A model generated the notes under the pieces. The model did not search any database and was not told the origin of the DNA. It saw only the letters and a list, made by a program, of their open reading frames with translations. 64,000 nt of DNA from Acidobacteriota bacterium (lineage in GTDB: Bacteria > Acidobacteriota > Holophagae > Holophagales > Holophagaceae), in contig JACPUT010000005.1 in NCBI GenBank assembly GCA_016192145.1, forward strand, positions 124,001-188,000, read 5' to 3'. Of this stretch, positions 1-64,000 are shown piece by piece; position 1 is the first letter of the stretch; the number at the start of each line of letters is the position of its first letter. Position numbers and translations under genes: made by a program.

Positions 1-1
1 C

Positions 2-139
2 CTGCGCACGGCCGTGGAAGTCTTCAACCTGCTCAACGCCCAGCCCATGATCTGGGTGAACAACGTGGGCGCCACCACCACCCCCGGCAACCACCTACAG
101 CCGCGGGCCCTCCAGTTCTCGGCGCGGCTGACGTTTTGA
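2..139 (+). CDS. C-terminal fragment of TonB-dependent receptor-like outer membrane protein (5' truncated by window edge)
   Basis: Frame 2 reads LRTAVEVFNLLNAQPMIWVNNVGATTTPGNHLQPRALQFSARLTF*, typical beta-barrel end with terminal F. Confidence 0.7.
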   Translation: MRTAVEVFNLLNAQPMIWVNNVGATTTPGNHLQPRALQFSARLTF

Positions 140-227
140 GGTAATGGCCCTACGGGGAATCGCACGGCATGGAATCCAACCTTCATCCCGCACCGTCTTC
201 CTCCTGGGTGGGCTCGCCGGATCTCGT

Positions 228-1469
228 TCAGGCCTTCCCAGGCTCCTCCGGCGGACCCCAGTGCCGATACCGGAGCAACAACAGGAGCCCCGGGATCGCG
301 GCCACGACGCAGCAGAGGAAGTAGGCGCTCCAGCCGTCGTGGTCGCCCAGCTTCAAGCGGAGGCCCTCCGCCAGCCACCCTGTCGCGCCGGCGAAGAGGG
401 TGCGCGGCAGGGCCATCAGGCTCGTGAAGAGGGCGTACTGGGTGGCCGTATAGGCCCGGTTGCAGCTCGCCCCGATGAGCACGGCGAAGCCCGCGCCGCC
501 GGCGCCGTAGGCGAAGTTCTCCAGGGCATTGGCCGCGATGAACACGGGCAGGTTCGCACCCAGCCGGCTCACGGCCCAGAAGCCCAGGATGCTCCCGGCC
601 TGCAGGAGCCCGAAGATCCAGAGGGCCCGTCGGAGGCTCACCTTCGCGAGCAGGGCGCCGCCCGCCAGGCCGCCGAGGATGATGGCCAGCATGGCCGTCG
701 TCTTCTGCACGGTGCCGATCTGGGCCAGGGTGAATCCCGCGCCCCGCAGGAGGAAGGGCATGGTCATGGACTCCGCCAGCCAATCCCCCAGCTTGAAGAG
801 CACCGCGAAGGACATGAGCTCCGCCATGCCGGGCCGGGGCAGGAGATCCCGCAGGGGCTCCATCACGGCAGCGGCCAGGGTGCGGGGAGCCGCACCCGTT
901 TCATCCGTGTCCTGGGCCAGGAGCGTGCCCAGGATGCCGAGGAGGGTGAGGCCCGCCATGGCCAGGTAGGTGATCCGCCAACCGGATTTCTGGGCCAGGA
1001 TCAAGGCCCCCCCGCCGCTCACGAGCATCGCCACCCGGTAGGCCGCGATGTGCACGGAGGTGCCGAAGCCCAGCAGATGCCTGGGCAGGGCCTCCACGCG
1101 CCAGGCGTCCACGGCGATGTCGAAGGTCGAGGAGGTGATCGTCACGGCGATGGCGAGGAGCACCACGGGCACCAGGCCCAGGTGGGGGTCCCGCATCGCC
1201 AGCGCGGCGAGGGTCAGGGCCATGGCCACCTGCATGGCGAGCATCCAGCCGCGGCGACGCCCCAACATCGGAATGCCGTAGCGGTCCACCAGGGGCGCCC
1301 AGAACACCTTCAGAGAATAGGGCAGCGTCACGAAGCTGAAGGCCCCGATCACCTTGAGGTTCAGGCCCTCCGAGGTCATCCAGGCCTTGAGGGTGGAGCC
1401 GGTGAGGAAGAGGGGCAGGCCCGAGGCGAAGCCCAGGAGCACGAGAACCAGGAAGGTGCGCGGATTCAT
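228..1469 (-). CDS. MFS transporter, AmpG-like
   Basis: 12-TM style hydrophobic protein; FASGLPLFLTGSTLKAWMTSEGLNLKVIGAFSFVTLPYSLKVFWAPLVDR resembles AmpG permeases. Confidence 0.8.
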   Translation of the reverse strand: MNPRTFLVLVLLGFASGLPLFLTGSTLKAWMTSEGLNLKVIGAFSFVTLPYSLKVFWAPLVDRYGIPMLGRRRGWMLAMQVAMALTLAALAMRDPHLGLVPVVLLAIAVTITSSTFDIAVDAWRVEALPRHLLGFGTSVHIAAYRVAMLVSGGGALILAQKSGWRITYLAMAGLTLLGILGTLLAQDTDETGAAPRTLAAAVMEPLRDLLPRPGMAELMSFAVLFKLGDWLAESMTMPFLLRGAGFTLAQIGTVQKTTAMLAIILGGLAGGALLAKVSLRRALWIFGLLQAGSILGFWAVSRLGANLPVFIAANALENFAYGAGGAGFAVLIGASCNRAYTATQYALFTSLMALPRTLFAGATGWLAEGLRLKLGDHDGWSAYFLCCVVAAIPGLLLLLRYRHWGPPEEPGKA

Positions 1470-1564
1470 CCCCACAGCCTAACCGTTAGGAGGGCATTCC
1501 CAGCCCCTCCCCCCCGCCGGAAGGCAATCGAGCCTACATTGGGGCGACTCCCCCGAGGCCGCCC

Positions 1565-3001
1565 ATGAATCGCTCCACCCCCGCCATTGCCTTCCCCTTC
1601 CCCCTCGCCCTCGCCCTCATCCTGGGCTGCCGCGCCTCCGAAGACGGACCCGCCACCTCCCCGGACGGCGGCATCCCCACCTGCACGCTCACGGCCCCTG
1701 CCCCCTTCGCCACGGGGCTCACGGGGGCCATCCTCCTGACGGCCACCGCCGCCGATGACGTGGGGGTGGCGGGCGTGGATTTCCAAGTCGATGGCGCCGA
1801 TCTGGCCACGGTGACGAGCGCTCCCTACCAGACCACCCTTCCCAACACCGCTGCCTACGCGAGTGGTCAGCACGTCTTCCGCGCCCGCAGCCGGGATGCC
1901 GCCGGGAATGCGAGCCCCTGGTCCCAGGCCGTCGTGAGCTTCGGAGGCGCAGTGGCCCTGCCCTCCGGCTTCAACCTCGGCTCCGTGACGACCAGCCTCA
2001 CCAATGCCACCGCCATGACGGTGGCTCCCGATGGCCGGGTGTTCATCTGTGAGCAGGGCGGCGCGCTCCGGATCGTGAAGGCGGGTTCCTTGCTCAGCAC
2101 GCCCTTCGCCACGCTGGGCACCACGGCCACCGGGGAGCGGGGCCTCCTGGGCGTGGCCCTGGATCCGGCGTTCCCCTCCAATGGATTCGTGTACGTCTAC
2201 TACACCGCCGCCACTCCCACCACGCACAACCGGGTGAGCCGCCTCACGGCGGATATCGGCAACCCCGATGTGGCGATGCCCGGGAGCGAATCGGCCCTGA
2301 TCGATCTGCCCACCCTCAGCGCCACCAACCACAACGGCGGCGCCCTCCAGTTCGGCCCCGACGGCAAGCTCTACGTGGCCACGGGAGAGAACGCCGTGCC
2401 CGCCAACGCCCCCCTGCTCACCACCACCCTCGGCAAGATCCTGCGGTTCAACGCCGACGCCAGCATCCCCGGCGACAACCCCTTCGTCGCCTCCACCATC
2501 GGCTTGAACCAGGCCATCTGGGCCCGGGGCCTCCGCAATCCCTTCTCCTTCGCCTTCCAGCCTGGCACCACCCTCATGCACATCAACGACGTGGGCCAGA
2601 GCACCTGGGAGGAGATCGACACGGGCGCCTCGGGCGCGGACTACGGCTGGCCCTCCACGGAAGGTCCCACCAGCGCCGCCGGGATCACGGCTCCCCGCTT
2701 CGCCTACGGCCACCCGTCCGCGCCGGCAGGGCAACCCGGGAGTACGGGCACCTTCCTCCAGGGCCTGGCCATCGTCGGCGCAGCCTTCGACGCCGCCGCC
2801 TCGCCGTGGCCCTCCGGGTACCACGGAAACTACTGGTTCGGGGACCTCACGGGGGGTTGGGTGGCCCGGATGCACCTCGGCAGCGGAAACGTGAGCACCT
2901 TCGCCACGGGCTTCAGCGGCCTGCGGGCGCTCGCCTTCGCGGGCGACGGCTCCCTCTACGTGCTCACCGCCTCCAGCCTCCAGAAGATCACCCACCCCTA
3001 G
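1565..3001 (+). CDS. Secreted PQQ-dependent sugar (glucose/sorbosone) dehydrogenase-like protein with N-terminal Ig-like domain
   Basis: Motifs GERGLLGVALDPAF, NHNGGALQFGPDGKLYVATGE, ARGLRNPFSFAFQPGT, DVGQSTWEEID; lipoprotein-like N-terminus. Confidence 0.85.
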   Translation: MNRSTPAIAFPFPLALALILGCRASEDGPATSPDGGIPTCTLTAPAPFATGLTGAILLTATAADDVGVAGVDFQVDGADLATVTSAPYQTTLPNTAAYASGQHVFRARSRDAAGNASPWSQAVVSFGGAVALPSGFNLGSVTTSLTNATAMTVAPDGRVFICEQGGALRIVKAGSLLSTPFATLGTTATGERGLLGVALDPAFPSNGFVYVYYTAATPTTHNRVSRLTADIGNPDVAMPGSESALIDLPTLSATNHNGGALQFGPDGKLYVATGENAVPANAPLLTTTLGKILRFNADASIPGDNPFVASTIGLNQAIWARGLRNPFSFAFQPGTTLMHINDVGQSTWEEIDTGASGADYGWPSTEGPTSAAGITAPRFAYGHPSAPAGQPGSTGTFLQGLAIVGAAFDAAASPWPSGYHGNYWFGDLTGGWVARMHLGSGNVSTFATGFSGLRALAFAGDGSLYVLTASSLQKITHP

Positions 3002-3084
3002 ATCTGCGCGGATGGCTCACTCCCTTTTGCTGGAGCTTCCGGAAATTTGCCCCTATCCTTCCCCCAACCCCATCCGGAGGCAGC

Positions 3085-3549
3085 ATGACCCAGCCCATCC
3101 CCACGGGATTCCGCACGGTAACTCCCGGCCTCGTCATCTCCAACGCACCCCGGGCTCTCGCCTTCTACCAGGAGGCCTTCGGGGCCGAGGTGGTATCCCG
3201 GATGTACATGCCGGATGGCACCACCCTCATGCATGCGGAGATCCGCATCGGCGACTCCATGGTGATGCTGGGCGAGGAGGCCAAGGAATGGGGCGCCCTC
3301 TCCCCCTACACCTTGGGGGGAAGTCCGGTGACCCTGCACCTCTACGTGGCCGACGTGGACGCGGCCTGGGATCGCGCCGTGAAGGCCGGCTGCAAGGTCG
3401 AGATGCCCCTGGAGAACATGTTCTGGGGCGACCGCTACGGCAAGCTCACGGATCCCTTCGGTCACCACTGGTCCCTGGCCATGCACCTGGAGGATCTCAG
3501 CGACGCCGAGATCGAGAAACGCGCCGCCCAGGCCTTTTCCGCGAAATGA
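3085..3549 (+). CDS. VOC (glyoxalase/bleomycin-resistance) family protein
   Basis: MTQPIPTGFRTVTPGLVISNAPRALAFYQEAFGAEVV...DPFGHHWSLAMHLEDLS. Confidence 0.85.
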   Translation: MTQPIPTGFRTVTPGLVISNAPRALAFYQEAFGAEVVSRMYMPDGTTLMHAEIRIGDSMVMLGEEAKEWGALSPYTLGGSPVTLHLYVADVDAAWDRAVKAGCKVEMPLENMFWGDRYGKLTDPFGHHWSLAMHLEDLSDAEIEKRAAQAFSAK

Positions 3550-4175
3550 AGGCCCAGCCCTTCGATGTCCATCCCAGCATCGCCTACGTCCAGGCCGTGA
3601 TCTCGAACCTCCCCGCGAAAACGGGAAGGGACCTCACGGCCTGGGTGGCCCTGGCCCGGGGCTCGAAGCAGCACGAGGCCAAGGCGCTGAGCACTTGGCT
3701 AAAGGCCCAGGGCCTCGGCGGCACCCAAGCCGGCCTCGTGGCGGAGCGGGCGCTGGCCCTGCCCGGCCACCCCTTTGGCGACACGCCGGAGGACTACCTC
3801 GCCGCGGCCTCGCGCTATGTCGACGCCCAGTTCGCAGGCAAGAAGGCAGGCCTGAGACCCCTCTTCGACACCGTGCTCACCTGGGCCCGCAAGGAGCTCA
3901 AGGGCCTGAAGATCTGCCCCTGCGAAACCATCGTCCCCTTCTACCGGGACCACGTCATCGCCCAGCTCAAGGCAGCCACCCAAACCCGCCTGGACCTGGG
4001 CCTGGCCCTGGGCGATCCCGCCCAGCTCGAGGACCCCAAGGGGAGGCTCAGGGACACCGGTGGCTTCGCCAAGAAGGACCGCATCACCACCCGCATCGAA
4101 CTGAAGTCCCCTGCGGATTTCGACGCCCACGCCCAGGCCTGGCTGCGGGAAGCCTTCGATCGCGACGGACGGTAG
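3546..4175 (+). CDS. DUF4287/DUF5655-like protein
   Basis: ATGA overlap with upstream CDS; ...LPAKTGRDLTAWVALARG... and ...VTRIELKSPADFD-like C-terminus. Confidence 0.6.
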   Translation: MKAQPFDVHPSIAYVQAVISNLPAKTGRDLTAWVALARGSKQHEAKALSTWLKAQGLGGTQAGLVAERALALPGHPFGDTPEDYLAAASRYVDAQFAGKKAGLRPLFDTVLTWARKELKGLKICPCETIVPFYRDHVIAQLKAATQTRLDLGLALGDPAQLEDPKGRLRDTGGFAKKDRITTRIELKSPADFDAHAQAWLREAFDRDGR

Positions 4176-4201
4176 GGTACGGCCCATTCGGACCCCGGTT
4201 T

Positions 4202-4523
4202 GGAACGCGAATGGCGCGAATAAAAGCGCGAAGAGCGCGAATAAAAGATAAAGAAACAGGGCTCTGAATGGGCCTGCCTTTCTTCGCGGGCATCGTGCCC
4301 CGGAATGAACGGCACCGTCCGGGGCCACCCCGCTTTCCAGGCTAGGGGCCGAGCCCTCCCCACCGAGCAGGCCCTCCCTTCCCGGGGCGGGCGCCAGCGG
4401 GGCCCTGAAGCCCTGCCAGCGCCCGCCCCGGGAAGTGCGCCGACCTCGTCGGCGCAGGCCGAAGGCCGGAGGGCCCAATGCCCGAAGCATCATTCGCGAG
4501 GCGCGCAGCGCCCTTCGCGTTCC
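4202..4523 (+). repeat. Dispersed structured repeat, copy A
   Basis: Near-identical to 5283-5603 (offset about 1080 bp); termini GGAACGCGAA/TTCGCGTTCC; hairpin arms 4378-4394/4419-4435 (17 bp perfect) and hairpin 4436-4456. Confidence 0.92.
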
Positions 4524-4612
4524 CCTCTTTCCCAACCCCCACCATTCGTGACCCGGATCCGGGCCTCGTCTACCGCCAGGCCCCATGTTTCCGGCACCCC
4601 CCGGAGGCTGGC

Positions 4613-5254
4613 ATGGGTCTGCGCGCGATCTCCCTTCCCGACACCCTGGAGGAGCTCAGCCTGACCCCCCGGGAGAAGATCCTGAGTCCCCATACCACCA
4701 CGATCTACGTGCATGGCGAGATGGATCAGGCCATGGCCCGCCATTTCGTGGAAGCCCTGGAGGAGCTGCGCTTCGGCCGCCAGGCCTCCGCGGCCCTCAT
4801 CGATATCGCCAGCGATGGCGGCGAGTACTTCGCCCTGGCCACCATGCTCAGCGCCATGGCCGGCTCCCACATGGCGCTCGCCACCTTCGCTTCGGGCCAC
4901 GCCTTCAGTGCCGCCGCCGTGCTCCTCAGCGCCGGCCACCCCAACTGCCGCTTCATCAGCCCCTACGGCGCCGCCATGGTGCACAGCCTCATCACCGCCC
5001 ACCCGCCCCAGGGCATCGAGGAACTGGAGGGACTCACCAAGTTCGAAGCCAGCCTCAACCGCCGCCTCATGGCCACCTTCGCCAAGAACTGCGGCACCAC
5101 CGCCAAGAAACTCGAAGCCCAGATCCGCGCCGGGGGCGGGCGGACGCTCTGGCTGCTGCCGGAGCAGGCCAAGACCCTCGGCCTCGTGGATCACATCGGC
5201 ATCCCCGCCATCACCCAGGCGATGAGCTACGACCTGGAGGGCGTGAAAGGCTGA
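4613..5254 (+). CDS. ClpP-like / SDH-type serine protease-fold protein
   Basis: ALIDIASDGGEYF, GHAFSAAAVLLSAGHPNCRFISPYGAAMVHSL, LLPEQAKTLGLVDHIG align with ClpP-fold landmarks. Confidence 0.75.
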   Translation: MGLRAISLPDTLEELSLTPREKILSPHTTTIYVHGEMDQAMARHFVEALEELRFGRQASAALIDIASDGGEYFALATMLSAMAGSHMALATFASGHAFSAAAVLLSAGHPNCRFISPYGAAMVHSLITAHPPQGIEELEGLTKFEASLNRRLMATFAKNCGTTAKKLEAQIRAGGGRTLWLLPEQAKTLGLVDHIGIPAITQAMSYDLEGVKG

Positions 5255-5282
5255 GGGTGCGGCAGATGCGGGCAGCCGAAGT

Positions 5283-5603
5283 GGAACGCGAATGGCGCGA
5301 ATAAAAGCGCGAAGAGCGCGAAAAAAGATAAAGAAACAGAGCTCTGAATGGGCCTGCTTTCCTTCGCGGGCATCGTGCCCCGGAATGAGCGGCACAGACC
5401 GGAACCATCCCGCTCTCCGAGCCAGGAGCCAAGCCCTCCCCACCGGGCAGGCCCTCCCTTCCCGGGGCGGGCGCCAGCGGGGTCCTGAAGCCCCGCCAGC
5501 GCCCGCCCCGGGAAGTGCGCCGACCCCGTCGGCGCAGGCCGAAGGCCGGAGGGCCCAATGCCCGAAGCATCCTTCGCGAGGCGCGCAGCGCCCTTCGCGT
5601 TCC
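5283..5603 (+). repeat. Dispersed structured repeat, copy B
   Basis: Same termini and internal hairpin arms (5458-5474/5499-5515) as copy A. Confidence 0.92.
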
Positions 5604-5608
5604 AATCT

Positions 5609-6640
5609 TTAAATGACGCCCCGTTTCTGCTGATCCCGCTCGATGCTCCGGAACAGCGCCGTGAAGTTCCCCTCCCCGAACCCGAGATCGTTCTCCCGCT
5701 GGATGATCTCGATGAAGATGGGCCCGATGACGTTCTTCGTGAAGATCTGCAGCAGGTACCCGTTCTCGTTCCCATCCACGAGCACCTTGTGGGCCTGGAT
5801 CCGCTGGGGATCCTCCTTCACGCCGGGCACGCGGGTGAACACCTCCGCGTAGTAGTCCTCGTCGATGTCCAGCGTATCGATGGGCGTGCCCGCCATGGCG
5901 TCGAGGCTGGCGAGGATGTCCTTCGTGAGGAAGGCCAGGTGCTGCACCCCGGGGCCCTGGTACTCGCTCAGGTACTCGGCGATCTGATCCTTGTCCGACT
6001 TCGGCTGGTTGATGGGGATGCAGAAGCTCCCGTCGGGGCTGCGGAGCGCATAGGAGGTGAGCCCCGTCTTCATCCCCTTGATATCGAAATAGCGCACCTC
6101 GTAGAAGCCGAAGACGTTCTTGTAGAAGTCCGCCCACTGCTGCATGGTGCCGGGGTAGACGTTGTTCGTGAGGTGGTCCACCGCCAGGAAGCCCTTGTCC
6201 GCCTGCAGGATGGGCTCGGCCAGGGGCTCGAAGGCCGTCCGGTAGATGGAGCCCTTCTCGCCGAAGGCGTCGATGAAGTAGATGAGGCTGTCGCCGATGC
6301 CATGGATGGCGGGATAGGGCAGGTCCTGGGCCTCGGCGGCGCGGGCCCCGCGGCCCAGGGCTTCGCGGTGGGCGAACGCCGCGTCATCCACCCGCCAGCC
6401 CATGCTCGTGATGGCCGGGCCATGAGCTTGGGCGAAGCCCGCGGAGAAGCCTTCCTTCTCGCCATTCAGCAGGAAGTGGATGTCGTTCTGGCGGAAGTGC
6501 GTGATGGCCTTCCCCTTCACCTTCTCCACCTTGGAAAACCCGAAGGCCAGAAAGAGGCGCTCCAGGTCGCTGACGCTGGGGCCCGCGAACTCCGTGAACT
6601 CGATGCCGCGAAGGCCCAGGGGATTGGCATGGGTGGTCAT
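5609..6640 (-). CDS. hpd: 4-hydroxyphenylpyruvate dioxygenase
   Basis: GIEFTEFAGPS..., FLAVDHLTNNVYPG, GPGVQHLAFLTKDI, LVDGNENGYLLQIFTKNVIGPIFIEIIQR, GFGEGNFTALFRSIERDQ. Confidence 0.93.
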   Translation of the reverse strand: MTTHANPLGLRGIEFTEFAGPSVSDLERLFLAFGFSKVEKVKGKAITHFRQNDIHFLLNGEKEGFSAGFAQAHGPAITSMGWRVDDAAFAHREALGRGARAAEAQDLPYPAIHGIGDSLIYFIDAFGEKGSIYRTAFEPLAEPILQADKGFLAVDHLTNNVYPGTMQQWADFYKNVFGFYEVRYFDIKGMKTGLTSYALRSPDGSFCIPINQPKSDKDQIAEYLSEYQGPGVQHLAFLTKDILASLDAMAGTPIDTLDIDEDYYAEVFTRVPGVKEDPQRIQAHKVLVDGNENGYLLQIFTKNVIGPIFIEIIQRENDLGFGEGNFTALFRSIERDQQKRGVI

Positions 6641-6660
6641 CTTCATCTCCTCGCCGACGC

Positions 6661-7758
6661 TCACATCCAGCTCTTCCAGTAGTCGGCCATGGCCACGCTG
6701 CGGCCGGCCTCCGTAAGGTGGAGGGGATTCTTCGTGTCGATCATCACGGCCTGCTCCTCCGTGAAGGTCTTGTCCTTCGCGGCTTCCACGGCCTTGGGGT
6801 GCGGCCCGTGATGGATGCCCTGGGCATGGAAGGTGACCATGCCCGGCTCGATGCCCGCGCGGCTGAAGAAGTCGCCCGCGTGGTAGAAGAGCACCTCGTC
6901 GAAGTCGATGTTGGAGTGGTAGAAGGGCACCTTCATGGCGCCGGGATCGCCGTTCTCCAAGCTGCGGGGCAGGAAGGAGCAGATGATGGCGTTCTTCAGC
7001 AGCCACGTGGTGTGGGCGCTGGGGGGCAGGTGGTAGCGCTCGCTCATGACGGGGCGGATGTCGCGCACGTTGAGCTGCCACACGGTGAGATCACCCTTCC
7101 AGCCCACGGTGTTGATGGGATTGAAGGGATAGGTGACGGTGGTGAAGCGGCCCGTGCGCTTGATGCGGAGCTTCCATTCGCCTTTTAGCCCAGCGTAGCG
7201 GGCGGGGTCCGGCGTGGGGGTCTTGATGACGTCCACATCGAAGAGCGCGTGGCGGCCCAGCATGCCGCGATCGGGGATGCTCACCTCGCCGAAGGACTCC
7301 ACCACCAGCAGCGAGGTCAGCTCCGCGGGCGTGAAGCGGTACACGGTGCCTCGGGGGATCACCAGGTAATCGCCCACTTCGTAGGCTAGGGGCCCGAAAT
7401 CCGTTTCCAGTTCGCCGCTGCCCTTGTGGACGAAGAAGACCTCATCCGCATCCGCGTTGCGGAAGTAATAGGGCATGGGCTTGTCGAGGCGGCTGAGGGA
7501 GATGACGACGTCGTCGTTCTGCAGGAAGGCCACGCGGCCCTCCCAGAAGTCGGACTGGGCGAGGCCGGCCATGTGCTCGATGCGCAGGCACTCGGGGCGG
7601 AGGTCGCCCTCGATGTCCGTCCACCCCACGGGGGCCTGGCTGCGGTAGAGGTGGCTCGTGCGGCCGAAAAAGCCCTGGCGGGCGTATTCCTCCTCGTAGA
7701 GCCCGGCCGGGACGTCCACGTGCGCCTGGGTGGTGGTGAGGCCTTTTCGGAATTGCAT
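6661..7758 (-). CDS. hmgA: Homogentisate 1,2-dioxygenase family protein
   Basis: Cupin-type protein with VGDYLVIPRGTVYRF, FYHSNIDFDEVLFYHAGDFFSRAGIEPGMVTFHAQGIHHGPHP; operon with hpd. Confidence 0.85.
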   Translation of the reverse strand: MQFRKGLTTTQAHVDVPAGLYEEEYARQGFFGRTSHLYRSQAPVGWTDIEGDLRPECLRIEHMAGLAQSDFWEGRVAFLQNDDVVISLSRLDKPMPYYFRNADADEVFFVHKGSGELETDFGPLAYEVGDYLVIPRGTVYRFTPAELTSLLVVESFGEVSIPDRGMLGRHALFDVDVIKTPTPDPARYAGLKGEWKLRIKRTGRFTTVTYPFNPINTVGWKGDLTVWQLNVRDIRPVMSERYHLPPSAHTTWLLKNAIICSFLPRSLENGDPGAMKVPFYHSNIDFDEVLFYHAGDFFSRAGIEPGMVTFHAQGIHHGPHPKAVEAAKDKTFTEEQAVMIDTKNPLHLTEAGRSVAMADYWKSWM

Positions 7759-7846
7759 GTCCGATCTCCCGTCCTACCCAAGGTGAAGTCAGCGATTTAG
7801 CAAAAAAAGAATATGTTTTCGAACCTTTTGATCTAAATTTTTGATC

Positions 7847-8731
7847 ATGCAATGGGATCTCGATGCCCTCCGGGCCCTGGACGCCGTGGTGCGGGAAGGC
7901 GGCTTCGCCAAGGCGGCAGAGCGCCTGAACAAGGCCCAGAGCGCCGTGAGCTACCAGGTGCGCAAACTGGAGCAGGCCCTGGGCGTGGCCCTGCTGGACC
8001 GCAGCGCCTATCGGGCCGCCCTAACCCCCGCCGGCGAGCTCATCCTCGCCGAGGCCCGCCGCCTCCTCACCCAGGCCGAGCAGGTGGAGGGCTTGGCCCG
8101 CCAATTCGCCGAGGGCTGGGAGCCCCGCCTCGCCCTCGTCATCGATGGCATCCTGCCCCTCACGCCCATCATGACGGCCCTCAAGCAGCTCGCCGACGAG
8201 GCCGTACCCACGCGCGTTCAGGTGAAGGTGGAGTTCCTCTTCGGCGTGCAGTACCGCTTCGACAAGGACGCCGCCGACCTCATGCTCGTGAAGGATTTCC
8301 AGCCCAACGCCTACCTCCAGGCCCGCCCCCTCCCTGAAGTCGAATGCGTGCTCTGCGTGGCCCCAGGCCATGCCCTGGCGGGGCAGATCCGCGTGCGCCT
8401 CTCCGAGCTGCAGCGCCACGTGGAGCTCAGCGTGCAGGACAGCTCCGATCGGGGCGACGACCGCCACATGTTCGGCGGCGAGCGCGTCTTCTACCTCTCG
8501 GGCTTCATCGTCAAGAAGCAGGCCCTCCTCATGGGCCTCGGCTTCGGCTGGATGCCCCGCTACCTCGTCGACCGCGAGCTGGCCGAGGGCCGCCTCCTGG
8601 AAGTCGACTTCGTCGGCGGCTCCCGCTACCGCTTCCGCCCCCACCTCGTGAGCCGCATGGACCGCCCCCTGGGCCGCGCAGGACAGAAGCTCGCGGACTA
8701 CCTCAGCAAGGCCATCGGGGAGACCGTCTAG
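7847..8731 (+). CDS. LysR family transcriptional regulator, divergent from hmgA-hpd
   Basis: N-terminal HTH: DLDALRALDAVVREGGFAKAAERLNKAQSAVSYQVRKLEQALGVALLDR. Confidence 0.9.
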   Translation: MQWDLDALRALDAVVREGGFAKAAERLNKAQSAVSYQVRKLEQALGVALLDRSAYRAALTPAGELILAEARRLLTQAEQVEGLARQFAEGWEPRLALVIDGILPLTPIMTALKQLADEAVPTRVQVKVEFLFGVQYRFDKDAADLMLVKDFQPNAYLQARPLPEVECVLCVAPGHALAGQIRVRLSELQRHVELSVQDSSDRGDDRHMFGGERVFYLSGFIVKKQALLMGLGFGWMPRYLVDRELAEGRLLEVDFVGGSRYRFRPHLVSRMDRPLGRAGQKLADYLSKAIGETV

Positions 8732-8746
8732 GTTCGGGCACCGTTG

Positions 8747-9047
8747 GGAACGCGAATGGCGCGAATAACAGATAAAAAAACGGAGCTCTGAATGGGCTTG
8801 CATTTCTTCGCGGGCATCATGCCCCAAAATGAACGGCACCGTTTGGAGCCACCCCGCCTTCCGAGCCAGGGGCCAAGCCCTCCCCACCGAGCAGGCCCTC
8901 CCTTCCCGGGGCGGGCGCAAGCGGGGCCCTCAAGCCCCGCCGGCGCCCGCCCCGGGAAGTGCGCCGACCTCGTCGGCGCAGGCCGAAGGCCGGAGGGCCC
9001 ACCGCCCGAAGCCTCATTCGCGAGGCGCGCAGCGCCCTTCGCGTTCC
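8747..9047 (+). repeat. Dispersed structured repeat, copy C
   Basis: Same termini; hairpin arms 8902-8918/8943-8959; lacks about 20 bp of the AT-containing 5' segment. Confidence 0.9.
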
Positions 9048-9052
9048 GCCTT

Positions 9053-10216
9053 TCAGTCCTCGAACAACCCCGGCTGAAACTCCCCCAGGAAGCCCCCCTC
9101 CTCCACCAGCGTTCCCGCCTTCACCCCCAGCAGCCGCAGCTTCCGATCCAGATCCACCCGTTTCAGGCAGGCGCGCGCCGCCTCGCGCAGGGCCTCGGGA
9201 TCCCGGCTGGGCCTGACCAACGTGACATCCCGGGTGACGGTGCGGAAGTCCTCGTATCGGAGCTTGATGCCCACGCCCTTCGCGAGGACGTGCTGGCGCG
9301 CCAAGTCCCCGGCCAGGCGCGTGCAGAGGTCCAGCAGGATCTTAGACAGCTGCTCCCGATCCGCCTTCGGGTGCAGGTCCCGCTCGAAGGTCGTTTCGCG
9401 GCTGATGGACTTGGGATCCCGGGAGGTCACGAGGGGGCTGTCGTGGCGGCCGTGGGCCGCTTCGAAGAGCCAGCGGCCGTAGCTCTGTCCGAAGTGCCCG
9501 ATGAGCTCCGCCGGGTTCGCCGCCGCCACCTGCCCCACCGTCTCCAATCCCAGACTCCGTAGTTTCTCCGCGGCCTTGGGGCCGACCCCGTTGATGACGG
9601 AGATGGCCAGCGGCCAGATGCGGGTGGGGACCTCGTCCTGGCTGAGGATCGTGAGCCCGTCGGGCTTCTGCAGCTCCGAGGCGATCTTCGAGAGGAGCTT
9701 GTTGGGCGTGATCCCCACGGAGCAGGTGAGCCCAGTGGCCTCCCGCACGGCCACCTTCAGGCGCATCCCCAGCTCCCGACTCTCCCCGGGAACCTCCGTG
9801 AGGTCCAGGAAGATCTCATCGATGCCCCGGTCTTCCATGACCGGCGCGATGGCCACGGCGGCGGCTTTGAAGGCCGCGGAGCTGCGGCGGTAGGCCTCGA
9901 AGTTGGCCGGCAGGAGCAGGGCCTCCGGCGCCAGGGCCGCCGCCTTCATGAGCCCCATGCCCGAGCGCACCCCGAAGGCCCGGGCCTCGTAGGTGCAGGT
10001 GGTGGCCACGCCCCGACCCCGATAGTCCCCCAGGCGCATGCCGTGGCCAGGCTCGGATCCCGGCCTCCGTCTGGGCCCGCCCACGACGAGGGGCAGGCCC
10101 TTCAGCTCCGGCCGCTCCAACAGCTCCACCGACGCGAAAAAGGCATCCATATCCAGATGGGCGATGCGGCGGCCGGGCCTGGAATCGATGGATGGATCCG
10201 TTGCCTTCGGTGCCAT
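9053..10216 (-). CDS. dinB: DNA polymerase IV (Y family)
   Basis: RRIAHLDMDAFFASVELLERPELKGLPLVVGG, TTCTYEARAFGVRSGMG, GIDEIFLDLTEV, CSVGITPNKLLSKIASELQKPDG. Confidence 0.94.
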   Translation of the reverse strand: MAPKATDPSIDSRPGRRIAHLDMDAFFASVELLERPELKGLPLVVGGPRRRPGSEPGHGMRLGDYRGRGVATTCTYEARAFGVRSGMGLMKAAALAPEALLLPANFEAYRRSSAAFKAAAVAIAPVMEDRGIDEIFLDLTEVPGESRELGMRLKVAVREATGLTCSVGITPNKLLSKIASELQKPDGLTILSQDEVPTRIWPLAISVINGVGPKAAEKLRSLGLETVGQVAAANPAELIGHFGQSYGRWLFEAAHGRHDSPLVTSRDPKSISRETTFERDLHPKADREQLSKILLDLCTRLAGDLARQHVLAKGVGIKLRYEDFRTVTRDVTLVRPSRDPEALREAARACLKRVDLDRKLRLLGVKAGTLVEEGGFLGEFQPGLFED

Positions 10217-10443
10217 GGGTGAAGGGTCACCTGGAGTTGACGAGGCCCGGAGGCGCGGGGTCGGGTGAAACATGAAATAGGGAGGAGGGCCGAGGAGGAA
10301 AGGCAATCACGGGTCGGACTCGATGAAGCCTACCGCCACCCGGCATCCTGAGCCACCGATCCAACGGCCGTACCCCATGGAATCCTTCCCGTGCTCCAAT
10401 GGTGGAAACTCGGGGCAGCATCCAATTCAATAGGGGCCTACGC

Positions 10444-11550
10444 ATGTTGACGGTCGGCATCACGGGATCAGGCGGTGGAGTTGGTAGCGCGGTGCTCAGG
10501 TCCCTGGCCCTGACCTCGCTGGAGACGCGGGTCGTTTGCTTCGACTCCGCGGCCGATACGCCGGGGTTGTTTCGCGGATGCCGCGCGCGCCTGATTCCCA
10601 AGGTCACGGATCCCGCGTTCCGGAATTCGCTCCTCGAGGCCTGCGAAGAGGAAGGCCTGGATGTGTTGATCCCGGGGCTGGATCCCGAGCTGGAGCCCAT
10701 CGCCGGGTTGACCCCAGCCCTTCAGGCCCTTGGCTGCACGGTGATCGGTTCCTCCCCGCAAGTGAACCGGCTGCTGTTCGATAAACGGAGCAGCTCGGAC
10801 TTCTTCGAGGGATTCGGCCTGCCCTTCGCGAAAACCGTCCCCATGGATCGGGTGGAGGAGTTGCTGGACCTCTTTGGTTTCCCCCTGCTCATCAAACCCG
10901 TTTCCGGCTCCGCCTCCCGCGGGGTTCACGTGGTGTTTGATTCAAAGGAACTGAAGGCCCTGGCCGCCGAAGGGGTCGCCTATGTGGCGCAGAACTACCT
11001 CATACCCCGGCAGTGGGGAAAATCCAGGAAGAGCCTGCGCCGGGAGGACGTCTACTCGAACCATTCGCTGGTCCAGCGGGATGAGCACATGGTGCAGGTC
11101 CTCAGCGATCGGCAGGGCGACCCGATCGGGGTGTTCTTCAGCCGGAACGTGCTCAAGGATGGAGCCGTGGTCCAGATGAACCCGCTGGAGGATGACCTCC
11201 ATGGGGCGAGGGCCGCCGCGTTGAAGATGGCGAAATGCCTGGCGGGTATCGGCCAGGTCGGGCCATGCAACTTCCAGGGGCGGGTGACCGAGGAGGGCCC
11301 GTTCTTCTATGAGATCAACCCGCGTTTCTCGGGCGGCTCCGGAATGCGGGCCTGCCTGGGCTTCAACGAGGTGGAGGCCTGCCTGCGTCGGCTCGTGCTG
11401 AACGAATCCATGGAACAGTCCAGGGCCTGCCTATCCACGCGCTACGACCGGGTCTGCAGCATGCATCCGGCGGAGCTGATCATGGAGGCCTCCACCATCG
11501 AGCGCCTCAGGCGCGATGGCGTGGCCGACCTGGCCGGGGGGCACGGGTGA
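10444..11550 (+). CDS. ATP-grasp / carbamoyl-phosphate-synthase-like protein
   Basis: GITGSGGGVGSAVLRSL; LLIKPVSGSASRGVHVV; FFYEINPRFSGGSGMRACLGFNEVEACLR. Confidence 0.82.
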   Translation: MLTVGITGSGGGVGSAVLRSLALTSLETRVVCFDSAADTPGLFRGCRARLIPKVTDPAFRNSLLEACEEEGLDVLIPGLDPELEPIAGLTPALQALGCTVIGSSPQVNRLLFDKRSSSDFFEGFGLPFAKTVPMDRVEELLDLFGFPLLIKPVSGSASRGVHVVFDSKELKALAAEGVAYVAQNYLIPRQWGKSRKSLRREDVYSNHSLVQRDEHMVQVLSDRQGDPIGVFFSRNVLKDGAVVQMNPLEDDLHGARAAALKMAKCLAGIGQVGPCNFQGRVTEEGPFFYEINPRFSGGSGMRACLGFNEVEACLRRLVLNESMEQSRACLSTRYDRVCSMHPAELIMEASTIERLRRDGVADLAGGHG

Positions 11551-12470
11551 GGGTCCTGCTCACGGGCGCGACCGGTACCGGCGGAAGGGCCATCCTTCGT
11601 CGCCTATTGGCTGCCGACCATGGGCCCGTGTTTGGCACCAATCGCAGCGCCCCTCCCCCGGGATTCCTCACGGAGTTTGAAGCTCCCCTGGCGGATGGCA
11701 GGTTGCAACTGTTCCATCAGGAACTGACGGAATGGAGGCCCACTCAGGGGCCAGAGGTCGATGCCATCGTTCACTGCGCCGCGCGCCGGCCCGCCAGCCG
11801 ATGCGCGGCCGACCCCGAAGCCGCCTACAGGGATAACGTCCAGGCCGTCCGGCGATTGGTGGAATGGGCCAGGGCGAGGGGCACCGGGCTCTTCATCCAC
11901 TGCTCGATCCAGTCCGTCTATGCCCATGGCAGGCAGCCCTACCGGGAATCCGATCCCACCCATGCCACCGACCTCCAAGTGGCCACCAAACTGGAAAGCG
12001 AGTCGATCATAGAGGAGGGTTTGGGCGAGGAGGTCCGTCATCTGACCCTCAGGCTCCCCCACTTCTATGGGGCGGATCTTCCCCGCGACGGCGTGCTCGC
12101 CGCGTTCACCCAAGGGGCCGAGGCGGGCGAACTGCGCATCGTTGGCGATGGCGCCCAAACAGTTTGCTTCATCGAGCTTCGGGATCTCGCCGACCTCATC
12201 GCGACCCTCCTGGAGGCCCCTCCCCCCTCGGGGATCTACAACGCCGCCAGCGAAACCATTTCAGTGGGCGATTTGGCGGAGCGGTTCCAGAGGATCTGGC
12301 AGGAGCAGGGCCGACCCGCGCCGATCTTGCGGAGGATGGGGGGCCCGAACCCGCCGGGCTTCGGATTGGCCTGCAACAAGCTTTTCGCCGCGAGCGCCTG
12401 GCGACCCAGGCATAGGGTCGACAAATGGATCGCTCATACCATCGCCCTCCTCAGGGGCAGCCCCCTCTGA
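11547..12470 (+). CDS. NAD-dependent epimerase/dehydratase family protein
   Basis: GTG start overlapping previous stop; MRVLLTGATGTGGRAILRRLLA, IVHCAARR, HCSIQSVYAHGRQPYRESDP, IYNAASETISVGDLAERF. Confidence 0.85.
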   Translation: MRVLLTGATGTGGRAILRRLLAADHGPVFGTNRSAPPPGFLTEFEAPLADGRLQLFHQELTEWRPTQGPEVDAIVHCAARRPASRCAADPEAAYRDNVQAVRRLVEWARARGTGLFIHCSIQSVYAHGRQPYRESDPTHATDLQVATKLESESIIEEGLGEEVRHLTLRLPHFYGADLPRDGVLAAFTQGAEAGELRIVGDGAQTVCFIELRDLADLIATLLEAPPPSGIYNAASETISVGDLAERFQRIWQEQGRPAPILRRMGGPNPPGFGLACNKLFAASAWRPRHRVDKWIAHTIALLRGSPL

Positions 12471-12478
12471 AGACGCAG

Positions 12479-12528
12479 GTGTTGCCCGCGCGAATACCTG
12501 GAATCTTCAATAGGCTCGCGGGCAACAC
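12479..12528. terminator. 12-bp inverted repeat between convergent genes, candidate terminator
   Basis: GTGTTGCCCGCG (12479-12490) / CGCGGGCAACAC (12517-12528). Confidence 0.45.
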
Positions 12529-12617
12529 GTGGCGGGGGATTGGGGGCCTGCCAGTGCCCCGATGGAAGGAGACCTCGCCAGCCTTCTCCAAGCCCCAGGC
12601 CTTTCCGGCGAGGCAGG

Positions 12618-13097
12618 CTATGGGAGGGCCACGCTCACCCGGATGACCGGCATCACCCCCTCCAGCGCGGCGGGTTCGAGCCCCAGGAGGAAGCCCCGGC
12701 TTCCCCCGTTGATGTGCACCTTCGGAAGGTCGAAGATGGTGGCCTCGGCGTAAACCGGCATGGTCTTGCGGGTGCCGAAGGGACTGGTGCCCCCCACCTG
12801 GTAGCCGCTGTGCTTGTCGGCCACCTCGGGCTTGCAGGGTTGCACGCTGCGGGCGCCGATCTGGCGGGCCAGTTCCCTGGTGCTCACTTCGCGATCGCCG
12901 TGCATGAGGATGATGAAGGGCTGTTTGCGGTCATCCTCGAAGATGAGCGTCTTGATGACGGCGTGCTCGGGCACGCCCAGCTCCCGGGCGCTCACGGCGG
13001 TGCCGCCCTTCTCCTCGTAGCGGTAGAGGTGCTCGGTGAAGGCCACGCCCTGCTGTTTGAGCAGGCGGGTCGCATTGGTGGAGGGGGCTTTCGACAT
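12618..13097 (-). CDS. ybaK: Cys-tRNA(Pro)/YbaK-EbsC family deacylase
   Basis: TNATRLLKQQGVAFTEHLYRYEEKGGTAVSARELGVPEHAVIKTLIFED...CKPEVADKHSGYQVGGTSPFGTRKTMPVY. Confidence 0.9.
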   Translation of the reverse strand: MSKAPSTNATRLLKQQGVAFTEHLYRYEEKGGTAVSARELGVPEHAVIKTLIFEDDRKQPFIILMHGDREVSTRELARQIGARSVQPCKPEVADKHSGYQVGGTSPFGTRKTMPVYAEATIFDLPKVHINGGSRGFLLGLEPAALEGVMPVIRVSVALP

Positions 13098-13177
13098 TCC
13101 TCCATTCTAGGAGCGGTTCCCGTGGGTTTCTTGGGCACGCTCCGAGGCCCGTGCTAGGTTGTTCCCCCGGAGAACCC

Positions 13178-13834
13178 ATGTTCATCGGCCACTACGCCCT
13201 CGCCTTCGCCGCCCGGCCCCGGGTGAAACAGCCCGGCCTCGGAACCCTGATCTTCGCCGCCGCCTGGGCGGATCTGCTCTGGCCCATCCTCCTGTTGCTG
13301 GGTATCGAGAAGGTGCAGCTCCTGGCGGGCTCCCGGCAGCATCCCCCCATGGATTTCCTCAGCTATCCCTGGAGCCACAGCCTGGTGTTGGATGTCGTCT
13401 GGGCCCTGCTCCTGGCCCTGGTGCTGAGCCGCGGCCGCTGGACCCGGAGGGAACAGGTGATCTTCGGGGCCTTGGTGGTTTCCCATTGGGTGCTGGACTG
13501 GGCGACCCACCGGCCGGACATGCCCCTGTGGCCCGGGGGCGCCCGGTATGGCCTGGGGCTTTGGAACCACATGGCCGCGGCGGTGACGATCGAGGTGCTG
13601 CTCTTCGCGGCCTGCCTCGCCACCTACCTGCGCGCCACCCGGGCCCGGGGCCGGGCGGGCCATGTCTCGCTCTGGAGTTTCGTCGCCTTCATCGGCCTCA
13701 TCTACGTGGCCGACGTGACCGGAGGCCCGCCGCCCCCCAGCGTGACCGCCCTGGGGATCTTCGGGCTCATGGGCTGGTTGGGCCCCCTCTGGGGCCGGTG
13801 GATCGAAGGCACCCGCGACCCCGTGGAGGCCTGA
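13178..13834 (+). CDS. Predicted membrane protein (metal-dependent hydrolase-like)
   Basis: Hydrophobic; FIGHYALAFAARPR, DFLSYPWSHSLV, HWVLDWATHRPDMPL. Confidence 0.65.
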   Translation: MFIGHYALAFAARPRVKQPGLGTLIFAAAWADLLWPILLLLGIEKVQLLAGSRQHPPMDFLSYPWSHSLVLDVVWALLLALVLSRGRWTRREQVIFGALVVSHWVLDWATHRPDMPLWPGGARYGLGLWNHMAAAVTIEVLLFAACLATYLRATRARGRAGHVSLWSFVAFIGLIYVADVTGGPPPPSVTALGIFGLMGWLGPLWGRWIEGTRDPVEA

Positions 13835-13837
13835 GTC

Positions 13838-14680
13838 TTGGCCCTGCTCCCGCTGGGTCTCGTGATCCTCTCGGCCTTCCTGCACGCGGCCTGGAACGCG
13901 CTGCTCAAGCAGCACCGCCAGGCTGAGGCCGCGGCCCGCAGCATCATGGTGGGTTCCTGCCTGTTGGCCCTGGCCACGGCCCTCGCCCTGCCCCTGGGGC
14001 CCTGGTTCCCCCACCCGAAAGCCCTCGCCTGGACGGCCTTGGCCGGGGCTTTCGAGGGCGCCTACTTCATCGCCCTGGCGCGGGCCCTCTCCGGGGCCCC
14101 CCTCGGCGCAGCCTACGCCGTGATGCGGGGCGGCGCCACGTTGTTCGTGTGGCCCCTCTCGGTGGCGCTCCTGGGGGAGCGGGTCACCGGCCTCGGGGCC
14201 GGATCCGCGCTGATCATGGGCGTGGGTATCCTCCTCCTCGGTTCCAGCGATCTGCGCCGCACTCACGGCGCCGGGCTCGCCTGGTCCTTTCTGGGCGCGG
14301 GATGCATCGCCGGCTACCACCTGGCCTACAAGCAGGCCCTGGCCCTGGGTGCCCTGCCCCTGCCCCTCTTCGCGGCCTCCGTGGGCACGGCCTCCCTGCT
14401 GCGGCTGGGGCTGGACGCGATCCGACCGCCCCAGCCGGGCCCCCGCTTCGCCTGGGGCGGCACGGTTCCGCTGGCCATCGTGACGTGCACGGCCTCCTTC
14501 GGCCTCTTCCTGTGGGCCCTCCGCCTGGGTGGTGCGGGCCTCACCTTGTCCCTGCGCAACACCTCCCTGATCTTCGCGCAGCTGCTGGCGCTGGGTCTGG
14601 GGGAGCGCCCGGGCCCCCGGCAGTGGGTCGCGCTGGGACTCCTCTCGGCCGGTGCCGTAGGATTGGGGCTCGGGCGCTGA
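13838..14680 (+). CDS. EamA/DMT family transporter
   Basis: 10-TM pattern; AAWNALLKQ, AYAVMRGGATLFVWPLSVALLGERV. Confidence 0.75.
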   Translation: MALLPLGLVILSAFLHAAWNALLKQHRQAEAAARSIMVGSCLLALATALALPLGPWFPHPKALAWTALAGAFEGAYFIALARALSGAPLGAAYAVMRGGATLFVWPLSVALLGERVTGLGAGSALIMGVGILLLGSSDLRRTHGAGLAWSFLGAGCIAGYHLAYKQALALGALPLPLFAASVGTASLLRLGLDAIRPPQPGPRFAWGGTVPLAIVTCTASFGLFLWALRLGGAGLTLSLRNTSLIFAQLLALGLGERPGPRQWVALGLLSAGAVGLGLGR

Positions 14681-14695
14681 GCCCCCGGAGGTTCC

Positions 14696-15355
14696 ATGCC
14701 CCTCGTCCTCGTCACCGGCGCGTCCCGAGGCATCGGCCGCGAACTCTGCCGCCAGCTGTTGGAGCGCGGCTGCACCGTCCTGGCCGGCGTGCGGGATGTG
14801 GCGCAGGCACCGCCCGGAACCGAGCCCATCGAACTCGACGTCGCCGACGGCGATAGCGTGGCCGCCGCGGCGGAGGCCGTGCGCACGGCCCACGGCACCC
14901 TGGACATCCTCGTGAACAACGCCGGCATCCTCAGCGAGGACGACGAGGACTTGCTGGAGCTGCCCGAGGACCTCCTGCTGGAAACCCTGAACACCAACGC
15001 CCTCGGCCCCTTCCGCACGATCCAGGCCTTCGCGCCCCTGCTGCGCAAGGGAGGCCGCATCGTGAACGTGAGCAGCGGCGGTGGCCAGCTCAGCAGCCCC
15101 TCGGATTGGTCCCCGGCCTACTGCCTCTCCAAGACCCTGCTGAATGGCCTCACCGTGCAGTTCGCGCAGGCCCTCAAACCCCGCGGCATCGCCGTGAACG
15201 CCGTCTGCCCCGGCTGGGTGCGCACCGACATGGGCAGCCCCTCTGCGCCGCGCAGCGTGGCCGAAGGGGCCGCGGGGCTCACCTGGCTCTGCTTGGATGC
15301 GCCGCCGGGAATGACGGGCCGCTTCCTTCGGGATGGGATAGAGATCCCCTGGTAA
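14696..15355 (+). CDS. Short-chain dehydrogenase/reductase
   Basis: VLVTGASRGIGRELCRQL, LVNNAGILSED, GRIVNVSSGGGQ, YCLSKTLLNGLTVQFA. Confidence 0.9.
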   Translation: MPLVLVTGASRGIGRELCRQLLERGCTVLAGVRDVAQAPPGTEPIELDVADGDSVAAAAEAVRTAHGTLDILVNNAGILSEDDEDLLELPEDLLLETLNTNALGPFRTIQAFAPLLRKGGRIVNVSSGGGQLSSPSDWSPAYCLSKTLLNGLTVQFAQALKPRGIAVNAVCPGWVRTDMGSPSAPRSVAEGAAGLTWLCLDAPPGMTGRFLRDGIEIPW

Positions 15356-15359
15356 CGAA

Positions 15360-15385
15360 AAGGGCCGGCCCTGGGGCCGGCCCTT
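15360..15385. terminator. Bidirectional hairpin terminator between convergent genes
   Basis: AAGGGCCGGCC-CTGG-GGCCGGCCCTT, 11-bp perfect stem. Confidence 0.75.
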
Positions 15386-15404
15386 GCTTCAACCCTCCAC
15401 GCTT

Positions 15405-16853
15405 CTACTTCCAGCCGAGGTCCTTCAAAACCTTCGGGTTGTTCTCGCCCTGGGCGAGCACCGTGTGGCAGGCGTCGCAATCGTTGGTGATCACGCGGCC
15501 GTCGGCGGCCTTGTGTTCCCCATCGTGGCAGCGGAAGCAGCCCGTGGATTCCTCGTGGCCGATGTGGTTGAGGTGGGTGCCCCAGACGATCTTCATATCG
15601 GGGAAGACGTTGCGGAGGTAGACGCTGGCCACGCCCGCCGCGGAAGACTCGATCAGGGCCTTCTTCTCCGCGTAGATGGCCGGGTACTTGTCCTTGTAGA
15701 AGCCCGCGATGCCCGCCAGGATCTTGGCGGAGGCGGTGGCCTGATCCGGGTACTCGGCCTTGATGAGGAGCATGGCCTGCTGCTTGATGTAGGGCAGCTC
15801 GGGGGAGATGCGCCCATCCGTCATGGCCTTGTCCAGCCCACGGTCGGGTAGCTCGAAGGCGTGGGTGGGCCGGTTGTGGCAGTCCACGCAGTCCATGGCG
15901 CGGGTGCGGGCCTTCTTCATGAGCTCGGGAGTCATCTTCACGGCCGTGGAGATGTACTTGACCATGTTGCCCTGGTCGTCTTTGTAGGTGACCTCCGGGA
16001 TCTCCATGCGCTTCTCGTCCGTGGTGATGTAGGAGATGCGGGAGGCGTCGTCCAGGTGGCGGCCGTGGATGCCGGTGCGGCCCTTGATGCCATGGCCGCC
16101 GATCTTCAGGAGCACCACGTTGGTGGCGGGGGTGTTGGCTTCGTCCTCGGCGAAGGCCGTGCGGACGAAGAGCTTGTCGTCATGGAACTTCGTGGGCCAA
16201 TGGCACTGTTCGCAGGTTTCGCGGGCGGGGCGCAGGCTCTCCACGGGGCTCTTGATGGGGCGCTCGAAGGAGTTGAAGGCCACGCCGAAGAGCTGGCGGG
16301 TGCCGGAGAGCTTGGCCTTGACGAAGCCCTCCGCGCCGGGGCCCACGTGGCACTGGGCGCAGCCCACGCGGCTGTGGGGCGAGTTCTTGAAGGCCGTGAA
16401 CTCCGGCGTCATGGGGGTGTGGCAGGTCTTCCCGCAGAATTCCGTGGAATCCATGAACTCCACGCTCTTGTAAGCCGCGGTGCCCACGAGGAACACGTTG
16501 ATGAGCGTCGCCACGGCCACGAAGGTGAGGATGTGCTTCAGCACGGGGGAGCCGAAGGCGAGCTTCGGGGCGATGCCCGTGGGCATGGTGCCGTCCTTGC
16601 GCATCTTGCGGCGGCGCATCCAGATGCCCAGGGGGATCATCATCAGGCCCAGCACGAAGAGCATCGGCAGGAACACGAAGAGCAGGATGCCGAAGTAGGG
16701 GTTCACGTGGTGGGGGCTCACCACCTCGATCACGAAGAAGAACAGCATCGTGAGGGCCGCGGCCGTGGTGATGGCCGCGCCCGTGAGGCTCGTGCGATTG
16801 TCGGAATCCCGGAAGCCCTCCCGGATCATCTCCCTGATTCGCTCGACGACCAT
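15405..16853 (-). CDS. NapC/NirT-like inner-membrane multiheme cytochrome c (ImcH-like candidate)
   Basis: N-terminal TM segments; one CX3CH (CGKTCH) and five CXXCH (CAQCH, CEQCH, CVDCH, CFRCH, CDACH). Confidence 0.82.
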   Translation of the reverse strand: MVVERIREMIREGFRDSDNRTSLTGAAITTAAALTMLFFFVIEVVSPHHVNPYFGILLFVFLPMLFVLGLMMIPLGIWMRRRKMRKDGTMPTGIAPKLAFGSPVLKHILTFVAVATLINVFLVGTAAYKSVEFMDSTEFCGKTCHTPMTPEFTAFKNSPHSRVGCAQCHVGPGAEGFVKAKLSGTRQLFGVAFNSFERPIKSPVESLRPARETCEQCHWPTKFHDDKLFVRTAFAEDEANTPATNVVLLKIGGHGIKGRTGIHGRHLDDASRISYITTDEKRMEIPEVTYKDDQGNMVKYISTAVKMTPELMKKARTRAMDCVDCHNRPTHAFELPDRGLDKAMTDGRISPELPYIKQQAMLLIKAEYPDQATASAKILAGIAGFYKDKYPAIYAEKKALIESSAAGVASVYLRNVFPDMKIVWGTHLNHIGHEESTGCFRCHDGEHKAADGRVITNDCDACHTVLAQGENNPKVLKDLGWK

Positions 16854-16900
16854 CAGCCACCTCCAATGCGCTACGACTCGTATCGGAATACTAGACCCGG

Positions 16901-17719
16901 TTATCCCTTGATCCCGATCACATCCCCTTGCCCCGGGCCCTCCGAATCCAAGGCCCGGAACCGGGCGTCGGCAGGGATTTGCAGGCCAAACACCCGATCC
17001 AGCACCTCCGTCACATCCTCCCGGGCCAGGTCACGAACCTCCCATCCACCCGGCTGATCCACCTCCAATTTGAGGTTCCGGAGGATGTGCCGGGCCGCCA
17101 AGGTGGTCCGCTGGGCGGTGAGCGTGAGCAGGAAGCGGCTGTCCGGGTGGGTGCTCGTGTACCAATTGGCCATCGCGAAATCCACCTCCGGCCGGGGCTC
17201 CGGGAGGAAGGCGTAGAGGTCGGCCCAGGTTTGCCCCGCGAGGCCCTGCAGCACCCGCAAGGGCCCTTCGGGAATCACGCGGAAGGTCCAGCGCCCCGCC
17301 GTCACCACCTCCCCATCCATGGGCACGGGGCGCAGCGGGCCGCCGCCCCCAAAGCCCACGTCACAGAGCCACTCCCGCCCCTCCACCCGCACCTGCAGCA
17401 GCATGTGGGTGCGGGGCAGCACCAGCTCCGTGCCCACCCGCACCCGGGCCTCGAAGGCTTCCACCCCAAAGCCCACGGATTCCAGGGCCGCTCGAAACAG
17501 GGTGTTCTGCTCGAAGCAGTACCCGCCGCGCCCGCCCCGGACCAGCTTCGCTTCCAGATCGGGCAGCTTCAGGGAGATCCCGCGCCCCATCTGGATATCG
17601 AGGTTCTCGAAGGGGATGGCGAGGGCATGGGCCTGGTGGAGGTCCATCAGCGCTTGCAGGGAGGGAGCGGCTGGCGCGGGAATGCCCAGGCGGGTGAGGT
17701 AGTCGTCCAGGTGGATCAT
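16901..17719 (-). CDS. Arylamine N-acetyltransferase
   Basis: HALAIPFENLDIQMGRGISL, RGGRGGYCFEQNTLFRAALES, RTHMLLQV...WLCDVGFGGGGPLRP. Confidence 0.92.
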   Translation of the reverse strand: MIHLDDYLTRLGIPAPAAPSLQALMDLHQAHALAIPFENLDIQMGRGISLKLPDLEAKLVRGGRGGYCFEQNTLFRAALESVGFGVEAFEARVRVGTELVLPRTHMLLQVRVEGREWLCDVGFGGGGPLRPVPMDGEVVTAGRWTFRVIPEGPLRVLQGLAGQTWADLYAFLPEPRPEVDFAMANWYTSTHPDSRFLLTLTAQRTTLAARHILRNLKLEVDQPGGWEVRDLAREDVTEVLDRVFGLQIPADARFRALDSEGPGQGDVIGIKG

Positions 17720-17782
17720 AGCCCCAGGGTACGCCCACCCCAGGGGAGGCCGATGGACCCGCCCTCCTGCGATACTGCCCCC

Positions 17783-18316
17783 ATGACCCTGCCCCGCGAT
17801 TTCTGGCGTTGGACCGCGCTCACCCTGCTCTGGATCTGGTTCTCCATCAGCGCCTGGGTGGTGGTGGTGCAGGCCTTCGTGGTGGTCTGGGATAGCCCCG
17901 GCCAGTGGCGCATGCCCGGCGTCTCCAAGGTGACCGTGAAGGTGGTGGGCACCGACGAGGAGGGCAAGATCTCCGGTTACGTGTGGGCGGAGAAAGAGGG
18001 CAAGGAAGTGCAGCTCCGCCTCTTCCGGGAGGAGGCCCTGAAGCTCGCCGTGGACGACGAGATCTGGGTGCTCCACAACTACCGGAAGGATGGCCACCGC
18101 CCCAATGAGTTCCTCCTGGGCCCCTGGCGCCTCCTGGGCGAATACCCGGAACCGCTCATGGTCGCGTCCGCCTGGGCGATCTACCTCCTCCGCCGCCGCC
18201 AGAGGGCCGAGGCCAAGGCCCTCGCCGATGCGCCCAATCCGAATCGCAAGGTGTGGAAGGATGAGTTCCACAGCCGGGCGGAGCGGTTCACGAAGAAGGA
18301 TGATCCCGCGCCCTGA
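17783..18316 (+). CDS. DUF3592-like membrane-anchored protein of unknown function
   Basis: Two hydrophobic segments; ORF with plausible start/stop. Confidence 0.5.
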   Translation: MTLPRDFWRWTALTLLWIWFSISAWVVVVQAFVVVWDSPGQWRMPGVSKVTVKVVGTDEEGKISGYVWAEKEGKEVQLRLFREEALKLAVDDEIWVLHNYRKDGHRPNEFLLGPWRLLGEYPEPLMVASAWAIYLLRRRQRAEAKALADAPNPNRKVWKDEFHSRAERFTKKDDPAP

Positions 18317-18334
18317 GGGGCTGGAAAAGATCCC

Positions 18335-18640
18335 CGCGAAGGGCGCTGCGCGCCACGCGAATGGGCACCTTCAGGAAAGCCCCTCCGGCCTTCGGCCCGC
18401 GCCGACGGCGTCGGCGCGCCTCCGGGGCCGGGCACCCGCGGCGCCCTGAAGCGCCGGGGGTGCCCGGTCCCGGAGGGGAGGGGCGGATATGCGGGAAGGC
18501 TGTGTCCCGGCGGGCGGCATTCGAGCTGAGGCTCAGATCAACTGCCTCACGGTCCACGAGGCCCGCGAAGGGGGCACGGATTTTCCGTCATCCGTATCCC
18601 CTTCGCGCGCTTCGCGTTTTTATTCGCGCTCTTCGCGTTC
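18335..18640 (-). repeat. Diverged inverted copy (copy D) of the dispersed structured repeat
   Basis: Shares GCGAAGGGCGCTGCGCGCC.CGCGAATG, GGCCTTCGGCC, GCGCCGAC..GTCGGCGC and CGCGTTTTTATTCGCGCTCTTCGCGTTC with the reverse complement of copies A-C; its own hairpin arms are 18419-18437/18458-18476. Confidence 0.8.
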
Positions 18641-18695
18641 AGCTTTTCCCCAAACCGCCAGGGTGCTGCGTTCCCCGGGGCCTGCCCCGAAGGTC

Positions 18696-19247
18696 TCAGC
18701 CCCGCTGGGCCTCCCAGGCGGCGATATTCCGGCGGATCTGAGCGGCGTGCACCTCGAGGTGTTCCGCGTAGATCTTGAACCAGTCGCCGTCCGTGTAGGC
18801 CCCGCTGTGGGTGTGGCGGCCCACCTTGTTGAAGGCCGACTCCGGCAGCCGCCGCAGGCAGGCGGCCGTGTTGGCCCGCACGGCCTCGATGGTGCGGAAG
18901 GCGAGCTCCACATCGTGGGCGTGATAGTCGAAGGTGCGGGCCCACACGTTTTCGTCGTAGCCCACGATGAGGGGTTCCGCCTCCGCCAGCACGAGGCGGA
19001 TGCGCGTGTGGCCGTAAGCTTCAGAGTCGGCGCAGTGGACGATGACCTCGTGGGCGCTCCATCGAACGGGACGCTGCGCGTCCCTCCCGCTCGCTTCCGC
19101 TTGCGGAGATGGAGCCTCCCATTTGCCTTCGGCGGGCCGCCACTGGCGCGCCTCGGGCGGCACCTCCGCCCAGGCCTGTCGGAGAAGGGCCGGGCCCGCC
19201 TCGAAGCGGTCGAGGAATCCTGCGCGTTCGGATGGGGTGAGGGACAT
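18696..19247 (-). CDS. DinB-superfamily (DUF664-type) protein with an apparent in-frame insertion
   Basis: MSLTPSERAGFLDRFEAGPALLRQAWAEV...WRPAEGKW...WSAHEVIVHCADSEA; C-terminal HLEVHAAQIRRNI. Confidence 0.8.
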   Translation of the reverse strand: MSLTPSERAGFLDRFEAGPALLRQAWAEVPPEARQWRPAEGKWEAPSPQAEASGRDAQRPVRWSAHEVIVHCADSEAYGHTRIRLVLAEAEPLIVGYDENVWARTFDYHAHDVELAFRTIEAVRANTAACLRRLPESAFNKVGRHTHSGAYTDGDWFKIYAEHLEVHAAQIRRNIAAWEAQRG

Positions 19248-19368
19248 GGCGTTCTCCCGGGCTGGAATCCTCCATCCAAGCAGGGCGCCCCGCCCGGGGG
19301 AAGGGGCCCTGACAGGCTGTCAATCCAGCCATGGCGTTGGCCTTTCAGCCCCTGTTAACGTGACCCTC

Positions 19369-21960
<2,592 letters not shown>

Positions 21961-22009
21961 ACGGCGGATTCAACCCGGATCGTGCGATTGGCTCTGGGCT
22001 TTCGGCTTT

Positions 22010-22115
22010 GGGCTTTCGGCTCTAGGCTCTAGCTGGGCACGGCAATGTCGGTCGATTCACCTTTGGACGGACCAATGCAAAGCCGGAACCGGCAAGAGCC
22101 TAGAGCCGAAAGCCC
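22010..22115. repeat. Inverted repeat, 21-bp perfect arms
   Basis: GGGCTTTCGGCTCTAGGCTCT (22010-22030) / AGAGCCTAGAGCCGAAAGCCC (22095-22115). Confidence 0.85.
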
Positions 22116-22154
22116 GAAGCCCACTCCATGCAAACCCAACTGCACGATCCGGGC

Positions 22155-22784
22155 TCAATGGAGGGACTTCACGAGGCAGGCGAGCGCCATCCAGTAGGTG
22201 CCGAGGATCACCAGCTGGGCCCGCCGGTGGGGCCGCAGGAAGCGGTTGGCGGCCAAGGCGGAATCCGAGGCGATGAAGGTGAGCGCCCCCGCCACTCCCC
22301 AGAGCGAGGCGGGCGTCCCCAGGAGGTGGTGCGCCCGGGCCGCCGCGAGGGCCATCGCGAACAGCACAAGACCGTAGATCGCCACCGGGATCCTGAGGCG
22401 GCCCGTCCGGGGCCAGAGCAGCGTCAGCATGGCCAGGGCGTAGCACCCCAGCCCCACCGTCCAGAGTGGGGGCAGCCCCGGGGGCAAGCCCACGCTGAAG
22501 GCGGCGATGAAGGCCAGGTGGGCCGCCAGGAAGCTGCCGAGGCCGCCCAGGAAGGCCCGATTCCCCGGGAACATCAGGCAGATGTCCCCGATCAGGCTGA
22601 GCACCAGCCCGCCCACCACCCAGCCACGGGCCGGGCGGGGAGGGGCGAGGGCGGCCGAGGCGAGGATGAGCGCGGTCGTCAGCGGTTTGAGCAGGTAGAA
22701 CCGCCGGGGATGCTCCCCGGCCCGGACCGCCTGGAGCGCCGCCCCGGCGGAGAGCGCGATGGCTGAGTTCAGGAGGAGGTTCAA
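22155..22784 (-). CDS. YhhN/TMEM86 family membrane protein (lysoplasmalogenase-like)
   Basis: Multi-TM; YLLKPLTTALILASAAL, SLIGDICLMFPGNRAFLGGLGSFLAAHLAFI; TTGA overlap with upstream NUDIX stop. Confidence 0.8.
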   Translation of the reverse strand: MNLLLNSAIALSAGAALQAVRAGEHPRRFYLLKPLTTALILASAALAPPRPARGWVVGGLVLSLIGDICLMFPGNRAFLGGLGSFLAAHLAFIAAFSVGLPPGLPPLWTVGLGCYALAMLTLLWPRTGRLRIPVAIYGLVLFAMALAAARAHHLLGTPASLWGVAGALTFIASDSALAANRFLRPHRRAQLVILGTYWMALACLVKSLH

Positions 22785-23233
22785 GGCCGGGGCCCCGCGT
22801 CCACGAAGGCCCGGGCCGCATCCAGGGGAAGCCGTCGCCCGGCCCGCCAATCCTCCAGGCAGCGCGAGACCAGCGCCGAGCGGAGGGCGCGCCCTTCCAG
22901 TTCCTGACCACTGAGCCAATGGCAGGCCAGGATGTCCGGATCCCGGGGGGAGGCTTCGACATCCGGCGGCACCGATCCCGCGTAGCAGACGCGGACGTAG
23001 TCCTTTCCGTTGGGCGCGCGGAGCTGGTAGATCCCCACCAGGAATTCCGGCGAGAAGGCCAGGCCCGTCTCCTCCGCCACCTCCCGCACCACCGCCTCCA
23101 GCAACGGCTCGCCATCCTCCACATGGCCGGCCGGCTGGTTGAGCACCCGGGGCCCCTCCCCGTCGCGCTCCTCCACGAAGAGGAAACGGCCATTCCGTTC
23201 GATGATCGCGGCGACGGTGAGGGACCAGGGCAT
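22781..23233 (-). CDS. NUDIX hydrolase
   Basis: Nudix box GHVEDGEPLLEAVVREVAEETGL. Confidence 0.92.
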   Translation of the reverse strand: MPWSLTVAAIIERNGRFLFVEERDGEGPRVLNQPAGHVEDGEPLLEAVVREVAEETGLAFSPEFLVGIYQLRAPNGKDYVRVCYAGSVPPDVEASPRDPDILACHWLSGQELEGRALRSALVSRCLEDWRAGRRLPLDAARAFVDAGPRP

Positions 23234-23372
23234 GATCCATTGTGCAGCTCCGAGCCCCGGTGGCGCAGGGCACATGATGACGAAGTTGTGACCTGGGTCC
23301 TGCGCATCCCACCGATACGACCCCTATGCTTCAGATCAATTCATGTCCTGACATTGATCGGTAGGGGGTTCC

Positions 23373-23939
23373 ATGCCAGCTCCTCGAAGGGTCCTTCTGT
23401 CCCGCATCGGGCGGCTGCTCCGGACCGCGGCCCTGCTCGTGGCCGGAACCGCCCTCGGCTGGGCCCAATTCCCCGCGCACCCCGGCACTCCCGACGAGAT
23501 CCAGGTGGCACCGCCCCCGCTCACCGAGGGAATCTTCCCCTGCTCCGGCTGCCATGACGGGAAGGCCCAGAAACCCAACCCCATCCGGCGCGAGATGAAG
23601 GACATGCACACGGACATCGAGCTCAGGCACGGGCCCGAAACCCGCTGGTGCACGGATTGCCATGACCTGATCGACCGGGACAAGCTCCGCCTCGCCAACG
23701 GCGACAAGCTCGACTTCAAGGTGAGCTACCAGCTCTGCGGCCAGTGCCATGGCGACAAATACCGGGATTGGCGCGTGGGCGTGCATGGCAAGCGCACGGG
23801 CAGCTGGAACGGGGCGAAGCAGTACCTGCTGTGCGTGAGCTGCCACAACCCGCACTCCCCCCGCTTCGCGGCCCTCGCCCCCATGCCTCCTCCCGTGCGG
23901 CCCGAAACCATCCAACGCCGGAAGGGAGGCGCCCGATGA
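23373..23939 (+). CDS. Tetraheme cytochrome c, periplasmic
   Basis: CSGCH, CTDCH, CGQCH, CVSCH with N-terminal signal sequence. Confidence 0.88.
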   Translation: MPAPRRVLLSRIGRLLRTAALLVAGTALGWAQFPAHPGTPDEIQVAPPPLTEGIFPCSGCHDGKAQKPNPIRREMKDMHTDIELRHGPETRWCTDCHDLIDRDKLRLANGDKLDFKVSYQLCGQCHGDKYRDWRVGVHGKRTGSWNGAKQYLLCVSCHNPHSPRFAALAPMPPPVRPETIQRRKGGAR

Positions 23940-24895
23940 GCTGCGGATCCGGAAATTCCGACAAGCCCTGCTCCTGCGCGGGAAACAGCGTCGCCACCAC
24001 CACCGCCGCCAGCGAGCCGGATCCCACCCGCCGGGCCATGATCGCCACCGGCATCGCCGCCGTGGCCAGCATCCTCACGGGCTGCGACAAGAAGACCTTC
24101 GATGAGTTCACCCAGCACAACTTCAGGGAACTGGGCAAGGCCGAGATCAACGACATCATCGCCCGCCTCGAAGCGGAATACAGCGCCGATTACGGGAAGC
24201 CCGTGCACGTGGGCACGGAGCCCGCGATGCAGGGGGTCGTATTCGGGTACGCCCTGGATCTCTCCCGCTGCGTGGGCTGCCGCCGCTGCGTGCATGCCTG
24301 CGTGAAGGAGAACAACCAGAGCCGGGATCCCGAGATCCAGTGGATCAAGGTGCTCCAGATGGACAAGGAGGAGGGCGTCAGCCTCCAACACGCCGACCCC
24401 TACTACACCCCCAAGGAGGTGCCCGAGGAGGGGCACTTCTACATGCCCGTGCAGTGCCAGCAGTGCCGGAATCCCCCCTGCGTGAAGGCCTGCCCCGTGG
24501 GCGCCACCTGGCAGGAGCCCGACGGCATCACGGTGATCGACTACAACTGGTGCATCGGCTGCCGCTACTGCATGGCCGCCTGCCCCTACGGCGCCCGCCA
24601 CTTCAACTGGGGCGAGCCCAACCTCCCCAAAGACGAGATGAACCCCGACACCCACTACCTGGGCAATCGCCCGAGGCGGAAAGGCGTCGTGGAGAAGTGC
24701 ACCTTCTGCGTGCAGCGCACCCGCAAGGGCCAGTACCCCGCCTGCCTGGAGGTGTGCCCCACGGGCTCCCGCAAGTTCGGGAACCTCATGGACCCCAAGA
24801 GCGAGATCCGCTACGTGCTCGAGAACAAGCGGGTCTTCCTCTTCAAGGAGGACCTGAACACCAAGCCGAAATTCTTCTACTTCTACGGGGTGTGA
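23936..24895 (+). CDS. 4Fe-4S ferredoxin-type subunit (DmsB/PsrB/NrfC-like) with N-terminal export signal
   Basis: CVGCRRCVHAC, CQQCRNPPCVKACPVGA, CIGCRYCMAACPYGARHF, CTFCVQRTRKGQYPACLEVCPTGSRKFGN. Confidence 0.92.
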   Translation: MSCGSGNSDKPCSCAGNSVATTTAASEPDPTRRAMIATGIAAVASILTGCDKKTFDEFTQHNFRELGKAEINDIIARLEAEYSADYGKPVHVGTEPAMQGVVFGYALDLSRCVGCRRCVHACVKENNQSRDPEIQWIKVLQMDKEEGVSLQHADPYYTPKEVPEEGHFYMPVQCQQCRNPPCVKACPVGATWQEPDGITVIDYNWCIGCRYCMAACPYGARHFNWGEPNLPKDEMNPDTHYLGNRPRRKGVVEKCTFCVQRTRKGQYPACLEVCPTGSRKFGNLMDPKSEIRYVLENKRVFLFKEDLNTKPKFFYFYGV

Positions 24896-24896
24896 G

Positions 24897-26168
24897 ATGG
24901 AGCTCCTGCACAACTTCCGCCTCTTCATCTCGGGTTCCTGGCACCTCATCACCCGGGGCAACCGCCTCTACTACGCCTGGGTGGGCTTCCTCCTCGTGCT
25001 CATGGCCCTGGGCGGCCTCGCCTACGCCAACCAGCTGCGCCACGGCCTCATCGTCACCCACATGCGGGATCAGGTCTCCTGGGGCTTCTACATCGGCAAC
25101 TTCACCTTCCTCGTGGGCGTGGCGGCCGCGGCCATCATGCTCGTGATCCCCGCGTACATCTACGACTGGGAGCCCATCAAGGAGATCACCCTCCTGGGCG
25201 AGCTGCTGGCCATCAGCGCCCTCGTCATGTGCCTGGGCTTCGTGATGGTGGACATCGGCCGGCCCGACCGCTTCTGGCACATCATGCCGCTCGTGGGCAG
25301 CCTCAACTGGCCCGTGTCCATGCTGGCCTGGGACGTCATCGTGCTGAACCTCTACCTCATCCTGAACTGGGTGGTGGTCACCTACCTGCTCTACTGCGCC
25401 TACACGGAAAAGCACTACGTCAAGAAGCTCGTGACGCCCCTGGTGCTCCTCTCCATCCCCATGGCCGTGAGCATCCACACCGTCACCGCCTACCTCTACA
25501 ACGGGCTGGCCGCGCGCCCCTTCTGGAACTCCGCCATCTTGGCCCCCCGCTTCCTCGCCTCGGCCTTCTGCTCGGGCCCCGCCATCCTGCTGGTGGTGCT
25601 GCAGGTGCTGCGGAGGATGACGAAGCTGCGCATCACCGACGAGGCCATCCACAAGGTGGCGGAGCTCATGGCCTACACCATGGGCTTCAACCTCTTCCTC
25701 ACGGCGGCGGAGGCCTTCAAGGAGTTCTATTCCCAGACGGAGCACGTGGTCTACATCCAGTACCTCTTCTTCGGGCTCAAGGGCCACAACACCCTCGTGC
25801 CCTACGCCTGGGCCTCGCAGATCTTCGGCCTCGCGGCCTTCCTCCTCTTCCTCATCCCGAAGACGCGCAAGGACTGGCGCACCCTCAACCTCGGCTGCGT
25901 GCTCATCTACGCCAGCGTCTACATCGAGAAGGGCATGGGCCTCATCATCCCCGGCCTCACCCCGGATGCCCTCGGCGAGATCTACGAGTACACGCCCTCC
26001 CTCACGGAGATCGCGGTGGCCGCCGGCATCTTCGCCATGGGCTTCCTCGTGTTCACGCTGATGCTCAAGGCCGCCGTGCCCATGATGCTCGGCGATTTCA
26101 CCATTCGGAAGGCGCCGGGGGAGCCACACCCGGAACCCCCGGAGCAAGCGGCACCGATCATCCCGTGA
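24897..26168 (+). CDS. NrfD/PsrC-family quinone-interacting membrane subunit
   Basis: Multi-TM; GFYIGNFTFLVGVAAAAIMLVIPAYIYDW, YIEKGMGLIIPGLTPDALGEIYEYTPS; operon with FeS subunit. Confidence 0.9.
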   Translation: MELLHNFRLFISGSWHLITRGNRLYYAWVGFLLVLMALGGLAYANQLRHGLIVTHMRDQVSWGFYIGNFTFLVGVAAAAIMLVIPAYIYDWEPIKEITLLGELLAISALVMCLGFVMVDIGRPDRFWHIMPLVGSLNWPVSMLAWDVIVLNLYLILNWVVVTYLLYCAYTEKHYVKKLVTPLVLLSIPMAVSIHTVTAYLYNGLAARPFWNSAILAPRFLASAFCSGPAILLVVLQVLRRMTKLRITDEAIHKVAELMAYTMGFNLFLTAAEAFKEFYSQTEHVVYIQYLFFGLKGHNTLVPYAWASQIFGLAAFLLFLIPKTRKDWRTLNLGCVLIYASVYIEKGMGLIIPGLTPDALGEIYEYTPSLTEIAVAAGIFAMGFLVFTLMLKAAVPMMLGDFTIRKAPGEPHPEPPEQAAPIIP

Positions 26169-26173
26169 CACCG

Positions 26174-26199
26174 AAGGGCCCGGCCGATGCCGGGCCCCT
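26174..26199. terminator. Hairpin terminator
   Basis: GGGCCCGGC (26176-26184) CGAT GCCGGGCCC (26189-26197) between convergent genes. Confidence 0.7.
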
Positions 26200-26228
26200 G
26201 GTAATTCACCCCTGGGTATTGAAGAAGC

Positions 26229-28112
26229 TCAGTAGCCGTTCACCTGGAAATCGTCGAAATTCACGCGCCGCGTGGAGCCGTCCGTTTTTCGGATCTCGAA
26301 GCGGATGGCGCCGGTGCGATTCAAGGTGAAGGTGGCCGTCTGGAGGGTGCTGGAGCTGGTGGTCACGGTGCTGCCGACCTGAGTCCAGGTGCTGCCGCCA
26401 TTGGTGGAGTACCAGAGTCCCCAGGTGGTGCTGGCGTCGCCGCCGTACCGGGCGTGTTTCACGGTGACCGTCTTGGCCCCCGTGGCCCAGTTGAAGTTCA
26501 TGGTGAGCTTGCCGCTGTTGCGCATGCGCACGCTCTGGGTACCCACCTTGGGATCGCTGGAGGTGTTGCCCAGCAGCGCGTCGTTCAGCGTCCAGGTACC
26601 GGAACCAAAGGTCACCGTGCCGGTGGCGTAGGCCGTCTTGATGCCCGTTTCGAAGCCCTCCTTGAGCGTGCTGCCCACGTTGGCCGTGAAGGTGGCGCTG
26701 ATGGTGTGGGCCGCCGTGACGTTGGTGAAGGTGTAGGTGGTGAGAGCGCCCTGGCTCACGCCATCCACCGTCACTGCGCCGACGGTGTAGCCGGCGTTGG
26801 GGGTGAGGGTGAAGGTCTGGCTCGCCCCGCTCGCCACGACCACGGCTCCCGAGGGCGAGATGGTGCCGTTGGCACCCGCGCTGGCGGTGAGGGTGAAGGT
26901 GCCGTCGGGCAGCACCGTGCCCGCGTTGTAGGAACCGGCCTTGAAGGTGGTGGGGTCGTACCACTTGTAGCCGGCCGCGGGCGCGGCCCAGGGCTCAGCC
27001 TGCGGCTCGGTGGAGGCGGCGGGATCCTCCATGGCCAGCAGGCTGGTGGGCGTATCCAGCTGCAGATCCGCCACCTGGTTCAGGGCCGTGTAGGATTCCG
27101 GAGTGGCCAGCCAGTCGATGAGGTTGGGCATGAGCACGGCGTCGTTCTGCTCCTGCCAGCCGGCGTAGGTGGTCTTGGCCGCCCCCGTCTCCTCCCTCAG
27201 GTACTTGGGGGTCGAATCCTCCACGGGAGAGGAGTCGCCGATGAAGGCGGCCTTGCCCAGGCCCACCTTGGCGATGGCCACGAAGGGGCCCTCGGCCCGT
27301 CCGCCGCCGTTGTACACGCCCTGATCCACCGCATTGCCCCACTTCGCCGTGGTGGGTGGCAGGTAGACGATGCCCTTGGCCTTGGTGGGATCCACGATGG
27401 CCACGGTGCCGCCGGCGTGCATGGCGACGGTGGCCACGCCCGCCGTGATGTTGAAGGCCTGGCTGGGCGCCACCACGTCGTTGGCGGTGACGTTGCCCAA
27501 GGCGTTGTACCGGAAGCGCACGCCGAAGTTCGTGGCGAGCCAGTCGGAACTGACGACATTCTGCATGGGGTAGGAGCCCGCCTCGGCGGCGCTCATGCCC
27601 TTGGCCGGGTTCGTCCAGGCCCCGCGGCGATAGCCATTGAAGACTTCGGAACCATCCCAGCGGTTCTTGTTGCGGTCGGCGTTGTAGTGATCGGCGATGA
27701 GGAAGAGGGCCCCGCCGTTCTGCACGTACTGCACCAGCGCCGCCTGCTCCGAGGCCTTGAAGGGGATGTTGCATTCGGCCATCACCACCACGTCCCAGCC
27801 GCTGAGATCGGCGAGGGCGATGGGCTGCACCTTCCGCAGCTCCTGCACGTAGTAGCCCCGGTCCGCCAGCGCGTTCGCGAAGTCGGAGAAGGCGCCGTCG
27901 ATCACCCAGTCCGCGGCCCCGGCCGTGGAGCCGTGGGTGTTGTCGAAAAGCACCTTCTTCCCGTTGACGGTGCCCCGGGCCTGGATGAAGGGCGCCGGAT
28001 CGTTGGCCCCCTGGGCGAAGAGGACCGGGAGCCCGCCGCCCAGCAGGAGGGGGAGCAGGGAGAGGCGAAGGCAGCTTCGCAGGCTGAACGGGAGCATCAT
28101 CGGAAACCTCAT
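26229..28112 (-). CDS. Secreted multidomain protein: GATase/DUF4350-like N-terminal domain, bacterial repeat domain, C-terminal jelly-roll-like domain
   Basis: Signal peptide; KVLFDNTHGSTAGAADWVIDGAFSDFANALADRGYYV; TLTASAGANGTISPSGAVVVASGASQTFTLTPNAGYTVGAVTVDG. Confidence 0.7.
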   Translation of the reverse strand: MRFPMMLPFSLRSCLRLSLLPLLLGGGLPVLFAQGANDPAPFIQARGTVNGKKVLFDNTHGSTAGAADWVIDGAFSDFANALADRGYYVQELRKVQPIALADLSGWDVVVMAECNIPFKASEQAALVQYVQNGGALFLIADHYNADRNKNRWDGSEVFNGYRRGAWTNPAKGMSAAEAGSYPMQNVVSSDWLATNFGVRFRYNALGNVTANDVVAPSQAFNITAGVATVAMHAGGTVAIVDPTKAKGIVYLPPTTAKWGNAVDQGVYNGGGRAEGPFVAIAKVGLGKAAFIGDSSPVEDSTPKYLREETGAAKTTYAGWQEQNDAVLMPNLIDWLATPESYTALNQVADLQLDTPTSLLAMEDPAASTEPQAEPWAAPAAGYKWYDPTTFKAGSYNAGTVLPDGTFTLTASAGANGTISPSGAVVVASGASQTFTLTPNAGYTVGAVTVDGVSQGALTTYTFTNVTAAHTISATFTANVGSTLKEGFETGIKTAYATGTVTFGSGTWTLNDALLGNTSSDPKVGTQSVRMRNSGKLTMNFNWATGAKTVTVKHARYGGDASTTWGLWYSTNGGSTWTQVGSTVTTSSSTLQTATFTLNRTGAIRFEIRKTDGSTRRVNFDDFQVNGY

Positions 28113-28372
28113 GGAGGGAAGGGGCGCCCAGTCTAGCCATCGCGCCTGCGGTTTCCGGCTTCCCGAGGTGTGAAATGATGTGAAATTTCCATTCCTCGCG
28201 GCACGAGTGCACCCGCGGATGAGAGCCCTGAAAGTCCCCATTCCTGAATTCCCTAGGCTGGGCCGGAAAGGGAGCGCACCCTCAAGGGGGTGGGATGTCC
28301 TGGACAGCCCTGCGGAATCCTCCGGTCCAGGGCATGGCCTTTCCAGCCTGCGAACCCCCCGGAAAGCGCACC

Positions 28373-28639
28373 ATGAGTCGCAACGGCAAGCTGATCAAGG
28401 CCAAGGACCAGGCCGCCTTCAAGCCCGGCTATCAGGAAGGCCTCCAGGCCATGTGGGAGGAACGGTGGAGCCTGCTGGGCCCCACGGGGCGGGCGGATTG
28501 GTTCCAGCGCCATGGCGTGCTGCCCCCGGCCCAGTGCCCCCTCGTTCACACCCCGATCCATGGCATCCGCCGCCGCCTCTCGGGAGGCCAGCAGAGCCCC
28601 TTCGGCATCGCCCTGCGGCGCATCCGCGCGGCACTCTGA
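28373..28639 (+). CDS. Small hypothetical protein (88 aa)
   Basis: ORF MSRNGKLIKAKDQAAFKPGYQEGLQAMWEERW... Confidence 0.5.
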   Translation: MSRNGKLIKAKDQAAFKPGYQEGLQAMWEERWSLLGPTGRADWFQRHGVLPPAQCPLVHTPIHGIRRRLSGGQQSPFGIALRRIRAAL

Positions 28640-28753
28640 CGCGGGAGTCGAGCCGGGTCGGAAGAAATTCCGCTCCCCCTGTGATATTCCCCCCCATCCC
28701 GCGAATCATCTTCTGAAGGCCACCCCGCTCCGGGGCGCCCCTCCGAGGAGCGC

Positions 28754-29251
28754 ATGCCCCCATCCGCCGAACCCGACCAGTGCCTGGCCCTGCTCGACGA
28801 ACACCGGGGCATCCTCCACAAGGTGGCGAACATCTACTGCCCAAGGGCCGAGGATCGCCACGACCTGATCCAGGAGATCACCCTGCAGGTGTGGCGGTCC
28901 TATCCCCGCTTCGACGGCCGCTGCAAATTCTCCACCTGGATGTACCGCATCGCCCTGAACGTCGCCATCAGCTTTCACCGCGAGGCCCACGCGCACCGGA
29001 ACCTGCTCTGGGGCGACGACCACCTCGTGGATCTCCCAGCCGTCGACGAGAATGGCCCCGCCACCGAGGACCTGCGGGCCCTCCACCGCTTCATCGAGGG
29101 GCTGGACGCCTTGAACAAGGCCCTCATCCTCCTGTACCTGGAGGACCGCCCCCACCCCGAGATCGGGGAGATCCTCGGCCTCAGCGCCACCAACGTCGCC
29201 ACCAAGATCGGCCGCATCAAGCAGCGGCTTCGCCAGACCTTGGCTTCCTAA
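28754..29251 (+). CDS. ECF-type RNA polymerase sigma factor
   Basis: AEDRHDLIQEITLQVWRSYPRFDGRCKFSTWMYRIALNVAISFHR; EIGEILGLSATNVATKIGRIKQRLRQ. Confidence 0.92.
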   Translation: MPPSAEPDQCLALLDEHRGILHKVANIYCPRAEDRHDLIQEITLQVWRSYPRFDGRCKFSTWMYRIALNVAISFHREAHAHRNLLWGDDHLVDLPAVDENGPATEDLRALHRFIEGLDALNKALILLYLEDRPHPEIGEILGLSATNVATKIGRIKQRLRQTLAS

Positions 29252-29262
29252 AGGAACCCGCC

Positions 29263-29916
29263 ATGGAATTCGATGAACTCAAAGCTTCCTGGGACGCCCT
29301 CAACGCGCGCCTCGACCAACAGGGGGAAAGCCACCGGGAGCTTCTCCGGGAGCACCGGATGGACCGGGCCCGCCGAGGCTTGCGCCCCCTCGCCTGGGGC
29401 CAGGGAATTCAAATGGTCTGCGGCGCCCTTCTCATCCTCTTCTCCGCCTCCTTCTGGGTCGATCACCGGGCCGTCCCCCACCTCTTCGCCATGGGTTTGG
29501 TGATGCACCTCTACGGCCTCGGCCTCATCGTCTTCGGCGCCCGAATGCACTACCTCCTGGGTCACCTTGACTTCGGGGCCCCGGTGCTGGAGCTCCAGGC
29601 CCGGGTGGCCCGCCTGCGGCGCTTCTACGTGGTGGGCGGCATGTGGATCGGCCTCCCCTGGTGGTTCCTCTGGATGCCCTTCATGACCATGATCTTCAAG
29701 GCGTTCTTCGGCGTGGACATGGCGACGAAGGCCCCCGCCGTCTGGGTGATCGGAACGGCGGTCGGCCTCGCCGGGTGCCTCGTCACCTACCTCATCGTGC
29801 GCTACCTCGACCGCCGCCCCGACCTCACCCGCAAGCAGGACGACGCAGCCGCCGGTCGTGGCCTGACCCAGGCCCAGCGGATCCTCGACGAGCTCGCCCG
29901 CTTCGATCGCGAGTAG
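29263..29916 (+). CDS. Membrane protein, downstream partner of ECF sigma (possible regulator)
   Basis: Four predicted hydrophobic segments; directly after sigma gene. Confidence 0.6.
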   Translation: MEFDELKASWDALNARLDQQGESHRELLREHRMDRARRGLRPLAWGQGIQMVCGALLILFSASFWVDHRAVPHLFAMGLVMHLYGLGLIVFGARMHYLLGHLDFGAPVLELQARVARLRRFYVVGGMWIGLPWWFLWMPFMTMIFKAFFGVDMATKAPAVWVIGTAVGLAGCLVTYLIVRYLDRRPDLTRKQDDAAAGRGLTQAQRILDELARFDRE

Positions 29917-29982
29917 TCCCCCATCCTCTTCCGACTCCGCGCCTCCCCCGGGCGCGCGGCAGTCCCCTGCCCAGGAGCCCCC

Positions 29983-30189
29983 ATGCGCTACCCCCCCGTA
30001 CCCTCCCTCTACGCCGCCCTCCTCCTCCCCCTCTGCTTCCTGCCCCTCCGGGCCCAGGCCCCCCCGGCGGAAGCGTTCCTCTCAAGGCACGGGGCCGCCT
30101 TCGGCGGGCGGGAGCCCCTCCAGTTCCACGCCACCCGCCGTCTCGCCCCGCGCATCAAAGGGATGACCCTTTCGCCATCCCCCACCTAG
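29983..30189 (+). pseudogene. Short secreted ORF, probably truncated remnant
   Basis: MRYPPVPSLYAALLLPLCFLPLRAQAPPAEAFLSRHGAAFGGREPLQFHATRRLAPRIKGMTLSPSPT: signal peptide then abrupt end. Confidence 0.35.
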
Positions 30190-31325
30190 GCCATGGCCTG
30201 CCTCGCCCTGAGCCGCGCCTGGTTCCATTCGAGGCGGGCTTCCTGGATATCCGCCATGAGCTGGGAGCGCTGGGTGCGCCACTCCGCCCGGACGGCCCGC
30301 CAGGCTTCGGCCTTGGCGTGGCCCTTGGCCTTCCAGGCGTTCCGGGTCTCATGCCAGGCGTCCAATTGGGTCTGGAGGGCGGCCAGGGCCTGATCCACCC
30401 GCCAGTGAGCGGCCTCCAGGGCGTGGCGAAGGTGGTGGGCGTCCTCCGCCAGCTTGCCCGCGAGACGCTTGGCTTCCATGGCCACCTTGGCCCGCTGGAT
30501 GGTGGTGGAGGGAACGCGGCGGAGCCCCCACGTGAGGCCCATCCAGGAACTGGCTGCGATGATCCACTTGGCGGGGTCGAACTGGTACCAGCGGGGCCCG
30601 TTGCGATAGTCCCACTGCCACATGTGGTGGTAGTTGTGATACCCCTCGCCGAAGGTGAGGGGGGCCAGCAGGGCGTTGTCCCGGGCGCTGTTCGCATCCG
30701 TGTAGGGCTGGGTACCGAACCAGTGGGCGGCGGAGTTGATGAGGAAGGTGCTGTGGTGCGTCAGCACGATGCGCGACAGCAGTCCGATGATGAGCTGGCC
30801 GCCGACGTTGTGCGTGGCCCAGCCCACGGTGAGGGGCAGCAGGAGCGCCACCACCGCGCCGATGAAGAAACGATATCGGTGCTGCCAGCGGATGAGGGCG
30901 TCCTGTTCCAGATCCGCCACGCCATCCAAGGGGCGATCGCCGCCCTCCATCACCCATAGCCAATGGGCGTACCAGAAGCCCCGCTTCACGGGATAGGGAT
31001 CCTTCTCGACGTCATCCACGAAGCGGTGGTGGTGGCGGTGGTCGCTGCTCCAGGCGATGGCGGAGTTCTGGAAGGCCGCCGCCCCGAAGAGCAGGAGCAC
31101 GAGCCGCATGGGCCAGGCCGCATGGTAGGTCCGGTGGCTGAACAGCCGGTGGTAGCCCACCGTGATCGCCAGGCCCGTGGCGATGTACAGAACCAGGAAC
31201 ACCGCCACTTCGCTCCAGCGCAGGCCCTGGGTGGCCAGCTTCCAGGGCACGAGGACCAAGGCCATGCCCAGCGTCCCCAGGAGGAACAGGGTGTTGAGCC
31301 AGGAGCGGGGTGTGCGTTTATCCAT
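30186..31325 (-). CDS. Acyl-CoA/fatty acid desaturase
   Basis: His boxes HRLFSHRTYH, HRHHHRFVD, EGYHNYHHMWQWDYRNG. Confidence 0.92.
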   Translation of the reverse strand: MDKRTPRSWLNTLFLLGTLGMALVLVPWKLATQGLRWSEVAVFLVLYIATGLAITVGYHRLFSHRTYHAAWPMRLVLLLFGAAAFQNSAIAWSSDHRHHHRFVDDVEKDPYPVKRGFWYAHWLWVMEGGDRPLDGVADLEQDALIRWQHRYRFFIGAVVALLLPLTVGWATHNVGGQLIIGLLSRIVLTHHSTFLINSAAHWFGTQPYTDANSARDNALLAPLTFGEGYHNYHHMWQWDYRNGPRWYQFDPAKWIIAASSWMGLTWGLRRVPSTTIQRAKVAMEAKRLAGKLAEDAHHLRHALEAAHWRVDQALAALQTQLDAWHETRNAWKAKGHAKAEAWRAVRAEWRTQRSQLMADIQEARLEWNQARLRARQAMA

Positions 31326-31491
31326 GAATTCCCTCCGGCCGATGGGACCGTACTTCCACCATAGGCCTTTCGCACACTGCCGTTGGGACTTCCGTATCTC
31401 GCCGCGATCCCCCAGGTAACAGCTGCCCTGTAGATTCGGGTTCCCCCCATGAAACGGGAGATCGGTCCGGTTCGGGGACTATCATCGGCCC

Positions 31492-32481
31492 ATGCGATGG
31501 CGTCCCGGGTTGATCCTCCTGACCTTGACCGGTGGGTTGGTTCTGGGCCTTGGAGGCTTTGCCGGGGTGATCGGGCGGGAATACCGCCGGGACCCCATGC
31601 CCCTCCTCGATCTCCCATCGGGTCCCCTCCGCATGAAGGAGACCAGGGCCAGTCTGGAAAGGACGACTGACGGCGAGCTTCGGCACTTCGTGGAGCTGGA
31701 GATCGAGGGGGTGCCGGAGGGCCCGCTCCGGGCGGCGGTCAGCCTCCCGGAGCATCGCACGGGCCGCTTGCCCGTGGTGATCATCCTCGGCGGATTGGAA
31801 GTGGGGCGGGAGAGCCTGCGGTATGTGGAGAACCACGGCCCCAACGCCCTGGTGGCCTTCGAATACCCGCGACCGACCCAGGATCTCTATGAAGGCCGCC
31901 CCCTCTTCAAACTCGGCCGGATCCGCCGCGCGGCGCTGGCGGTTCCCGCGCAGATCCGCGCCCTCCAGGCCTGGATCCGCACCCAGCCGTGGGCTGACCC
32001 GGATCGCGTGAGCCTGCTGGGCTACAGTTTCGGGGCCATGTTCGTGCCGGCCACCGCCCGGGTGGCCCAGCACCGCGGACCTCCCTTCCGCACCCTCGTG
32101 ATGGCCTACGGAGGGGCGGACCTGCCGGGCCTGCTGGCCGCGAACGCCTCCTTCCGGCCCGCCTGGCTTCGCCCCTCGGCGGCGCATGCGGTGGGTGCCG
32201 TCATCCGCCCCCTGGAGCCCGCCCTCCACCTCCCCCACCTGCAGGAAGAGACCCTCTTCCTCAGTGGCCTGAAGGACGAGCGGGTGCCCCTGCGCTATTC
32301 CCGCCTCATGCAAAGCCTGAAACCCCCTCCCAAGACCGTGCTTGATCTCGAAGAAGGCCACATGGACCCCTCCCGGCCGGATCTCAACCGCCGCATCGTG
32401 GGCGCCAGCCAGGCCTGGCTCGTCCAGAGGGGCGCCCTTGCCCCACCCGACACCCACGCCGGATCGGACAACCATGATTGA
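31492..32481 (+). CDS. Alpha/beta hydrolase
   Basis: VVIILGGLEVGRESLR, WADPDRVSLLGYSFGAMFV, LFLSGLKDERVPL. Confidence 0.8.
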   Translation: MRWRPGLILLTLTGGLVLGLGGFAGVIGREYRRDPMPLLDLPSGPLRMKETRASLERTTDGELRHFVELEIEGVPEGPLRAAVSLPEHRTGRLPVVIILGGLEVGRESLRYVENHGPNALVAFEYPRPTQDLYEGRPLFKLGRIRRAALAVPAQIRALQAWIRTQPWADPDRVSLLGYSFGAMFVPATARVAQHRGPPFRTLVMAYGGADLPGLLAANASFRPAWLRPSAAHAVGAVIRPLEPALHLPHLQEETLFLSGLKDERVPLRYSRLMQSLKPPPKTVLDLEEGHMDPSRPDLNRRIVGASQAWLVQRGALAPPDTHAGSDNHD

Positions 32482-33124
32482 GACCCACACCCTCAGCACC
32501 CCCACCGTGGGTCGCTACCTGGTAGCGCCCGCGTCCCCGCGCTCCAATGCCGCGCCGATGCTGGTGGGCTTCCATGGCTACGGGCAGAACGCCGAGATCC
32601 TGCTGGAGGAGCTGCGCCGCATCCCCGGCGCCGCGCGGTGGACCCTCGTCTCCGTGCAGGCCCTCCACCGCTTCTACAACACGAAGACCCAGGCCGTCGC
32701 CGGTTCGTGGATGACGAGCCTGGATCGGGAGCGGGCCATCGAGGACAACCTCGCCTACGTCTCCCGCGTGCTCGCCGAGTTGCGGGCCGAAAGGGGACAT
32801 GGCCGCCTCGTCTTCGCCGGGTTCTCCCAGGGGGCCGCCATGGCCTGGCGCGCCGCCGCCCGCTTCCCCTGCAAAGGCCTCCTCGCCTTGGGCGGCGACC
32901 TGCCCCGGGATGTCGCCGAGTCCTCCCACCTCGCCCTTCCCCCCATGCTCCTGGGCCGCGGCGACCGGGACGGCTTCTATACGGCCGACCAGCTGGTGAA
33001 GGACCTGTCCCTCCTCCAAGCCCTCGGCTTCCGCCCCGAGTCCCTCACCTTCGAGGGCGGCCACGAGTGGGGGTCGGCGTTCCTGGAGGCCGCGGGGGAT
33101 TTCCTGGAGCGGGTGCGAGTCTAG
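32474..33124 (+). CDS. Phospholipase/carboxylesterase-type alpha/beta hydrolase
   Basis: LVGFHGYGQNAEILLEEL, LVFAGFSQGAAMAWRAAARFPCKGLLALGGDLP. Confidence 0.88.
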   Translation: MIETHTLSTPTVGRYLVAPASPRSNAAPMLVGFHGYGQNAEILLEELRRIPGAARWTLVSVQALHRFYNTKTQAVAGSWMTSLDRERAIEDNLAYVSRVLAELRAERGHGRLVFAGFSQGAAMAWRAAARFPCKGLLALGGDLPRDVAESSHLALPPMLLGRGDRDGFYTADQLVKDLSLLQALGFRPESLTFEGGHEWGSAFLEAAGDFLERVRV

Positions 33125-33292
33125 TGCACCGGCAGCCAAATAACACCACCCGCCGGGAGTTGCTGCCGGTGCACTTCCATGGGGGCATGGCCCCCTCTGG
33201 CGCAGAACAAAGCTGCGCTTGATTCTGCTGTCACCCCCTTGGGGGTACTGCCGTACCCCCAAACCCCCGCCACGTGTGGCGATTAAGGCCCT
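33124..33292. other. Chain of six short hairpins in a convergent intergenic region
   Basis: GTGCACCGGCAGC/GCTGCCGGTGCAC, GGGGGC-ATG-GCCCCC, GCGCAG-N7-CTGCGC, ACCCCC-TT-GGGGGT, GGGGGTAC-TGCC-GTACCCCC, GCCAC-GT-GTGGC. Confidence 0.75.
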
Positions 33293-33323
33293 CTAAAGGT
33301 GTCGTCAATTCGATGTCGCCCCA

Positions 33324-33674
33324 CTAGAAGAGTTCCCGCACCCGCTCCGGGGGCCGCGCCACCACGGCGCGCTCCCCGCGCACGACGATGGGCCGCTCCA
33401 TGAGGATGGGGTAGGCCCGCAGCGCCTCGAAGGCCTCCGCTTCGCTGAGCTCGCGTCCCGCGTAGTGTTCAACGAACACCGCCTCGCCCCGGCGCAGCAG
33501 CTCGCCCGCCTTCAGCCCCAGCTTCCGCAGCAGCTCCCGCAGTTCCTCCGCCGAGGGCGGCGTCTCCAGATAGTCCACCACCTCCGCCACCACCCCGGCT
33601 TCCGCCACGAGGGCGCAGGCCGAGCGGCTCTTCGAGCAGCGGGCGTTGTGGTAGATCCGGAGGGGAGTCGGCAT
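33324..33674 (-). CDS. arsC: ArsC-family arsenate reductase-like protein
   Basis: LRIYHNARCSKSRSACALVAEAG...DYLETPPSAEELRELLRKLG...RPIVVRGERAVVARPPERV. Confidence 0.9.
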   Translation of the reverse strand: MPTPLRIYHNARCSKSRSACALVAEAGVVAEVVDYLETPPSAEELRELLRKLGLKAGELLRRGEAVFVEHYAGRELSEAEAFEALRAYPILMERPIVVRGERAVVARPPERVRELF

Positions 33675-33863
33675 GCCCTGATTCTAAGCCCCTCCTGCCC
33701 TCCCCCACCGCCCGGCCGTGCCGCATCCAAGGGCCTGTAAAAAGCCGCCTTCCTCAAGAACCGGCCCGCCTCCGCGGGACAAGCGGTCCCCCGTCCGCCC
33801 CATCGGCGCTAGACTGGCCTGTTGACTGTCTTTGCGATCGTTCTCAGCCTCCAGGAGACCTCC

Positions 33864-36452
33864 ATGCTCGACACCTACCGCCAGCTCGCGGCCAAGCGCG
33901 CGGAACTCGGCATCCCCGCCCTGCCCCTCACGGCCGAGCAGACCTCGAGCCTCGTGGACCTCCTGATGGCGCCCCCCCAGGGCGAAGAGGCCTTCCTCGT
34001 GGAGCTGCTCACGCACCGCGTGCCCCCCGGCGTGGATGACGCCGCCAAGGTGAAGGCGGGCTTCCTGGCCAGCGTGGCCAAGGGCAAGGAGAGCTGCCCC
34101 CTCGTGAGCCGCGCCAAGGCCACGGAGCTGCTGGGCACCATGCTGGGCGGCTACAACGTGCAGCCCCTCATCGACCTGTTGGATGACGCCGAAGTCGCCG
34201 CCGTGGCTGCGGAAGCCCTGAAGAAGACCCTCCTGATGTTCGACGCCTTCCACGATGTGAAGGAGAAGGCGGACCGGGGCAACGCCATGGCCAAGGCCGT
34301 GATCCAGAGCTGGGCCGACGCCGAGTGGTTCACCTCCAAGCCCGAGGTACCTCGCGAAGCCACCGTCACCGTCCTCAAGGTGAGCGGCGAGACGAACACG
34401 GACGATCTCAGCCCCGCCCCCGACGCCTGGAGCCGCCCCGACATCCCCCTCCATGCCCTGGCCATGCTGAAGAACCCCCGGCCCGGCATCACCCCTGAAG
34501 AGCCCGGCGTGCGCGGCCCCATCGCCTTCATGGAAGGGTTGAAGGCGAAAGGCCACCCGGTAGCCTATGTCGGCGACGTGGTGGGCACCGGCTCCAGCCG
34601 CAAGAGCGCCACCAACTCCGTGCTGTGGTGGACGGGCGAGGACATCCCCTTCGTGCCCAACAAGCGCTTCGGCGGCTTCTGCCTCGGCACCAAGATCGCC
34701 CCCATCTTCTTCAACACCCAGGAGGATGCCGGCGCCCTGCCCATCGAGTGCGACGTGTCCCAGTTGGAGACGGGCGACGTCATCACCATCCACCCCTACG
34801 ACGGAAAGATCACCAAGAACGGCCAGACCGTCAGCACCTTCCAGCTGAAGTCCGAAGTGCTGCTGGATGAAGTGCGCGCAGGGGGCCGCATCCCCCTCAT
34901 CATCGGTCGCGCGTTGACCGCCAAGGCCCGCCAGTCCCTGGGCCTGCCCGCCTCCACCCTGTTCCGCCTGCCCAAGGATCCCGCCGCCTCCGCCAAGGGC
35001 TTCACCCTCGCCCAGAAGATGGTGGGTCGCGCCTGCGGTCTGCCCGAAGGCCAGGGCGTGCGCCCCGGCACCTACTGCGAGCCCCACATGACCAGTGTGG
35101 GCAGCCAGGACACCACGGGCCCCATGACCCGCGACGAACTGAAGGATCTGGCCTGCCTCGGCTTCAGCGCCGACCTCACCATGCAGTCCTTCTGCCACAC
35201 GGCCCCCTACCCCAAGCCCGTGGACGTCATCACGCACCGCGACCTGCCCCACTTCATGAGCGACCGCGGCGGGGTGTCCCTGCGCGTGGGCGACGGCGTC
35301 ATCCACTCCTGGCTGAACCGCATGCTCCTGCCCGACACCGTGGGCACCGGGGGCGATAGCCACACCCGCTTCCCCATCGGCATCTCCTTCCCCGCCGGTT
35401 CCGGCCTCGTGGCCTTCGCCGCCGCCACGGGCGTGATGCCCCTGGACATGCCCGAGAGCGTCCTCGTGCGCTTCAAGGGCACGATGCAGCCCGGGATCAC
35501 CCTGCGCGACCTCGTGAACGCCATCCCCTACGCCGCCATCCAGCGCGGCCTCCTCACCGTGGAGAAGAAGGGCAAGAAGAACGTCTTCTCCGGCCGCATC
35601 CTGGAAATCGAAGGACTCCCCGACCTCAAGATCGAGCAGGCCTTCGAGCTCACGGACGCCAGCGCCGAACGCAGCGCCGCCGGCTGCACCGTGCGCCTGA
35701 ACCAGGAGCCCATCCTCGAGTACATGCGTTCCAACATCACCCTGCTGAAGTGGATGATCGCGGAAGGTTATGAAGACAAGCGCACCCTCGCCCGCCGCAT
35801 CAAGGCCATGGAAGCCTGGATGGCCAATCCCCAGCTGCTGGAAGCCGACAAGGACGCCGAGTACGCCGAGGTCATCGAGATCGACCTGGCCACCATCACC
35901 GAGCCCCTCGTCGCCTGCCCCAACGATCCCGACGACATCAAGCCGCTGTCGGCCGTCGAGGGCGCCAAGATCGACGAGGTCTTCATCGGCTCCTGCATGA
36001 CGAACATCGGCCACTTCCGCGCCGCCAGCCGCGTGCTCGAAGGCAAGTCGGACATCCCGACCCGCCTCTGGATCGCGCCGCCCACGATGATGGATCAGAA
36101 GATCCTCACGGAAGAGGGCTACTACGGCGTGCTGGGCCGCACCGGCGCCCGCATGGAGATGCCCGGCTGCTCGCTGTGCATGGGCAACCAGGCCCAGATC
36201 CGCAAGGGCTCCACGGCCATGAGCACCAGCACCCGCAACTTCCCCAACCGCCTCGGCGTCGATACCAACGTCTACCTCGGCTCCGCCGAACTGGCCGCCG
36301 TCTGCGCCCTCATGGGCCGAATCCCCACCGTGGCTGAGTACCAGGCCCAGGTGGCCGTCATCGCCACCAAGGCCGGGGATACGTACCGCTACATGAACTT
36401 CGATCAGATCCCGGCCTTCCGGGATGTGGCGGATGCCCTGGCGATGCCCTGA
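33864..36452 (+). CDS. acnB: Bifunctional aconitate hydratase 2
   Basis: 863 codons; [92 protein letters not shown]. Confidence 0.96.
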
Positions 36453-36763
36453 GTCGAGAAATCAACGCGCTTCAGCGCGACCTCGCGGACCAACGACCCA
36501 TCACGCCCACGAAGCATCCCCCACGCGACCATAAGGTTTCGGGGCGCTGGAAGGGTGAATGGCCTGGCCCTTCTATCCGTTGACCTCTTGAGCATGTTCC
36601 TGCATCCGCTCCCCGTGGATGGCGAGGGCCTCGTCGGGGGTGCCCTGGAATCCATGTTGGACCAGGAAGGGGTGGATCTGCTCAACCTCACTCCCCTCCG
36701 TTTGCACCAGGGGCTTCCCCGATGGACATCCATCTTCGGGGTGGGTCGTGGTGGAAAGAACGT

Positions 36764-36860
36764 ACAAGGCGCCAAGGACACCAAGAGAAGCAGGCATGCC
36801 GAGGGACCGTGAGGCATGGGTCCTGGACCTCTCGAAGGGCCTTGGTGCCTTGGTGGTTCA
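36764..36860. repeat. Pair of inverted CCAAGGC-type repeats
   Basis: ACAAGGCGCCAAGGACACCAAG (36764-36785) and CCTTGGTGCCTTGGTGGTTCA (36840-36860), imperfect inverted. Confidence 0.5.
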
Positions 36861-37001
36861 AGAACCGACATTCACGCCGCGTGATGCCCTTGGGGCATGG
36901 AGCCGTTTCTCCGTGCCCTCCGCATCCCTTCCTTTCGCATGGAGGATAGGAAGACCTTCCCTGCGGGCCTTCTCGAATCCTTCCTCAGGGTCCTTGGGGC
37001 G

Positions 37002-38453
37002 TCACCCTGGCTCCAACGCCTGCCGCAGGCGCCGGGCGATGTCGGCGAGTTCCTCCTCCCGATGGGCGGCGAAGCCCAGGCGCAGGTTCGGCAGGTCCGA
37101 GCCGTCGAAGGCGAAGCGGCGCCCGGGATGGAAGGCCACGCCCAGGCGGCGGGCGGCCTCGGCCCAGGCTCCCACGGGGATGTCGGGGCGCACGCCAAGC
37201 CAGTAGGCCATGCCGCCGGCCGGGGGCCGCACGTGGAGGACGTCGCCCAGTTCCGCCCGAAGGGCCGCGCCCAGCGCATCCCGCCGGACCAGGCAGGCGG
37301 CCTGGAGGCGGTGGGTGTGGCGCTGGAGCTCGCCATCCTCCAGGAGTTCCGCCAGGGCCCGCTGGAGGACGGGATCGCCGGGGGCCTCGAGGGTGCGGTG
37401 CCACGCCGCCAGGTGGGCCACCAGGGGCGGGGGGGCGTGCAGGTAGGCCAGGGGCAGGTTGGGGAAGAGGAGCTTGGCGAAAGCGCCGAGGTAGATCACC
37501 TGGCCGCCCTCGTCCTCCGCCGCCAAGGGGAGGGGCGCCACCCCTTCGTACTGAAAGCCCGCGTCCAGTTCCACTTCGAGGATGGCGAAGCGGTGGGCCT
37601 GCGCGAGTTCCAGGATGCGGCGGCGGCGGGCGGAAATCAGGGGCACCCCCGTGGGGTACTGCCGATGGGGCGTAAGCAGAACCGCCCGCAGGGGGCCTTC
37701 CGAGAGCAGGGCCTCCAGGGCCTCGACGCGAACGCCGCCTTCATCCACGGGCAGGGGGGCCAGTTGCAGGCCCGCGGCCCGGAGCAGGTCCCAGTGGGCG
37801 GGATGGCCCAGGGCCTCCACGGCCACCCGTCCGCCCGCCCCCACCACGGCCTGGGCCAGGAGGTTCAAGAGGGGCTGGACGCCCCCGCCCACCACGAGGG
37901 TGTCCGCCCCCGCCCGAAGCCCCCGGGTGAGGGCTAGGGTGCGGCCCAGGGCCTCCCGCAGGCGGGGATGGCCCAGGGGATCCGGCACCAGGAGGGGGGT
38001 GGTGTCCTTGGCCGCCAAGGCCCGGCGGTAGGCCCGGGCCAGGGCCGCCATGGGCAGGAGGCGCGGATCGGCGTGCCCCGTCTCGCACCACCACGTGGCC
38101 GCCTGAGCCGGGGCCGCCTCGGATCGGGGGGGCGTCGGCAGGGCGAAGCCCAGGCGGTCGCTGGCCCCTGCGGGCGGCACCACGGCAGGGCTTTCGGGGA
38201 GGACGGCTTCCACGTAGGTCCCGCCCCCGGGTCGGGTGCAGACCCACCCCTCGGCCCTCAGCTCTTGATAAGCGGCCAGCACCGTGTTGCGGTGAACGCC
38301 CAGGCGCTCGGAGAGGGCCCGGGTGCCCGGCAGGGCCTCGCCCCCGCGCAATCGCCCCTCCCGAATGGCCGCCTTGATGCCTTCCACGATCTGCAGGAAC
38401 AGGGGCGTGGGGGCCGCGGGATCCACGGGCAGCAGGAGGTCCCGCGGACGCAT
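37002..38453 (-). CDS. MocR/PdxR-like GntR-HTH fused to PLP aminotransferase domain
   Basis: LFLQIVEGIKAAIREGRLRGGEALPGTRALSERLGVHRNTVLAAYQELRAEGW plus fold-type I aminotransferase C-terminus. Confidence 0.92.
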   Translation of the reverse strand: MRPRDLLLPVDPAAPTPLFLQIVEGIKAAIREGRLRGGEALPGTRALSERLGVHRNTVLAAYQELRAEGWVCTRPGGGTYVEAVLPESPAVVPPAGASDRLGFALPTPPRSEAAPAQAATWWCETGHADPRLLPMAALARAYRRALAAKDTTPLLVPDPLGHPRLREALGRTLALTRGLRAGADTLVVGGGVQPLLNLLAQAVVGAGGRVAVEALGHPAHWDLLRAAGLQLAPLPVDEGGVRVEALEALLSEGPLRAVLLTPHRQYPTGVPLISARRRRILELAQAHRFAILEVELDAGFQYEGVAPLPLAAEDEGGQVIYLGAFAKLLFPNLPLAYLHAPPPLVAHLAAWHRTLEAPGDPVLQRALAELLEDGELQRHTHRLQAACLVRRDALGAALRAELGDVLHVRPPAGGMAYWLGVRPDIPVGAWAEAARRLGVAFHPGRRFAFDGSDLPNLRLGFAAHREEELADIARRLRQALEPG

Positions 38454-41311
38454 TAGTGCCCCTCCAGCCAGGGGCCGAACTCGCGACGGAGCAGGAGGTC
38501 CCGCGATAGGGCGGCCTCAAGGGCGGGCCGTCCCGCGGCCGCCCCCTGGAGCCGCGCCCGGAAGACCCCTTCGAGGGCCTGGGCGCGCGGCTCCCGGGGG
38601 CGCAGGCGCGCGAGGGCTTGCACCGCCGCGAGGCCGCGGCGGGCGGCGCGGGCCCCTTCGGCCCCCGGCAAGCGAAGGGCCGCGTAGGCCCACTCGGCTT
38701 CCAGGCGCAGCTTCGTGGTGGGCCGCGCCCCGAGGCGACGGTAGCGATCCAGGGCCGCCTCCCCTTCCGCCAAGGCGGCCCGAGGATTGCCCGCTCCTCG
38801 GGCCGCCAGGCAAGCCACCCATGCCCGCTCGGCCCACGTATCGGCCTGCCCTTCCGGCCAGGACGAGAGGAGACGCCGAGCTTCCGCCAGGGCGGGCCCG
38901 GGATCCCGGCCCACCAGGAGGGCCGCTTCCGCCGCCGTTCCGGCCCGAGTCACCTGGAGGACGGCCGTGCTGGGTTCCGGCGGAAGGCCCTCCAGCAGGC
39001 GGCCGGCCTCGTTCAAGGCCCCGCTGGGATCCTCCCCCCCTTGGGCCTGAGCCTCGGCCTGGGTGAGAAGGGCCAGGACCAAGGCCCGAGCCGCCGAAGG
39101 CTCCTGGGCACGGCGCGCGCGGTGCCGCCGCTCCGCCGCCACGGCTTCCGCCAGGAAGGGCCGCGGATCCTGGCCGGTGGCCTTGGCCAAGGACGCGTGG
39201 AACCGGCCCAGGCTACCCAGGGTGGAAAGCACGCCCGGGGCCGCGGGATCCAGGCGCAGGGCCTCGGCGCTGGCCGCGACGGCCGCCGCCAGATCCGGGG
39301 CCGCGTCCCCGCCCGTCTTGAAGCGCCACCGGGCCCGCTGCACGAGGAGGTGGGCCAGGTAGGCGAGGGCCTCCGCCCGGCGCCCTTCCAAGGCCGCCGC
39401 GGCGCGGGCATCGGCGAGAGCGCCCTCCCAGGCGGGGGAGGTGAAGCGAAGGTCCTCCGGGCGATGCAGGGCCAGGCGGGCCTGGATCTCCGCCCGAAGG
39501 AGCCGGGCGGGGGCGTGGTCAGGATCCGCCGCCAAGGCCCCCTCGCAGGCCACGAGGGCCTCTCGGCACCCCGCTTCCGTCACCCGATCCTCCGGGCCTC
39601 CCGAGTGGTGGGCCTCCAGGGCCCAGGCGGCGGCGGCCACGCCCACGGCGGGATCGCTCTTGCCCACCTCCAGGGCGCGGGCCAGCAGGAGGCCCGCGGC
39701 CTCCTTGACCCGACCCTGGGCCTCCCCATCCCCCTTTCGCCGGGCCTCGCGGTGGCGATATCGCCAGATGCGGTGTTGGAGGAGCAGGGGCTCCACGGCC
39801 CAGGGCGCGGCCTGGGCGGCCCGGGCCGCCCAGGCCAGGGCCTCGGCCTCCCGGCCCTCCAGCCAGGCCCAGGCGGCTCGCAATTCTTCCGTCTCCGCAC
39901 CGGCCAACAGGGCCTGGGCGGGGGCCCGGTACTCCTGCTCCAGGGTCGCCAGGTGGGCCTCCCGGGCCTCGACGGGCAGGCGCCACTGGGCGTCCAAGCC
40001 CCGTTGGTAGAGGCGGAGGAGCGCCAGCCCCCGGGCCTGGGCGCAGGCGGGTTCCCGAAAACCCAACGCCCAGGCCCGATCCAGTTCCCGTCGAGCGCCC
40101 TCCAGATCCCCCAGCAGGAGGTGGGCCCGGCCCAGCACGTAGACCCCGACCCCCTGCCCCTCCAACCCCGCCGCGGCGACTTCCCTCCGCACCTCCGCCA
40201 CCCGCGCCCGCACGCCCTCCACCTGGGCGCGAATGTCGTGGCGGGGGGAGAGGTGGATCAGTCGAAGGCGCTGCTCGCAGTCCTGCAGCCGTAATCCGAA
40301 AGTCTGGGCCGCCGCGGCCTGGGCTCGGGTCCGCCGCGCGATCCCCGCGAAGGTTCCGCCGGCCAGGAGCAGGCCCCCCAGCCCCGCGGCCCCCGCGGCG
40401 GCCAGGGCGGGCCTCCGCTTCGCCCAGGCCCGCACCCGGGCGGGCCAAGTCGGGGGGCGGGCCTGAAGGGGCTGGCCCGCCAGGCAGCGCCGCAGATCCT
40501 CCGCCAGGGCCCGAGCCGTGGGATATCGGGCCTCCGGAGTGGCGGCCATGCAGGTATCCACGATGAGGGCGAGGGGCTTGGAGACGGATGGATTCAGCTC
40601 CCGCAGGGGCCGGGGGCGGCCGTCCAGCACCCGCCGCAACACCTCGAGAGCCTGGGGCACGGGGAGGGAATCCGAGTCCGAGGGCCCCTCGAAGGGGGGC
40701 CGTCCCGCCAGGAGGGCGTACAGGGTGGCGCCCAGGCCGTACACGTCGGTGCGCACGTCCGCGGGCCGCTCGCCCAGCACCTGCTCCGGGGCCATGTAGG
40801 CAGGCGTCCCCACCGTGCCCAAGGAGGCGGACCGGCTGCCGGGGTCCACTTCCCGGGCGAGGCCGAAATCCGCCACCACCGGCTGCCAACCGCCCTCGGT
40901 GCGGGGCTGCAACAGGATATTCCCGGGCTTGAGGTCCCGATGCACGAGGCCGGCCATGTGGGCCGCGTGAACCCCCTCCGCCACCTCCGCCATCCAGGCC
41001 GCCGCCGTGGCGGGGTCGGGGCGCGGGGCTCGGGCCAGGGAGGGGCCGGCGATCCAAGCCATGGCGATGTAGGCGCGCCCCTCCATGCGGCCCGCCTCGT
41101 ACACGGCGCAGACCCCGGGGTGAACCACGCGGGCCTGGCGCTGGGCCTCCAGCAGGAGACGCCCTTCTTCATCCGGATCCCCACCCCGCAGGAACTTGAG
41201 CGCCACCATGCGATCCAAGGCCCGATCCCGGGCGCGCCACACCTCTCCCGTCGCCCCGAGGCCGAGGCGATCCAGCAGTTGGTAGCGGGCGACGCCCGAG
41301 GGGAGGTCCAT
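38453..41311 (-). CDS. Serine/threonine protein kinase with TPR-like C-terminal region
   Basis: YQLLDRLGLGATGEVWRARDRALDRMVALKFL, GLVHRDLKPGNILLQ, DFGLAREVDPG, GTPAYMAPEQVLGE. Confidence 0.95.
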   Translation of the reverse strand: MDLPSGVARYQLLDRLGLGATGEVWRARDRALDRMVALKFLRGGDPDEEGRLLLEAQRQARVVHPGVCAVYEAGRMEGRAYIAMAWIAGPSLARAPRPDPATAAAWMAEVAEGVHAAHMAGLVHRDLKPGNILLQPRTEGGWQPVVADFGLAREVDPGSRSASLGTVGTPAYMAPEQVLGERPADVRTDVYGLGATLYALLAGRPPFEGPSDSDSLPVPQALEVLRRVLDGRPRPLRELNPSVSKPLALIVDTCMAATPEARYPTARALAEDLRRCLAGQPLQARPPTWPARVRAWAKRRPALAAAGAAGLGGLLLAGGTFAGIARRTRAQAAAAQTFGLRLQDCEQRLRLIHLSPRHDIRAQVEGVRARVAEVRREVAAAGLEGQGVGVYVLGRAHLLLGDLEGARRELDRAWALGFREPACAQARGLALLRLYQRGLDAQWRLPVEAREAHLATLEQEYRAPAQALLAGAETEELRAAWAWLEGREAEALAWAARAAQAAPWAVEPLLLQHRIWRYRHREARRKGDGEAQGRVKEAAGLLLARALEVGKSDPAVGVAAAAWALEAHHSGGPEDRVTEAGCREALVACEGALAADPDHAPARLLRAEIQARLALHRPEDLRFTSPAWEGALADARAAAALEGRRAEALAYLAHLLVQRARWRFKTGGDAAPDLAAAVAASAEALRLDPAAPGVLSTLGSLGRFHASLAKATGQDPRPFLAEAVAAERRHRARRAQEPSAARALVLALLTQAEAQAQGGEDPSGALNEAGRLLEGLPPEPSTAVLQVTRAGTAAEAALLVGRDPGPALAEARRLLSSWPEGQADTWAERAWVACLAARGAGNPRAALAEGEAALDRYRRLGARPTTKLRLEAEWAYAALRLPGAEGARAARRGLAAVQALARLRPREPRAQALEGVFRARLQGAAAGRPALEAALSRDLLLRREFGPWLEGH

Positions 41312-41408
41312 AGGCGAAAGGTTGATCCCGCATTCTGCGGTTGCATGGCTCCTTCGGGCTATAGGCTCTTGCCGTCGCGGGCGGGGCCCGAGTCAGCGAA
41401 AGCCTGGA

Positions 41409-41480
41409 AACCGCGAATGACGCGAATTCACGCGAATGAACCGGAATTCCCATTCGCGTAAATTCGCGTCATTCGCGGTT
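41409..41480. repeat. Long palindrome, 30-bp arms
   Basis: AACCGCGAATGACGCGAATTCACGCGAATG (41409-41438) / CATTCGCGTAAATTCGCGTCATTCGCGGTT (41451-41480), one mismatch. Confidence 0.93.
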
Positions 41481-41632
41481 CCCATTCCGTTCGAGAACTG
41501 GTCCAAGGGATATTTCAAAACCGGATCTGCCCCGGCCCTCGGAGATGGGGGAGGTTGAAGGCCTCCGTTCTTTCCAACTCCACTGGCCTCCACCTTCGGA
41601 GGTCTTTTCGTGCCCCCACCTCCGGAGCTCCC

Positions 41633-43822
41633 ATGATCCGACGCCTCACTCCCCTTGCCCTGGCCCTGGCGCTGCCGGCCCAGGCCCAGGCCCCCTCCCT
41701 CACCGTGTGGCCTTACGTGGGCAACGTCTCGCCCACCAGCGCCACCCTTTCCTGGGCCACGTCCGCCGCCGGCGCCAGCGAGGTGCGCTTCGGCCCCGAT
41801 GCGAGCCTGGGCACCACCGTCGCCGCCACGGACCAGACCCTGGATTGGCGGTATTTCCACAGCGCCACGCTGACGGGCCTCCAGCCGGACACCACCTACA
41901 CCTACCGCATCTACACCGCGGGCTCGGACCTGAGCCCCGCCACCCTCACCTTCCGCACCGCCCCGGCAACCACGGCCACGAGCTTCACCTTCGGCGCCAT
42001 GGGCGATGGCCGGGGCGGCGGCAGCGGGGCCAATGCCGTGGCGACCCGCATGGCCGGCGAGACCTTCGACCTCGTGATCCACACGGGCGACTTCATCGTG
42101 GACACGGGCTGCGCCGGGGCTTCGGGCCCCTCCACCACGAGCACCGTGGCGGACTTCATCAGCCAGTTCTTCTCCATCCACAAAGCCTGGCTGGTCCGCA
42201 CGCCCTTCTACGGCGTCATGGGCAACCACGAGATGGGCTCCTGCGGGCCCGAGTTCTTCACCCAGATGTTCGCCAACCCCGGCAACGAGCGGTACTACAG
42301 CTTCGATTGGGCCAACGCCCACTTCGTCGGCGTGGACGTCACCCAGAGCTACGGCAGCGGCAGCGCCCAGTACACCTGGCTGGACAACGACCTCAAGACC
42401 TCCACCAAGCCCTGGAAGTTCGTCTTCTTCCACTACCCCGCCTACAGCTCCGGCAGCCACGGCTCCGATGCCACGGTGCAATCGGCCCTCATTCCCCTCT
42501 TCGAAAAGTACGGCGTGGACCTCGTCTTCAACGGCCATGACCACACCTACGAGCGCACGGTGCCCATCCTCTCGGGCGCCGCCAGCTCCGACGCCACCAA
42601 GGCCATCACCTACGTCGTCTCCGGCGGAGCCGGCGCCCCCCTCTACAACACGGCGGGCGCCTGGTTCACGGGAGCCGCCGCCAGCAAGTACCACTACATG
42701 AAGATCCAGGTGCTGGACGACTGCCGGCTCCAGGCCACGGCCATCGATAGCGCGGGGGCGGTCTTCGACACCTTCACCCTGGACCGCGGCGGATGCAGCG
42801 CCCCCTCCGTGCCCACGGGCCTCCGCGCCACCGCCGGGGACGCCAGCGTGGATCTCAACTGGAACGCCAACCCCGATCCCGTCTCCGGCTACAACGTGAA
42901 GCGCAGCACCCAGGCGGGGGATCCCAACCCGCCCGTGCTGGCCAATCTGGTCTCCGGCACCTCCTACCGCGATGGCGCCGTGACCAACGGCAGCACCTAC
43001 TACTACGCCCTCTCCGCCGTGAACGGCGCGAGCCAGGAGAGCGCCAACAGCGCCGCCGTTTCGGCCACGCCCAACGCTTCGGCGCCCGTGATCACGAGCC
43101 AGCCCGCCTCGAAGACGGTCACCGCCGGCCAGACGGCCACCTTCAGCGTGACCGCTTCCGGCTCCACGCCCCTCGCCTACCAGTGGCGGAAGAACGCCGC
43201 CGCCCTCGCCGGGGCCACGGCCTCCAGCTACACCACCCCCGCCACCACCGTCGCCGACTCCGGCAGCGCCTTCGACGTGGTGGTGAGCAACGCGGTGGGC
43301 AGCGTCACCTCCAGCGCCGCCACCCTCACGGTGAACCCCGCGACCTCGGGCTCGGAGCTGATCCAAAACGGCGGGTTTGAAAGCGGCACCAGCCCCTGGA
43401 CCGCCTCTTCTTCCGTGCAGATCGGCACCTTCGCCGCCGAACCCGCCTACGAAGGCTCGCGCTGCGCGTGGATGGGCGGCAAGGGCGCCACCGTGACCCA
43501 ATCCCTCTACCAGACGGTGAGCATCCCCAGCACCGCCACCAAGGCCACCCTCAGCTTCTACCTCCACGTGGACACGGCGGAAACCACCACCTCCAAAGCC
43601 TACGACACCCTCAAGGCCTACCTCGTGAAAGCGACCAGCAGCACGATCCTCAAGTCGCTGGGCACCTTCTCCAACCTGAGCAAGGCCCCCGGGTATCAGC
43701 TCGTGAGCTACGACGTGACCGCCTACAAGGGCCAGACCCTGCGGGTGTACTTCCAGGCCAAGGAGGACAGCAGCGCCCAAACCTCCTTCGTCCTGGACAA
43801 GGTGAGCCTGGCGGTCCAGTGA
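41633..43822 (+). CDS. Secreted purple acid phosphatase/metallophosphoesterase with FN3/Ig-like domains
   Basis: GAMGDGRGG, LVIHTGDFIVDTG, GVMGNHEMGS, FFHYPAYSSGSHG, VFNGHDHTYERT. Confidence 0.9.
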   Translation: MIRRLTPLALALALPAQAQAPSLTVWPYVGNVSPTSATLSWATSAAGASEVRFGPDASLGTTVAATDQTLDWRYFHSATLTGLQPDTTYTYRIYTAGSDLSPATLTFRTAPATTATSFTFGAMGDGRGGGSGANAVATRMAGETFDLVIHTGDFIVDTGCAGASGPSTTSTVADFISQFFSIHKAWLVRTPFYGVMGNHEMGSCGPEFFTQMFANPGNERYYSFDWANAHFVGVDVTQSYGSGSAQYTWLDNDLKTSTKPWKFVFFHYPAYSSGSHGSDATVQSALIPLFEKYGVDLVFNGHDHTYERTVPILSGAASSDATKAITYVVSGGAGAPLYNTAGAWFTGAAASKYHYMKIQVLDDCRLQATAIDSAGAVFDTFTLDRGGCSAPSVPTGLRATAGDASVDLNWNANPDPVSGYNVKRSTQAGDPNPPVLANLVSGTSYRDGAVTNGSTYYYALSAVNGASQESANSAAVSATPNASAPVITSQPASKTVTAGQTATFSVTASGSTPLAYQWRKNAAALAGATASSYTTPATTVADSGSAFDVVVSNAVGSVTSSAATLTVNPATSGSELIQNGGFESGTSPWTASSSVQIGTFAAEPAYEGSRCAWMGGKGATVTQSLYQTVSIPSTATKATLSFYLHVDTAETTTSKAYDTLKAYLVKATSSTILKSLGTFSNLSKAPGYQLVSYDVTAYKGQTLRVYFQAKEDSSAQTSFVLDKVSLAVQ

Positions 43823-44277
43823 AGCTCGCCTTCCTCCTCGCCGCGGCCCTCCTCCTCGCCCCGTCCGCTTCGGCGGCCGGGGCGGGGCCCCTTCAGGGCC
43901 GCACCCGCTTCATGCTCCTGCCCTTCGAACCGCCAACACCCGCCGTAGCGCGCCGTCTGCCGGAACCCAAGCCCCTGCTGTGGCCCCTGCGGGCCTGGCT
44001 CCTGGACCACGGGTTCCACCTCGTGACCTCCATCCACCGCAACCTGGAGTCCGTCAAGCGGGATGCCCGGCGGGAGCGCCTGGACACCCTGCTCTTCCCC
44101 AGCCTGGCCGTGAACGGGGACCGCCTCGTCCTCCGCCTTGAGGCCCGGGACGAGGCCAGCGGCAGCCTGCTCGGTGCCGTGGAAGCCTGGAGACCCCTGC
44201 CCCCCCGCGCCGACCCTCGGGCGGTGGAGGCCCTCCTGCCGGGCCTCGCGGACGAGCTGTACCGCGCCCTGATGTAG
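43819..44277 (+). CDS. Small exported protein of unknown function
   Basis: GTG start overlapping previous stop; signal peptide MKLAFLLAAALLLAPSASA; FMLLPFEPP... Confidence 0.55.
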   Translation: MKLAFLLAAALLLAPSASAAGAGPLQGRTRFMLLPFEPPTPAVARRLPEPKPLLWPLRAWLLDHGFHLVTSIHRNLESVKRDARRERLDTLLFPSLAVNGDRLVLRLEARDEASGSLLGAVEAWRPLPPRADPRAVEALLPGLADELYRALM

Positions 44278-44279
44278 CC

Positions 44280-44918
44280 ATGCCGCTCGCCGCCCTCCTT
44301 CTCGCCGCCTACGCCTGGCTCCGCTATGGATGGGCCTCCCCCGGGGGGCCCATGGGCCCGGCCTTCCTCGCCAACAAGGTGCTGGCCATGCTGGCCTTGG
44401 GGGCCTTGGGCCGGGCCCTCGCCCACCGCGACGTGGCGGTCCGAGCCCGCGCTGGGCGGGCCGGCATCGGCCTGCTCCTCGCTCACCTCGCCTTGAGCCC
44501 CGCCCTCCTGGCCCCCGAGCGCTATCCCAAGCTCTACGCCCACGAGGCCTTCACCGCCGCCTGCGAACTCGCCCTCCTGGCGGGCGCCCTCGGCGCGGCG
44601 CTGCTGCTGCGCCTCCACGGCCCCTGGACCGCTTCCCACCAGCGGCAGGCCCGCGTGGCCCTGGCCCTCGCCACCCTGCACCTCGGGGCCCTCGGCGCCT
44701 CGGGCTGGCTGCGGCCTGCCGCCTGGCCCGCGGGTCTGCCGCCCCTCAGCCTCGTGGGCTTCCTTTACGGCTCATTCATCCTCGCGGATCCCCTTCACCG
44801 CCTCCGGCGCCCCCGCCGGTTCCCCCAGGCCACCATCCCCATCCAGAGCGCGGCGCCCCCGGCGGCGCAGCGCATGTCCTTCTGCCCGTCCCAGACGTCC
44901 CACTGGACGGCGACTTAG
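44280..44918 (+). CDS. Predicted integral membrane protein
   Basis: Multiple hydrophobic segments; immediately follows 43819-44277. Confidence 0.55.
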   Translation: MPLAALLLAAYAWLRYGWASPGGPMGPAFLANKVLAMLALGALGRALAHRDVAVRARAGRAGIGLLLAHLALSPALLAPERYPKLYAHEAFTAACELALLAGALGAALLLRLHGPWTASHQRQARVALALATLHLGALGASGWLRPAAWPAGLPPLSLVGFLYGSFILADPLHRLRRPRRFPQATIPIQSAAPPAAQRMSFCPSQTSHWTAT

Positions 44919-45109
44919 GCCAAGGCATCCGGCGGCACGTGGATGGCCAAGGCCCCCTCCACGATCTCGGGGGCGCCGCTGGCGCCGGGAATGCCGTTCA
45001 ACCTGGCGTGGATCGCGGCTTACCGAGATCGTGCCCGCCCCGCGTTCCTGGGCGGCGTGCCGAGACCCGGGCGCCTGCATCGCATTCATGGATACGGCCC
45101 TGGAGCCTC

Positions 45110-45535
45110 CTATTTCCCACCACATGCGTGGAAGTCCGCGGCCCGATCCATCACCACGGAGATCACCAGCTCCTCCTGGGCGATGGCCCAGTGGGGGGCT
45201 CCGCCGGGGATGGTGATGAAGCTGCCGCGGCCCAGGGCCGCCCCCTTGGCCGCCTCCACGGTCTCGCCGCCGCCGAAGAGGCCGGAGCCCGAGACGAGGG
45301 TGACGGTCTCCTGGGCCGTGTGGGTGTGGGCCGGGATGGTCATCCCCTTGGGGAACTTCATGAGGAGCACGGAGGGGCCGGCGCCGGGGTCACCGCTCTG
45401 CACGGCGAGGAAGGCCCCCTTGATGAAGGGATGGGGCCCCCAGGCCACGTCGGCCGCCTTCACGAGCTTGGGGCCCGCCGCCTGGGCGACGAGGGGCAGG
45501 GCGGCGATCAGGAGCAGGTTTCGAAAGGCGTTCAT
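45110..45535 (-). CDS. Exported cupin-domain protein
   Basis: MKFPKGMTIPAHTHTAQETVTLVSGSGLFGGGE...GSFITIPGGAPHWAIAQEELV. Confidence 0.85.
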   Translation of the reverse strand: MNAFRNLLLIAALPLVAQAAGPKLVKAADVAWGPHPFIKGAFLAVQSGDPGAGPSVLLMKFPKGMTIPAHTHTAQETVTLVSGSGLFGGGETVEAAKGAALGRGSFITIPGGAPHWAIAQEELVISVVMDRAADFHACGGK

Positions 45536-45624
45536 GGGACCTCCTGGAAGGGCTGCCCCAGCCTAGGTCCCGGCGGGATCGCCATCCCTGGAGATTTCCG
45601 GGAGAATGCGGGCCGGGAGGGACC

Positions 45625-47160
45625 ATGGCGCACGCCCTGGTGTACCGCTTCGAGGCCTTTGAGCTGGACGCGGCGAAGGGTGAATTGCGGCGGGAGGGCG
45701 CCCCCCAGCCCCTGGAGCCCCAGGTCTTCGCCCTCCTGCACCTCCTGGTGGCGAACGCGGATCGGCTCGTGAGCCGCGCCGAGGTGCTGGAGCAGGTGTG
45801 GGAGGGGCGCGCTGTTTCGGATTCCGCCGTGGACAGCCGCCTCAAGGCGCTGCGCCGCGCCCTGGGGGACGACGGCCAGGCCCAGCGCCTCGTGCGGACG
45901 GTGCATGGCCGCGGCTTCCGCTTCGCGGCGCCCGTGCTCCTCGAGGCCACGGAGGGGTCCGCCCCGGAGCTCGGCGGTCGGCCCTCCCTCGCCGTGCTCC
46001 CCTTTCAGGCCCTGGGCGACCTCGGCCCCTACGCCGCCGTGGCGGACGCACTCCCCCATGACCTCATCGCCGAGCTGGCCCGGCTGCGTTGGCTCTTCGT
46101 CACCGCCCGGGGTTCCGCCTTCCGCCTGCGGGATCCCGCCCTGGACCCGGCAACGGCGGGCCGCCTCCTGGGCGTCTCCTACCTGCTCCGGGGCGCCGTG
46201 GAGCTCTCCGGCTCGCGCCTCGCCGTCTCCGCCAGCCTGCTGGACGCCCGGGATGGCGGCCTCGTCTGGGCGGACCGCTTCACCGGAAACCTGGCGGACG
46301 TACATGGCCTCCGGGAAGAACTCCGGGGCCGGATCCTCGTGGCCCTGGAACTCCGCATCCCGGATCACGAAGTGGCCAAGGCCCGGCTGACGAGCCCCGG
46401 GGATCTGGACGCCTGGGCCGCCTACCACCGGGGCCTGGACCACATGTACCGCTTCAACCGCGAGGACAACGCCGCCGCCCGCGCCCTCTTCGCCCGGGCG
46501 CTGGAGCTCGAACCCGGCTTCGCCCGGGCCCACGCCGGCCTCTCCTTCCTCCACTTCCAGACGGCCTTCATGCGCCACACGGACGACTTGGCCGCGGAGA
46601 TCCGGGCGGCCCGGTCCTGCGCCGAGCGCGGATTCGAGCGGGATCCCCTCGATCCCTTCGTGAACTTCGCCTACGGCCGCAGCTACTGGCTGGAGGGGGA
46701 TCTGGACACGAGCCTCCAGTGGCTGGAGCGGGCCACGGACCTGAGCCCCCACTACGCCCAGGGCATCTACGCCCGCGCCTGGACCGAGGCCATGGCCGCC
46801 CGCCCCGAGGCGGGCCGCGCCCACGCGGACCTGGCCATGCGCCTGAGCCCCCTGGACCCGCTCCACTACGCCATGCTCGGCACCCGGGCCTTCACCCACA
46901 TGGCGCTGGGCGAGGACGAGGAAGCCGCCCGGTGGGCGGCGCGGGCGGCCCGGTCCCCCGGGGCGCACGTCCTCATCCCCCTCATCGCCGCCGCGGCCCA
47001 TGGGCTGGCGGGCCAGGGGGACGAAGCCTCCGGCTGGGCGGCGCGGGTCCGGGCCCAGCGGGCGGGGCTCACCCAGGCGGACTTCTTCCGGTCCTTCCCC
47101 CTGCGAGACCCGGGGCTCCGGGGCCGGCTGACGGAGGCCCTGGGACGCCTGGGCTTCTGA
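45625..47160 (+). CDS. CadC/ToxR-like winged-helix regulator with TolB-like and TPR region
   Basis: FEAFELDAAKGELRREGAPQPLEPQVFALLHLLVANADRLVSRAEVLEQVWEGRAVSDSAVDSRLKALRRALGD. Confidence 0.88.
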   Translation: MAHALVYRFEAFELDAAKGELRREGAPQPLEPQVFALLHLLVANADRLVSRAEVLEQVWEGRAVSDSAVDSRLKALRRALGDDGQAQRLVRTVHGRGFRFAAPVLLEATEGSAPELGGRPSLAVLPFQALGDLGPYAAVADALPHDLIAELARLRWLFVTARGSAFRLRDPALDPATAGRLLGVSYLLRGAVELSGSRLAVSASLLDARDGGLVWADRFTGNLADVHGLREELRGRILVALELRIPDHEVAKARLTSPGDLDAWAAYHRGLDHMYRFNREDNAAARALFARALELEPGFARAHAGLSFLHFQTAFMRHTDDLAAEIRAARSCAERGFERDPLDPFVNFAYGRSYWLEGDLDTSLQWLERATDLSPHYAQGIYARAWTEAMAARPEAGRAHADLAMRLSPLDPLHYAMLGTRAFTHMALGEDEEAARWAARAARSPGAHVLIPLIAAAAHGLAGQGDEASGWAARVRAQRAGLTQADFFRSFPLRDPGLRGRLTEALGRLGF

Positions 47161-47269
47161 TCGGGCACGGCTGACAGGCGCGGAGAGCTTGGGACGGATT
47201 TCCATTTCTGGCTTTTTTCCGCGCCTGTGATAGATTTGACAACTCTTAACCACCTTGCGGGGGGTTCCC

Positions 47270-47752
47270 ATGGCGATCTTTGAAGGACATCTGCGAGTAC
47301 AGAAGGGCGACCGGTTCGCTCTCGTATGCGCTCGTTGGAACGACTTCATCGTTGAACGCCTGGTGCTGGGAGCCCAGGACTGCATCCTCCGCCACGGCGG
47401 CACCGAGGCGCAGATCGACATCATCAAGGTGCCCGGGAGCTTCGAGCTGCCCCTGGCCGCCAAGTGGGCCGCCCAGAGCGGCAAATATGCGGGCGTCTGC
47501 GTGCTGGGCACCGTCATCCGGGGCGGAACCCCCCACTTCGATATGATCGCCGCGGAAGTCACCAAGGGCGTGGCGTCCGTCTCCCTGGAGAGCGGCGTGT
47601 CCATGGCCTTCGGCGTGCTCACCACGGACAGCGTGGAGCAGGCCATCGACCGCGCCGGCGTGAAGCACGGCAACAAGGGCTGGGAAGCGGCTCAGAGCCT
47701 GCTCGAGATGGTGGACCTCCGGGCCAACTTCAAGACGAAGGGCGGCAAGTAA
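47270..47752 (+). CDS. ribH: 6,7-dimethyl-8-ribityllumazine synthase
   Basis: [14 protein letters not shown]-like, [51 protein letters not shown]. Confidence 0.95.
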
Positions 47753-48252
47753 TGGGCGTTCGCCGCCGCGGGCGCGAGTACGCCCTGCAGATGCTCTATG
47801 CCATGGACCTCACGGGCTACCAGCCCGATCAGGTCTTCGCGGGTTTCTACGCCCTCCAGGATCTCAACCGCGACGCGTTCTACTACGCCCGCCGCCTGGT
47901 GGACGGTGTCCACTCCCACCTCGAAGAGATCGACACGGCCCTCACGCGCTTCGCAGAGAACTGGAAGATCCACCGCATGGCCGCCGTGGATCGCAACCTG
48001 CTTCGATTGGGGCTTTACGAGCTCATCTACGTCACTGAAATTCCGTTCCCCATCGTCATCAATGAGGCGCTGGAGATCGTGAAGGAGTTCGGAGACCAGG
48101 AGGGAACCCAGTTCCTGAATGGCATCCTCGACGCCGCCCGCAAGGAATACCGCAAGGATGAAATCGGCTCTCGCCCCAAGGCCAAGGGCAAGATTTCATT
48201 GCCCGCAGACGAAGAGATCTCGGAAAAAGACGAGCCTTCGGAAGACGCTTAA
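47752..48252 (+). CDS. nusB: Transcription antitermination factor NusB
   Basis: RRRGREYALQMLYAMDLTG...VDRNLLRLGLYELIYVTEIPFPIVINEALEIVKEFG. Confidence 0.93.
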   Translation: MGVRRRGREYALQMLYAMDLTGYQPDQVFAGFYALQDLNRDAFYYARRLVDGVHSHLEEIDTALTRFAENWKIHRMAAVDRNLLRLGLYELIYVTEIPFPIVINEALEIVKEFGDQEGTQFLNGILDAARKEYRKDEIGSRPKAKGKISLPADEEISEKDEPSEDA

Positions 48253-48306
48253 CTCCAGGTAGAATTCACCCTTTCCCCTGTTTCACAACAGCGTCGGAGC
48301 ATATTC

Positions 48307-48945
<639 letters not shown>

Positions 48946-48949
48946 CCGC

Positions 48950-50383
<1,434 letters not shown>

Positions 50384-50588
50384 GGGCCACGGCGAAGCGA
50401 AATCCCGCCCACCGAGATGTCCAGGTTGAGCCGAACCAACCTTCACCTTTTGGGGAACCCTCATCCCATCCCTTCCTTTTGGGGAAAGTGATGGGTTCAC
50501 CCATGCATCGCTCCATTAGATTTTTAAATTCAGCGTCAGCCTTTCATTTCTTCCGTCAAGCCTGCAACTGGCCCATTAGGACCTGAAC

Positions 50589-51326
50589 ATGAACCTCTTC
50601 TCGACTCAATTCCGTGTAGCCCTCCCCCTGCTGATCGCGGGCTTCTCTGTGATGGCCCAGGCCAATGATGTTGAGGTAAGTGGTTCCATCGGCATGGGCT
50701 TCATGACGAAGGGGAGCCTCACCTACAAGGGCAAATTCCCGACCAGCCCCTACACCACCGTGGACAACAACCTCAACGGCACTTGGCGCATTGGCAGCCT
50801 CAATCTGGGTTACGAAGCCTTACGCCGGGGGAAGTGGAGTATCTGGGTTCACGGACAATATTCCCGTAGCCTTGCCCAGCCGACACTCCACCACGATGGA
50901 GAGAATGTCGCGAGCCCCTCCGTGGTAAAGGAGACTTTCGATGGCCCGGCGACCTACGACGCCACGTTCTTCGGCCTCGGTGTGTCCTATCGAGTTCCCA
51001 TCGGGGAAGTTGGCCTGATCGCTGGCCCCCGCGCCCAATAGTTGAGCGTATCCGGCAAACGCCAGGCCCGCGTCAACGGCACCTTCACCTATGACACCGC
51101 CTCCTTCAGCGACTCCGGCAAGGACACCTTCTTGCTCGCTCACATCACCTTCCAGCAGGATCAGGGCGGCTTCCGTTCATTTGAACGATTTTCCTATGGC
51201 GTGGGGTTCGGAGGGTCCATTCCTTCCGTTAACCCCGGCCCCACCGATTGGAAAATGAGCTCCGCCTACCTCGCCCAATTCAGGCCCAACGCAGAATTCC
51301 GAATCACCCTCGGCTTCCGACTGTAG
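50589..51326 (+). pseudogene. Outer-membrane-like protein gene interrupted by an in-frame TAG (51039-51041)
   Basis: Two collinear same-frame ORFs (150 aa + 94 aa) joined at ...LIAGPRAQ-TAG-LSVSGKRQ...; ends EFRITLGFRL with beta-barrel style. Confidence 0.7.
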
Positions 51327-51392
51327 CGGCGATGCTCTACTAGACCCAACTCTCCTCGAAATGGTGTGCTGCCGCCGCTAAACTACTAGGAC

Positions 51393-51468
51393 GCCGCCTT
51401 AGCTCAGTTGGTAGAGCACCGGCTTTGTAATCCGAAGGTCGCCGGTTCGATTCCGGCAGGCGGCTCCA
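51393..51468 (+). tRNA. tRNA-Thr (anticodon TGT), CCA encoded
   Basis: GCCGCCT/AGGCGGC acceptor stem, GCTC-AGTTGGTA-GAGC D arm, loop TTTGTAA, GCCGG-TTCGATT-CCGGC T arm, TCCA end. Confidence 0.93.
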
Positions 51469-51473
51469 GCACC

Positions 51474-51502
51474 CAGGCCTTCCAATCGAGGGCCTGTTTT
51501 TT
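51474..51502 (+). terminator. Rho-independent terminator after tRNA-Thr
   Basis: CAGGCC-N11-GGCCTG followed by TTTTTT. Confidence 0.8.
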
Positions 51503-51822
51503 CGTTGCTTACCACTCGATCCTGGAGCCGCAAACCAATTAGCTCAGTGGGTCAAGTCAGTTTTTGACTTTCCCAATATAGCCAACCAATCCCCATTCCC
51601 TTTTAAGGGAGGAGGGTTGGCAGATCAAAGGTCAGGGAGTCGGTTTCGTTCCGGAACGGCCTGCCCCGGGTCTGCCCAGCAGCGACTTATCCTGAATCAG
51701 CGCCCGTTGTCAGGGAGGCCAATACAACCCCCTTCGCAGAGGCCATTCCCGTCAAATGCCGGGCTGGATTCAATCCTCGATCGGATTACCCCGATACCCG
51801 GGATATCCCCCGAGGACACCCC

Positions 51823-52932
51823 ATGGCCTCTCCCGTCCGCCGCATCGCCCTCACCACCGGAGGCGGTGACGCCCCTGGCCTCAACGCCGTCATCCGCGCG
51901 GCCACGCTGGCCGCCATCAACCGGGGCTGGGAGTGCTATGGCATCCGCGACGGCTTCAACGGGATCCTTTTCCCGGAGCGCTACCCGGATGGCGGTTTCA
52001 TGCGGCTCACCAAGGATCTCGTCCGGGGCATCGCGCACCTGGGCGGCACCCTCATCGGCACCACGAACCAGGGCAACCCCTTCCGCTTTCCCATCACGCT
52101 GCCCGATGGCACCTCCGGGGAGGCCGATCGCAGCGGGGAAATCCTGGATTTCTTCGCCAAACGGCAGGTGGATGCCCTCATCGCCATCGGGGGTGATGGC
52201 ACCCTCACCATCGCCCACCAGCTTGGGCAGAAGGGCCTGCGCGTCATCGGCGTACCCAAGACCATCGACAACGATCTGGACAAGACTTTCACCACCTTCG
52301 GCTTCGACACGGCCGTGGCCTTTGCCACTGAATGCCTGGATCGGCTCCACAGCACCGCCGAGAGCCACCACCGGATCATGGTGGTGGAGGTGATGGGCCG
52401 CTACGCGGGCTGGATCGCGCTGCATTCCGGCATCGCGGGCAGCGCCCACGTTATCTTGCTCCCGGAGATCCCCTACGATCTGGACAAGGTGGCCGCCAAG
52501 ATCCGCGAGCGGGAATCCGTGGGGCGCCGGTATTCCCTCGTGATGGTGGCCGAGGGCGCCCGGCCCAGGGATGGCCATCGCTTCCTCCGGGCCACGGAAG
52601 GGGCCGGGCAGGCCGAGCGTCTGGGCGGTGTCGGCGAACAGGTAGCCCGCGAGCTGGAGCCGCGCACGGGCAAGGAGGCCCGGGCCGTGGTGCTCGGCCA
52701 CCTCCTCCGGGGCGGCAGCCCCACCACCTTCGACCGCCTCGCCGCCCTGCGCTTTGGCGCCGCCGCCGTGCGGGCCTTGGAGGATGGTCAATCCGGCGTG
52801 ATGGTGGCCCTCGCCTATCCCAACGTGAACCACGTGCCCCTCACCGAGGTGGCCGGCCGCATGAAGGCGGTGCCCCTGGATGGGGACACCCTCCAGACGG
52901 GGCGGGACCTGGGCATCTCCTTCGGCGATTGA
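51823..52932 (+). CDS. pfkA: 6-phosphofructokinase
   Basis: RIALTTGGGDAPGLNAVIRA, GTTNQGNPF, DALIAIGGDGTLTIAHQL, VPKTIDNDLDKT, EVMGRYAGWIAL. Confidence 0.94.
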   Translation: MASPVRRIALTTGGGDAPGLNAVIRAATLAAINRGWECYGIRDGFNGILFPERYPDGGFMRLTKDLVRGIAHLGGTLIGTTNQGNPFRFPITLPDGTSGEADRSGEILDFFAKRQVDALIAIGGDGTLTIAHQLGQKGLRVIGVPKTIDNDLDKTFTTFGFDTAVAFATECLDRLHSTAESHHRIMVVEVMGRYAGWIALHSGIAGSAHVILLPEIPYDLDKVAAKIRERESVGRRYSLVMVAEGARPRDGHRFLRATEGAGQAERLGGVGEQVARELEPRTGKEARAVVLGHLLRGGSPTTFDRLAALRFGAAAVRALEDGQSGVMVALAYPNVNHVPLTEVAGRMKAVPLDGDTLQTGRDLGISFGD

Positions 52933-52949
52933 TCGGCTAGGCTACTTTC

Positions 52950-54083
52950 ATGAACCGACCTCGCCTTTGGTCCGCCCTACAAGCCCATCCCCTCTCCGGG
53001 TGGATGTCGCCCCTAGATCAGGTGTTGCCCCACCTCGGCCCCCACACGCGACTGCTCTGGTGCGGCATCGGCGGCTCCGTGCTGCCCTCCCAGACCATCG
53101 TGCGAGCCCTCGGTTCCTCCAGCGCCCGCCAGGCCTTCATCCCCCTCCAAAGCCCCGAGCCCATGGCCCTGCACCTGGAATCCACGGATCGCGTGGTGCT
53201 CGCCTCCAAAAGCGGCAATACCCTGGAGCTGTGGACGTGGATCGGGAGGCTGCGCAGCCTGGGCGGTCTCTCCCAGCTCAAGCACCCCCCCCTCGTCATC
53301 ACCCAGCCCGATGGCAACCCCCTGCACCGCTTCGCCGAGGCGGAAGGCTACGAGGTGATTTCCTTCCCGGACACCGTGGGCGGCCGCTTCAGCGCCTTCA
53401 CGGCCATCGGCACCCTGCCCCTGGCCTGGCTGGGCGGCGACGTGAGCGCCTTCCTCGCGGGAGCCCGCGAGGCCAAGCGGCAGACGGAGGCCGGGGAAGG
53501 CCTCTGGGGCGCCCGCGTCTGGGAAGCCGTGGACAAGCTTCACACCGGCTACCTCCAGGGCGTGCAGACCTGGGCCCACCTGCCCTACGTGCAACGGCTG
53601 GAACGCCTCGGGGCCTGGTGGGTGCAGCTCGTGGCCGAGAGCCTCGGCAAGAGGGCCAAGGATGGCACCCTGCGCGCCCTCGATCCCATCCGCGGCCAGG
53701 GCCCCATGGATCAGCACGCGCAGCTCCAGCGCTGGCTCGGCGGACCCCGCGAAGTGGGCGTCTTCATGCTCACCCTCGCCAGCGGCGATGGCCCCGAGCA
53801 CCTGGACCTCCCTCCCCAATGCCCCTATCCCGGGCTCGCGAAGTGGCGCGGCACCGAGATTCTGCAAGCCCAAGCCGAAGGCACGCTCGAAGCCCTCCAA
53901 GCCGCCGGCGTGCCCACCCTCCACTGGCACCTGGACCGCCTCGATGAGGCGACACTGGGCGCCTACCTCATGAGCTGGCAGCTCATCGTCGGCCTCCTCG
54001 GCATGGCGCTGGAAATCGATCCCTTCGATCAGCCGGAAGTGGAGCTGGGCAAGCGGCGGACGCTGGCGAAGCTGGGCCTCTGA
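52950..54083 (+). CDS. pgi: Glucose-6-phosphate isomerase-like protein (compact)
   Basis: LLWCGIGGSVLPSQTIVRAL, RVVLASKSGNTLE, VGGRFSAFTAIGTLPLAWLG; adjacent to pfkA. Confidence 0.85.
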   Translation: MNRPRLWSALQAHPLSGWMSPLDQVLPHLGPHTRLLWCGIGGSVLPSQTIVRALGSSSARQAFIPLQSPEPMALHLESTDRVVLASKSGNTLELWTWIGRLRSLGGLSQLKHPPLVITQPDGNPLHRFAEAEGYEVISFPDTVGGRFSAFTAIGTLPLAWLGGDVSAFLAGAREAKRQTEAGEGLWGARVWEAVDKLHTGYLQGVQTWAHLPYVQRLERLGAWWVQLVAESLGKRAKDGTLRALDPIRGQGPMDQHAQLQRWLGGPREVGVFMLTLASGDGPEHLDLPPQCPYPGLAKWRGTEILQAQAEGTLEALQAAGVPTLHWHLDRLDEATLGAYLMSWQLIVGLLGMALEIDPFDQPEVELGKRRTLAKLGL

Positions 54084-54160
54084 GGAAGGACGACCCCGAA
54101 TCAAGGCGGCCCCGGGCGGACGCCGATGGACCCCTATCAATGTGCTCATTCCGAGGCCCT

Positions 54161-55456
54161 ATGCCCTTGCTCCATCGCTTCCGGTTCCTGGCTCCCCTCG
54201 CAATCCTCTGCTTGCTGTCCGCCCCCCTCGGCCAAGCCGAGGCCCCGGCCCCGGTGGCGTCCTTCGTCGGGGATTTCCGTGGATTCTCCCCGGACGGGTC
54301 CTACGGCGTGGCCTGGACGTCAGACGGCGTGATCCTGCTGGACGCCCGGACCTGGAAGCCCCTGGGCTCGTACCCGCTCCCACTCCCCAAGGCCCCCCAG
54401 GCCCTCCTGGTGGACAACCTCCGCCGCGTGGCCATCCTGCAGCGATCCCCTGAGGGGAAGCGGGTCCTGGATGTGGTGGAGTTCAGGGGCGAACCCCGCC
54501 GCCTGATCCATGAGGTGGGCGTCACCCACCGGGCCATCAGCTTGGAACCCGATGGGGAGATCCACCTCATGGGCGTCTCCAGCTATTTCACGGATCGTTC
54601 CGTGGTCATCCGGTCCAGCAAGGGCATCATCCTCGAGCAAGACAACTACCAGACCACGGCCTACACCTGCACCATCGCCCAGTACCTCACCAACCTCGCC
54701 GGCCTCGTGGACCGGAACCTCACGGCCGCCTCGGCCCCGGCCGTCCGGAAGGCGTGCGATGTGCACTACGAATTTCCCAGCTCCGTGAACGCCGCCGCAT
54801 GGTTCTCATTGAGCCAGACGGATTTCGGGATCTGGTGGAGCGCATCCTATACCTATAACGGCTCCCATCCCGCCACCGGTGTGAAGGACGACGAGGAGAG
54901 ATCCAAGGAGGGACGCATCCGCTTCCCCGGTCTTGAGGCCTACCGGTTCTCCACCGAGGGAGCGGATGCGGAGCTCACGCGCATCGCCACGGCGGACTTC
55001 CAGTTGCTGAGCGGAAGGCCCTGGCGCGTTTCGCCCAAGGGCGGCCCCGCCTTCGACCTCGTCCAGCTTGAGGCCCCGACCTTCACCCCCAAGCGGATCT
55101 CCGCCGATGGCCGCTTCGTCGTCTTCGGTGATGGGCAGCGCACCCGGGTCTACGCGGCCAGCCTCGTCACGGATTCCTATGCGAACCTCGACGCGGAGGT
55201 GATGGAGGACATCGTCATGGGCAAGATCGAGGCGCACCTCCGCAAGGAGCAATACGAGGAAGCCCTGCCCTATTTCGATCGGCTCGCCCGGAGCGGGCGG
55301 CCCCTGCCCGAGAGCTTCTACTTCTACGAGATCGACACCCTCGAACACAGCGGACGCAAGACGGAGGCCCGTGCCAAGGCCGAAGCTTACCTCCGCAAGC
55401 ATGGGAAGAAGGGGAAGTACTACGCCAAAGTCATCGCCGTGATGACCCGGATCTGA
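54161..55456 (+). CDS. Exported protein of unknown function (beta-propeller-like N-terminus, helical C-terminus)
   Basis: Signal peptide; FRGFSPDGSYGVAWTSDGVILLDARTWKPLGSY; C-terminal EEALPYFDRLARSGRPLPESFYFYEIDTLEHSGRKTEA. Confidence 0.65.
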   Translation: MPLLHRFRFLAPLAILCLLSAPLGQAEAPAPVASFVGDFRGFSPDGSYGVAWTSDGVILLDARTWKPLGSYPLPLPKAPQALLVDNLRRVAILQRSPEGKRVLDVVEFRGEPRRLIHEVGVTHRAISLEPDGEIHLMGVSSYFTDRSVVIRSSKGIILEQDNYQTTAYTCTIAQYLTNLAGLVDRNLTAASAPAVRKACDVHYEFPSSVNAAAWFSLSQTDFGIWWSASYTYNGSHPATGVKDDEERSKEGRIRFPGLEAYRFSTEGADAELTRIATADFQLLSGRPWRVSPKGGPAFDLVQLEAPTFTPKRISADGRFVVFGDGQRTRVYAASLVTDSYANLDAEVMEDIVMGKIEAHLRKEQYEEALPYFDRLARSGRPLPESFYFYEIDTLEHSGRKTEARAKAEAYLRKHGKKGKYYAKVIAVMTRI

Positions 55457-55462
55457 GGCCCC

Positions 55463-56605
55463 ATGCCCACGCCCCTCTCCTTCATCCTTCCGGGGGCCCT
55501 GAGCCTCCTCCTGCCCGGTATGCCCGCCAGGGCGCAGCAGCCCTCCCGGGACCGCATCCGCGATGGATTCGATCGCCTGGATCGGGATCGCCCCAGCCCC
55601 GAAGCCCGCGGCCGATCGGGCATGGAGGCCTCCTTTTCCGCCCTGGAATTCGACGGCGCATCGGGCATGGCCGGATCCGCGGTCAGCGCCCTGGATGGAT
55701 TGAGCCAGGCCGGCGCCGGCGCCATCGACGCCCTCGAACGGGATGAAGCCCGGCTGGCCAAACTGTCCGGGGAGTTGAGCGACCTCCAGTCGACCAAGGA
55801 ACGGAAGCTGGCGGATTTCCGCGAAGGGCTCTTCTGCAGCGGATGCGACCGGACCCGCACGGAGATCCTCGCCAGGAACGAGACCTTCCCCCACCCGGGC
55901 CAACACAGCGTGCGCCTCAGCGAGGCGGAACTGCAGAAGCGTGAGGCGGCCCTGCAGGCCCCCATCGATCGCCTGGCCTCGGAAATCGCGGCGCTCCGCG
56001 AGAAGATCCGCCACACCCAGGATATGCTCGCCGAAGTTCTGGAACAGCTGGAGGCCGGCCATCGGTTCTGGTGCACGGCCATCACCCACCGACGGAACCT
56101 CGTGCTCCAGGAACTGGAGGGGCGATTGCAGACCGTCAAGGAGGAGGAGAAACGCGCCGACCTCCAGCTTTCCGCCGCCCGCGCGGCCCAGCTGAGGGCC
56201 CTGGGCCCGGAGCACGCCGCCGAAAAGCGGAAGGCGGACGCGGCCTTGAAGGAGGCCCAGGCCCTCCTGAAGACCCTCGCCGACCGCCGCCGTTCGCACC
56301 GCGATTCGGCCCGCCAGCGCCTCGCCCGTGATCGCCGCACCCGGGATGAGCAGGAATCCCGAATCGCCGGATTCCTGGGCCGCGGCAAGCTGCACACCCG
56401 GACCTCGCTCGATCCCCGCTATGTGATCCAGAACGCCACCGCGGGCCATCCCCAGCTAGGAGGCTCCTTCCACCTGGGGCGGCTCAACTGCAAGGAGCCC
56501 TCCCTGCCCGAGTTCCTTCCAGAGGTGGATCGCCTCATCGAGCGCTTCCACCAGACCGGGGTGGGCACACTGACGGAGGCGGATCTGTCCGCGGCCTCCC
56601 GCTAG
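55463..56605 (+). CDS. Exported coiled-coil protein of unknown function
   Basis: Signal peptide; long E/K/R/A-rich coiled coil; CSGCD motif; follows 54161-55456 by 6 bp. Confidence 0.65.
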   Translation: MPTPLSFILPGALSLLLPGMPARAQQPSRDRIRDGFDRLDRDRPSPEARGRSGMEASFSALEFDGASGMAGSAVSALDGLSQAGAGAIDALERDEARLAKLSGELSDLQSTKERKLADFREGLFCSGCDRTRTEILARNETFPHPGQHSVRLSEAELQKREAALQAPIDRLASEIAALREKIRHTQDMLAEVLEQLEAGHRFWCTAITHRRNLVLQELEGRLQTVKEEEKRADLQLSAARAAQLRALGPEHAAEKRKADAALKEAQALLKTLADRRRSHRDSARQRLARDRRTRDEQESRIAGFLGRGKLHTRTSLDPRYVIQNATAGHPQLGGSFHLGRLNCKEPSLPEFLPEVDRLIERFHQTGVGTLTEADLSAASR

Positions 56606-56614
56606 GAGCGTGTC

Positions 56615-56760
56615 CTCCTCCTCCCCGGCCACGATCCACCCGGCCTTCGGCAGGGTGGACTCGAAGGTGGAACCGCTGCCGAGGTCGCCCCGGAAACCGA
56701 TGGCATGACCCATGCGCTCCACGATCAGCATGGATCTGGCCACGGGAGCCTCCCACCCCT
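56615..56760 (-). pseudogene. Fragment of histidine-kinase C-terminal ATPase domain
   Basis: Minus-strand translation ...PVARSMLIVERMGHAIGFRGDLGSGSTFESTLPKAG resembles HATPase_c G2-box end, without upstream domain. Confidence 0.55.
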
Positions 56761-56792
56761 CCCATCGCCCGGGTCGGGGACCCGCCCGAAAC

Positions 56793-57674
56793 TCACCCCA
56801 CCGCCACCATCTCCAAAAACGCCTTGGCCGCGTGGCTCAGGGGCCGCTTCTCCACCCAGAGCAGGTGGATGGGGCGCTCGGCCTTGACCTCGGGAACCTG
56901 CACCTCCTTGAGGAGCCCCATGGCGAGATCCTGCTCCACGGTGACTCTGGGGAGGAAGGCCACGCCCATGCCGCCGGCCACCATGCGGCGGATGCTCTCG
57001 ACCGTCGGCATCTCCACGGCCATGTCGAGGGATACCTTGTGGCGGTGGAACTCGCGGAGCACCACTTCCCGGTAGGGGCTGGCCACGTTGTGGGCCACGA
57101 AGGTCTCCCTGCCCAGTTCCTGGATGGCGACGCTCTTCTTCTTGGCAAGCCGATGTTGCGGTCCCACCACGAAGGCCAGGTGGTCGCGGTAGAGCACGCG
57201 GGAGCCGAACCGCTCATCCCCGGGCAGGAAGCTGGCCACGCCGAAATCCACGTCGCCCGCGAGGAGGTGATCCGGGATCTGGCTGCTGCGGGTGCGCTGC
57301 ACCACCACCTGCACTTGGGGGAAGCGCTCGCGATACCGGATGAGGTGGGGCAGCAGGTAGAGGATCATGCTTTCGTTGGCCCCCAAGGCGAGGCGGCCCA
57401 CGGCCTTGTGGCGCAGTTCCGCGAGGCGGTTGAAGAGTTCCCGCTGGAGGTTCTGCTGGCGCCGCGCCGCGTCCAGCACGATGGCGCCGGCATCCGTGAG
57501 GGCCAGCTCCCGCCCTGAGCGATCGATGAGCTTTTCGCCGACTTCGGCCTCCAGCCGCTGCACGGCCACGGAGACGGCGGGCTGCGTACGCTGCAGTTTC
57601 TCCGCCGCACGGGTGAAACTGCCCTCCTCCACCACGGTGAGGAAGACCTGCAGGGGGGTGACGTCCAGGCTCAT
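56793..57674 (-). CDS. LysR family transcriptional regulator
   Basis: LDVTPLQVFLTVVEEGSFTRAAEKLQRTQPAVSVAVQRLEAEVGEKLIDRSGRELALTDAG. Confidence 0.93.
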   Translation of the reverse strand: MSLDVTPLQVFLTVVEEGSFTRAAEKLQRTQPAVSVAVQRLEAEVGEKLIDRSGRELALTDAGAIVLDAARRQQNLQRELFNRLAELRHKAVGRLALGANESMILYLLPHLIRYRERFPQVQVVVQRTRSSQIPDHLLAGDVDFGVASFLPGDERFGSRVLYRDHLAFVVGPQHRLAKKKSVAIQELGRETFVAHNVASPYREVVLREFHRHKVSLDMAVEMPTVESIRRMVAGGMGVAFLPRVTVEQDLAMGLLKEVQVPEVKAERPIHLLWVEKRPLSHAAKAFLEMVAVG

Positions 57675-57858
57675 CGCATCAATCCTGTTTATGACAACCC
57701 ATCAAGCATCAGCCGATCTTATGGAAGGTTCAAGGGGAACCGAGGGATCCTCTCCAGGAGCACCCCCTATCGCCGCGGGGCTGAATTTCCCGCTTCCCGC
57801 CCCTCCGCTACCCTTTGAATGCTTCGAATTCCAAGTTTTCCGCCGTTCAAGGAGCGGG

Positions 57859-59541
57859 ATGCACCCTCGTTCGTGGAAGTCCGCCCCCTGGGCCATCGCT
57901 TTGACCTCGGCCCTCGGGGTGGTGTGGGGGATGGGTGGCCTCAACCTCCGGGCCTGGATCCTCCCGATGGCGCTCCTCCTCCTGCTGGCCGGCACCCTGC
58001 AGGGGGCCCTGGCCCGAGCCCGGATGGATTCGAGCCCGGCGTTCAGATGGAGAGCCCTGGCCGGCTTCTGCCTGCTCGGTGTCTACAACGCCTGCCTCCA
58101 CCTCTTCCAGGTGTTCCGGTTCGGGCCCCAGCTGCCCCACCCTCCCGTCGCCACTCTGCTGTTGTGGGGCCCAGCCTTCCTCCTGTTGCTGGCCGCATTC
58201 AATGGGAAGGACACCAACCACCCTGGCGCGAGCGCCCGGATGCTGGATGGGGGCGTGTTCGGCCTGGCCGCGTACCTGGGTCTCTGGATGTGGGTGATCA
58301 AGCCGGCCATATCTCCCGGGGCACTTGAGCCGATGCTGGCACTGGGTCTCCACCTGAGCCTTCTCATCGCCTGCACCACCCTCGGCGTGGCGCTCCATGT
58401 CTGGATCGAACGCGCGGCGCCCCTGAACTCGCCCATCGGGCTGATCGCGCTGGGCACCCTTACCTTTGCGGTGGTCCTTCCCTGGTGGGCCAGCGTGATC
58501 CTGGGCGGCACTTTCCGGCTTTCCCACCCCGTTCGGATCGCATTCCTGCCGAGCTTCCTGCTGTTGTACCTGGGGACGCGAGCCCCCTGGCCCGAGCGCC
58601 AGTCCCGACCCAACGAAGCCCTCCGGCTGGCCCTGCCCTATATCCCCACGGCCGTCGCCTTCGTGGGTTTCCTCGCCCACTACCTTCCTCGAAACACCGA
58701 CCGGGATGCCACGGGCCTGGCCCTGCTCGGAGCCTTGGCCATCCTCGTGCTCCTAAGGCAGGCCCTGACCCTGCGCCAGATCTTCCTCCTGAATCGGAAG
58801 CTGGAGGAAAAGGTGGAGGCCCGCACGCGGGAACTGAGCCGCAGCCAGACCCTCCTCGTGGAGACCCAACAAAAGAACTTGGTGGCCACCCTGGGCGCGG
58901 GCATCACCCACGACCTCAACAACCTCCTGGGGGCGGCCCTGGGCAACCTGGATCTGCTCCGCATGAAGCTGGGCCCCCTCGAATCCCGGGAGATGGATGG
59001 CCTGGAAAAGGCCCTGGATCGCGCGGGCAGCCTCTCCAAGAGCCTCATGGGCCTGGCCCGCGGCGGCCCCGGCCCCAGCCGGACCTTCGATCTACGGGAT
59101 CACCTGGAAGAGCTCCACCCCCTCCTCCGGGCCATGGTGCCCCGGAACATCCACCTCGACTGGGAGCAAGGGGCGGGCCCCCTGCTGATCCAGGCCACGC
59201 CCGGCCAAGTGGATCAGGTGGTGGTGAATCTGGTGAGCAACGCCAAGGATGCCACCCCCCCCGGAGGCCGCATCAGCCTCCGGGTGAGCGATGGGGGCTC
59301 CCAAGCCGTGATCGAGGTGCGGGACACCGGCACGGGGATCCCCGACAGCGTGATGGAGCATCTCTTCGAGCCCTTCCTCACCACCAAGCCCGCCGGGAAA
59401 GGCACGGGCCTGGGTCTGAGTTCCGTGCGGGCCGTGGTGGAGCACCTGGGCGGTTCCATCAACGTGGCCACCGCCCCCGGGGAGGGCACCACCTTCACCG
59501 TGCGGCTCCCCAAGGCTTCGTTGGAGGAGGGGGCCCCCTGA
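57859..59541 (+). CDS. Membrane sensor histidine kinase
   Basis: About 8 hydrophobic segments; LGAGITHDLNNLLGAALGNLDLLRMK, NLVSNAKDATPPGG, GKGTGLGLSSVRAVVEHLGGSINVATAPGEGTTF. Confidence 0.92.
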   Translation: MHPRSWKSAPWAIALTSALGVVWGMGGLNLRAWILPMALLLLLAGTLQGALARARMDSSPAFRWRALAGFCLLGVYNACLHLFQVFRFGPQLPHPPVATLLLWGPAFLLLLAAFNGKDTNHPGASARMLDGGVFGLAAYLGLWMWVIKPAISPGALEPMLALGLHLSLLIACTTLGVALHVWIERAAPLNSPIGLIALGTLTFAVVLPWWASVILGGTFRLSHPVRIAFLPSFLLLYLGTRAPWPERQSRPNEALRLALPYIPTAVAFVGFLAHYLPRNTDRDATGLALLGALAILVLLRQALTLRQIFLLNRKLEEKVEARTRELSRSQTLLVETQQKNLVATLGAGITHDLNNLLGAALGNLDLLRMKLGPLESREMDGLEKALDRAGSLSKSLMGLARGGPGPSRTFDLRDHLEELHPLLRAMVPRNIHLDWEQGAGPLLIQATPGQVDQVVVNLVSNAKDATPPGGRISLRVSDGGSQAVIEVRDTGTGIPDSVMEHLFEPFLTTKPAGKGTGLGLSSVRAVVEHLGGSINVATAPGEGTTFTVRLPKASLEEGAP

Positions 59542-59567
59542 GGTAGCCTGGAAGCGGACCTGAACCC

Positions 59568-60191
59568 ATGCTGCCCCTCCTGCTCGGCCTCCTGCACGCC
59601 CTCGAACCGGATCACGTCGCCGTGGTCACGGGCGTGAGCTTGGATGGCAACCGCCGGGCCTGGCGCGTGGGCCTCGCCTTCGGCCTTTCCCACATGCTGG
59701 CCGTGGCCCTGCTGGCCCTGGCCACGATCCTGGCCGGCCACGCCCTGGCGGGGGACGCCGTCTTCCTCTGGCTGGACCGGGCGGCTTGGAGCTTCGTGAT
59801 CCTGCTGGGGCTCTGGAACCTCGCGGGGGCCATCGGCCTCCGGCGCACGGCGCCCCAACCCGCCATCCACGCCCACGGGGCCCTCGTGCACGTCCACCCT
59901 GGCGCCAGGGCCCGCTTCCACCACAGCGCGGCTTGGCTGGGCGCCTTCTTCGGCCTGGGCGGCGTGCGAGGCTTCACCACCCTGCTCAGGGAGCACGGCT
60001 GGCAGGGCTTCGGCCCCTTCGCCATCGCGCTGCTCCTCTTCGGCCTCGGCATCACCGCCATGTTCATCCTGCTCAGCTGGGCTTCGGGCCTCTTGAGCCA
60101 GGCCCTGGAGGGGCCGAGGGGCCGGCGCGCGGTGCTGGCCTGCTCGGGCCTGGGCAACCTCACTGTGGGGCTCTGGCTGCTGGTCCGGTGA
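59568..60191 (+). CDS. NicO/UreH-like Ni/Co-type transporter
   Basis: LLGLLHALEPDHVAVVTG and FGLSHMLAV motifs, 6 TM. Confidence 0.7.
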   Translation: MLPLLLGLLHALEPDHVAVVTGVSLDGNRRAWRVGLAFGLSHMLAVALLALATILAGHALAGDAVFLWLDRAAWSFVILLGLWNLAGAIGLRRTAPQPAIHAHGALVHVHPGARARFHHSAAWLGAFFGLGGVRGFTTLLREHGWQGFGPFAIALLLFGLGITAMFILLSWASGLLSQALEGPRGRRAVLACSGLGNLTVGLWLLVR

Positions 60192-60326
60192 ATTTGCCCG
60201 CTGGGCCGGAAAGCCCCCCGGCCGGGGTACCCCCATCGACCTCCAGGGCTACGTTGGGGTGATCCGCCCCCGCCGATCGGCCCAAGCCCTTCCTGCGCGG
60301 AGGCGTGCAGCTTGGAGGGAGGTCCC

Positions 60327-61478
60327 ATGCTCAGCCATTTCAAGCTCTTCGCCCTGACATTCGCCCTGGGGTTGGCCCTGGGCTGCGGAGGCAGTTCCAG
60401 CCGCGGCAGCAGTGGCAGCGGCGCCATGGATGTGCGCCTGACCGATGGCCCCATCGGCGGCTATCAGGAGATCAACGTCCATATCCGGTCCGTGGAGATC
60501 CGCGGGGATGGCGGCTGGATCACCCTGGCCAATCCGGACCTGACCTTGAACCTGCTCACCCTCACCGGCGGCGTGAGCCAGACCCTCGCCTCCGGGGCCA
60601 CCCTGCCCGCGGGCCACTACGGCCAGATGCGCTTGGTCCTCGGCACCGGTAACAGCGTGAAGCTCGCCGACGGCAGCGTCCATGACCTCACGACCCCCTC
60701 GGGCCTGCAGTCGGGCATCAAGCTCATCGTGAGCTTCGACGTGGCGGCCGGCACCACGAAGGACGTGTGGATCGACTTCGACGCCGCCCACTCCATCCAG
60801 ATCGTGGCCACGGGGGCCTCTCACAAGTACATGCTGCGCCCCACCATCCGGGCCTTCGACAAGGTGGCCACGGGCGCCATCTCGGGCACCTTCACGGATG
60901 CGGCCTCCAGCGCCCCGCTGGCGGGAGCCTTCGTATATGCCGAGGCCCTGGATGGCACCGGCGCTCCGCACCTCGTGCGCAGCACCGTGACGGATGCCGC
61001 CGGCCACTACCTCCTCGACCTGCTCCCGGTGGGCGGCAGCTATCACGTCGTGAGCATGCCCCGGGTGGGGGCTCCCACCGTGACCGCCTATTTCGCCCAG
61101 GCCAGCGACGCCCTCGCCGTGACCACCGCCACTCCCCTGCAGACCTTCAACGCCAGCTTCACCGCCAGCCCCACTGTCGGCGGCGTGGGCGGCACCGTCA
61201 CCCCCGTGGCCACGGCGGACCAGCATGACGCCGTGGACCTCCTGCAGTCCCTGACGGCCGGAGGCGCCAGCCACACCTTCATCGTGGACACGACCCTGGC
61301 CACCGTGGGCGCCGCCACGGAGACCTACGCCTTCGACGACGTCCCCATCGGCACCTACGGGGTCCAGGGCGTGCGCACCACCCTGAACGCCGACGGGTCG
61401 ACCACCGTCGTCACCAAGGCGCCCCTGCCCGCTGTGGTGGCCGCTGGAATCACCCTGACCCTCCCCATCACCTTCTAA
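60327..61478 (+). CDS. DUF4382-type lipoprotein with carboxypeptidase-regulatory-like domain
   Basis: Lipobox LALGCGG; MDVRLTDGPIGGYQEINVHIRSVEIRGDGGW; LRPTIRAFDKVATGAISGTFTDAASSAPLAGAFVYA. Confidence 0.85.
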   Translation: MLSHFKLFALTFALGLALGCGGSSSRGSSGSGAMDVRLTDGPIGGYQEINVHIRSVEIRGDGGWITLANPDLTLNLLTLTGGVSQTLASGATLPAGHYGQMRLVLGTGNSVKLADGSVHDLTTPSGLQSGIKLIVSFDVAAGTTKDVWIDFDAAHSIQIVATGASHKYMLRPTIRAFDKVATGAISGTFTDAASSAPLAGAFVYAEALDGTGAPHLVRSTVTDAAGHYLLDLLPVGGSYHVVSMPRVGAPTVTAYFAQASDALAVTTATPLQTFNASFTASPTVGGVGGTVTPVATADQHDAVDLLQSLTAGGASHTFIVDTTLATVGAATETYAFDDVPIGTYGVQGVRTTLNADGSTTVVTKAPLPAVVAAGITLTLPITF

Positions 61479-61535
61479 GGCCCGGGGGCCGATGCCGCTA
61501 TCCTGGCCTGATGCCCCCTTCCTCCGGCCCCCTGC

Positions 61536-63188
61536 ATGGCTGAACGTCCGTCCGTGCTGCGCTCCGCCGCGGTGGTGGGGGCCTTCACCTTCCTGAGCCG
61601 CATCACCGGCATGCTGCAGAGCCGCATGCTGGCCGCGTACCTGGGCACGGGCCCCGCGGCGGAGGCCTTCGTGGTGGCCTACCGCCTGCCCAACCTCCTG
61701 CGCCGCTTCACGGCCGAAGGCACCATGACCGCCGCCTTCCTGCCCACCCTCAACGAGGTGGCCCAGCGGGACGGCGAAGAGGCCGGTAAGACCATGGCCG
61801 CCCACTTCCTGGGTTCCCTCACCACCTTCCTCGCGCTGGTCTGCCTGGTGGGCGTGGCCGCCATGGGGCTCATCACGGGTCTGCTCATGCTGGGGCGCCT
61901 GGCCCCGGGGCAGCCCATTCCGGAGCAGCTCGGCACCCTCTTCCACATCCTGACGGGCGCCCGGCCCGCGCCGCCGGATCTCGCCCTCACGGCCCTGGCC
62001 GGACGGCTGATGTTCCCCTACCTCCTGCTCGTGAGCCTCACCGCGGGGCTCTCGGCCGTGCTCAACCTCAAGGATCGCTTCGGCCTCACGGCCAGCGTGA
62101 GCACCTTCTACAACTTGGCCTTCATGGCCTTCGGCTGGCTCTGCTTCGAGTTCGGCCCCGGCGACTGGGGCCGCAGCGCCGACGCCGCCACCGTGATCTT
62201 CGCCATCGCCGTGTTGGCGGGTGGCCTCGTGCAGCTGCTCATCCTCGTGCCCTCCTTCCTGCGCTTCGGGTACGGCATCCGCCCGGGCCTGCACTTGAAG
62301 GATCCCGGGGTGCGCCTCGCCCTCAAGCGCATGGTGCCGGGCATCCTCGGGTCCGGGGTGCACCCCATCAACGTGCTGCTCAGCACCTTCCTCGCCTCGC
62401 GCCTCGCCGTGGGCAGCCAGACGGTGCTCTTCAACAGCAACATGATGGGCGAGCTGGTGCTGGGCCTCTTCGCCATGAGCGTGGCCACCGTGAGCCTGCC
62501 CGCCATGAGCCGCCTCGCCGAAGCGGGTGATCTGCGCGGCCTCAGCAAATCCCTGGGCTCCGCGTGGCGGGCCACCGCCTTCCTCGCCATCCCCGGCGCC
62601 ATCGGCATGGCGGTGCTCGCCCAACCCACCCTCGCCCTCATCTTCCAGAAGGGCCGCTTCACCGCCGCCGATGTGAGCTGGACGGCGTGGACCCTGGCCT
62701 TCCAGGTGGTGGGCATCCCCTTCATCGGCGCCTCCCGTATCGGCACCCAGGCCCTCTACGCCCTCAAGGACTACAAGGGCCCCGCCCAGGCGGCCCTGCT
62801 CAGCATGGCCGCCAACCTGGTGCTCTCCTGGTACCTCCTGCGGGTCTGGGGCACGGGCGGCATCGCCCTCGCCAACGGCCTCGCCAGCATGGTGGGCCTC
62901 GGCTGGGTGCTCCTGCGCCTGCGCGGCCGCATGGCCGTGCCCCTCCTCTTCACGGGGGTGGGCTGCGGCCTCTTCACCCTCGCCGCCCTGCCCATGGGGC
63001 TCGTGGCGGCCTGGGGCGGCCGGGCCCTGGGGCTCTTCGGGGCCTACCAGGGCGTGGGGGCCACGGCCTTGCGCCTCTTCCCCCTCATCGCCGCCAGCGC
63101 GGCCGTGTACTTCGGAATCCTTCTCGCCCTCGGCAACCGGGAAGCCCAGGCATTGTGGGGCCGGATCGCCCCCCGGCTGGGGCTCTGA
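61536..63188 (+). CDS. murJ: Lipid II flippase MurJ/MviN
   Basis: RSAAVVGAFTFLSRITGMLQSRMLAAYLGTGPAAEAFVVAYRLPNLLRRFTAEGTMTAAFLPTL. Confidence 0.94.
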   Translation: MAERPSVLRSAAVVGAFTFLSRITGMLQSRMLAAYLGTGPAAEAFVVAYRLPNLLRRFTAEGTMTAAFLPTLNEVAQRDGEEAGKTMAAHFLGSLTTFLALVCLVGVAAMGLITGLLMLGRLAPGQPIPEQLGTLFHILTGARPAPPDLALTALAGRLMFPYLLLVSLTAGLSAVLNLKDRFGLTASVSTFYNLAFMAFGWLCFEFGPGDWGRSADAATVIFAIAVLAGGLVQLLILVPSFLRFGYGIRPGLHLKDPGVRLALKRMVPGILGSGVHPINVLLSTFLASRLAVGSQTVLFNSNMMGELVLGLFAMSVATVSLPAMSRLAEAGDLRGLSKSLGSAWRATAFLAIPGAIGMAVLAQPTLALIFQKGRFTAADVSWTAWTLAFQVVGIPFIGASRIGTQALYALKDYKGPAQAALLSMAANLVLSWYLLRVWGTGGIALANGLASMVGLGWVLLRLRGRMAVPLLFTGVGCGLFTLAALPMGLVAAWGGRALGLFGAYQGVGATALRLFPLIAASAAVYFGILLALGNREAQALWGRIAPRLGL

Positions 63189-63325
63189 CCCTCTCGGCTC
63201 GGCTACCCCCGAGCCTGTGACGCGTCAAACCGTGTTGCACCTCCCACCCTCAATGCGTGATCGGGGTCATGGGCCTTGGCTCGGGAGGAGCGCATGTTAG
63301 GGCTGACTTTTTAGGAGCCTCCCCC

Positions 63326-63580
63326 ATGCGAAAGTTCGCCCTCCTCCCCCTCCTCGCGCTGCTCGCGGCGCCCGCCTTGGAGGCCAAGCTCCCCTGGACG
63401 AAGAAGGCCCAGGCCCTGGGCTTCACGAACGTGAAGAACTGCCAGTCCTGCCACGCCACGGAAAAGGTCAAGAAGGGCGACCCCCTCACCGACATGGGCA
63501 AGTTCCTCATGGATCGCAAGGCCAAGGAAAAGGCCGCCGAAGTGGATCTCGCCTGGCTGAAGGACTACAAGGGCAAGTAG
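63326..63580 (+). CDS. Small monoheme cytochrome-like exported protein
   Basis: Signal peptide plus CQSCH; 84 aa. Confidence 0.8.
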   Translation: MRKFALLPLLALLAAPALEAKLPWTKKAQALGFTNVKNCQSCHATEKVKKGDPLTDMGKFLMDRKAKEKAAEVDLAWLKDYKGK

Positions 63581-63602
63581 GCTCCAGCCCCTGACCCGGA
63601 TA

Positions 63603-63639
63603 GAGGCCGCGCCCCCAAGACTGCAGGGGGCGCGGCCTC
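63603..63639 (+). terminator. Hairpin terminator
   Basis: GAGGCCGCGCCCCC / GGGGGCGCGGCCTC 14-bp perfect stem, 9-nt loop. Confidence 0.75.
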
Positions 63640-63699
63640 CGCATTTTCAGCCTTGACCCGTCCGCCCTCCGATCGTCCAATGGAGGGTACGGATGCCGA

Positions 63700-64000
63700 A
63701 TGATCGACGCTATTGACCAAAAAATCCTGATGATCCTTCAGGACAACGCCCGGACCCCCAATGCGGAGGTCGCCCGCCAGTTGGGCATGGCGGCGTCCGC
63801 CATCTTCGAGCGCATCAAGAAGCTGGAGGAGCGCGGCGTGCTGCGCGCCTACACGGCGCAGATCGATCCGGCCGCGCTGGATCTCTCGCTGCTCGCCTTC
63901 GTTTCCGTGCGCACGGAGGATGCCGTGGGCACGGACTTCACGGCCCGTTCGCTCTCGCAGCGCCCGGAGGTGCAGGAGGTACATCACGTGGCCGGCGAGG
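63700..64000 (+). CDS. Lrp/AsnC family regulator, 3' truncated by window edge
   Basis: MIDAIDQKILMILQDNARTPNAEVARQLGMAASAIFERIKKLEERGVLRAYTAQIDP. Confidence 0.92.
   Translation, partial: MIDAIDQKILMILQDNARTPNAEVARQLGMAASAIFERIKKLEERGVLRAYTAQIDPAALDLSLLAFVSVRTEDAVGTDFTARSLSQRPEVQEVHHVAGE

Follow-up and report, generated by a model that had tools for sequence, protein, structure and literature searches.

A dispersed Acidobacteriota repeat with a four-way-junction core conserved in shape rather than in sequence

What kind of element lies between two convergent genes at positions 18335-18640 of the DNA studied here, and why is its fold retained while its sequence changes? The window, a stretch of 64,000 nucleotides, corresponds to C5:124001-188000 of the genome of an Acidobacteriota bacterium of the family Holophagaceae (hereafter the own genome). 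A first-pass annotation had described the segment as a diverged fourth copy of a repeat, in which both arms of the main stem had changed with retention of pairing. When both strands were read, all of the strings quoted in its support were found where it had placed them: GGCCTTCGGCC at 18387-18397, GCGCCGAC/GTCGGCGC within 18398-18418, and the main stem CCTCCGGGGCCGGGCACCC/GGGTGCCCGGTCCCGGAGG within 18419-18476, with one G.T pair (A.C on the other strand). The count of four copies was also borne out by the window cores listed below. As had been reported, the segment lies between convergent gene ends; the frame of a predicted membrane protein on the plus strand ends at 18316 and that of a DinB_2 protein on the minus strand ends at 18696.

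Gene calls at this locus are rough. At 16901-18316, an arylamine N-acetyltransferase (NAT) gene on the minus strand is overlapped by the membrane protein gene, and the gene caller stretched the NAT gene across the latter. In the only other genome of the same genus (G001), the NAT gene directly abuts DinB; both the extra gene and the element are absent, and no clean junction is readable. The focal element consists of the following parts.

18335..18640, minus strand: focal element; its forward orientation is the minus strand, and the family aligns over this span
18601..18640, minus strand: left arm, four CGCGAA units as 9-nt pairs with an A-rich spacer between them
18379..18484, minus strand: core, the four-way junction P1-P2-P3-P4-P1' (covariance models; fold z = -7.5)
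18477..18484, minus strand: 5' side of P1, GCCCCTCC (fold)
18419..18476, minus strand: P2, a long hypervariable hairpin of 58 nt, the main stem of the first-pass annotation (fold and covariation)
18398..18418, minus strand: P3 hairpin, CGCGCCGAC...GTCGGCGCG (fold and covariation)
18387..18397, minus strand: P4 hairpin, GGCC-GAA-GGCC (fold and covariation)
18379..18386, minus strand: 3' side of P1, GGAGGGGC (fold); both sides of P1 differ from the GGCCCTCC/GGAGGGCC copies
18335..18363, minus strand: right arm, a pair of TTCGCG units separated by a small GGCGC-GCA-GCGCC hairpin

Flanks of the AAAAG/CTTTT type at 18323-18330 and 18643-18647 may lengthen the element slightly. Repeat searches, inverted-repeat searches and covariance models gave these further members in the window.

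4201..4523, plus strand: second copy, core 4370-4475 (repeat search, covariance model)
5282..5603, plus strand: third copy, core 5450-5555 (repeat search, covariance model)
8746..9047, plus strand: a further copy, core 8894-8999 (repeat search, covariance model)
41405..41484, no strand assigned: short form of arms only, with inverted CGCGAA units and without the core (inverted-repeat search)

The three plus-strand copies are about 90% alike and, in direct and inverted repeat searches, stand in the orientation opposite to that of the focal copy. Sequence similarity alone gave 12 related copies in the whole own genome (3.8 Mb, 19 contigs). The covariance model added others, giving about 20 in the 855 kb of the own genome that were read completely.

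The core of this family is not one hairpin. It is a four-way junction formed by a closing stem, P1, a long hairpin, P2, and two shorter hairpins, P3 and P4. The first-pass annotation had overlooked P1, which joins the three hairpins into one junction. This branching was present in the minimum-energy fold of all 41 copies studied, and in 34 of the 41 the junction contained no unpaired bases. In the 41 copies, P2 spans 56-60 nt. P3 is shorter, at about 13-25 nt, and P4 is in almost every copy a triloop hairpin of 11 or 13 nt. The focal copy shows the same P1-P2-P3-P4 architecture with a P2 within this range. Its core folds at -98.6 kcal/mol, a value equalled by none of 200 shuffled sequences. 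P1 reads GGCCCTCC/GGAGGGCC in most own-genome copies, and relative to these the focal P1 is compensated as well. No conserved unpaired bases were found in the core; only the shape is conserved.

The focal core scored 77.3, 68.0 and 48.1 bits with the covariance models R1, R2 and R3, respectively. Model R3, which was built from the sequences of other genomes only, ranked the focal copy fourth in the window (E = 2.2e-7), behind the three other copies.

Conservation of the fold rather than the sequence, as had been proposed, was analyzed by collecting the copies, fitting a covariance model and measuring covariation. When the 12 own-genome cores were aligned by sequence alone, both sides had changed in 27 of the 43 base pairs, and 95.5% of the cells still paired. 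Across a set of 49 cores drawn from several genomes, two-sided variation was seen at 42 of the 43 pairs; covariation was 0.650, as compared with 0.160 for shuffled alignments and no more than 0.110 when partners were slid, although this alignment was fitted to the model, which favours its covariation figure. In the set without own-genome sequences, 40 of the 43 pairs varied on both sides, with a covariation of 0.454 against 0.134 for shuffled alignments. For the first two alignments, none of 500 shuffles reached any of the measures. Covariation was thus overwhelming in all three sets, and the proposal stands. The accompanying description, a functional structured RNA or DNA hairpin, was correct as to a conserved fold; the RNA reading is not favoured by the data below, and the single main stem has to be replaced by a four-way junction within a mobile element.

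The distance between copies showed how the fold evolves. Among copies more than 85% identical, the compensated share of the changed stem pairs was 0-0.38; among copies less than 60% identical, it was 0.79-0.88. Because this share rises with distance, single copies decay like any other sequence, and the lineages that spread keep their pairing. The elements form a dispersed family whose fold is conserved in shape and not in sequence. The compensation pattern argues against pure correction of one arm by the other and favours the view that the fold is under selection in the lineage that spreads. In Geothrix sp. C12 (L198), the cores at 1482-1577 and 2105-2206 are nearly alike in P1, P3 and P4, and their P2 hairpins are wholly different yet well paired, as if P2 had been replaced as a block.

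The strand on which the constraint acts was considered from the mismatches. In the outer stems, 26 G.U and 29 A.C oppositions were counted (p = 0.79), and a second count gave 30 and 35 (p = 0.62); decay after insertion weakens this comparison, and the equality partly reflects neutral decay. A constraint on one RNA strand should favour G.U, yet G.U was no commoner than A.C. This parity points to DNA or to both strands, not to one RNA. The curated covariance models of Rfam gave no match for the element; the sole match in the window was a tRNA.

All 41 copies studied were intergenic, mostly at the 3' ends of genes. Gaps between divergent genes were avoided: by rough gene calls, 1 of 23 own-genome copies lay in such a gap, whereas 22 of the 68 gaps of 100 bp or more that lack an element are divergent (p = 0.006). 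This avoidance would also suit a role at RNA 3' ends. With respect to adjacent genes, copies point in either direction (15 versus 10 for tandem copies), and no gene was found repeatedly beside the junction copies.

The core is enclosed by two inverted arms whose repeat units are spaced about 9 nt apart. The unit is CGCGAAG in the focal copy, which carries four CGCGAA units on the left and two on the right in inverted orientation, and CACGAAG, CACAGAG or CACCAAG in others. The two arms of one element usually share the same unit (score of 36 for arms of the same element versus 23 for mismatched arms). In three recent own-genome copies, which share about 90-95% identity, the ends fall precisely at GGAACGCG/CGCGTTCC and so coincide with the arms. 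The arm pattern ACCACRRAGNNCACRRAG was found in 86 of 297 Acidobacteriota genomes, representing 51 of 167 genera, and the reversed control gave almost no matches; in one small Acidobacteriota class the pattern was not found.

The core was also found in Geothrix and other Holophagaceae. A search of the 297 Acidobacteriota genomes with model R2 returned 13 family members and two others (L324 and L325), with 13 candidates scored per genome, so that absence from this search is weak evidence. L324 and L325 were rejected as members, since each forms one long hairpin and not a junction. Pattern-scan matches outside Holophagaceae, about half of those inspected, were likewise rejected, as they do not fold into a junction.

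Movement of the arms and core as DNA was observed in relatives. The uncultured Holophagaceae genome MJ3_bin-213 contains a burst of near-identical copies with the ends CCTGGTTATCGGCC...GGCCGATAACCAGG. Perfect 8-bp target duplications flank 24 of 40 elements with paired ends (mean 6.8/8 versus 2.7 for mismatched pairs), and no such signal was found in these elements at any other width. Many of them contain the core. Genome G083 harbours three IS1595-transposase transposons (DDE_Tnp_IS1595, E = 1.3e-30) with the same ends and perfect 8-bp duplications; IS1595-family elements such as ISApl4 are reported to produce 8-bp direct repeats (PMC12561309). Since the ends and the 8-bp duplications are shared with autonomous IS1595 transposons, the arms and core travel within IS1595-type MITEs in Geothrix relatives. 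In G083, an IS1595 transposon bears a passenger gene of 264 aa (L283:2482-3276) without a Pfam match. In Geothrix genomes G061 and G063 (L334-L349), IS1595-type elements often share one 8-bp target, TCCTGTTA/TAACAGGA; it matches the AACAGGAT units of a different arm family, an instance of nested insertion into arms.

The IS1595 transposase (PF12762) is present in genomes G083, G063, G065, G082, G013 and G012; none was found in the own genome. Terminal inverted repeats of the CCTGNTTATCGGCNNNNCTCAGC type are present on the Geothrix copies. None was found on the window copies, and the whole own genome has three sites with one mismatch, none of them paired. No target duplications were found at the own-genome copies at any offset. 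IS1595-type movement is therefore seen in relatives only, the window copies having neither IS1595 ends nor target duplications.

A candidate enzyme emerged from the arms. In two other Acidobacteriota genomes (G345 and G228), longer arm-bounded elements contain a gene for a 123-aa member of the GxxExxY family (TIGR04256; PF13366, PDDEXK_3), which belongs to the PD-(D/E)XK nuclease superfamily. These two genes were found via the arms; the genes examined in the own genome and on plasmids were selected independently of them. The portion of the own genome that was read contains two GxxExxY genes, each with arms on either side: the gene at C7:381.8k has arms of CGCGAA units, as in the focal copy, and the gene at C7:472.2k (C7:472170-472640; L472:12170-12640) has arms of another unit type (ACAGGATGA; AACAGGATGAACAGGATGGACAGGATT). 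Among eight plasmid records with a GxxExxY gene, four showed arms (Gemmatirosa, Bernardetia, Bacteroides and Sphingomonas) and four did not. The arm-bounded element of Sphingomonas sits between fabD and fabG. Among control genes, the same arm score was reached by one of the 417 on contig C7, namely EF-P, which lies between ordinary hairpins, and by none of the 44 on plasmids. The record of Gemmatirosa kalamazoonensis plasmid 1 (L489) has three GxxExxY places, and two complete palindromic arm elements with (C)CGCAGAGGA units flank a GxxExxY gene there.

Junction copies also adjoin this gene in Geothrix. In Geothrix sp. C12, the two cores described above, at 1482-1577 (minus) and 2105-2206 (plus), form inverted elements flanking a GxxExxY gene at 1661-2029. 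In Geothrix G014 (L318), a full element (core 1501-1610) and half of another come before a GxxExxY gene at 1844. Most junction copies are not adjacent to such a gene, and the clearest junction-gene-junction arrangement is a single locus. The residues D67, E77 and K79, which are expected to be catalytic, are invariant in all 12 GxxExxY proteins compared. No relative of solved structure was found by sequence. A single-sequence structure model was poor (pLDDT 57); its fold matches, Holliday resolvases (4tkd, 2eo0 and 2wiw) alongside unrelated acetyltransferases, were weak and not significant. No GxxExxY gene was found in viral contigs or phages; one query was a consensus-like sequence, and the conclusion rests on the natural sequence. 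A search of open-access journal papers gave nothing relevant to the arms, to GxxExxY/PF13366 or to an element of this kind. The association is correlative, and from sequence the GxxExxY protein may be the partner of the element.

Taken with the fold, these facts suggest that the focal segment is a mobile DNA element, non-autonomous and about 300 bp long, in which inverted arms built from 9-nt units enclose a junction core, and that it is served by a GxxExxY nuclease able to read DNA shape. We give this reading a probability of roughly 0.5. PD-(D/E)XK proteins include Holliday-junction resolvases that read junction shape, such as Hjc, RecU and T7 endonuclease I. Because only the shape of the core is conserved and the superfamily includes such resolvases, recognition of the core by GxxExxY would be the simplest reading. 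When single-stranded or extruded, the core would resemble a Holliday junction. The GxxExxY protein would recognise this shape in DNA, and perhaps the arms too, in the manner of PD-(D/E)XK junction resolvases, and would nick the element and start its movement. Copying or movement of the nicked element would follow, by analogy with the action of TnpA-REP on REPs. IS1595-type MITEs are a further vehicle, inside which the element hitch-hikes in some Geothrix.

It is worth noting that there are other possible interpretations. A stable transcribed fold might be kept because it ends transcription or blocks 3'-to-5' RNA decay. The exclusively intergenic location, mostly at gene 3' ends and rarely in divergent gaps, the very stable fold and the AAAAG/CTTTT flanks of many copies, which resemble a two-way terminator, are all in keeping with such a structured RNA. 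A location at 3' ends is, however, typical of any tolerated repeat, and the lack of G.U excess, the occurrence of tandem copies in both orientations, the absence of conserved unpaired bases and the lack of an Rfam match weigh against it; we consider it improbable. It is less probable still that all copies, including those of the window, are old IS1595-type MITEs that have lost their ends, with the inner hairpins incidental. While the shared ends and 8-bp duplications in Geothrix and the existence of autonomous partners fit this idea, it leaves the conservation of the fold unexplained. Nor does it accord with the three recent own-genome copies, which end at the arms with neither IS1595 ends nor duplications, with the lack of the transposase in the own genome, or with arms that occur phylum-wide without IS1595 ends.

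Complementarity could also be maintained without selection on the fold, if template switching or gene conversion between the arms of one copy kept the palindromes complementary. The equality of G.U and A.C, the long and perfect stems and the wholly different P2 of the two otherwise similar Geothrix sp. C12 elements would be explained in this way. Recent changes are, however, one-sided and stay uncorrected, and conserved lengths of all four helices with a perfect junction across genera would not be expected; we regard this mechanism as quite unlikely. The poorest candidate, to our minds a very remote one, is a strict REP/RAYT or integron attC type, in which a Y1 transposase or an integron integrase acts on the hairpins. 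The family is indeed palindromic, dispersed and intergenic, with structure more conserved than sequence. No Y1_Tnp or RAYT gene was found in 17 of 18 genomes, the own genome included, and identity with REP/RAYT was rejected on this ground.

Among the known systems close to the family are REP/REPIN sequences and their REPtrons (TnpA-REP, RAYT; PMC8266576, PMC3116915). Both are short palindromic, intergenic, non-autonomous repeats, and stem features matter for recognition in some REP systems. Copies of both adjoin the gene of a DNA-processing enzyme; the Geothrix sp. C12 locus has the layout of a REPtron (PMC8266576) with a different enzyme. A REP is, however, a hairpin of 16-40 nt, whereas here a four-way junction of some 106 nt forms the core within inverted arms of 9-nt units, the neighbour gene is the PD-(D/E)XK gene GxxExxY, and the own genome has no Y1 transposase. 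The REP guide tetranucleotide GTAG/GGAG sits 5' of the palindrome; here P1' begins with GGAG in many copies, on the 3' side of P4. The Geothrix elements resemble IS1595 MITEs in sharing autonomous IS1595 ends and 8-bp duplications (PMC12561309), and the window copies differ from these in having neither. Integron attC sites are compared by analogy only: four helices are present here, and no integrase link was found. In attC sites, a folded single strand with variable stem sequence is recognised by the integrase, and the site is a single hairpin with defined R and L boxes (GTTRRRY). We know of no MITE that conserves a multi-branch fold. In elements of the GxxExxY family (TIGR04256/PF13366), the gene is cargo between like arms, in the own genome too; the focal element carries no gene. 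The intervening sequences of 23S rRNA (PMC4990558) are similar in being small selfish elements with a small ORF, and differ in sitting in rRNA genes and in encoding another protein. The ends of these sequences pair into a stem. To our knowledge, they have no four-way-junction core.

A junction retained almost entirely for its shape, in which nearly all pairs covary, is rare evidence that the spread of a mobile element depends on folded DNA. The GxxExxY link, if true, would provide a testable function for a protein family that the literature searched does not explain, and would tie together the repeat families of many Acidobacteriota genomes. More tentatively, and with rather less confidence than the reading of the focal element, the family might represent a new class of mobile element, in which DNA that mimics a Holliday junction is mobilised by GxxExxY via its shape. 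The inverted CACAGAG/CACGAAG/CGCGAAG repeats across Acidobacteriota, and those around GxxExxY genes in three other phyla, would then be its ends.

Two other repeats were noted in the window. At 22004-22121 there is another inverted repeat, whose 40-nt arms are 85% complementary and 38 nt apart, and whose sequence is unlike that of the junction family. The segments 12522-12565 and 33237-33280 form an inverted pair of 44 nt, 20 kb apart and rich in GGCGGGGG/CACGTG, possibly from another small repeat family.
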